A stretch of 32,705 nucleotides of DNA, from the NCBI GenBank assembly GCA_017541995.1, contig JAFXYD010000031.1, forward strand, positions 1-32,705. Direction: 5' to 3'. The DNA is from Oscillospiraceae bacterium. Its GTDB lineage: Bacteria; Bacillota; Clostridia; Oscillospirales; Oscillospiraceae. Below the pieces are notes generated by a model that had not been told where the DNA came from, did no database searches, and saw nothing but the letters and a program-made list of their open reading frames with translations. The translations under genes and the position numbers were made by a program. Shown here in pieces: positions 1 through 32,705 of this stretch (within the stretch, counting starts at the first letter, position 1; each line of letters opens with the position of its first letter).

Positions 1-13
1 CGGAGGAAACATC

Positions 14-445
14 ATGTCCACTACTATGGCAAAGAAAGAGACTGTGGAACGCAAGTGGTACGTCATTGACGCCGCCGGCAAGCCCATGGGCCGCACCGCC
101 GTCATCGCCGCCAACCTGCTCCGCGGCAAGCACAAGGTCGATTTCACCCCCAACGTTGACTGCGGTGATTTCGTCATCATCATCAACACCGACAAGGCTG
201 TCCTCACCGGCAAGAAGATGGAAGACAAGTACTACCGTCATCATTCCGGCTGGATCGGCGGTCTGAAGGAAACCAAGTACCGTCTGCTCATGGAGTCCCG
301 CTCCGACTTCGCCATGGAGCTGGCTGTCAAGGGCATGCTGCCCAAGAACTCCATCGGCCGCACCGCCATGACCCGGCTGAAGCTGTACAAGGGCGCTGAG
401 CACAAGAACGAGGCCCAGAAGCCCATCGCCTGGACTCAGGACTAA
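14..445 (+). CDS. rplM: 50S ribosomal protein L13
   Basis: Ribosomal protein uL13 is an early-assembling component of the large subunit. The 143-residue product matches the usual length. It shows the family's N-terminal signature ERKWYVIDAAGKPMGRTA near residues 12-29 and the conserved stretch GMLPKNSIGRTAMTRLKLY near residues 107-125. The start at 14 is preceded by GGAGGA at 2-7, a good ribosome site 6 bases away. An internal ATG at 26 has no such site. rpsI follows after 14 bases, the near-universal rplM-rpsI pairing, so the two are co-transcribed from a promoter outside the window. Identification is certain. Confidence 0.98.
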   Translation: MSTTMAKKETVERKWYVIDAAGKPMGRTAVIAANLLRGKHKVDFTPNVDCGDFVIIINTDKAVLTGKKMEDKYYRHHSGWIGGLKETKYRLLMESRSDFAMELAVKGMLPKNSIGRTAMTRLKLYKGAEHKNEAQKPIAWTQD

Positions 446-459
446 GGAGGTAACGAAGA

Positions 460-864
460 ATGTACGAGAGCAAGAGAGCTTACCACTACGGCACCGGCCG
501 CCGCAAGGCCTCCGTCGCCAGAGTCCGCGTGTATGAGAACGGCACCGGCTCCATCACCATCAACGGCCGCGACATCGACGATTACTTCGGCCTCGAGACC
601 CTGAAGCTCATCGTCCGTCAGCCCCTGAACACCACCGGCATGATCGGCAAGGTGGACATCGTCTGCACCGTCGAGGGCGGCGGCGTCACCGGCCAGGCCG
701 GCGCCATCCGTCACGGCGTCTCCCGCGCCCTGCTGGAGGTCAACCCCGAATTCCGCGCCCAGCTGAAGGCCGCCGGTTTCCTGACCCGCGACCCCAGAAT
801 GAAGGAGCGCAAGAAGTACGGTCTGAAGGCCGCCCGCCGCGCGCCTCAGTTCTCCAAGAGATAA
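460..864 (+). CDS. rpsI: 30S ribosomal protein S9
   Basis: Ribosomal protein uS9 of the small subunit; its C-terminal tail reaches towards the P-site tRNA. The 134 residues include the family start motif [15 protein letters not shown] (about residues 10-24), [19 protein letters not shown] (about 73-91) and the invariant end SKR. AAGGAGG at 444-450 lies across the rplM stop and serves as ribosome site. Oddity: the last 12 coding bases before the final AGA codon are repeated 107 bases downstream, where they are followed by CGT TAA and would encode the same terminal residues. The present 3' end may therefore have been supplied by an integrated element (see the repeat entry). Confidence 0.98.
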
Positions 865-965
865 ATCTCTTGTCGCACTGCGGCGTCCTCGCGGCATAGC
901 CGCTGCGGTCGTGCGGGAAAACATGCCCCCGGCATGTTTCCTGATCCGCCCGACAGTTCTCCAAG
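847..965 (+). repeat. att-like direct repeat at the rpsI 3' end with structured insert
   Basis: CAGTTCTCCAAG at 847-858 recurs at 954-965. With the following bases the two copies agree at 17 of 19 positions, and both read Gln-Phe-Ser-Lys-Arg-stop (AGA TAA in the first, CGT TAA in the second). The first copy overlaps a palindrome, CAAGAGAT-AA-ATCTCTTG at 855-872. The insert (866-953) also contains CGCAC/GTGCG arms (874-878, 911-915) and a 9-bp hairpin at 919-939. This is the footprint expected of a site-specific element integrated at, and restoring, the end of rpsI, now reduced to about 107 bp. A palindromic repeat insertion is the alternative. Confidence 0.55.
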
Positions 966-993
966 CGTTAAAGATTTTTCAGCATCAGAATCG

Positions 994-1023
994 GTACCTG
1001 CTTCGAAAGAGGCAGGTACTTTT
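994..1023 (+). terminator. Rho-independent terminator of rplM-rpsI
   Basis: GTACCTGCTTC (994-1004) pairs with GAGGCAGGTAC (1009-1019), with one G-U pair, around a GAAA tetraloop, and TTTT follows at 1020-1023. From here to 1109 I see no gene or clear signal. Confidence 0.85.
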
Positions 1024-1109
1024 GGTAGTAGTCCCTTGGCCGCAGGGGGCAGCTCCAGGCATCCGGAAAGACGTCGTTTTTTGGAATCCGCAAAAATGTC
1101 GATTTCCGC

Positions 1110-1139
1110 TTTACAGGCGGAGGCGGATTGTGTTATAAT
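1110..1139 (+). promoter_or_regulatory. Sigma-A type promoter of the sensory hydrogenase operon
   Basis: TTTACA (1110-1115), an 18-base spacer and TATAAT (1134-1139), with the extended -10 dinucleotide TG at 1131-1132. The predicted leader of about 70 bases holds a GC-rich hairpin closed by GATCC (1156-1160) and GGATC (1185-1189). It has no T-tract, so it is not a terminator. Confidence 0.7.
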
Positions 1140-1216
1140 AAACATTAATTAGTCTGATCCCCCGCCCCCGGCGCGGGGGGGAGCGGATCGGTAAATACAT
1201 GGCTTGGAGGTACGCT

Positions 1217-2893
1217 ATGCCCAACTGTCTGACCCTGAAAAAATCCAACTGCAAAAACTGCTACAAATGTATCCGGCACTGCCCGGTCAAGTCCATTCGC
1301 TTCTCCGGCAGCCAGGCCCACGTCATGGAGGAGGACTGCGTCCTCTGCGGCCAGTGCGTGGTGGTCTGCCCCCAGAACGCGAAGCAGATCGTGGATGAGA
1401 CCGAGAAGGTGAAGGTCCTGCTCCAGAGCGGGGAGCCGGTCTATGTGAGCCTGGCGCCCTCCTTTGCGGCCAACTATGAGGGCGTGGGAATCCGGGGCAT
1501 GGAGGCGGCCCTGAAGCAGATGGGCTTCGCCGGCGTAGAGGAAACCGCCCTGGGCGCCACGGTGGTGAAGCGGGAGTATGACCGCCTGCTCCGGGAGGAG
1601 CACCGGGATATCCTCATCTCCTCCTGCTGCCATTCCGTCAATCTGGTAATCGAAAAATACTTCCCCGAGATCCTTCCCTTCCTGGCGGACGTCCAGTCCC
1701 CCATGCAGGCCCACTGCGCCGCCCTCAAACGGGAGCACCCCGGGGCCAGGACCGTCTTTGTGGGCCCCTGCGTGGCGAAGAAGGACGAGGCCCAGCGCTA
1801 CGGCGATCTGGTGGACGCGGTGCTGACCTTTGAGGAGCTGTCCGCCTGGATGGCCCAGGAGGGCGTCAGCCCGGCGCCTCTGGAGGAGCCCGAGGACGAT
1901 CTGGGCCTGGCCCGGCTCTTCCCCACCACCGGCGGCATCCTGCGGACCCTGACGGAGCGGGTGCCGGGCTGTAGCTATCTGGTGGTGGACGGGATGCAGA
2001 ACGTCATCGAGGCCCTGGAGGACATCCGGCAGGGGAAGGTCCACCACTGCTTCATCGAGATGTCCGCCTGCCCCGGCTCCTGCGTCAACGGCCCCGTGAT
2101 GGAGCACCGAAAGTCCCTGATCACCAGCACCCTGGCGGTGGACGACTACGCCGGACGGCAGGACTTCCGGCTGGAGCAGCCCGCGCCGGAGCTGCTGCGG
2201 AAGGAATTTTCCAACCTGACCCGGAAAAAGGAGATGCCATCCCCCATGGAGCTGCAGAAGATTCTCAAGCGCATGGGCAAAACCAAGCCTGAGGACGAGC
2301 TCAACTGCGGCACCTGCGGCTACGACACCTGCCGGGAGAAGGCTGTGGCCATCTACCAGGGCAAGGCAGACGTATCCATGTGCCTGCCCTTTCTGAAGGA
2401 GCAGGCGGAGCACTTCTCCGACAGCATGATGCACAATACCCCCGTGGCCATGCTGGTGGTCAACGAGGACCTGGAGATTCAGCAGATGAACACTGCCGCC
2501 CAGAAGCTGCTGAACGTTCGCTATCTGGCGGACGTGCAGGGGGACCAGCTGGTCCGGGTCCTGGACCCCACCCCCTTTATCCAGGTGCTGCACAGCGGAC
2601 GAAACGTCCGGGATCAGAAAGTCTATATGGCCGAATATGACCGCTATGTGGAGCAGACCATCTTCCGGGATCAGGAGAGCCACAATCTGCTGTGCATTCT
2701 CCGGGATGTGACGGAGCGGGAGGAGGCCCGGCTGAAGAAGGAGGACCTGAACCGCCAGACCGCCGAGGTGGCGGACCAGGTGGTGAACAAGCAGATGCGG
2801 ATCGTTCAGCAGATCGCCTCCCTTCTGGGGGAGACGGCCGCGGAGACCAAAATCGCCCTGACCAAGCTCAAGGAGTCTGTGAACGATGAATAA
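1217..2893 (+). CDS. Sensory (group C-like) [FeFe]-hydrogenase with PAS domain
   Basis: Probable H2- or redox-sensing [FeFe]-hydrogenase (HydS type). Of its 558 residues, two ferredoxin [4Fe-4S] sites come first (C12, C15, C18, C22 and C41, C44, C47, C51). The H-cluster domain follows, with the three diagnostic loops ISSCCHS (134-140), GPCVAKKDE (183-191) and EMSACPGSC (281-289). Next is a further Fe-S motif C364-x2-C367-x4-C372 with C389, then a PAS domain (about 398-500) and a C-terminal coiled coil. Catalytic enzymes have TSCCP and MPC in the first two loops; His and Gly replace Pro and Met here. The start at 1217 is set by GGAGG at 1206-1210; the in-frame ATG at 1199 lies upstream of that site. 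The PP2C gene overlaps by 8 bases, as is typical of sensory hydrogenase loci, so signalling through phosphorylation is likely. Class C versus another sensory class needs phylogeny. Confidence 0.88.
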   Translation: MPNCLTLKKSNCKNCYKCIRHCPVKSIRFSGSQAHVMEEDCVLCGQCVVVCPQNAKQIVDETEKVKVLLQSGEPVYVSLAPSFAANYEGVGIRGMEAALKQMGFAGVEETALGATVVKREYDRLLREEHRDILISSCCHSVNLVIEKYFPEILPFLADVQSPMQAHCAALKREHPGARTVFVGPCVAKKDEAQRYGDLVDAVLTFEELSAWMAQEGVSPAPLEEPEDDLGLARLFPTTGGILRTLTERVPGCSYLVVDGMQNVIEALEDIRQGKVHHCFIEMSACPGSCVNGPVMEHRKSLITSTLAVDDYAGRQDFRLEQPAPELLRKEFSNLTRKKEMPSPMELQKILKRMGKTKPEDELNCGTCGYDTCREKAVAIYQGKADVSMCLPFLKEQAEHFSDSMMHNTPVAMLVVNEDLEIQQMNTAAQKLLNVRYLADVQGDQLVRVLDPTPFIQVLHSGRNVRDQKVYMAEYDRYVEQTIFRDQESHNLLCILRDVTEREEARLKKEDLNRQTAEVADQVVNKQMRIVQQIASLLGETAAETKIALTKLKESVNDE

Positions 2894-4058
2894 ATTCTGT
2901 ACCGACATCGGCTATCTCAGCGTGAATCACTTTGGAGAGGAGCTCTGCGGCGACCATGTGGAGGTGGTCCCCCATGAGCCGGACTCCACCGTGGTGGTCC
3001 TGGCCGACGGTCTGGGCAGCGGTGTGAAGGCCAGCATCCTCTCCACCCTGACCTCCAAGATCATCTCCACCATGCTGGCCCAGGGGGCCTCTCTGGAGGA
3101 CTGCGTCAACACCATCGTGGACACCCTCCCCGTGGACTCCAAGAAGGGCGTGGCCTATTCCACCTTTACGGTGATTCATCTGATCCGCAACGAGACCGCG
3201 GACGTCATCGAATATGAGAATCCCGCCACCATTCTGATTCGGGACGGCAGCAATTTTGAGTTCCCCAGGCAGGAGATGAACGTGGGCGGCAAGAAGGTCC
3301 TGCGCGCCACCCTCCGGCTCCAGGACGGGGACGTTTTCGTGGCCATGAGCGACGGCTGCCCTTACGCCAACGCCGAGAAGGCCTACAATTACAACTGGCG
3401 GCGGGAGGACATCATCGCCTTTCTGGAGCCCCTGACCCTGGCGGGCTACACTGCCAAGACCCTGGCCACCATGCTGGTGGACGAGTGCTACACCCTCTAC
3501 GGCGGCCAGCCCCGGGACGACGCCACCGCCTGCGTGGTGCGGGTCCGGCAGCGGACCCCCATGAACATCCTCTTCGGACCCCCGGCCAACCCCAGCGAGG
3601 GGGACCGGATGATGCGGCTGTTCTTCTCCCGGGAGGGCAAGCACATCATCTGCGGCGGCACCACCGCCTCCGTTGCGGCCCGCTACCTGGGGGCCTCCAT
3701 CCGTCCGGTGAAGGGCAGCGAGGCCCCCGGCGTGCCCCCCATCTCCGAGATGGAGGGGGCGGACCTGGTCACCGAGGGCGTCATCACCATGAACCGGGTG
3801 GTGGAGTATGCCAAGGACTACCTGGCGGACAACCACAGCTATGAGCAGTGGAGCTTCAAGCGGGACGGCGCCAGCCTGATCTCCCGGATGCTCTTCGAGG
3901 AGGCCACAGACATCAATTTCTACGTGGGCCGGGCCATCAACCCCGCCCATCAGAACCCGGATCTGCCCATCAACTTCAACATCAAAATGGGTCTGGTGAA
4001 GGACCTCTCTGAGGCCCTCCAGGCCATGGGCAAGCAGGTGAAGGTCAGCTATTTCTGA
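2886..4058 (+). CDS. SpoIIE/PP2C-family serine phosphatase
   Basis: Predicted metal-dependent Ser/Thr protein phosphatase of 390 residues, cytoplasmic, without membrane segments. PP2C motifs are visible: VLADGLGSGVKAS (about 38-50), YSTFTVIHL (about 86-94), an AMSDG block near 150-155 and the C-terminal DDATACVV near 212-219. About 160 residues follow the catalytic domain, with no family I recognise. The gene starts inside the hydrogenase gene (overlap 2886-2893), with AAGGAG at 2870-2875 as ribosome site, so the two are translationally coupled. In related loci such phosphatases accompany sensory [FeFe]-hydrogenases and are thought to relay the redox signal. No partner kinase or anti-sigma antagonist gene is in this window, so the target is unknown. 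Confidence 0.88.
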   Translation: MNKFCTDIGYLSVNHFGEELCGDHVEVVPHEPDSTVVVLADGLGSGVKASILSTLTSKIISTMLAQGASLEDCVNTIVDTLPVDSKKGVAYSTFTVIHLIRNETADVIEYENPATILIRDGSNFEFPRQEMNVGGKKVLRATLRLQDGDVFVAMSDGCPYANAEKAYNYNWRREDIIAFLEPLTLAGYTAKTLATMLVDECYTLYGGQPRDDATACVVRVRQRTPMNILFGPPANPSEGDRMMRLFFSREGKHIICGGTTASVAARYLGASIRPVKGSEAPGVPPISEMEGADLVTEGVITMNRVVEYAKDYLADNHSYEQWSFKRDGASLISRMLFEEATDINFYVGRAINPAHQNPDLPINFNIKMGLVKDLSEALQAMGKQVKVSYF

Positions 4059-4084
4059 CCCGCCGGGAAAAGGAAACCCCCAGG

Positions 4085-4180
4085 GCCGCCCCGGGGCGGC
4101 TTTGGAGCGTTCGGAATACTGCTCCGGATCGAACAAACGGACCCCGCCGCGCAAGCCACGCGGCGGAGTCCGTTTCTTTT
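4085..4180 (+). terminator. Terminator region between convergent genes
   Basis: The main stem pairs ACGGAC (4137-4142) with GTCCGT (4168-4173) and CCGCCGCG (4144-4151) with CGCGGCGG (4159-4166), with one mismatch between, followed by TTTCTTTT. A smaller palindrome, GCCGCCCC/GGGGCGGC (4085-4100), ends in TTT. It closes the phosphatase operon and, weakly, the minus-strand yebC. Confidence 0.8.
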
Positions 4181-4203
4181 CGCAAATCAATCCCGGGCGG
4201 AAA

Positions 4204-4938
4204 TCAGTCCTGCTCCCAGTTGTGCCAGACGTTCTGAACGTCGTCGTCGTCCTCAAAGGCGTCGATGAGCTTTTCCATCATCTTGATGTCGTCCTCGTTC
4301 TCCAGCCTCTTGTACTCGTTGGGCACCTGCTCGATCTGGGCGGAAACAAAGGTATACTTCTTGCCCAGGGCCTCGGCCACGGCGTTGAAATCGTCGGGAT
4401 CGGTGTAGACGGTGAAGACGTTCCCGTCGGGCTCAAAGTCGGCGGCGCCCGCGTCCAGGGCGTCCATCATGACCTCGTCCTCCTCGTAGTCCTCATCCTC
4501 GTTGTCGATGACCAGGACGCCCTTCTTGGTGAAGTTCCAGGCCACGCAGCCGGAGGCGCCCATATTGCCGCCGAACTTGTCAAAGTGGTGGCGGACGTTG
4601 CCCGCGGTGCGGTTGCGGGAGTCGGTCATGGTCTCCACGATGACGGCCACGCCGCTGGGGCCGTAGCCCTCGTAGGTGATGGACTCGTAGTTGTCGCCGC
4701 TGCCCGCCCCGGCGGCCCGGTCCAGCACGCGCTTGATGTTGTCGTTGGGCATGTTGGCCGCCTTGGCCTTGGTGATGACCGTGGCCAGACGGGAGTTGTT
4801 GTTGGGATCGGTGGAGCCGCCGCCTTCCTTCACGGCGACGATCATCTCCTTGGCGATCTTGGTGAAGGCTGCGGCGCGCTTGGCGTCCTGGGCCCCCTTG
4901 GTCTTCTGAATATTATGCCATTTGGAATGTCCGGACAT
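4204..4938 (-). CDS. yebC: YebC/PmpR family (TACO1-like) regulator
   Basis: Conserved cytoplasmic protein of the YebC/TACO1 family. Members have been assigned roles as transcriptional regulators and, more recently, in translation of proline-rich stretches. The 244 residues match the family length and begin with the hallmark MSGHSKWHNIQKTKGAQDAK. They continue with TKIAKEMIVAVKEGG and the acidic C-terminal domain typical of the family. The start at 4938 has AGAAGGGATG just upstream on the minus strand. It has its own promoter at 4974-5002 and converges on the phosphatase operon, so it is probably monocistronic. Family assignment is secure; the precise role in this organism is not visible from sequence. 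Confidence 0.95.
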   Translation of the reverse strand: MSGHSKWHNIQKTKGAQDAKRAAAFTKIAKEMIVAVKEGGGSTDPNNNSRLATVITKAKAANMPNDNIKRVLDRAAGAGSGDNYESITYEGYGPSGVAVIVETMTDSRNRTAGNVRHHFDKFGGNMGASGCVAWNFTKKGVLVIDNEDEDYEEDEVMMDALDAGAADFEPDGNVFTVYTDPDDFNAVAEALGKKYTFVSAQIEQVPNEYKRLENEDDIKMMEKLIDAFEDDDDVQNVWHNWEQD

Positions 4939-4973
4939 TGAATTTCATCCCTTCTGTTTGTTTTAACTGAAAT

Positions 4974-5002
4974 ATTTTAGCACATCAGACCGCAATGTGC
5001 AA
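4974..5002 (-). promoter_or_regulatory. Promoter of yebC
   Basis: On the minus strand TTGCAC (5002-4997), a 17-base spacer and TAAAAT (4979-4974). GCACAT and ATGTGC form a short inverted repeat across the spacer, a possible operator or a weak stem for the end of nif3. Confidence 0.65.
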
Positions 5003-5009
5003 CAGTTTT

Positions 5010-5777
5010 TTATAAAAATCGGATCAAATCCCGGTGTTTGGAGAGCAGGGTCTCCACTTCCGGGAAGCGGGCTGCCAGACTGTCCCGCAGCCGGGCGCAG
5101 ACCGGATTCTCCGTCTCAAAGTGCCCGGCGTCGATCAGATTCAGTCCCCGGCTTTGGGCCTCCTGGAACTGGTGATACTTGACGTCGGCGGTCACGAAGG
5201 TGTCGCAGCCGGAGGCCGCAGCCAGGGCAATGTACTCGGCGCAGCCGCCGCCTCCCACCGCCACCCGCCGGACGGGCTTCCCGCCGTCCGCGTAGCGCAG
5301 GCCGGGACAGGCCAGCCGCTCCTTCACAAAGGCCGCAAACTGGCTCAGCTCCACCGGGCAGCACTCCCCCGCCCGAAGCAGTCCGGCCGTCTCCCCGTCC
5401 TCCAGAACTCCCACGTTATGTAAACCAAGCCGCTCCGCCAGGACGTCGTTGACGCCCCCGGGGGCGCAGTCCAGATTGGTGTGCATGGAGATGACAGCGA
5501 TTCCTTTTTCCAAATAGGACAGCAGGGTCTCGGTCATGGGGTCGGCGTCGGTGACGTGCTTGGGAGCCCGGAAGATCAGGGGGTGGTGGGTCACCACCAG
5601 CTGGCAGCCCAGGGCTTCCGCTTCCTCCGCCACAGCGTCTGTCGCGTCCAGGGCCACGAGGATTTTCCTCACCTCGGCGTCCTTCCGGCCCGCCAGAAAG
5701 CCCACGTTGTCCCAGCTCTCCTTGCAGGCCAGGGGCGCCAGGGTCCAGAGGTAGTCCAGAATATTCTGTACAGTCAT
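5010..5777 (-). CDS. Nif3-like dinuclear metal center protein
   Basis: Nif3/YqfO family protein, predicted to form a hexameric ring with a dinuclear metal site per subunit. It was once annotated as GTP cyclohydrolase I type 2; the true substrate is uncertain. The 255 residues are the short form without the extra central domain of B. subtilis YqfO. Metal-site motifs are visible: WDNVGFL (about 22-28), VVTHHPLIF (about 61-69), ISMHTNLD (about 96-103), TADVKYH and DAGHFETE near 196-222. The ATG overlaps the trmK stop as ATGA, with AAAGGAG 7 bases upstream. This reproduces the conserved trmK-nif3 pair of Firmicutes and suggests coordinated production. Confidence 0.92.
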   Translation of the reverse strand: MTVQNILDYLWTLAPLACKESWDNVGFLAGRKDAEVRKILVALDATDAVAEEAEALGCQLVVTHHPLIFRAPKHVTDADPMTETLLSYLEKGIAVISMHTNLDCAPGGVNDVLAERLGLHNVGVLEDGETAGLLRAGECCPVELSQFAAFVKERLACPGLRYADGGKPVRRVAVGGGGCAEYIALAAASGCDTFVTADVKYHQFQEAQSRGLNLIDAGHFETENPVCARLRDSLAARFPEVETLLSKHRDLIRFL

Positions 5778-6568
5778 TGTTTTCTCCTTTCCATGGAAAG
5801 AATTTCCGCCAGGGCTGCCCGGTAATATTCCCCCCGGGCAAGGTCCTCCGGGGCCGCGCTCCGGGAGATTCCCTCCACCGTCAGCGCCAGGGCCCGCTCC
5901 ATCCGGGCCAGATACGCCGGGAAGAGCGGGTCCCCCTCCCGGCGGAGGGCCGGAGAGCAGTATTGTTCCCCGGGGCGCAGGGCTCTGCCCCCGAAGGGAC
6001 AGACCCGCATGACGCTGTAGAGAAAGCCCCCGTCCCGGACCAGAAGCTCCCGCTCGATGGACCAGCCCCGCTCCCCCAGCCAGCGCCGCAGCTCATGGGC
6101 GGCGGACTGGGGCTGCAAAACCAAGCGATAGTCCCCGCCGTCCAGCCAGGGGGCCTCCGCCAGGATGCGGGCGATGAGGTCGCCCCCCATGCCCGCCAGG
6201 ATCAGGACCTCAAATTCCCCGGGCTTGAAATTCCGCAAACCGTCTGAGAGGCGGAAGGAAATCGTCCCGGACGCGGCTGCCCCTGGATTGGGGACCACCT
6301 CATCCGCCCCAGTGTGCGCACTGGGGCAGCTTCCCCTCAAGGGGAAGGCTTGGGGCGCGGCCTCGCAGATGCCGAAGGCCGCGGCGTTGGCCCGGGCGGA
6401 GGCCAGGGGCTTCTCCCGCAGGTCGGCGGCAATCACATGGGCGCAGCGTCCCGCTTGCAGCAGATGGATGGCCAGATAGCCGTGATCCGTGCCGAGGTCC
6501 GCCGCCGTCCGGCAGGGGGGCACCAGCTCCGCGCAGCGGAGCAGGCGCTTGGAAATGGGCAGTTTCAT
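5774..6568 (-). CDS. trmK: tRNA (adenine(22)-N(1))-methyltransferase with in-frame repeat insertion
   Basis: TrmK methylates N1 of A22 in bacterial tRNAs using S-adenosylmethionine. The Rossmann motif ADLGTDHGYLAIHLL (about 23-37) and the LSDGL and ILAGMGGDLIARIL blocks (about 107-136) identify it. At 264 residues it is longer than the roughly 230 usual in the family. The excess is about residues 70-98, reading QAFPLRGSCPSAHTGADE and similar low-conservation sequence, encoded by a palindromic repeat at 6278-6361. The insert lies between the SAM-binding strands and the LSDGL motif, in a position that may loop out. It is an exact multiple of three bases, so the reading frame is intact. nif3 follows by ATGA overlap; the MATE gene ends 33 bases upstream. 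Whether the enzyme is still active is not known. Confidence 0.9.
   Translation of the reverse strand: MKLPISKRLLRCAELVPPCRTAADLGTDHGYLAIHLLQAGRCAHVIAADLREKPLASARANAAAFGICEAAPQAFPLRGSCPSAHTGADEVVPNPGAAASGTISFRLSDGLRNFKPGEFEVLILAGMGGDLIARILAEAPWLDGGDYRLVLQPQSAAHELRRWLGERGWSIERELLVRDGGFLYSVMRVCPFGGRALRPGEQYCSPALRREGDPLFPAYLARMERALALTVEGISRSAAPEDLARGEYYRAALAEILSMERRKQ
6278..6361 (-). repeat. MITE-like palindromic repeat inside trmK
   Basis: The segment lies between two copies of CGCGGC (6272-6277 and 6356-6361), a candidate 6-bp target duplication. It contains two perfect hairpins, GCCCCAGTG/CACTGGGGC (6306-6314, 6319-6327) and CTTCCCCT/AGGGGAAG (6330-6337, 6340-6347). Insert plus duplication is 84 bp, adding 28 codons. 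Repeats with a CTTCCCC..GGGGAAG core followed by GGATGAGGTG are, from memory, widespread in gut Clostridia; a genome search would confirm this. Confidence 0.72.
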
Positions 6569-6601
6569 CCTTGCGCTTCCTTTTTCATTGGGCTCAGGCC
6601 C

Positions 6602-8011
6602 CTATTCCAGCCCCTTGTCCGGCTGGGACAGGTGCTTCAGAACCCGGGCCTGGAGGGGGATGGCGAGGCAGAAGGTACACAGGTCGCTGGCAGGCTGGGC
6701 CAGCTCCAGGCCCGTGAGGCCGAAGAGCCGGGGCAGGATCAGCACCAGGGGGATCAGAAACAGGCCCTGGCGGGCCATTGCCAGCACGGAGGCTGGGACC
6801 ACCCAGCCCATGGTCTGCTGGGTCATATTGGAGGGCACCACCCAGCAGTTGACGAAGAAGGCAGCGCACTGGAAGCGGAGGATCACCGCCGCCAGAGCCC
6901 GGACCCGGGGCTCCGCGTCCGGGAACAGGGCCACCACCCGGGGGGCGAAGAGCTCACCCAGGACCATCATCAGAACGCACCAGAGGGCCACGGCCTTCAC
7001 CAGGAACCAGAAGGCCTGCCGCACCCGGCTGTACTGGCCCGCGCCGTAGTTGAAGCCGCAGACCGGCTGATAGCCCTGGCCCAGGCCGATGACGGCGTTG
7101 TTCATCATCATGACGATCTTGCTCACCAGGCCAAAGGCGGCAATCAGCGCGGCCCGGCCGATTTCCGGGTCGGCGGCTCCCACGTCTCCCGCCACCCGGT
7201 TGAGCACCATGACGGAGACCGAGCCGCAGCCCTGCCGCAGCAGCGAGGGCAGGCCCCCCTGGAGGATCAGCCGGAGATTCTCCCGGCTGACCCGGACCCG
7301 GCTGGGGTGGATGCGGAGATTGTCCCCCCGGAAGGTGCCGGAGAGCAGGACGCAGAAGCCCACGCACTGGCTGATGGCCGTGGCCAGGGCCGCGCCCTCG
7401 GCCTCCATGCCCAGGCTGTGGATGAAGAGGGGATCCAGGCCCACGTTCAGCACCGCGCCGCTGACCACCCCCACCATGCCGTAGAGGGCGTTGCCCTGGA
7501 AGCGGAGCTGGTTGTTCAGACAGAAGGAGCCGGTCATAAAGGGGGCCGCGGCGAAGATCCAGCGCAGATAGTCCGCGGTGGGCTTCACGAATTCCTCGTC
7601 GGCCCCCAGGAAGCGGGCAATGGGCTCCGTGAAGAGCTCCCCCGCCAGGCAGACGCAGCCCCCCAGGGCCAGGGCCAGGAAGAGGCCCGTGGCGGCCATT
7701 TCCGAGGCCTTGTCCACGTCGTGCCTGCCCAGGGCCCGGGAGATGAAATTGGAGGCCCCCTGGCCCACAAAGAAGCCCAGAGCCTGGATCAGCGCCATGA
7801 CGGACAGGGAGACCGACACCGCCGCGATGGCGCAGGTGCCGGCGTAGCCGCCGATGGAGCTGACAAAGAAGGTATCCGCCAGGTTGTAGAGGGCCGTCAC
7901 CAGCATGGAGGCGATGGTGGGCACCGAGAGCCGGAGCACCAGCTTCTGAACCGGCTCGGTGGTCATGCGGCGGAACTTTTCCTGCCGCAGATCGGGTCGT
8001 TCGCGTTTCAT
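6602..8011 (-). CDS. MATE family efflux transporter
   Basis: Predicted Na+- or H+-coupled multidrug/toxin exporter of 469 residues with about twelve hydrophobic helices. The N-terminal block, with PVQKLVLRLSVPTIASMLV (about 20-38) followed by ALYNLADTFFVSSIG (about 40-54), is the classic MATE start. The GQGYQPVCGFNYGAGQY block near 300-316 is the matching second-half motif. The start at 8011 is preceded by GAGG on the minus strand. It is the first gene of a MATE-trmK-nif3 cluster. An intrinsic terminator lies only about 17 bases upstream of its start, with no promoter between, so expression may depend on readthrough from the DUF1858 gene. The substrate cannot be told from sequence. Confidence 0.93.
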   Translation of the reverse strand: MKRERPDLRQEKFRRMTTEPVQKLVLRLSVPTIASMLVTALYNLADTFFVSSIGGYAGTCAIAAVSVSLSVMALIQALGFFVGQGASNFISRALGRHDVDKASEMAATGLFLALALGGCVCLAGELFTEPIARFLGADEEFVKPTADYLRWIFAAAPFMTGSFCLNNQLRFQGNALYGMVGVVSGAVLNVGLDPLFIHSLGMEAEGAALATAISQCVGFCVLLSGTFRGDNLRIHPSRVRVSRENLRLILQGGLPSLLRQGCGSVSVMVLNRVAGDVGAADPEIGRAALIAAFGLVSKIVMMMNNAVIGLGQGYQPVCGFNYGAGQYSRVRQAFWFLVKAVALWCVLMMVLGELFAPRVVALFPDAEPRVRALAAVILRFQCAAFFVNCWVVPSNMTQQTMGWVVPASVLAMARQGLFLIPLVLILPRLFGLTGLELAQPASDLCTFCLAIPLQARVLKHLSQPDKGLE

Positions 8012-8027
8012 AGAATCCTCGCTTCAC

Positions 8028-8056
8028 GAAAACAGGGACGCGAATCGCGCCCCTGT
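8028..8056 (-). terminator. Terminator after the DUF1858 gene
   Basis: Stem of 11 positions with one A/C mismatch, 8032-8042 against 8046-8056, loop of three bases. On the minus strand the stem runs straight into TTTT (8031-8028). It lies directly in front of the MATE gene. Confidence 0.75.
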
Positions 8057-8068
8057 CTTTCTGTTTTC

Positions 8069-8278
8069 TTACTGGGCCTGGGCCTCATCGAAGGCGTTGA
8101 GATGCTTCAGGAACTCGTCCACGTCCACGCCGTGAACCATGCAGGCCTCCTCCACGGTCTCACCCCGGGAAGCGGGGCAGCCCAGGCAGTGCATGCCGAT
8201 GGCCATGAACAGGGGCGCGGTCTCGGGGGCGATATCCAGCACGTCACCGATGATGGTGTCTTTTTCGATCTTTGCCAT
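8069..8278 (-). CDS. DUF1858 redox-disulfide domain protein
   Basis: Small cytoplasmic protein of 69 residues made up of a single DUF1858 domain (hybrid-cluster-protein-associated redox disulfide domain). The hallmark is the C31-x2-C34 pair in the motif GMHCLGCPAS, which follows the opening strand and the helix around APLFMAIGM. The family is common in anaerobes as a stand-alone gene; its partner and reaction are not established, though a thiol redox or metal-handling role is usually supposed. The start has AAAGGAG upstream and a clear promoter at 8316-8343; a terminator follows the stop. It therefore looks like an independently transcribed unit. Confidence 0.88.
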   Translation of the reverse strand: MAKIEKDTIIGDVLDIAPETAPLFMAIGMHCLGCPASRGETVEEACMVHGVDVDEFLKHLNAFDEAQAQ

Positions 8279-8315
8279 TTTTCTGTTGTCTCCTTTGGTT
8301 TATGATTTGCCTATC

Positions 8316-8343
8316 ATTATACTGGGTTTTTCCCAAAAATCAA
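8316..8343 (-). promoter_or_regulatory. Promoter of the DUF1858 gene
   Basis: On the minus strand TTGATT (8343-8338), a 16-base spacer and TATAAT (8321-8316), about 38 bases before the start codon. Confidence 0.7.
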
Positions 8344-8400
8344 TAGCTTATGCGAAAAAAGTTGACGGGAAGACGAATTCTTCGCCGCCCTCAGACTGAC

Positions 8401-9246
8401 TCAGCGTTTGGCGGCGAAGCCCTCGAAGATGATCATATCCCCCCGCTCCAGCAGGGGATTGGCGTCCTCCTGGGAGGGCACCACCCACCAGAAGAACTGG
8501 GGGCCCCAGAGCTTGCGGCACAGGCCGGGGGCCAGATCGTCCCGGTCCTCATACTTGTAGGCCACAAAGTCGGGCCGGGTGAGGAAGTTGGTCATCATAT
8601 TGGTCATCAGAAAGCGCATCACCGGGTTCAGATTGCAGCCCTCGTCCCGGAAGAAGTTCTCCGCCAGCTGGCCCCGGATAATGTCGGGGCGGTGCTTCTT
8701 CAGCCACAGCAGGACCCTGGGATCGAAGGATTCGATCATATAGTCCAGGCCGGGGTACTGCTTGAGCAGGCTGGTGACCTTCCGGGTCAGTTCCTCGTGG
8801 TTGCCGTTCTCCGTCTTGATCTCGATGAGCAGGGGGGTCTTGCCGTCGAAGAGGGGCAGCACGTCCTCCAGGAAGGGGACCTTCTCCCGGGTGCCCTCCA
8901 GGGTCAGCTGACCCAGCACCTGGGCGGTGACGCCGCTGATGTTGGCGTTGGCGCCGGTGGTGCGCTTGAGACTCTCGTCGTGCATCACCACCAGGCGGCC
9001 GTCCCGGCTCAGATGGACGTCCAGCTCCGCGCCGTAGCCGTTGTTGGCCGCCAGGCGGAAGGCCCGCAGGGAGTTTTCCGGGATCTCCGCGCGGATGGCG
9101 TGGAGGCCCCGGTGGGCATAGAGGCAGTCTCCCAGCTTGGCGTAGAAGCCGCTCTTGGGGCAGCGCTTGGTCATCATGCTGAGCATGAAGAGCCCCGCCA
9201 GCAGCAGGCAGATCAGATCCAGGATGAAGATGATTTTCAGGATCAT
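8401..9246 (-). CDS. Membrane-anchored glycerophosphodiester phosphodiesterase
   Basis: GDPD-family enzyme predicted to hydrolyse glycerophosphodiesters to glycerol 3-phosphate and an alcohol. The product has 281 residues with an N-terminal membrane segment (about 5-24) and a TIM-barrel catalytic domain. Active-site motifs are AHRG (H45, R46), IPENS (55-59), ELDVH (E74, D76) and VVMHDE (H89). The start at 9246 is chosen because GGAGGAA lies 8 bases upstream and the transporter stops 4 bases away; a longer in-frame start at 9318 would sit inside that gene without a ribosome site. Co-transcription with the MFS gene suggests that import and cleavage of a substrate may be linked, which is inference. 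Topology of the catalytic domain is not certain. Confidence 0.9.
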   Translation of the reverse strand: MILKIIFILDLICLLLAGLFMLSMMTKRCPKSGFYAKLGDCLYAHRGLHAIRAEIPENSLRAFRLAANNGYGAELDVHLSRDGRLVVMHDESLKRTTGANANISGVTAQVLGQLTLEGTREKVPFLEDVLPLFDGKTPLLIEIKTENGNHEELTRKVTSLLKQYPGLDYMIESFDPRVLLWLKKHRPDIIRGQLAENFFRDEGCNLNPVMRFLMTNMMTNFLTRPDFVAYKYEDRDDLAPGLCRKLWGPQFFWWVVPSQEDANPLLERGDMIIFEGFAAKR

Positions 9247-9250
9247 AGTA

Positions 9251-11098
9251 TCATTCCTCCACATCCAGGGCCTCCAGGCCCTTCTTTGCAATGGGTTTAT
9301 TGTCGCCGTGTCTGACAAAGAGCATCGTCACAAAGGCAAAGCCGGCAAAAATGGCAGCGTAGGGGAAGAAGGTCATCATGCCGAACTTGTCCATGAAGAA
9401 GCCGGAGATCCAGGGGGTGACGGTTTGCGCCGCCATGGAGGCGGTGTAGTAGATGCCGGTGTACTTGCCCACGTTGCTGCCCTTGCTCATCTCCACCACC
9501 ATGGGGAAGGAGTTGACGTTGATGGTGGCCCAGCCCACTCCGGCCAGGATGAACATGGCGTTCATCAGAACGGTGGGGCTGGATTCCCGCAGGAAGGAGG
9601 CCACGGTGAAGGAGCTCGTCAGCATCACCACGCCCGCCAGGATCATCTTCTTCCGACCGATTTTGGAGGACAGCAGGCCCACGGGCAGATAGGCCGCGAT
9701 GGCCGCCGCCTGGGCGATCATCAGGGTCAGGTTATAGTCCTTGTGCAGAACGGTGCTGGCATAGACGGAATACTTGGAGGTAATGGCGTTGTAGCCCATG
9801 AACCACAGGATGATGGACAGCAGCAGGAAGAACAGGGACTTGCGCTCGGCGCCGCTGAGCTTCCGGGAGCCGGAGAGCTCCTCCTCCGCCTCCTCGATGC
9901 CATAGCGCTTGGAGTCCTCCGCCATTTCGGCGGCAAACTGGGGCTCCTTCACCGTGCGCAGGAAGATCAGCAGGGCCAGCAGCATGATGCCGGCGATGAC
10001 GCAGAAGAACAGGGTGTAGCCCATCAGAGCGTTTTGCACCGCGCCGGTGGCGAAGAGCATGCCCAGGCCCAGCACCAGGATGCCGCCGGCGCTGCCCATG
10101 AGGTTGATCACGGCGTTGGCCTTGGAGCGCAGGGGCTTCACGGTGACGTCGGGCATCAGGGCCACGGCGGGGCTGCGGAAGGTGGACATGGCCACCAGGA
10201 CGATGAGCAGGAGGATCATAAAGGCCACCAGGGGGCTGGAATTGGCCTTGGTGACGGACCAGGCGTAGGCCTGGCGGGCGGGCACCACGTAATCGGTGTA
10301 GTGGGGGTTCACAAAGGCCTTGCCGGGGGCGTGGAGCAGAATGGCGTTGGCCTCAGACTCAGCCCCCTCCGCCAGGAAGCGATCCTGCATGGGGTAGACC
10401 GCGCCGGGGGCCTTGTCCTGCACCGTCCAGGCCCGGACCGCGCCGCCGGAGAAGACCAGCTGATACCACTGCTCGGTGATCTTGGGCTCCCGGAGGGCCT
10501 CCCCGATGGTGCCGCCGTCGCCGGGCAGAAGAATGTCGGCGGGGAGCTTGGCAAACTCCGCCTTGGTCTTGATCTCGCTGAATTTGACGGTTTTGCCGGT
10601 GGAGGTGGTGAGCTCCGCCTCGGCGTCCAGCCAGAGCTGGGAGGGGATGCTTCTAAACTCCTCCTCCGTGAAGAGCTCGCCCAGCCGGAAGCTCTCGTTG
10701 TCGGGGGTCTTCAGCTCGGCGTCCTTCTCGGCGTTGTAGATCACGGAGAGGGCGGCGGGGTCGTCGATGGCCTTGACCTCGGTGATGTTCTTCAGCTGGG
10801 CCATATCCGCGAAGGACAGGGCCACGAAGAACACCGCCGCGATGATCGTACCCACCAGGATGAAGGGCGTCCGCCTGCCCCGCTTGGAGCGGCAGCGGTC
10901 GGAGATGGCGCCGAACAGGGGCAGCATAAACAGCGCCAGCACGTTGTCCAGGGTCATAACGCCGCCGGAGAGGGTCTGGGACATACCAAACTTGTTGGTG
11001 AGGATCAGGGGGACGGTGTTGTCATAGGCCTGCCAGAAGGCGCAGATCAGAAAAAAGGCAAAGCCGACGAAAATCGTGCGTTTGTAATTCAGCTTCAT
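9251..11098 (-). CDS. MFS transporter with large extracytoplasmic loop
   Basis: Major facilitator superfamily transporter, closest in feel to sugar:cation symporters (GPH/SLC45-like). It has 615 residues, whereas 400-480 is normal. Helices 1-3 are at about 10-26, 48-66 and 78-97, with the cytoplasmic signature GAISDRCRSKRGRRTPF at 63-79. Then comes a hydrophilic stretch of about 190 residues (98-287), which the topology places outside the cell, before helix 4 at about 288-305. A short cytoplasmic loop around 390-430 separates the halves. The start has AAGGGGAG 7 bases upstream. The GDPD gene follows after 4 bases. The substrate is unknown. Confidence 0.88.
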   Translation of the reverse strand: MKLNYKRTIFVGFAFFLICAFWQAYDNTVPLILTNKFGMSQTLSGGVMTLDNVLALFMLPLFGAISDRCRSKRGRRTPFILVGTIIAAVFFVALSFADMAQLKNITEVKAIDDPAALSVIYNAEKDAELKTPDNESFRLGELFTEEEFRSIPSQLWLDAEAELTTSTGKTVKFSEIKTKAEFAKLPADILLPGDGGTIGEALREPKITEQWYQLVFSGGAVRAWTVQDKAPGAVYPMQDRFLAEGAESEANAILLHAPGKAFVNPHYTDYVVPARQAYAWSVTKANSSPLVAFMILLLIVLVAMSTFRSPAVALMPDVTVKPLRSKANAVINLMGSAGGILVLGLGMLFATGAVQNALMGYTLFFCVIAGIMLLALLIFLRTVKEPQFAAEMAEDSKRYGIEEAEEELSGSRKLSGAERKSLFFLLLSIILWFMGYNAITSKYSVYASTVLHKDYNLTLMIAQAAAIAAYLPVGLLSSKIGRKKMILAGVVMLTSSFTVASFLRESSPTVLMNAMFILAGVGWATINVNSFPMVVEMSKGSNVGKYTGIYYTASMAAQTVTPWISGFFMDKFGMMTFFPYAAIFAGFAFVTMLFVRHGDNKPIAKKGLEALDVEE

Positions 11099-11177
11099 AG
11101 GGTACTCCCCTTCCCATATCTGTCTGATGATACTATATCACAATCTTTCCGAAAATGCATCAACTATTTTTTATAAT

Positions 11178-11206
11178 TTGACTTTTTTCCCGCTATGTAT
11201 TACAAT
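11178..11206 (+). promoter_or_regulatory. Promoter of mutY
   Basis: TTGACT (11178-11183), a 17-base spacer and TACAAT (11201-11206), 35 bases before the mutY start codon. Confidence 0.75.
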
Positions 11207-11241
11207 ATGGGGCAACAGACCACAGAGTACAGGAGACGAGG

Positions 11242-12282
11242 ATGGAAAACAGGGAACGCCTGGACAGGCTGATTCCGGCTCTGCCCGGCTGGTACGCGGA
11301 GCACCGGCGGGAGCTGCCCTGGCGGGCGGACCGGGAGCCCTACCACGTATGGCTCTCGGAGATCATGCTGCAGCAGACCCGGGTGGAGGCGGTGAAGGGC
11401 TACTACGCCCGTTTTTTGGCGGCGGTGCCGGACATTCCCGCCCTGGCGGCGGCGGACCCGGAGCTGCTGCACAAGCTCTGGGAGGGGCTGGGCTACTATT
11501 CCCGGGTGCGAAATCTGCAAAAGGCCGCCCAGGTCATCATGACGGAGCACGGCGGCGTCTTTCCCCACAGCTACGCCGCCGTCCGGGCCCTGCCCGGCGT
11601 CGGGGACTACACCGCGGGGGCCGTCTGCTCCATCTGCTTCGATCTGCCCACCCCCGCCGTGGACGGCAACGTGCTGCGGGTGCTGACCCGCCTCGAGGCC
11701 GACGGGCGCTGCGTGGACCTGCCCGCCGTGAAGCAGGCCCTGCGGGCGGAGCTGGCGGCCCGATACCCGGAGCGGGGGGCGGGACTTCTGACCCAGGCGC
11801 TGATGGAGCTGGGGGCCACGGTCTGCCTGCCCAACGGGACGCCCCGCTGCGAAGCCTGCCCCGCCGCCCCCTTCTGCGCGGCCCGGGAGGCCGGAGCCTG
11901 GCAGCGCTACCCCGTGCGGGGGGAGAAGCGGCCCCGGCGCACGGAGCGGCTGACAGTATTCGTCTTTGACTGCGGCGGCGCGCTGGCCCTGCGGAAGCGG
12001 AAGGCCTCGGGCCTGCTGGCGGGGCTCTGGGAATTTCCCAACGTTCCCGGCTGGCTGGAGGCCCAGCAGGCCCTGGACCAGGCGGCGGACTGGGGGCTGC
12101 GGCCCCGGGCCCTGGTGAAGCAGCTGGAGCGGAGCCATATCTTCACCCACGTGCAATGGCAGATGCGCTGCTTCTACATCTCCTGCGGAGAGGAGGCCGA
12201 GGCTTTCGTCTGGGCGGATCCCCAGGCCCTGGAGACGGGCTACGCCCTGCCCACCGCCTTCCGGATGTTCCGGGAAGCGTAA
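11242..12282 (+). CDS. mutY: A/G-specific adenine glycosylase
   Basis: MutY removes adenine mispaired with 8-oxoguanine in base excision repair. The 346 residues carry the full domain set. The HhH-GPD glycosylase core has the catalytic Glu in SEIMLQQT (E40), the hairpin LPGVGDYTA (117-125) and the catalytic Asp in VDGNVLRVL (D141). A [4Fe-4S] cluster follows (C195-x7-C203-x2-C206-x5-C212; the first gap is x6 in E. coli). A C-terminal NUDIX-like domain for 8-oxoG recognition lies at about 235-345. GGAG lies just before the ATG. It is transcribed from its own promoter at 11178-11206, divergent from the transporter. A DUF1292 gene follows after 51 bases, and both probably end at the shared terminator. 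Confidence 0.96.
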   Translation: MENRERLDRLIPALPGWYAEHRRELPWRADREPYHVWLSEIMLQQTRVEAVKGYYARFLAAVPDIPALAAADPELLHKLWEGLGYYSRVRNLQKAAQVIMTEHGGVFPHSYAAVRALPGVGDYTAGAVCSICFDLPTPAVDGNVLRVLTRLEADGRCVDLPAVKQALRAELAARYPERGAGLLTQALMELGATVCLPNGTPRCEACPAAPFCAAREAGAWQRYPVRGEKRPRRTERLTVFVFDCGGALALRKRKASGLLAGLWEFPNVPGWLEAQQALDQAADWGLRPRALVKQLERSHIFTHVQWQMRCFYISCGEEAEAFVWADPQALETGYALPTAFRMFREA

Positions 12283-12333
12283 CAAAATGAATCAACAGGC
12301 AAATAGCAAGCCTGCGGAATGGAGGAATACAAT

Positions 12334-12591
12334 ATGACAGGCAATTACAGTGACGACCAGATCATCACCCTGGACTTTGAGGACGGCGTGAGCTTTGACT
12401 GCGGCATCATGGGGATCTTTGACGTGGACGGCCAGGACTACATCGCCCTGGAGGCCCTGGACGGCAGCGAGGACGTGTATCTCTACGGCTACAAGCCCAC
12501 GGAGGACGATTTTGAGCTGCTGGACATCGACGAGGAGACCTTTGAAAAGGTGGCCGCCGAGTTTGAGAGTCTGACGGACGAGCCCCTGTAA
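12334..12591 (+). CDS. DUF1292 domain protein
   Basis: Small acidic protein of 85 residues of the DUF1292 family, widespread in Firmicutes and of unknown function. It begins MTGNYSDDQIITLDFEDG and shows the typical strands IFDVDGQDYIALEAL and VYLYGYKP with a very acidic C-terminal half. The start at 12334 is preferred because GGAGGA at 12321-12326 lies 7 bases before it; the ATG at 12319 actually overlaps that ribosome site. It lies 51 bases after mutY and ends at a strong terminator. No membrane segment, signal or cysteine motif is present. Confidence 0.88.
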   Translation: MTGNYSDDQIITLDFEDGVSFDCGIMGIFDVDGQDYIALEALDGSEDVYLYGYKPTEDDFELLDIDEETFEKVAAEFESLTDEPL

Positions 12592-12602
12592 GCCTCACAG
12601 CG

Positions 12603-12643
12603 GCAAAACGGAGTACGGCGGCGCCGTACTCCGTTTTGCTTTT
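12603..12643 (+). terminator. Bidirectional terminator, mutY unit and SLH gene
   Basis: A perfect 17-bp stem (12603-12619 with 12623-12639, loop GGC) is followed by TTTT at 12640-12643. On the opposite strand the stem's own TTTTGC end lets it serve the convergent SLH gene as well. Confidence 0.9.
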
Positions 12644-12679
12644 GGGGAAAGCTCTGTTTTGCCGCCCCGGGGGAAGGGC

Positions 12680-14122
12680 TTATCCCACGGGCTGCAGCAG
12701 ATCCTTCACCTTGTAGAGGAAGGTCACAACCTGGGCCCGGCTGCACAGGGCTCTGGGGCTGAATTTGCCTTCGCTGGTGCCGCCGGTGACCTGGTTCTCA
12801 AAGGCCCAGAGGATGGGCTTGTAGTAATACTTGCCGGGCTTGACGTCGGTGAAGGGGCTCTGGGTCAGCGTGGGCTCCTGCTTGCCCGCGGCGTTCCAGA
12901 GGAAGGTCATGATCTCCGCCCTGGAGCAGGCCGCCCGGGGGGCAAAGCTCGTCTCGGTCTTGCCGCCGGTGATGCCGTTCTCCACCGACCAGAGCACGGG
13001 CTTGTAGTAGTACTTGCCGGGCTTGACGTCGGTGAAGGGGCTCTGGGTCAGCGTGGGCTCCGGCTTGCCCGCCACGGTCCAGAGGAAGGTCATGGCCTCG
13101 GCCCGGGTGATGGTGGCTTTGGGGGCGAAGGTGCTTTCCGTCTTGCCGGAGGTGACGCCGCTGAAGTAGGCCCAGTCGATGGGCTTATGGGCCCAGTTGC
13201 CGTCGGAGGGCATGTCGGTGAAGACCTCGGCGGCGCAGAGGCGGCCCTCCTTGGTCTCATTGCAGCGGGAGCAGACAAAGCGGGCCGTGCCGTGATCGCT
13301 CTCCCCGGCCTCCGTCAGAATCTGATTCAGCTTCCAGGCGTGGCCCAGGGCGGGGATTTTCTCATCCTTTGTGGCGCTCTTGCAGACGGTGCAGCTGTAG
13401 CGGACGGTGCCCTCCTGGGTGCAGCTGGGCTCCACCACCACGGTGCCCGCGTCCCACTTGTGCTGACCGGTGGGGTCCACCCGCTCGGTCCGGGTATAGC
13501 CGCATACCGTGCAGGTGTAGGTCTTCTCGCCGCTCTGCGCGCAGGTGGGCTGCTTGGTGATTTTGCCGCTGTCAAAGGCGTGCACGTAGAGGCACTGCTT
13601 GTAGCCGGTGATGCCCAGGTCCGCCAGGGTGTAATTTTTTGTGCCGATGACCAGACGGGTGATCTCCATCACCAAGGGCAGGCGTTCGTTCAGAACGTCC
13701 AGCAGCTCAGCCGTTCTGGAGCTGTCGCCGGTGTAGCTTTTGAAGGAGCTGAAGCTGGAGCCGTTGTAGCCGGCCTGGATCTGGACGGTCCCCTTGGCCT
13801 CGTTGCCCTGGTAACTCATGATATAGGCGTTGTAGGCGGGACTGGGATTGCTGGAGATGCGCCAGGTGACTTCGTAGTTTTCGTCAAACGTGGAGAGCTC
13901 GATGTAGCCGGAGGACTCCAGGTAGAAGACGCCGAAGTAGGCGTTTTCGCCGATGTTAAAGCCGTCGGACCACCATCCGGCATCGGAGTCATACTGCCCC
14001 GCCTTGGCGAGCTCCGTCAGGTAAGTGTGGACCTCCTTGGCGCTGGCCGCCTCCGCGGGCATCACGAAAATGCTCACCGCCAGCACCAGAGCCAGCAGCA
14101 GGGAGAGAACGCGTTTTTTCAT
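12680..14122 (-). CDS. S-layer homology (SLH) surface protein with Cys-rich repeats
   Basis: Exported, wall-attached protein of 480 residues. A signal peptide covers about 1-26 (MKKR, hydrophobic core, cleavage near AEAA-SA). Residues 27-180 form a domain I do not recognise. Residues 190-295 hold three Cys-x2-Cys units of the pattern P-x-C-x4-G-x3-Y-x-C-x2-C with His-x-Trp spacers (C194, C204/C207; C234, C244/C247; C284/C287). Three SLH domains follow at about 299-353, 362-413 and 422-475, each with the TRAE/SRAE/SRAQ motif, which bind secondary wall polymer. The start at 14122 has GAAGGA upstream; a longer start at 14143 has none. SLH units 2 and 3 are near-identical in DNA. A paralogue lies upstream. 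Function beyond surface display is unknown. Confidence 0.9.
   Translation of the reverse strand: MKKRVLSLLLALVLAVSIFVMPAEAASAKEVHTYLTELAKAGQYDSDAGWWSDGFNIGENAYFGVFYLESSGYIELSTFDENYEVTWRISSNPSPAYNAYIMSYQGNEAKGTVQIQAGYNGSSFSSFKSYTGDSSRTAELLDVLNERLPLVMEITRLVIGTKNYTLADLGITGYKQCLYVHAFDSGKITKQPTCAQSGEKTYTCTVCGYTRTERVDPTGQHKWDAGTVVVEPSCTQEGTVRYSCTVCKSATKDEKIPALGHAWKLNQILTEAGESDHGTARFVCSRCNETKEGRLCAAEVFTDMPSDGNWAHKPIDWAYFSGVTSGKTESTFAPKATITRAEAMTFLWTVAGKPEPTLTQSPFTDVKPGKYYYKPVLWSVENGITGGKTETSFAPRAACSRAEIMTFLWNAAGKQEPTLTQSPFTDVKPGKYYYKPILWAFENQVTGGTSEGKFSPRALCSRAQVVTFLYKVKDLLQPVG
12815..13061 (-). repeat. Internal 64-bp direct repeat in the SLH gene
   Basis: Positions 12815-12878 and 12998-13061 agree at 63 of 64 bases, offset by 183 bp, which is 61 codons or one SLH period. 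This suggests recent duplication or gene conversion between SLH units and could allow repeat-number change. Confidence 0.85.
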
Positions 14123-14177
14123 GGGTAGAGTTCCTTCTTTCATTCTTAATCATGTGAACAGAGGATCACACAACCAT

Positions 14178-14205
14178 ATTATAGCATAGATTTCGTTATT
14201 TGCAA
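14178..14205 (-). promoter_or_regulatory. Promoter of the downstream SLH gene
   Basis: On the minus strand TTGCAA (14205-14200), a 16-base spacer and TATAAT (14183-14178) with an extended -10 TG. It gives the SLH gene its own start in addition to any readthrough from the sigma operon. Confidence 0.7.
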
Positions 14206-14228
14206 GGGATTATCGACCCGCCAAAGCG

Positions 14229-14326
14229 GGATTTGTCTGATTGTAGTGCCGGCAATCTGCCGGCCCGATCCGCTCCTGCTTACCGTTACAGCCGGCAGAT
14301 TGCCGGCACTACAGACTTACAAATCC
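14229..14326. repeat. Nested palindromic repeat element
   Basis: Arms at 14229-14264 and 14291-14326 are inverted copies: the inner 23 bp (14242-14264 with 14291-14313) match perfectly, followed by a 5-base mismatched patch and GGATTTGT/ACAAATCC ends. Each arm contains its own palindrome GCCGGCAATCTGCCGGC, so it can fold as one long hairpin or two short ones. It fills the gap between the two SLH genes, starting 12 bases after the frameshifted gene's stop. No T-tract and no open frame, so a mobile or REP-type repeat is likelier than a terminator. Confidence 0.75.
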
Positions 14327-14337
14327 GAATCTGGCTG

Positions 14338-15860
14338 TTACGGCTCCAGGGGAGCGGGGTCCGGAGTGGGCTCCGGGTCGGGCTCCTCGGGCAGGGGGTC
14401 AGCAGTGAGCAGCTCGTTGGCCTTGTAGAGGAAGGTCACGGTCTGGGCCCGGGTGCAGACCTTGTTGGGGCCGAAGGCGGTGGCGGTAACGCCGCCGGTG
14501 ATTTGATTCTGGTAGGCCCAGAGCACGGCCTTATAGTAATACTTGCTCTCGGAGACGTCCGTGAAGGGGCTCTCTTCGGCTGCGGGCTCCGGTTTCCCCG
14601 CGGCGTTCCAGAGGAAGGTGACGATCTGGGCCCGGGTGCAGTTCTTCTTAGGCGCGAAGCTGGTGGGCGTGGCGCCGGTGGTGACCCCGCGCCTACGGCC
14701 CAGAGCACCGGCTTGTAGTAATACTTGCCCTCCGCCACGTCGGTGAAGGGATTCTCGGTGCCGGCAGGGGCGGGGCTGCCCATGGCCTTATACAGGAAGC
14801 TCACCACCTCGGCCCGGGTCACCGTGGCCTTGGGGGCGAAGGTCGTGGCGGTCTTGCCGGAGGTGACGCCGCCGAAGTAAGCCCAGTCAATGGCCGCGTG
14901 GGCCCAGTTGCCGTCGGCGGGCATATCCGTGAAGACCTCGGCAGCGCAGAGGCGGCCCTCCTTGGACGCCTGGCAGCGGGAGCATGTATATTCTGCAAAA
15001 CCGCTGTGCAGCTCCTGCCCTTCCTGCGGCTCGGTCACGACCTTTGACAGCTGCCAGGCATGGCCCAGGGCAGGGAGCTCCTTGGACTCCTGCCACATGC
15101 AAACTACGCAGCTGTAGCGCATCCAGCCCGTCTCCGTGCAGGTCGGCTCCTGGGTCACGGTCCCCTGATCCCAGCTGTGCGCCTTCGTCGGGCTCAGAGA
15201 ATAGCGGCGGACACTGCCGCAGGCGCCGCAGCGCAGCTCCTTGCTCCCGAATTTGCAGCTCGGCGCTTCGAGGATCACAGCGCCGCCCCAGGAATGCGTA
15301 TGTCCGGCGGGGTAGCTCGTAAAGCCGAGGGCAGCCAGATTGCTGCCGCCCTGTGCAAGGATCAGCCGCAGCTCCTCCAGCGCTTCCTTCATTAAGTATG
15401 TTGCAAGCGGGTCAAATCCCTCCGTATCTCCGAGGCTGTCATGGACCGTCAGCATGCTGGTCAGCGTGAACGCGGCTGGCACGATCCGATAATGCGCTTC
15501 CCCTCCGCCGTTGGAAGCATAAATGTTGCTGATGGATCCATCCTGGTTCAGGGTCATAGAGAAGTTGAGCCACGCGGCATATCCGCTGAGATAGGAATAA
15601 TACACTTCAATTTGATGCTTCTGCGGGTGGTAGACCACCTGAAAATGGTGCTGCTCGGCTTCTGCCGCGTCCGCCTCCCGCAGCGATTTTTCGGTTGCGT
15701 ACCCGTAGGAATTGGAGAAGGCGGGGCTGCCGTTCTGCTGGATAAAATCTGCCAAAACCTGATAGCCGCTGTTGGCCGCCTCCGCGCGCGGCAGACTCTG
15801 CGTAAGCGCTGCTGTAAGGAGGATCGCTGCGAGGAACAGGCAAAGCATTCTCTTTTTCAT
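14338..15860 (-). pseudogene. Second SLH surface protein, frameshifted
   Basis: Paralogue of the neighbouring SLH protein. The intact frame would give about 507 residues: signal peptide (1-29), unknown domain (30-185), three Cys-x2-Cys units (about 201-296), three SLH domains from about 308, and a Pro/Glu-rich tail. After VLWAV (residue 389, at 14692-14694) the frame is lost. Continuing one frame over restores SLH sequence (TTGATPTSFAPKKNCTRAQ and on) down to the stop at 14338, so a single base is missing where an Glu-like GAG codon would lie. Unrepaired, the first frame reads on to 14436 as Pro/Arg/Ser-rich nonsense after 1.4 complete SLH units. AAAGGAG precedes the start. It lies 52 bases after the sigma gene. 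Real mutation, phase variation or a sequencing error are all possible. Confidence 0.82.
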
Positions 15861-15912
15861 CGTAATTCTCCTTTGATAACAGTTTTTTGTCGATTCTTAT
15901 GAATATAACGCT

Positions 15913-17790
15913 TTATGGCTGCGCAGGGTTTTCCGTCTGGTCTGTCTCTTCTGAAGGATCAATTTCATCCCGGTCGGCTGCGTGGACAGAATAAGTCTTC
16001 ACGGTCTCGCCGTTCAGCTTCACATAGATGTGCGCGTCGCCCGCTCCGACGATGCTGCTGTTTACGAAAAAGCCGTGCTCATACCAGTGCTCGATTCCCC
16101 CGCCCGTAAACCCGCTGAGCGGGCCAAGTCGGATGACTTCCGGTCTGTCCGTGCTGATCTCAGGCTCGGATTCCCCCTGAACGACCAGGGAGAACCAGAG
16201 ACTTTCGCCTGTCTGGCAATTCAGTTGGCCGTATGCGTCTGCTTCCTGACTAAGCTCTGCGCGCAACAGCTTCGGGGGATGCTCCGGATTTGTGATCGTA
16301 AACTCCCGGTAGATTTCACCCTTCAGCGTACAGAATATTCTTGCGTTTCCGCTGCCCACAACGGAAATGCGCCAACAGTATCCGGTTTCGCCCGGTTTCA
16401 AGTCGCTGTCGGTATATTTCCCCTGCGCTTCGATCTTTACCACGGCGGGATTATCTGTGTATAATGTGGGAGCCCCGCCGTTGATCGTCGAGATCTTCAC
16501 ATACCCAAAGGCATACTGATAGGAAAGGCTCGGAAGATCATAGGCATTCTCCTCAAAGGGCCAGCTGTATCCTGTGATCTGCGGCTCTCTCTGGGGCTGC
16601 GTCACGGAGGGCTCATTGGGCGTCGGCTCCGTGGGGGTCGGAGTCGGGGAAACGGGGGTGGCGGGCTGCGTAGGGGTCGGGGCGGGGGGCTGGTTTTCGG
16701 GCTCCGTGGGCTCCGGCTCCGTGGGAATTGCCGCGGGCTCAGAGGGCTCCGGCTCTGTGGGGGGCTCTGTCGCTTCGGTGGAGGGCTCCGGCAGCTCCTC
16801 CGGGGTATCCGGCTCCGTGAAATCCGGGAGCTCGGTTTCAGCCGGGGGCAGATCCTCGTCGCTGTCCGGGACTTCCACCGTGTGCAGGATCTGAATAGGC
16901 TCCGTGGGCTGTACGTCGCCCATTGTCGTCTGACTCCGCAGCCAGCTGTAGCCCAGGACCCCGCCGCCCAGGGCGGTGGCTGCCAGGAGACCCAGGCACA
17001 CCCGGCCCAGAGCCGTCTGGAAGAAGCTGCGGCCGACATGCACCGCGGCAGCCTCCGCCGCGGCCTCCGCCGCCCGGGGCAGCGCCCCCGCCAGCAGCTT
17101 TTCCCCCGCCCCGGGGTCGGGCTTCGCCCGCTTCAGCAGGGCCAGGAGGAAGGGCAGGGGCGACAGGCCGTATAGCTTCACGCCCTGGGCCTCCAGACGG
17201 CGCACCTCGGTCTCCACCCGCTTCTTGCTGCGGCGGAGCTGGGTTTTGACGGTGCTCTGGCTGAGATTCAGGCTCTCCGCGATCTCCTTTACGGGGATCT
17301 GCTCATAGTAGTACATGCCCAGCATCAGGCGCTGGGCGTCGGTGAGGCCCTCCAGGATCTCCCGGATCAGCCGGGCGGTCTCCGCCCGATCCAGGGCCAG
17401 CTCCGGGGCTGCCTCCACCCGCTGATCCGGCAGCTCCGGCTCCCCCGCCTCCTCCTCCGTCAGCTCGGAGAAGAGCAGGGGCCGCTTCCGCCGCAGCTGG
17501 GCTCTGGCCTCGTTGACGGCGATTTTCCGCAGCCAGGGCAGGAAGGAGGCGGCGTCCCGCAGCTGATCCAGGCGGGAAAAGGCCTTCAGATAGGTATCCT
17601 GCTGCACGTCCAGCACCAGCTCTTCATCCCGCAGCATGGCGTGGAGGCTGCGGTAGAGCTCCAGGCTGCTGGCCTCGTAGAGCTCCGTCAGGGCGGCCCG
17701 GTCCCCCGCCCTGGCCCGCGCCAGCAGGGCTTCATCTATTTTCGCGGCCGCCGGGCTTCGGCTCTCCGGGGCTTCCCGTTCATTTTTCAT
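15913..17790 (-). CDS. Membrane-tethered ECF-like sigma factor with extracellular Ig-like repeats
   Basis: A 625-residue protein joining a sigma factor to a surface domain. Sigma region 2 is at about 33-104 (DVQQDTYLKAFSRLDQL, WLRKIAVNEARAQLRRKR) and region 4 at about 147-200 (VKEIAESLNLSQSTVKTQL helix-turn-helix). An Ala-rich linker leads to one membrane helix at about 262-283. Outside lie a Pro/Thr/Glu stalk (about 296-405) and two related Ig-like units (about 410-500 and 508-603), marked by VVGSGNARIF and IVGAGDAHIY. Normal ECF factors have about 170-200 residues and are held by a separate anti-sigma. Here sensor and effector are one chain, so release by proteolysis or membrane-bound action is inferred. 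The start overlaps the upstream 58-residue ORF as ATGA; no anti-sigma gene is adjacent. It could alternatively be an anchored regulator of its own envelope operon. Confidence 0.88.
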   Translation of the reverse strand: MKNEREAPESRSPAAAKIDEALLARARAGDRAALTELYEASSLELYRSLHAMLRDEELVLDVQQDTYLKAFSRLDQLRDAASFLPWLRKIAVNEARAQLRRKRPLLFSELTEEEAGEPELPDQRVEAAPELALDRAETARLIREILEGLTDAQRLMLGMYYYEQIPVKEIAESLNLSQSTVKTQLRRSKKRVETEVRRLEAQGVKLYGLSPLPFLLALLKRAKPDPGAGEKLLAGALPRAAEAAAEAAAVHVGRSFFQTALGRVCLGLLAATALGGGVLGYSWLRSQTTMGDVQPTEPIQILHTVEVPDSDEDLPPAETELPDFTEPDTPEELPEPSTEATEPPTEPEPSEPAAIPTEPEPTEPENQPPAPTPTQPATPVSPTPTPTEPTPNEPSVTQPQREPQITGYSWPFEENAYDLPSLSYQYAFGYVKISTINGGAPTLYTDNPAVVKIEAQGKYTDSDLKPGETGYCWRISVVGSGNARIFCTLKGEIYREFTITNPEHPPKLLRAELSQEADAYGQLNCQTGESLWFSLVVQGESEPEISTDRPEVIRLGPLSGFTGGGIEHWYEHGFFVNSSIVGAGDAHIYVKLNGETVKTYSVHAADRDEIDPSEETDQTENPAQP

Positions 17791-17963
17791 TCCGCGTCAC
17801 CGCCCTTCGCCTTCGTTTTTGGCTCCTGCCCGCGCACAGCCCGCCGTCGGGCAAAAAATTGCTTCAGAATCTGCTCCAGCTGGCGGGCGGATATCTCCGG
17901 GGCCAGCCGGTAGGATTCGATCAGGCTGCGGTATTGCAGTCCGAAATCCGGCTCGGGGCACAT
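17787..17963 (-). CDS. 58-residue ORF coupled to the membrane sigma factor
   Basis: Short protein beginning MCPEPDFGLQYRSLIESYRL and ending in a Lys/Arg-rich tail. The middle (about 22-45, EISARQLEQILKQFFARRRA) is probably helical. No family is recognised and there is no signal peptide or membrane helix. GGGAGGTG lies just before the ATG at 17963. Its stop overlaps the sigma start as ATGA, so sigma translation is probably coupled to it. It could be a small sigma-binding partner or simply a leader peptide; the sequence alone cannot decide. In-frame sequence extends further upstream but lacks a ribosome site and enters the neighbouring terminator. Confidence 0.65.
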   Translation of the reverse strand: MCPEPDFGLQYRSLIESYRLAPEISARQLEQILKQFFARRRAVRGQEPKTKAKGGDAE

Positions 17964-17997
17964 TCCCAGCACCTCCCATTCTTTGGCTTCTGCTCTA

Positions 17998-18027
17998 TAG
18001 ATGCGCGAGGGGGCGAAAAAGTTTACA
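17998..18027 (-). promoter_or_regulatory. Candidate ECF-type promoter of the sigma operon
   Basis: On the minus strand TGTAAAC (18027-18021) and CATCTA (18003-17998) are 17 bases apart, resembling the AAC / CGTC-type boxes used by ECF sigma factors. No good TTGACA/TATAAT pair was found here. Autoregulation is therefore possible but unproven. Confidence 0.35.
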
Positions 18028-18039
18028 TCTTTTGAAAAA

Positions 18040-18100
18040 AATTTTTCGAAAAAAGCCGCGGCGCCCGGAGCCTGTCTATTCGGACAGGCTCCGGGCGCCG
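18040..18100 (-). terminator. Terminator of the PAS/HATPase gene
   Basis: A perfect 18-bp stem (18059-18076 with 18083-18100) around a six-base loop; on the minus strand it is followed within a few bases by TTTTTT and a further T-rich run. It lies just after the gene's stop at 18119 and upstream of the sigma operon. Confidence 0.9.
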
Positions 18101-18118
18101 GGCAGCGCTTGGGACGCA

Positions 18119-19177
18119 TTACAAAAGATCCTCCAGGCGGTAGAGCCGGGCGGGCAGGATCGGAGACAGGGCGATCAGATTCTCCTCGGGGTCCAGGGAG
18201 CGCCGGGACTCGAAGCAAAGCTCCGCCTCCCCGCCGTAGCGGGGCAGGGAGAGCAGCGCCGTGACTTCCCCCTCGGCGTCGGCGGAGATCAGAAAGCTCC
18301 CGCCCTGGCAGGCGGCTCCGGCGCTGACCAGGCTCAGCCCCAGGCCCAGGCCTCCGAAGCCCTCCCCCCGCCGGGCGGCGTGGCGGTGGAACAGGGCCTC
18401 CGGCAGGGGCGCGCCGGGGCGGTTGCGCAGGGTGAAGCGGACCCGGTCCGGGCCTTCGGCGCTGAGCTCCAGCGTCACCCTGCCGTCGCCGGCGTTGGCG
18501 GCGGCGTTGGCCGTCAGCTCCCGCAGCAGGGAGGCCGTGAGGGGCCAGTCCAGGCAGGCCTCCAGGGGCCGGGCGGGGATCCGAAGCTCCAGGCTGAGCC
18601 CCGTGGCCGCCAGCAGCTCCCGCAGCTGGCCTCCCAGCTCGTTCATCGCCATGGTCAGCTCCAGCCTGCCCCACCGCGGGACATAGCTTCCCCCCTGCAG
18701 GCGGGCAAACTGCTCCAGGGCCGCGGCGGTGCGCCGCAGCCGGTAGACGCTCCGCAGGGCCTCGGCCGCGCAGCCCGCAAAGGGCTGCTCCGCCGCCGCG
18801 GGGAGCTCCGCCAGGCTGTTCAGGCTCGTGGTCAGATCCTGGAGCACCGTGCGGATGGCCCCCGCCGTGTGGGCCACCGTGCGGGCGTTGGCGGCGGGGA
18901 GGAAGCGCTCCTCCGGGCAAAGGAAGCAGAGCACGGTCCCCTCCGCCGCGGCGGCGCGCAGCTGCCAGCTCTGCCCCGCCAGCCTGCAGCTTGAGATCAC
19001 GGCGGGCTCCCCCGCCCCGGGCAGCTCCGCCCCCGGGAAGCACTCGGCAAAGGGCGCCCCGTCCTTCAGCCCCAGCTCCCCGGCCTGGGGGGTACAGAGC
19101 GCCAGCCTGCCCTCCCACACGGCGAAGGCGGGGCCGCCGGTGAGGGCCAGTATCTGTTGATATGCAGCCGCTTCCAT
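18119..19177 (-). CDS. Soluble PAS-like / HATPase protein (orphan histidine kinase-like)
   Basis: A 352-residue cytoplasmic protein. The N-terminal 90 residues look PAS-like. A helical region (about 98-185) stands where the dimerisation/phosphoacceptor domain would be. Its only candidate histidine is H103 in RTVAHTAGAIRT, without a normal H-box. The HATPase domain (about 205-315) has the N-box ELTANAAANA (220-229), a weak NRPGAP G1 (252-257) and the G2 motif GLGLGLSLV (276-284). A Cys-containing tail follows. There is no membrane segment and no response regulator nearby. The start at 19177 follows GGAGAGGAGG; a longer frame to 19264 lacks a ribosome site. It has its own promoter and terminator. 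It may be an orphan kinase, or an ATP-binding anti-sigma-like regulator, possibly of the neighbouring envelope genes. Confidence 0.8.
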   Translation of the reverse strand: MEAAAYQQILALTGGPAFAVWEGRLALCTPQAGELGLKDGAPFAECFPGAELPGAGEPAVISSCRLAGQSWQLRAAAAEGTVLCFLCPEERFLPAANARTVAHTAGAIRTVLQDLTTSLNSLAELPAAAEQPFAGCAAEALRSVYRLRRTAAALEQFARLQGGSYVPRWGRLELTMAMNELGGQLRELLAATGLSLELRIPARPLEACLDWPLTASLLRELTANAAANAGDGRVTLELSAEGPDRVRFTLRNRPGAPLPEALFHRHAARRGEGFGGLGLGLSLVSAGAACQGGSFLISADAEGEVTALLSLPRYGGEAELCFESRRSLDPEENLIALSPILPARLYRLEDLL

Positions 19178-19232
19178 GCCGCCGCCTCCTCTCCGGAATA
19201 GTATGCGCCGATGGGCGCCGGATTTTTCAAGT

Positions 19233-19261
19233 ATTATAATACAAAATTCGACAAAAAGCAA
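19233..19261 (-). promoter_or_regulatory. Promoter of the PAS/HATPase gene
   Basis: On the minus strand TTGCTT (19261-19256), 17-base spacer, TATAAT (19238-19233). Confidence 0.75.
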
Positions 19262-19286
19262 CACGGGGCGGGGAGAAAAATAACAG

Positions 19287-19326
19287 TTGACAAATACGTC
19301 ACAATCGGTTACAATTTAGTTACAAT
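19287..19326 (+). promoter_or_regulatory. Promoter with three phased GTYACAAT repeats
   Basis: TTGACA (19287-19292), 17-base spacer and TACAAT (19310-19315). GTCACAAT (19298-19305), GTTACAAT (19308-19315) and GTTACAAT (19319-19326) start 10 and 11 bases apart, covering the spacer, the -10 box and the start region on one helix face. They are a good candidate operator. Confidence 0.75.
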
Positions 19327-19351
19327 CAGAGAATTATGGGAGGAACGCTCC

Positions 19352-20572
19352 ATGAAAGCGATTCAGCGCATCGGCGCGCTGCTTCTGAGCCTGGCGATCA
19401 CGGTCTGCCTGCTGGGCGGGCTCAGCCCCAGAGCGGAGGCAGCGGAATACAAAACCGCCATCGGCACCGTCACCGCGGGCTCCCTGCGGCTGCGGGAGCG
19501 CGCGGACATCGGCTCCGACATTCTGGCCACGGCCCACCGCAATGACAAGGTGGTGGTCATCGACCACACAGGCAGCTGGTACAAGGTGGTCTACAACCTG
19601 GAAACCGGCTATATGCACGAGGATTATCTGGAGCTGGACGAGGTGAAGAACGTCAAGCTGGGCTACGCCCGCTTCGGCGGCGTCACCAACGTCCGCCAGC
19701 GCCCCACCACCGACTCTCCCGTGGTGGCCCGGGCGCCCCGGAACGAGACCTGCTTCATCGTGGGCTTTAACCGGGGCTGGTACAAGGTCAGCTACAACGG
19801 CCGCAGGGGCTACGTCCGCTCCGATCTGGTCTCCATGCTGGAGCTCCCCTACGAGAACTACGGCAGCCGGGGCAACACCTACCGGGAGGACAGCGACAGC
19901 CTCGGCAGCTCCAGCGGCAGCTCCAGCAACAGCGGCAACTCCAGCAGCGGCAGCAGCTCCAACAGCGGCAGCAGCTCCAACAGCGGCAGTAGCTCCAACA
20001 GCGGCAGCTCCGAAAGCGCCCCTGAGACCGGCGCTTCCGCCGCCGGGCTGGGCAGCTCCGGCATGAGCAAGAACGAGAAGCTGCGGATGATCTTCGGCAC
20101 CGCGAGGATTTCCGACTACCGCACCGTCTACGCCAACAACGCCGAGGCCAGGCCCCACATGACCGAGGTCACCGTCAAGACCTGGGACATCAACAGCGCC
20201 GGGGAAAAATACACCCGCACCTGGAAGCTGACCGTCCATAAGAACATCGCCGCCACGGTGGAGGCCATCTTCGCGGAGATCTACGCCCTGCCCGAGAAGC
20301 CCCCCATCCACAGCCTGGGCGGCTACCGCTGGGCCAACAAGTCCGAGCACAGCGTGGGTCTGGCCATCGACATCAACCCCCGGGAGAACTACTACTGCTC
20401 CCCCAGCGGCAAGGCCCTGACGGGCAGCTATTTCCGCCCGGACAGCGATCCCTATTCCATCCCCGTCAACGGCAGCGTGGATCAGATCTTCGCCAAGTAC
20501 GGCTTCACCCGGGGCATCTACTGGCGGACGGGCTACCGCGATTACATGCACTATTCCTTCTTCGGCACTTAA
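19352..20572 (+). CDS. Secreted SH3b - M15 (VanY-like) peptidoglycan peptidase
   Basis: Exported cell-wall enzyme of 406 residues. Signal peptide about 1-31. Two bacterial SH3 (SH3b) domains lie at about 35-94 and 107-163 (LRLRERADIGSDILAT and VRQRPTTDSPVVARAP) and probably bind the wall. A Ser/Gly/Asn linker (183-240) follows. The peptidase_M15-type catalytic domain (about 243-406) has the zinc-site motif SEHSVGLAIDIN (H333-x6-D340) and YMHYSFF (H400). It would cleave D,D- or L,D-peptide bonds of peptidoglycan. The start at 19352 has GGGAGGA 7 bases upstream; the longer open frame to 19211 runs through the promoter. It is transcribed alone between its own promoter and a strong terminator. 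Confidence 0.92.
   Translation: MKAIQRIGALLLSLAITVCLLGGLSPRAEAAEYKTAIGTVTAGSLRLRERADIGSDILATAHRNDKVVVIDHTGSWYKVVYNLETGYMHEDYLELDEVKNVKLGYARFGGVTNVRQRPTTDSPVVARAPRNETCFIVGFNRGWYKVSYNGRRGYVRSDLVSMLELPYENYGSRGNTYREDSDSLGSSSGSSSNSGNSSSGSSSNSGSSSNSGSSSNSGSSESAPETGASAAGLGSSGMSKNEKLRMIFGTARISDYRTVYANNAEARPHMTEVTVKTWDINSAGEKYTRTWKLTVHKNIAATVEAIFAEIYALPEKPPIHSLGGYRWANKSEHSVGLAIDINPRENYYCSPSGKALTGSYFRPDSDPYSIPVNGSVDQIFAKYGFTRGIYWRTGYRDYMHYSFFGT
19949..20002 (+). repeat. 18-bp tandem repeat encoding the Ser/Gly/Asn linker
   Basis: Three consecutive copies of GGCAGCAGCTCCAACAGC (one base differs in the third), each encoding Gly-Ser-Ser-Ser-Asn-Ser, with decayed copies before it. Linker length could vary between strains. 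Confidence 0.85.
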
Positions 20573-20594
20573 TCCTGCCCTGCGCAGGCAATTA

Positions 20595-20638
20595 GACAGG
20601 AAAACCGGACGCCGCGGCGTCCGGTTTTCCTGTCTTGT
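20595..20638 (+). terminator. Bidirectional terminator between peptidase and panE
   Basis: A 40-base perfect palindrome (20595-20614 with 20615-20634), ending TCTTGTCC on the plus strand. It sits between two convergent genes and probably serves both. Confidence 0.85.
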
Positions 20639-20670
20639 CCGGTTTCGGCCCCGCCCTTCCGGCGCGGCCT

Positions 20671-21684
20671 TCAGATGAGGTCGGCAAAGAGCCCGATATT
20701 CCCCGGCTCCGCCCGGCGCTTCCCCGCCTGGATCTGCTTCACCACCGATACGATCCGGTCGTTGACCGGGGTGGGGACGCCGCAGGCGCGGCCCGCGTCG
20801 CAGATCACGCCGTTGATGGCGTCGATCTCGCAGGGTTTTCCGTTCCGGAGATCCTGGAGCATGGAGGGTACGATGCCGCTGTGCTTGCGCATGGCGATGG
20901 GGAGCAAAAGCTCCGCGAAGCGCCGCTTGAGGGGGCCCTTATAGTAGAAGAGCTTTGTCACGTCCTTGCCCTGCACCGGGGCAAACACCGCCCCGGAGGC
21001 CCGACCCACGTCGATGCACTCCTTCATGCAGCGCAGCGCCAGCCTTCGGGGCAGGGGCGCGCCGCTGACGCTGCCGAAGCTGCCGCCCAGGGCGGTGCCG
21101 ATGCCGGAGAAGCTGGCGTTGATCAGCAGCTTGGACCAGCGGGCCCCCGTCAGATTCTCCTCCAGCACCACGGGGCACATATGCTCCAGCAGGCCCTTGA
21201 CCCGCTCGAGAGCGGCCCGGGGCACCCCCTCCATGCCCCCCATGTGGAAGGAGAGGCTGTCGGGTCGGCTGGTGAGAACGGCTTCCCCGGGGGCGACCAG
21301 GCTGGCCCCCCACTCCACCACGCAGCCCACGGTGTGGGCCTGGCCCACCACCGCGGCAAGGCCGGGCTCGGGCAGACCGTTTTGCAGGCTGACCACCACC
21401 CCCTCGGGCCCCAGCAGAGGCGCAAGGAAGGCGGCCAGCTCCCGGTTATGGAGCTGCTTGGTCATGAGGAAAATCACGTCGTAGGGGCCCTGCATCTCTT
21501 CGGGCAGGATTGCCCGCACCGGGATCGTAAAGTCCACGGTGCCGCTGATATGGGCGCCTCTCTGCCGCAGGGCTTCCACGTGGGCCCGGTTGTGATTCAC
21601 CAGCTCCACGGGCACCCCGTTTTTCGTCAGATACGCGCCCAGCACGGTTCCCAGGGAACCGGCGCCATAGATCGCAATTTTCAA
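20671..21684 (-). CDS. panE: Ketopantoate reductase family (2-dehydropantoate 2-reductase)
   Basis: NADPH-dependent reductase of the ApbA/PanE family, which makes pantoate for coenzyme A. The 337 residues start with the Rossmann motif IYGAGSLGTVLGAYL (about 4-18). Also visible are FLMTKQ (about 71-76), VSLQNGL (about 98-104), and the KLLINASFSGIGTALGG block (about 184-200) carrying the usual catalytic Lys and Asn. The start codon is TTG at 21684, with AAGGG overlapping the end of ridA; no ATG fits. It lies 5 bases after ridA, so the two are one operon. As panB/panC are not in view, the true substrate could be another 2-oxo acid of this broad family. Confidence 0.85.
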   Translation of the reverse strand: MKIAIYGAGSLGTVLGAYLTKNGVPVELVNHNRAHVEALRQRGAHISGTVDFTIPVRAILPEEMQGPYDVIFLMTKQLHNRELAAFLAPLLGPEGVVVSLQNGLPEPGLAAVVGQAHTVGCVVEWGASLVAPGEAVLTSRPDSLSFHMGGMEGVPRAALERVKGLLEHMCPVVLEENLTGARWSKLLINASFSGIGTALGGSFGSVSGAPLPRRLALRCMKECIDVGRASGAVFAPVQGKDVTKLFYYKGPLKRRFAELLLPIAMRKHSGIVPSMLQDLRNGKPCEIDAINGVICDAGRACGVPTPVNDRIVSVVKQIQAGKRRAEPGNIGLFADLI

Positions 21685-21689
21685 TTCGC

Positions 21690-22067
21690 TCAGCCCTTAT
21701 ACGCGATGACCTCAACCTCCACCAGAGCGCTCTTGGGCAGCTCCCGGACGGCCACGCAGGAGCGGGCGGGCTTGGACGTAAAGTATGCGCCGTAAACGGC
21801 GTTGAAGGCGCCGAAGTTCGCCATATCAGACAGGAAGCAGGTGGTCTTGACCACGTTTTCCTGGGTCAGACCGGCCTCGGACAGGACGGCCTCGATGTTC
21901 TTCATGATGCGCTGGGCCTGGAGGGTGATGTCGGCGGGCTCCAGGGCGCCGGTCTCCGGGTCAATGGGCATCATGCCGGAGAGGTACAGGAAATTCCCCG
22001 CCCAGACGGCCTGGGAGTAGGGGCCGATGGCAGCGGGGGCCTTGGGGGTGGATACACGATCAAGCAT
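21690..22067 (-). CDS. ridA: RidA family enamine/imine deaminase
   Basis: RidA (YjgF/UK114) proteins hydrolyse reactive 2-aminoacrylate and related enamines released by PLP enzymes, protecting those enzymes from damage. The 125 residues match the family's length and trimeric fold. AIGPYSQAVWAGNFLYLSG (13-31) is the N-terminal hallmark, and KPARSCVAVRELPKSALVE near 99-117 carries the catalytic arginine. AAAGGAG precedes the ATG at 22067. It is transcribed from the promoter at 22100-22128 and followed directly by panE. The family call is secure. Confidence 0.95.
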   Translation of the reverse strand: MLDRVSTPKAPAAIGPYSQAVWAGNFLYLSGMMPIDPETGALEPADITLQAQRIMKNIEAVLSEAGLTQENVVKTTCFLSDMANFGAFNAVYGAYFTSKPARSCVAVRELPKSALVEVEVIAYKG

Positions 22068-22099
22068 GGGAAAGACTCCTTTCGGTTTGTGGTGCCCCT

Positions 22100-22128
22100 A
22101 TTGTAGCACCTTTCCCGCGAAAAAGCAA
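22100..22128 (-). promoter_or_regulatory. Promoter of ridA-panE
   Basis: On the minus strand TTGCTT (22128-22123), 17-base spacer, TACAAT (22105-22100). Confidence 0.75.
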
Positions 22129-22157
22129 GCCTCCCTTCCCCCATGCCCGGCTCCCCC

Positions 22158-22577
22158 CTACAGCCCGGCCAGCAGGCCTTCCAGCCTCTCAAAGAGCTCG
22201 GCCTCGCTCTCATAGGGCAGGATGTGGAAATAGGGGTCCCCCGTGAGCATGGCGGAGAGCTGGGTGCGGGTCTTGTCGTAGAAGAGATAGCAGGGCTTGC
22301 CCAAGCCCTCGGCGTAGGCCAGCTCGTAGCCCACCCCCAGGGAGGGATTGGTGCATTCCCCGATCAGCAGCTCGCTCTCCCGCAGCCAGGCGGTGTCCTG
22401 GGCGTAGATTTCCGCGTCTCTGTCCTTGCCCTGCTCCAGCAGGCTCAGCTCGAGGTGGCCCACGTGCTCGGTCAGCACAGCATGGCCTTTCTCCTTCATA
22501 AAGTCGATCATCCGGGCGTAGAGGGCGGCGTCCGCCCGGCCGCCCCGGATGGAGCCGGCAAAGTAAATCTTTTTCAT
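22158..22577 (-). CDS. DNPH1/RCL-like 2'-deoxynucleoside 5'-phosphate N-hydrolase
   Basis: Member of the nucleoside 2-deoxyribosyltransferase superfamily, closest to DNPH1 (RCL), which splits deoxynucleoside monophosphates into base and deoxyribose 5-phosphate. The 139 residues begin with IYFAGSIRGGRAD (4-16) and include AVLTEHVGHLEL (33-44) and NPSLGVGYELAYAEGLGK (77-94). These correspond to the phosphate-binding loop, a substrate loop and the catalytic Glu (E85). Its ATG overlaps the addA stop as ATGA, so it is translated together with the recombination nuclease. This suggests a role in clearing or sanitising nucleotides released during DNA processing, which is inference. A deoxyribosyltransferase activity is the alternative. 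Confidence 0.85.
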   Translation of the reverse strand: MKKIYFAGSIRGGRADAALYARMIDFMKEKGHAVLTEHVGHLELSLLEQGKDRDAEIYAQDTAWLRESELLIGECTNPSLGVGYELAYAEGLGKPCYLFYDKTRTQLSAMLTGDPYFHILPYESEAELFERLEGLLAGL

Positions 22578-25500
22578 GTTGTTTCCCCCTGTTTTTGTCT
22601 TTGCTCCGGAAGCGCGATGAGGGTATCGGTGGCGAAGAAGTAGAGCAGCTTCTCCCCCACGGGGCAGCCGAAAATGCGGGCCAGGGCCTCGGCGTAGGCC
22701 TCCAGCTGGGGGCGGTAGCGCTCCCCTGCCGCGGCCTCGGTCCCGGGCTGCACCCGGTCGGTTTTGAAGTCCACCACGCTGATGCTTCCGTTTCGGAAGA
22801 GGCAGCAGTCGGTGACCCCCTGCAGCAGGATCTCCTCCCCCGCCGCCGCGGGATAATAGCGCTCCGCCGGGCTCAGAATGGAGAATTTGAACTCCCGCAG
22901 CACCCGATCCGCGGCCCGGATCCGCTCCCCCAGGGGGCCCCGGAAGACCCGCAGCAGCTTCTCCGGGTCCACAGCCCGGGCCTGGGCGGGGGTCAGAAAG
23001 GCTTCCCGCACCATGTGCTCCAGCTGGGCCCGGATCTGCTCCAGATCCGCCGTCCGGGAGAAATCCAGATACTGCATGGCCTGGTGTACGGCGCTGCCCC
23101 GCTGGGCCGGGGTCAGGGGCTTCTCCTGCCGGATCAGGGAGGGCTTGCGGAGCTTCAGCCGCAAATAGTCCTCCCGGGGCGCGCCGTCGTCCGCCTCCCG
23201 GTCCAGCTCCCGGCCCTTGAGCTGGGTGGCGGTGAGCTTGGAGGGAACCCCCAGGGCGCCGCCCCAGGGATAGCAGAAGGCCAGACTCTCTGCCAGGGCC
23301 CCGGCGTCGAGGGTCGGGGCGGCGGCCTCGGAGGGGGCCGGCGCGGGGAGCTCAGCCTCCTTCTCCGGCAGATCGTGCCATTCGATCCGCCAGGGCCATT
23401 CGGAGCGGGAGGTCCCGGCGGGCTTCCCGGCCCGGGCGTGCAGGGCCCCGGCCTCGGTGCGGAGCAGGGCCGTCAGCAGCACCCAATCCCCGGGGCAGAC
23501 GGCCCGGGCGGCCTGCCCGGGGGCGGTCTCCGGCGTCAGACAGGCCGCCAGCCCCGCCAGGCGGCTCTCCTGGCGGCTGCCGCAGTCGCACAGGATCAGC
23601 ATATCCCGGGCCCGGGTCATGGCCACGTATAAGATCCGCAGCTCCTCGGACATATTCTCCGCCCCGGTCTGGCGGCTGATGGCCGCCTTGGCGATGGAGC
23701 TGAAGCGGGTGTGGGTGGGCCGGTCATAGACGGAGCAGCCCGCCCCCAGGGCGCTGTGGAACTGCACCAGGGCCTTCTGATCCTCCAGATTGAAGCGGTG
23801 GGAGAGGCCGCAGAGCAGCACCACCGGGAATTCCAGGCCCTTGGACTTGTGGACGCTCATCACCGTGACGGCGTTGGACTGGGGCCCGGCCAGGGTGACG
23901 CCGCCCTCCGCCTTCAGCTCCTCCACGTGGGCCAGCAGCTGGTGGAGGCTCTTTTTGCCCCCCTCGGAGAAGGCGGCGGCCAGCTCATAGAAGGCCCGGA
24001 GATTCTCCAGCCGGGCGGGGCCCCTGTCCATGGCCCCGTAGACGGCCTCCAGCTCCACCGCCTGCTGGAGCTTTTCCAGCAGCAGATGCAGGGGCAGCAG
24101 CGGCACCAGCTCCCGCAGCTGCCGAATCACGGAGATCGCCCGGACAAGGCTCGGCTCCTCCGATTCCGCCGCGGCGTCGAAGAGACTCTCTCCCCGCTGG
24201 GGCCGCCGGACCCGGGCCAGGGCGGAGGCCTCCACCCCGAAGATGGGGCTCAAAAGGGCGCCGGTCAGGGGGATGTCCTGGTGGGCGTTGTCCAGCACCT
24301 TCAGAAGGCAGAGCAGGGCCTGGACCTCGGCGCTGTCCAGCAGGCTCTCGCCGCTGTCGCTGGCGGCGGGGACGCCCCGGCGCTGCAGAGCCTCCAGGTA
24401 GAACTCCGCCACATTTTTGGGGGAGCGCAGCAGGATCACCACGTCTCCGGGCTCCGCGGGCCTGAGGCCCTCCTTCCCCCGGATCAGGGTACGGCTGTCC
24501 AGCAGTTCCCGGATCCGCCGGGCGGCGAACTCCGCCTCGGCCCGGTCCTTCTCCGGGGTCTCGGCATCCTCGTCCTCCTGCCTGGTGGACAGCACGTGAA
24601 GCTCCACCTGGGTCTGGGGCAGGGGCTCCATGGGCCGCCCGGGCCGCAGGGCCTCCGCGGGGCCGTAGTCCAGGCCCCCCACCCGGGTGGACATGCAGCT
24701 GCGGAAGACCGCGTTGACGGCCTCCAGCACCGCCTCCCCGGAGCGGAAGTTGTGGGACAGCAAAATCCGCTGCCGCCCCGCGGGGTCGGCCTGCTCGGCG
24801 TCGGGGTAGGCGCCGTATTTTTCCAGGAAAATCCCGGGGTCCGCCAACCGGAAGCGGTAGATGGACTGCTTGACGTCCCCCACCATGAAGCGGTTGGCCC
24901 CCTCCCGGGAGACGGCCCGGAAGATGGCGTCCTGGACCTGGTTGGTGTCCTGGTACTCGTCCACCATGATCTCCCGGTAGCGCTCGCTGATCCGGCGGGC
25001 TGTGGGGGTGGGGGTCCTGCCGTCGGGCTCCAGCAGAAGCCGCAGGGCCTGGTGCTCCAGATCCCCGAAGTCCAGGGCGTGGAGGCGGCGCTTCTCCGCC
25101 TCGAAGCGGGCCGCGAATTCCCGGGCCAGGGCAAAGAGGGCCCCCAGGGTCTCGGCGGACTGGGCCAGATCCGCCAGCACCGTCTCGGAGGGGCCGTAGA
25201 GATCCTCACAGCGGCGGCGCAGCAGCTCCAGGGCCTGCTTCCGCACGGCCTTGGCCCGCTCCTGGAGCTCGGGGTCCTCGCAGCTTTTCACCACGGGCAG
25301 GCGGCCGAAATCCGTGGCGGCGGGAATGGCCGCCAGGGTCTCGTCCCAGCTCTCGCAGTCCGCCAGACGCCGGAGCTGGGCGGCGTTCTGTCCGAAGAGG
25401 GGGCGGTATTTGGCCAGGCTGTCGCAGCCCTCCAGCTCCTGCCCCACCCGCTCCAGGGCCCGGGCCTGCTCTCTGGCGCAGTCCCGCAGTCCCGCCAGCA

Positions 25501-26152
25501 GCCACAGGCCCCAGGGGGTCTGCTCGGCGCCGGTGACGCCCCTCTGGTCCAGCCGCGCCTCGCATTCCTCCAGCCAGCCCGCGGGGTTGAGATTGCACTG
25601 GGCGGTGTTGAACACCGAGAGGATCAGCCCGGGCAGGCGGCGGTCGTCCCGCCCGGCCCCCAGGCCGTCCACCAGCTGCCGCAGGGCGGGATCCTCCCCG
25701 ATGGAGGCGTAGCGCTCCTCCAGCAGCTCGTCCACCAGCTTTTCCCGGAGAGCGGCGGCCTCGGTCTGCTCCAGCATGCGGAAATCCGCTGGGATGTCCA
25801 GCTCGTAGGCAAACTCCCGCAGCAGCTCGGCGCAGAAGGCGTGGACCGTGGAGATCTGGGTCATGTAGATGCGGCTCTGCTGCTTTTGCAGGTGGCGGTT
25901 GTCCGGGTCCTCCGCCAGCCGGGCCGCCAGCTCCCGGGCGATCCGGGCCCGGAGCTCCGCCGCGGCCTTTTTCGTAAAGGTGATGATCAGAAAATCGTTG
26001 ATGGACACCGCCCGGTCGCTGCGGAGGATCTGCCGCATCAGCCGCTCCACGATGACCTTGGTCTTGCCGGAGCCGGCGGCGGCGGCCACTAAGATAGGCC
26101 CGCCGGGCCGCTCCACGGCCAGGGCCTGGGCCTTTGTCAGGGTATCAGCCAT
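22574..26152 (-). CDS. addA: ATP-dependent helicase/nuclease subunit A
   Basis: AddA is the UvrD-like helicase and nuclease subunit of AddAB, the Gram-positive RecBCD counterpart, which resects double-strand breaks for RecA. The 1192 residues show Walker A AAGSGKT (25-31), Walker B IMVDEYQDTN (about 395-404), GDVKQSIYRFR (about 425-435), VMSVHKSKGLEF (about 765-776) and ILYVAMTRARD (about 830-840). The RecB-type nuclease is at the C-terminus, with GVTDCCLF and VVDFKTD near 1115-1131 and a following Gln-x2-x-Tyr. The ATG overlaps the addB stop by 8 bases, and a DNPH1-like gene overlaps the end. Everything expected of a working enzyme is present. Confidence 0.96.
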   Translation of the reverse strand: MADTLTKAQALAVERPGGPILVAAAAGSGKTKVIVERLMRQILRSDRAVSINDFLIITFTKKAAAELRARIARELAARLAEDPDNRHLQKQQSRIYMTQISTVHAFCAELLREFAYELDIPADFRMLEQTEAAALREKLVDELLEERYASIGEDPALRQLVDGLGAGRDDRRLPGLILSVFNTAQCNLNPAGWLEECEARLDQRGVTGAEQTPWGLWLLAGLRDCAREQARALERVGQELEGCDSLAKYRPLFGQNAAQLRRLADCESWDETLAAIPAATDFGRLPVVKSCEDPELQERAKAVRKQALELLRRRCEDLYGPSETVLADLAQSAETLGALFALAREFAARFEAEKRRLHALDFGDLEHQALRLLLEPDGRTPTPTARRISERYREIMVDEYQDTNQVQDAIFRAVSREGANRFMVGDVKQSIYRFRLADPGIFLEKYGAYPDAEQADPAGRQRILLSHNFRSGEAVLEAVNAVFRSCMSTRVGGLDYGPAEALRPGRPMEPLPQTQVELHVLSTRQEDEDAETPEKDRAEAEFAARRIRELLDSRTLIRGKEGLRPAEPGDVVILLRSPKNVAEFYLEALQRRGVPAASDSGESLLDSAEVQALLCLLKVLDNAHQDIPLTGALLSPIFGVEASALARVRRPQRGESLFDAAAESEEPSLVRAISVIRQLRELVPLLPLHLLLEKLQQAVELEAVYGAMDRGPARLENLRAFYELAAAFSEGGKKSLHQLLAHVEELKAEGGVTLAGPQSNAVTVMSVHKSKGLEFPVVLLCGLSHRFNLEDQKALVQFHSALGAGCSVYDRPTHTRFSSIAKAAISRQTGAENMSEELRILYVAMTRARDMLILCDCGSRQESRLAGLAACLTPETAPGQAARAVCPGDWVLLTALLRTEAGALHARAGKPAGTSRSEWPWRIEWHDLPEKEAELPAPAPSEAAAPTLDAGALAESLAFCYPWGGALGVPSKLTATQLKGRELDREADDGAPREDYLRLKLRKPSLIRQEKPLTPAQRGSAVHQAMQYLDFSRTADLEQIRAQLEHMVREAFLTPAQARAVDPEKLLRVFRGPLGERIRAADRVLREFKFSILSPAERYYPAAAGEEILLQGVTDCCLFRNGSISVVDFKTDRVQPGTEAAAGERYRPQLEAYAEALARIFGCPVGEKLLYFFATDTLIALPEQRQKQGETT

Positions 26153-29100
26153 GGGCTTGCTCCTCCTTTTCCAGAGATTGCCAGAATTCCCCGGCCTTCA
26201 CGGCCCGGAGCTTCCGCAGGGGCAGCTCGCCGCTGTCCACGCGGCAGACCTCCCGGTAGGGGCACCAGCGGCAGGCGTTGTGGTCCTCCCCCCGCCAATA
26301 GGGGTCCGGGGCGATGGTCCCGGCCCAGACGCTGTCCGCCAGGTCCCCCAGCTTGCGGCGGACGTGGCGCTCCACCAGATCCAGCTGCTGCCGGTCCGCC
26401 AGGTCGCCGCTGCGCTCGCCGGTCTTGCGGGAGATCTTGTAGGGCAGATAGACGGGCTCCTGCCCCGGCTCCATGGCCTGAAGAATCTCCTCGTCGTCCA
26501 GCAGCAGGCCCTTGCGGCGCAGATGCTTCCGGCGCTGCTTGTCCGCCTCCTCCGGCTCCACCCGGCCCTGGGTGGTCTCCACGTCCCAGCGGGCCGGGAA
26601 ATAGAGCACCCCGGCGGGCTCCAGGCTGCGGCCGTAGTAGTTGGCCGCCTCCCGGGTCAGGGCGAAGAGATAGATCAACATCTGCAGGCCCATGCCGCTG
26701 AGGATATCGGCGTAGTCGAAGTCCTTGCGGCCGGTTTTATAGTCCACCACCCGCAGGTAGGTTTTGCCCCCCGCGGTGGTATAGAGATCCACCCGGTCCA
26801 CCACCCCCATGAGGGAGCCCTCGGCCAGGTTGCCGGTGATGGGGATGGCGGTTTTGTCCTTGAATTCCTGTTCAAAATACGTGGGGATAAAGCGGGAGGC
26901 GGCCAGCTCCCGGGCCAGGTCCTTCACCACCTGCTCCACCTCGCCGAAGCTGCGCTCCAGCAGATAAGCCCCCCGGCTGGAATACTCCGCCAGGCCCCCC
27001 AGCACCTCCTGGGTAAAGCGGTCGTACCACTGCCGGGCCAGGGCCAGCACCTCCGCCTCCGGCAGGACGGCAAAGCCGCCCCGGCTCTCCACCTCCTCCA
27101 CGGTGTGCTGCAGGACGTAGTGGACCAGGGTGCCGTACATGGCGGGGTCCACGGCGGCCTGCTTCCGCTCCTGCAGCCGCAGGCCGTACTGGAGGAAGTA
27201 GCCGAATTTGCAGGCCGCCAGCTTGTCCACCTTGGAGGCCGAGAGGCTGAGGCTGCTGCCGTAGAGCCGCCGCACCGCCTCCCGGTCCAGACGGCCCGGC
27301 ACGTAGGCGGCCCGCTCCCGCAGGGCCCGCACCGCCGGAGCCAGCTCCGGCAGGGCCTCCAGGGCCGGACGCGCCTCCTCGCCCAGGGAGGCCAGCAGGG
27401 CGGCGGCCCCGGCGGCGCTGCCCGGCAGCGGGGCGGAGCTCAGGCCGCGCCGCCGGGGGAAGAGGGCCTCCAGGCGGCTGAAGAGATAGCTGGGAGCCTC
27501 CCGGTTGCAGCTGACAAAGAGGCTTTCGGCGGGGGCGGTCAGCAGGGCGTAGGCGGTGAAGAGCTCCCGGTCCAGCCGGGTCTCCCCGTCCGGCGCGGCG
27601 GGCAGGCCCGCCTGCTTCATGTGCCGCCGGTCCGTCTCGCTGAGCAGGCCGCCCCCGGCGTCATAGCCGGGCAGCAGGCCGTCGGAGGCCCCCAGGAGGA
27701 TCAGATGGGAGAGCCGGGCGTTGCGCATGTCCGCCAGACTGCCCACCCGGACGCTGTCCACGGTGGCGGGGATGGTGCCCACGCTGCCCCGGGTCAGGGC
27801 CGCCCGGAAGAAGCGGCAGAACTCCTCCGGCGTGCGGACGCTCTCCCCCAGCACGCCGTAGATCTGCTCCATGGTGGAGATCAGCAGCTCGTAGAGCTGG
27901 GCCAGGGCCTGGGCCCGCTGCAGCTCTCCCCGCTCCGCCATCTCCCCGGCCTGGGCCGCGATGGTCCGCTCCAGGCCGATGGCCTCCAAAAATCGCTCCA
28001 GGGCCTGGATCTGGGCCCCGGTGTTGGCCGCGGCGCGCAGCTCGTCCCGCAGCCGCAGCAGGGGCGTGATCGCCGCCTCCCGGGCCCGGTTCAGCGGAGC
28101 CAGCAGGCCCTCCAGCTCCTGGGGGGCGAGCTGCTCCAGGCTGGGGCCCGCGGGGTTGCGGGCGAAGGGGGCGTCCCAGCGGCTGCCGTGGAGATTCCAG
28201 ACAAAGGCGTAGTTTTCCAGCCGGTCCGCCTCCTCCTGGCTCAGGGGGGCGCAGCCGGAGCGGAGATACTCGCAGACCTCCTCCGCCTCCATGCCCCGGG
28301 CGGCGGCCTCCAGGGCGAAGACCACGGCCCGGATCACGTTGTGCCGCAGCAGATCCCGGCTGCCGGAGAAATAGGCGGGCACCCCCGCCCGGTCAAAGAG
28401 GGTTTCCAGCATGGGCTCGTAGACCCCGGGGTCGGTGTAGGCCACCCCCAGCTCCCGCCAGCGGGCTCCGCCCCGGATCAGCTCCCGGATCCGCCCCAGG
28501 GCGGCGTCGCACTCCGCCCGGGGATCCGGGGCCGCCAGCAGGGTCACCCGTTCGGTCTCCTCCTCCCAGGCCTCGAGCCTGGGGGCGAAGAGCCCCCGGG
28601 CCAGGCGCTCCAGCTCGGGCTGCCGGGGCTCCGTCACCTGGGCCGCGCTGCGGAAGGGAATGTCCCCCCGGCGGGCCAGCTCCCGGAGGGCTCCCGCGGT
28701 GGCCCGGGGCACGGCGAAGACGCTCTGCCCGGCCCGGAGGCTGTCGCAGCAGAGCCAGATCTCCAGCTCCGCCGCCCGCTGGCCCAGAACCTCCAGCACC
28801 CCCAGCTCCTGGGCGGTGAAGTCCGTGAAGCCCTCCACCACCACGTGCAGGCCCCGGGCGAAGTCGCTGTCCAGCAGGGCGTCCCGCAGGCGGTCGAGGC
28901 GGGTGGAGGGATCCTGGGCGGCCTTGGCGCAGACTGTGTCATAGAGCTCCAGGATCAGACAGAGCTCCTCCAGCTTCTCGGAGAGGGGCTCGGAGAGGGC
29001 CTCCCGGGCGGCCCGCATCGCGGCGGCGTCCAGGCCGCAGGAGTGGAACTCGTCCACCACCCGCAGCAGCTCCTCCAGAAACTCCGGCTTGGTCACCTGG

Positions 29101-29420
29101 GCCCCGTAGAGCCGCAGCCTGGGCCGCAGCAGCTCCAGGGCCCCCGCCATGGCGATGAGGCGGCCGCTGCGGTCCAGGGTGGGAACAGCCGCGCCCCCCG
29201 CCACGGAGAAGACCCGGGTGGCCAGGCGGGTGAAGCTCAGCACCTCCGCCCGGCGGCTGATGGTGTCGCCCCCCGCCCGGCACAGGGCCAGCTCGGCGTC
29301 GAAGGAATTCTGCTCCGGCACAATGAGGATCCCCCGGCTGCACTCCGGCAGCTCGCAGAGCCCCCGGACGGCCAGGCGGGCGTTGCTCCGCCAGTCGGGG
29401 CTGTATTTCAGCGTCAACAT
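26145..29420 (-). CDS. addB: ATP-dependent nuclease subunit B
   Basis: AddB is the second AddAB subunit, which recognises Chi and cuts the opposite strand. The 1091 residues (1166 in B. subtilis) keep the IVPEQNSFDAELAL motif (about 33-46). They also keep the C-terminal RecB-like nuclease (GVVDRVDLY and LRVVDYKTGRKDF) and the four cysteines of the iron-sulfur staple: ACKFGY near 735 and C-x2-C-x5-C (CRWCPYREVC) near 1050-1060. Oddity: the N-terminus, MLTLKYSPDWRSNARLAV, has no G-x4-GK[ST] Walker A loop, and an in-frame stop just upstream rules out a longer start. The ribosome site is weak. An extended -10 (TGATATGAT) lies about 35 bases upstream on the minus strand. Confidence 0.92.
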   Translation of the reverse strand: MLTLKYSPDWRSNARLAVRGLCELPECSRGILIVPEQNSFDAELALCRAGGDTISRRAEVLSFTRLATRVFSVAGGAAVPTLDRSGRLIAMAGALELLRPRLRLYGAQVTKPEFLEELLRVVDEFHSCGLDAAAMRAAREALSEPLSEKLEELCLILELYDTVCAKAAQDPSTRLDRLRDALLDSDFARGLHVVVEGFTDFTAQELGVLEVLGQRAAELEIWLCCDSLRAGQSVFAVPRATAGALRELARRGDIPFRSAAQVTEPRQPELERLARGLFAPRLEAWEEETERVTLLAAPDPRAECDAALGRIRELIRGGARWRELGVAYTDPGVYEPMLETLFDRAGVPAYFSGSRDLLRHNVIRAVVFALEAAARGMEAEEVCEYLRSGCAPLSQEEADRLENYAFVWNLHGSRWDAPFARNPAGPSLEQLAPQELEGLLAPLNRAREAAITPLLRLRDELRAAANTGAQIQALERFLEAIGLERTIAAQAGEMAERGELQRAQALAQLYELLISTMEQIYGVLGESVRTPEEFCRFFRAALTRGSVGTIPATVDSVRVGSLADMRNARLSHLILLGASDGLLPGYDAGGGLLSETDRRHMKQAGLPAAPDGETRLDRELFTAYALLTAPAESLFVSCNREAPSYLFSRLEALFPRRRGLSSAPLPGSAAGAAALLASLGEEARPALEALPELAPAVRALRERAAYVPGRLDREAVRRLYGSSLSLSASKVDKLAACKFGYFLQYGLRLQERKQAAVDPAMYGTLVHYVLQHTVEEVESRGGFAVLPEAEVLALARQWYDRFTQEVLGGLAEYSSRGAYLLERSFGEVEQVVKDLARELAASRFIPTYFEQEFKDKTAIPITGNLAEGSLMGVVDRVDLYTTAGGKTYLRVVDYKTGRKDFDYADILSGMGLQMLIYLFALTREAANYYGRSLEPAGVLYFPARWDVETTQGRVEPEEADKQRRKHLRRKGLLLDDEEILQAMEPGQEPVYLPYKISRKTGERSGDLADRQQLDLVERHVRRKLGDLADSVWAGTIAPDPYWRGEDHNACRWCPYREVCRVDSGELPLRKLRAVKAGEFWQSLEKEEQAHG

Positions 29421-29496
29421 CGCTGCATCAACTCACTTTCTGCCCCCATCATATCACATTTTTGCCGGGAAGAACAGCATTATTTTATTTCCGCCC

Positions 29497-29525
29497 TTGT
29501 CACAGGCGGATTTTTCGTTTATAAT
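29497..29525 (+). promoter_or_regulatory. Promoter of the flavoprotein pair
   Basis: TTGTCA (29497-29502), 17-base spacer, TATAAT (29520-29525), 28 bases before the start codon. Confidence 0.8.
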
Positions 29526-29553
29526 AGAGAGAAAAAAGAAAGGGGGGCCAAGC

Positions 29554-30762
29554 ATGAACGTCGCGATTATCGGCGCGGGGGCCTCCGGGATGGCGGCGGC
29601 CATTACGGCGGCGGCCTCGGGGGCCAACCAGATCCTGCTCTTTGAGCGCCAGGCCCGGGTGGGCCGCAAGCTGCTGGCCACCGGGAACGGCCGCTGCAAT
29701 CTCACCAACCGCCAGACCCATCCCGGCCGCTACCACAGCTCCAATCCCGATTTCGTCCGCCCGGCCCTGGAGGCCTATCCGGTGGACTCGGTGCTGGACT
29801 TCTTCCAGACCCTGGGGCTCTACACCGTCACGGAGAGCAGCGGACGGGTCTATCCCTGGTCCGACCAGGCCAATTCCGTGGTGGACGTGCTCCGCTTCGC
29901 CCTGGCCCGGCGGAACATCCGCCTTCTCACCGGCACGGAGATCACCGCCGTGAAGAAGACCCCGGCGGGCTTCCGGCTGAAGGATCAGAACGGCCAGCGC
30001 TACGAGGCGGAGCGGCTCATCGTGGCCTGCGGCGGCGCCGCGGGCACCAAGCTGGGGGGCGGCCTGTCGGGCTACCAGCTGCTGCGGAGCCTGGGCCACC
30101 ACTGCACCAAGCTGCTCCCCTCCCTGGTTCAGCTCAAGACCGAGCCGGAGCTGGTGCGCTCATTAAAGGGCGTGCGGGCCACGGCGGCCCTGAAGCTGAC
30201 AGTCCGGGACGCGCTGATCGCCACCGCCTACGGCGAGGTACAGTTCACCGACTACGGGGTCTCGGGCCCCGCGGTCTTCGATCTCTCCCGGGCCGCCGCG
30301 GCGGCGGAGGACGCGGTGCTGCATCTGGATCTGCTGCCGGACTACCGGGAGGAGGATCTGCTCTCCGCCCTCTGCATCCGCATCTCCCGCTTCCCCAATC
30401 TGACGGCGGAGGATCTGCTGACGGGCATCCTCCACAACCGCCTGGGCCGGATGCTGGTGAAGTCCTGCGGCGTGGCCCTGAGCACGCCCCTGACCTCTCT
30501 GAACTGGCAGGAGCTCAACGCCGTCACCGCCGCCTGCCGGGAGCTTCCCCTGAAGGTCCTGGGCAACATGGGCATGGAGGGCGCCCAGGTCACCGCGGGC
30601 GGCGTCGTCACCCAGGAATTTGACCCCGGCAGCCTGCAAAGCCGGATCGTCCCCGGCCTCTACGCCTGCGGCGAGGTGCTGGACGTGGACGGCGACTGCG
30701 GCGGCTTCAATCTCCAGTGGGCCTGGTCCTCCGGCCTGCTGGCCGGACAGCTGAAAGAGTAA
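29554..30762 (+). CDS. YhiN/HI0933-family FAD-dependent oxidoreductase
   Basis: Flavoprotein of 402 residues from the HI0933/YhiN family (TIGR00275-type, sometimes called aminoacetone oxidase family); the substrate is not established. The FAD-binding motif VAIIGAGASGMAAAIT is at 3-18. The family signature RKLLATGNGRCNLTN follows near 43-57, with QFTDYGVSGPAVFDLS near 230-245. The C-terminal FAD motif GLYACGEVLDVDGDCGGFNL is near 368-387. The start at 29554 has AAAGGGGGG upstream and a good promoter. The next gene, another flavoprotein, starts 4 bases after the stop, so the two form an operon, divergent from addBA. Confidence 0.93.
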   Translation: MNVAIIGAGASGMAAAITAAASGANQILLFERQARVGRKLLATGNGRCNLTNRQTHPGRYHSSNPDFVRPALEAYPVDSVLDFFQTLGLYTVTESSGRVYPWSDQANSVVDVLRFALARRNIRLLTGTEITAVKKTPAGFRLKDQNGQRYEAERLIVACGGAAGTKLGGGLSGYQLLRSLGHHCTKLLPSLVQLKTEPELVRSLKGVRATAALKLTVRDALIATAYGEVQFTDYGVSGPAVFDLSRAAAAAEDAVLHLDLLPDYREEDLLSALCIRISRFPNLTAEDLLTGILHNRLGRMLVKSCGVALSTPLTSLNWQELNAVTAACRELPLKVLGNMGMEGAQVTAGGVVTQEFDPGSLQSRIVPGLYACGEVLDVDGDCGGFNLQWAWSSGLLAGQLKE

Positions 30763-30766
30763 TGTT

Positions 30767-32359
30767 ATGTTAACTATTCGAGACTTGATTCTGCCCCTGC
30801 GGCACGACCCCTCCATGCTCTACTATCTGGCCGGGCAGGCCCTGGGGGTACAGGCCTCCCAGATCGCGGAGCTGCGGATCCGGCGGCGCTCCCTGGACGC
30901 CCGGAAGAAGCCGGAGCTGCGCTGGATCTACACCGTGGACGTGCAGACCCGGAAAAGTGAAAAGCAGATCCTCCGCCAGTGCCGGAACCCCAAGGTCAGC
31001 GCGGCCAAGGAGCTCTGGTACAAGCCCCTCAAGGCCGCCGCCCTTCCGGCCCTGCGGCCCGTGGTGGTGGGCTTCGGCCCGGCGGGGATGTTCGCCGCCC
31101 TGGCTCTGGCCATGGCGGGGCTGCGGCCCATCGTGCTGGAGCGGGGCCGGGACGCCGAAACGAGGCACCGGGCCGTGGAGGAATTCTGGCGCAGCGGAAC
31201 CCTGGACCCGGAGTGCAACGTCCAGTTCGGGGAGGGCGGCGCCGGGACCTTCTCCGACGGCAAGCTGAACACCGGCACCAGGAATGAGCGCCAGGGCTGG
31301 ATTCTGCGGCAGCTGGTGGGCTTCGGGGCCGACGAGAGCATTCTTTGGGACGCCAAGCCCCACGTGGGCACCGACGTGCTGCTGACGGTGGTGCAGAATC
31401 TCCGCCGCCGGGTAGAGGCCCTGGGGGGCGAGGTCCGCTTCGGGGCGAAGCTCACGGGTCTGCGGGCCCGGGACGGCGCTCTGACGGCCCTGGAGCTGAC
31501 GCAAGGCGGACAGACGGAGCTGCTGCCCTGTGACCGGCTGATCCTGGCCCCGGGCCACAGCGCCCGGGACAGCTTCCGGATGCTGGAGGCGGCGGGCCTG
31601 GCCATGGAGCCCAAGCCCTTTTCCATGGGGGTGCGGGTGGAGCACCTGCAGGCCGCCGTCAACGAGGCCCAGTACGGCAGGCAGGAGGAAGCCGTTCCCT
31701 GCGCCGACTACAAGCTCAACGTAAAGCTGCCCGACGGCAGCTCCGCCTACACCTTCTGCATGTGCCCCGGGGGCTACGTGGTGGCGGCGGCCTCGGAGCC
31801 GGGCCGGGTGGTGACCAACGGCATGAGCAACTTCGCCCGGGAGGGCGAGAACGCCAACGCCGCCCTGCTGGTGACCCTGGAGCCCGCGGACTTCCCGGAC
31901 AAGAGCACCCTGGGGGGCATGCTCTGGCAGCAGCAGCTCGAGGAGGCGGCCTTCCGGGCCGGAGGCGGCGGCTACCGGGCCCCCGCCCAGCGGGTGGGAG
32001 ACTTCCTGGCCCGGCGGCCCACGGAGGCCTGGGGCAGGGTGAAGCCCAGCTACCGTCCCGGCGTCACCCCCTGCGAGCTGCATGAGGTGCTGCCCCAGCG
32101 GCTGACCCGGGTGCTGGAGCAGGCCATTCCCGCTCTGGGCCGGGTTTTGCAGGGCTACGACGACCCGGACGCGGTGATGACCGCCCCGGAGACCCGCAGC
32201 TCCTCCCCCGTCCGCATCCTGCGGGACAATACGTATCAATCCCCCAGCCTGCGGGGGCTCTATCCCTGCGGCGAGGGGGCGGGCTACGCCGGGGGCATCA
32301 TGTCCGCCGCCGTGGACGGCCTGCTCTGCGCCGAGGCTTTGATTTCCCAGATCTCTTAG
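30767..32359 (+). CDS. COG2509-type FAD-dependent dehydrogenase
   Basis: A 530-residue flavoprotein of the uncharacterised COG2509 family, conserved in Firmicutes. The N-terminal 90 residues form a basic domain (QIAELRIRRRSLDARKK, then IYTVDV near 54-59) specific to this family. The FAD loop VVGFGPAGMFAALALA follows at 100-115, then NVQFGEGGAGTFSDGKLNTG near 150-169, the family's strongest signature. The C-terminal GLYPCGEGAGYAGGIMSAA binds the flavin. The start at 30767 lies 4 bases after the previous stop; the ribosome site GAAAGAG is only moderate, consistent with coupling. Reaction and partner are unknown; the pairing with the YhiN-like protein suggests a shared redox task but does not reveal it. 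Confidence 0.92.
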   Translation: MLTIRDLILPLRHDPSMLYYLAGQALGVQASQIAELRIRRRSLDARKKPELRWIYTVDVQTRKSEKQILRQCRNPKVSAAKELWYKPLKAAALPALRPVVVGFGPAGMFAALALAMAGLRPIVLERGRDAETRHRAVEEFWRSGTLDPECNVQFGEGGAGTFSDGKLNTGTRNERQGWILRQLVGFGADESILWDAKPHVGTDVLLTVVQNLRRRVEALGGEVRFGAKLTGLRARDGALTALELTQGGQTELLPCDRLILAPGHSARDSFRMLEAAGLAMEPKPFSMGVRVEHLQAAVNEAQYGRQEEAVPCADYKLNVKLPDGSSAYTFCMCPGGYVVAAASEPGRVVTNGMSNFAREGENANAALLVTLEPADFPDKSTLGGMLWQQQLEEAAFRAGGGGYRAPAQRVGDFLARRPTEAWGRVKPSYRPGVTPCELHEVLPQRLTRVLEQAIPALGRVLQGYDDPDAVMTAPETRSSSPVRILRDNTYQSPSLRGLYPCGEGAGYAGGIMSAAVDGLLCAEALISQIS

Positions 32360-32454
32360 CAAAACCCAGCGAGGCTCTGCCAGAGGCTGATAAGGAAGTA
32401 TTCATGAATTATTAGTCTTGGCATTGTGAGGCAAAGCAAAAGCCTGTAGTTCAG

Positions 32455-32528
32455 ATCAATCAGGGGACGGTTCTTCGATTGAGTAATGTGCTACATGGTT
32501 CAATCAAAGAACCGTCCCCTTGATTGAT
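32455..32528. repeat. REP-like inverted repeat (GGGGACGGTTCTT type)
   Basis: Left arm 32455-32482 and right arm 32500-32528 are inverted copies with one bulged base and one mismatch, sharing GGGGACGGTTCTT / AAGAACCGTCCCC and ATCAATCA / TTGATTGAT ends; the loop is 17 bases. Repeats with this core are, from general knowledge, common in many bacteria and often associated with Y1 (RAYT-type) transposases. None is encoded here. Between 32360 and 32454 I see no gene. Confidence 0.8.
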
Positions 32529-32705
32529 GCGGTCACCGTCACGGAGCCCCAGGGCAGTCCCGAAGGCAGCATCAGCTGGGGCTTCCTCAGCGTGGACGCC
32601 ATGGGTCTGAGCGTAGAGGGAAGCGGGAAGGTGCTGGATGGGAGCAGTCCCAAGGTGGAGCTGGTCTTCCGGGATGGAACCCGGGAAACGGTGGTTGACA
32701 ATACC
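32529..32705 (+). pseudogene. Open-ended fragment of a beta-rich protein next to the repeat
   Basis: From the repeat to the window end the plus strand has one open frame (codons in phase with 32526) reading AVTVTEPQGSPEG, then FLSVDAMGLSVEGSG and KVELVFRDGTRETVV. The alternating pattern and codon use look like real coding sequence for a beta-sandwich, with no start codon or ribosome site in front; the frame enters from the repeat after a TAA at 32484-32486. It may be the broken 5' part of a gene, or a gene continuing outside. The style resembles C-terminal domains of DUF4179-type anti-sigma proteins, a weak impression only. Confidence 0.45.

Follow-up and report, generated by a model that had tools for sequence, protein, structure and literature searches.

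A sigma factor joined to a stalked repeat domain

The window, as the whole 32,705-nt stretch of Oscillospiraceae DNA analyzed here is called, carries on its reverse strand a single ORF of 625 codons (15913..17790) whose 625-aa product combines sigma regions, a linker, a hydrophobic helix, a stalk and repeats. Sigma region 2 (residues 37-103; 17482..17682) and sigma region 4 (residues 140-191; 17218..17373) are both recognized by Pfam above the curated cut-offs (Sigma70_r2, E 3.2e-8; Sigma70_r4_2, E 1.6e-11), and the protein also matches the sigma70-ECF model of NCBIfam above that model's cut-off. Residues 24-197 align with the solved SigW (phmmer, E 6.1e-13), and the solved relatives of the sigma part include SigW, SigH, SigK and RpoE. 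By these matches the window protein is an ECF (group 4) sigma factor possessing sigma2 and sigma4 only. A sequence-only reading of this DNA had proposed an ECF-like sigma factor in one chain with a helix, a stalk and repeats, which the domain matches bear out; it had allowed that key sigma contacts might be lost, and both sigma regions were found intact.

Downstream of region 4 in the protein is a linker with a conserved motif of the KLYGLSP type (residues 203-221; 17128..17184), delimited from an alignment of 31 members of the family described below and from motif counts. It is followed by a putative transmembrane helix (residues 261-279; 16954..17010), which in the hydropathy scan is the single hydrophobic segment of the window copy and is marginal, with a mean KD of 1.68 from residue 261. 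Among the 69 members aligned through this region, exactly one hydrophobic segment occurs after residue 150 in 63 and two occur in 6. The flanking residues of 80 members do not fit the positive-inside rule for an N-in orientation and display the opposite charge bias, with a mean K+R of 1.1 before the helix versus 2.3 after it. The earlier proposal of one transmembrane helix thus stands as to a single segment in a conserved place, and is weakened by the hydropathy of the window copy and by the flanks. Both of these features would be expected if the helix were not inserted and the whole chain were cytoplasmic, but this seems very improbable, given that the position of the helix is constant across the family, where its mean KD reaches 2.4, and that ectodomains of these types are also seen in SLH proteins and in proteins that begin with a signal-type N-terminus.

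The long Pro/Thr/Glu stalk that had been proposed is confirmed by the sequence (about residues 296-402; 16585..16905) and by the composition of this region over 80 members (E 14%, P 14%, T 13%). Beyond the stalk reside two repeats (15961..16578) that match each other in a BLASTP self-comparison (E 2e-8). Their mutual relationship agrees with the initial description of two Ig-like repeats; the Ig-like fold itself is unconfirmed, as no Pfam family is matched up to E 10 and no relative is found in the PDB. In one paralog (L009) the repeats give a sub-threshold, BatD/DUF11-like Pfam match (E 0.008). The term Ig-type is used below for members whose ectodomains resemble that of the window.

A paralogous family with exchanged ectodomains

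Judged by sequence similarity, the window protein is one of many paralogs and not a singleton. In total, 83 family members were recovered from regions fetched around genome-search matches (the own-genome fragment C98 and a divergent ORF, C16, were excluded), 82 of them from the window's own genus, with up to 14 per genome. They share the sigma-linker-helix module and differ in their ectodomains. The single-chain architecture, which the sequence-only reading had not recognized from known systems, therefore holds, but it is not isolated, being represented by many paralogs in the genus that are mostly accompanied by a small partner ORF. In the window's own genome (2.48 Mb in 122 contigs, 78% complete), eight places, the window included, match below E 1e-50; two of the matching fragments, C56 and C98, lie at contig ends and could be one gene.

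When 59 genomes were examined at E <= 1e-20, with at most 21 candidates scored per genome, 21 matched, comprising 20 of the 23 genomes of the genus and one from another genus in the taxonomic family. Searching 300 sampled genomes of the taxonomic family with a profile of the module produced matches at E <= 1e-30 in 122, though many of the weaker ones are short ordinary ECF factors. The best 80 of 181 relatives in named genomes come from draft genomes, of the ruminant gut and elsewhere, belonging to Oscillospiraceae, Lachnospiraceae and other Clostridia, and include a fused member, L202, from the isolate Pseudobutyrivibrio sp. ACV-2, before which the small ORF was not detected. In most of these relatives sigma4 is likewise followed by a hydrophobic segment, and the C-terminal part is long. 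A more distant ECF-like ORF (L016:5477-6310, forward strand) is cut by a contig end and is preceded by a gene for a zinc-ribbon protein.

The main alignment comprises 72 of the 83 members; it omits ten members truncated at contig ends and an apparently frameshifted one (L058:5001-6074) but retains two other truncated members (L050 and L085). A second alignment contains 55 of these 72; the other 17, mostly Ig-type, were omitted for a residue limit, and the Pfam tally made on the 55 is therefore weighted to non-Ig types. In that tally LRR_5 occurs in 34 members and Peptidase_S41 in 2. The ectodomain types encompass Ig-like repeats, leucine-rich repeats, S41-like domains and others, and the 76 ectodomains that were compared fall into 13 single-linkage clusters, of 46, 16, 3 and 2 members with nine singletons; the cluster of 46 is linked mainly through leucine-rich repeats, and the cluster of 16 resembles the window.

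On a tree of the 76 corresponding sigma modules, ectodomain type changes at least 17 times. The minimum is 12 and the mean after shuffling is 28.3, so that ectodomain type is both clustered and exchanged. For instance, two members with leucine-rich repeats, L048 and L052, fall in the same group as the window and further Ig-type members (SH-aLRT 87). These changes bear on the alternative in which the sigma factor is active without release from its tether, or is regulated at the level of transcription alone, and in which the ectodomain serves as an adhesin or a structural passenger instead of as a sensor. The resemblance of the ectodomains to surface proteins, and a promoter motif suggestive of autoregulation (see below), would accommodate such an arrangement, but repeated change of the ectodomain with the sigma module kept fits sensor exchange better, and the passenger alternative is regarded as improbable.

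Two members (L014:3067-5046 and L100:3909-5873, reverse strand) have the peptidase S41-like ectodomain, the sigma factor being fused there to a protease-like surface domain; both are without the small ORF and without the usual linker motif. In another member (L095) an RsiV-like ectodomain was suspected and was rejected, there being no Pfam match up to E 0.1.

A small companion ORF overlaps the sigma start

The absence of an adjacent anti-sigma factor, remarked on in the sequence-only reading, holds for recognizable families: no anti-sigma domain was found in or beside the gene by Pfam or among 25 of 84 NCBIfam matches listed, and no anti-sigma family appears among the Pfam families tallied for 55 members. 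The same tally and the window protein are likewise free of zinc-finger families, and of RsgI-type families (Pfam). However, a conserved ORF of 58 aa (17787..17963, reverse strand), identified by a profile and by its codon-position pattern, overlaps the sigma start by 4 nt. Profile matches lie before 72 of the 83 members, the other 11 having no detected small ORF. Across these 72 copies, with start codons assigned by rule, the ORF has a median length of 57 aa and overlaps the sigma start in 37, by 4 nt in 22 of those. Differences between related copies number 1187, 923 and 1999 at codon positions 1, 2 and 3, respectively (134 pairs, not independent), which is a pattern as in a translated, conserved protein. 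The product has no match in Pfam or the PDB, and from the alignment it appears to consist of two short helices.

Small-ORF relatives are rarely found away from family members. A profile search of the 23 genus genomes yielded 76 matches, 72 beside members; two others (L272 and L273) each lie before the start of a sigma gene that is cut off by the contig end, one (L270) has no sigma gene in the roughly 300 nt left on its contig, and one (L271, in G015:C87) lies without a sigma gene. Weaker relatives precede fused sigma genes in 10 of 65 ORFs at loci presumed from their lower identity to lie outside the genus. The small ORF also accompanies an intact linker motif, both within the genus (66/72 with the small ORF versus 6/11 without; p 0.005) and among the 65 other-locus ORFs (7/10 versus 12/55; p 0.005), the p values in each case ignoring shared descent.

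This pairing with the sigma gene and with the linker is what would be expected if the small companion were the real switch, namely a minimal two-helix anti-sigma factor or adaptor that blocks the sigma factor by docking on the sigma-linker part. The tether would then mainly localize the pair, and the surface domain would alter the grip of the small protein without cleavage of the chain. Against this stand the lack of similarity to known proteins in Pfam and the PDB, the disregard of descent in the linker association and the 11 members that are without the small ORF. Overall, such a switch is judged unlikely, if a good deal less so than a passenger ectodomain.

A shared promoter-like motif and its predicted targets

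Upstream of the small ORF, family members share a motif, GTMAACC-N17-RTCTW, with nearly constant spacing. Variants of its -10 element include CATCTA, CGTCTA and GGTCTT. It occurs within 170 nt upstream as an exact match in 27 of 80 members (shuffle mean 0.05) and with at most one mismatch in 54 of 80 (shuffle mean 0.15), counts that measure consistency, as the pattern was derived from the same sequences. The motif is present in 51 of 69 members with the small ORF versus 3 of 11 without it. In the window the corresponding ECF-type promoter-like site, GTAAACT-N17-ATCTA (17998..18026, reverse strand; 0.08 expected), is the only match with up to two mismatches to a slightly relaxed pattern. That the sigma factor has its own promoter-like motif argues for autoregulation.

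A terminator-like hairpin of 18 pairs (18059..18100, reverse strand) parts the sigma operon from the gene upstream, terminator-like sites overall being no more common than in shuffles. For the product of that gene (18119-19264, reverse strand) Pfam gives a histidine-kinase-type ATPase domain, below threshold, and nothing else; the gene was considered as part of the operon and was rejected on account of the intervening hairpin.

A longer form of the motif, with at most one mismatch, was found at 43 sites in 13 of the 23 genus genomes, and the reversed pattern at none. Twenty of these sites lie within 500 nt upstream of a family member. The remaining 23 are not before members, and a gene could be called at 22. 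Judged with a crude predictor, 18 of these 22 genes begin like exported or membrane proteins, versus 93 of 331 background ORFs (p 2.5e-7, a value that is overstated because several of the 22 are counterparts in related genomes and are not independent). The lead motif of the leucine-rich domain is present in at least 9 of the 22. In the window's own genome, looser scans perform no better than the control (5 sites versus 3 for the reversed pattern, at three mismatches) or little better (4 versus 1, with a short form of the motif). Two targets in this genome are a secreted leucine-rich repeat protein whose frame also holds SLH repeats (C67) and an apparent small membrane protein whose gene precedes that of an HTH regulator (C10), with a counterpart in G002.

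The latter order, in which the promoter motif precedes a gene for a small membrane protein and then one for an HTH regulator, is seen at two loci from two species (L146 and L151), and it is possible that this arrangement is a conserved second branch of the regulon. Promoter-like sites also precede genes for zinc-ribbon and membrane proteins in two species (L148, with two mismatches, and L156, with none).

SLH genes and the match between putative sensor and surface protein

As had been described from the sequence, SLH surface-protein genes follow the sigma gene. The first (14338..15860, reverse strand) lies directly downstream and is broken by a frameshift, which could be genuine or an error of sequencing: 14436-15860 contains one SLH stretch before the break, and SLH repeats continue in another frame. 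The second (12680..14143, reverse strand) contains three SLH repeats and has a sigma-70-like promoter at 14205-14178.

The search for sigma-TM-stalk-Ig architectures and their neighbors in Oscillospiraceae, which had been suggested as a check, uncovered 16 Ig-type members among the 76 clustered, and 12 of these have same-strand SLH ORFs at distances of up to 3.8 kb, lying downstream in 11 cases and upstream in one. The four others are L047 and L059, which have none nearby, and L043 and L050, which are truncated at contig ends. The same BLAST test places SLH ORFs near 5 of 46 members with leucine-rich repeats, a lower bound, because the test uses window-type SLH proteins and misses distant ones such as that next to L048. 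SLH repeats are common in the window's own genome (92 repeats in 38 frames); they occur within a few kb of the Ig-like places C79, C25 and C98, and none are listed on the contigs of C78, C9, C107 and C63.

In certain loci the sensor and a neighboring surface protein contain the same domain. At L055 the SLH protein beside the sigma gene ends in the same two repeats (29% identity over 196 aa); at L048, whose sensor has leucine-rich repeats, the next gene encodes an LRR-plus-SLH protein that is 79% identical to the sensor over 387 aa; and at L074 a gene of lipoprotein type, located downstream and having a motif of its own, encodes a product 54% identical to the sensor over 380 aa. More generally, 16 of 55 members have, no more than 6 kb downstream, an ORF resembling their own ectodomain, about six of these ORFs being tandem sigma copies. 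The window is not among the 16, and its SLH proteins have no similarity to its sensor repeats. The earlier suggestion that the surface domain senses the wall or S-layer and that the adjacent surface genes are controlled accordingly draws support from the SLH genes beside 12 of 16 Ig-type members and from the repeats at L055; the sigma-70-like promoter of the second SLH gene does not agree with it.

A model for one-protein surface signaling

The reading that we favor, with a probability of roughly 0.55, is one-protein cell-surface signaling, in which a tethered ECF sigma factor autoregulates and controls matching surface proteins. It builds on what can be read from the sequences: the architecture, the family with exchanged ectodomains, the small ORF, the motif and the exported character of most targets. 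The sigma factor would reside at the inner side of the membrane, with the linker and a single helix connecting it to a surface domain on a stalk, and the 58-aa protein, being coupled to it in translation, probably assists in its retention or positioning. Tethered together with this small partner, the sigma factor would be inactive at rest. The surface domain would report a ligand or the condition of the wall or S-layer, whereupon the sigma part would be freed, most likely by regulated proteolysis ending with an M50 site-2 protease. Such a protease is present, which says little because it is near universal (14 of 14 controls also possess one). The freed sigma factor would then drive GTMAACC-N17-RTCTW promoters, comprising that of its own operon (the small ORF, the sigma gene and, in Ig-type loci, often SLH genes behind them) and those of scattered surface-protein genes, some with the sensor's own domain. 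Weighing against this reading are the marginal helix of the window copy, the flank charges, the members that are without a small ORF, the dissimilarity between the window's SLH proteins and its sensor repeats, and the weak motif excess in the window's own genome.

Several known systems are comparable. IutY of Pseudomonas putida (ECF243) combines sigma and anti-sigma in one chain (PMC5411451; PMC8999054) and is, according to a review, the only ECF factor for which proteolytic activation of this kind has been characterized experimentally (PMC8999054). As in IutY, an ECF sigma factor, a membrane segment and an outside domain (both putative here) lie in one polypeptide. However, IutY has an anti-sigma domain that works with an outer-membrane receptor and its sigma part is freed by Prc and RseP, whereas in the window family no anti-sigma domain is recognized, only an M50 homolog is seen, the stalked ectodomains are exchangeable and a small ORF is coupled. 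The same activation is predicted for ECF48, ECF52 and ECF53 of Actinobacteria, which bear zinc-finger extensions (PMC8999054). Their C-terminal transmembrane extension resembles that of the window family, where it is putative, and SCO4117, with a Pro-rich region and then a surface domain (PMC8999054), can be likened to the window layout; in contrast, the window family is clostridial, has no zinc finger that could be found and possesses the small ORF. In the SigI/RsgI systems of Clostridium thermocellum, many paralogous membrane sensors per genome control surface genes, as is proposed here; the controlled genes encode surface enzymes and RseP cuts within the membrane helix, but the sensor (the anti-sigma factor) and the sigma factor are separate proteins there (PMC12203970) and one chain here. 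SigI/RsgI is the closest in logic to the window system. On sequence comparison, the window system appears to share its principle with fused ECF factors such as IutY and ECF52 and to lack tested features of each: it is set apart by having no anti-sigma homology (IutY), no zinc finger (ECF52) and no separate sensor (SigI/RsgI). No description of the family was found in the open-access literature searched; the main ECF reclassification lay outside that scope, and a matching group may exist there.

A broader and more tentative idea, which is doubtful but a little more probable than the small companion acting as the switch, is that the family constitutes a widespread undescribed class of one-chain systems in Clostridia, in which an exchangeable sensor is matched to the surface proteins that it controls and the small protein is a minimal regulator. 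Conceivably, S-layer proteins and lipoproteins with the sensor's domain would then be partners or competitors for one ligand, and the unannotated two-helix protein would dock on the shared linker as a new kind of minimal sigma regulator. In the reviews consulted, surface signaling to ECF sigma factors is described mainly via a separate membrane anti-sigma factor. Seen here are the placement of sigma factor and sensor in one chain, the many paralogs, the exchanged sensors, the small partner and a shared motif that predicts targets. Together these features provide a testable code linking sensor domain, sigma factor and surface genes in uncultured rumen bacteria, and, if the small protein is an anti-sigma factor, it would represent a minimal class of regulator that is easily missed by gene annotation.

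Elsewhere in the window, an ORF on the strand opposite to the sigma gene (19211-20572, forward strand) encodes bacterial SH3 domains and an M15-type carboxypeptidase domain. At 22574-29420 (reverse strand) are two adjacent, ordinary genes of the AddA/AddB type, one encoding a UvrD helicase with a nuclease and the other ADDB_N with a nuclease.
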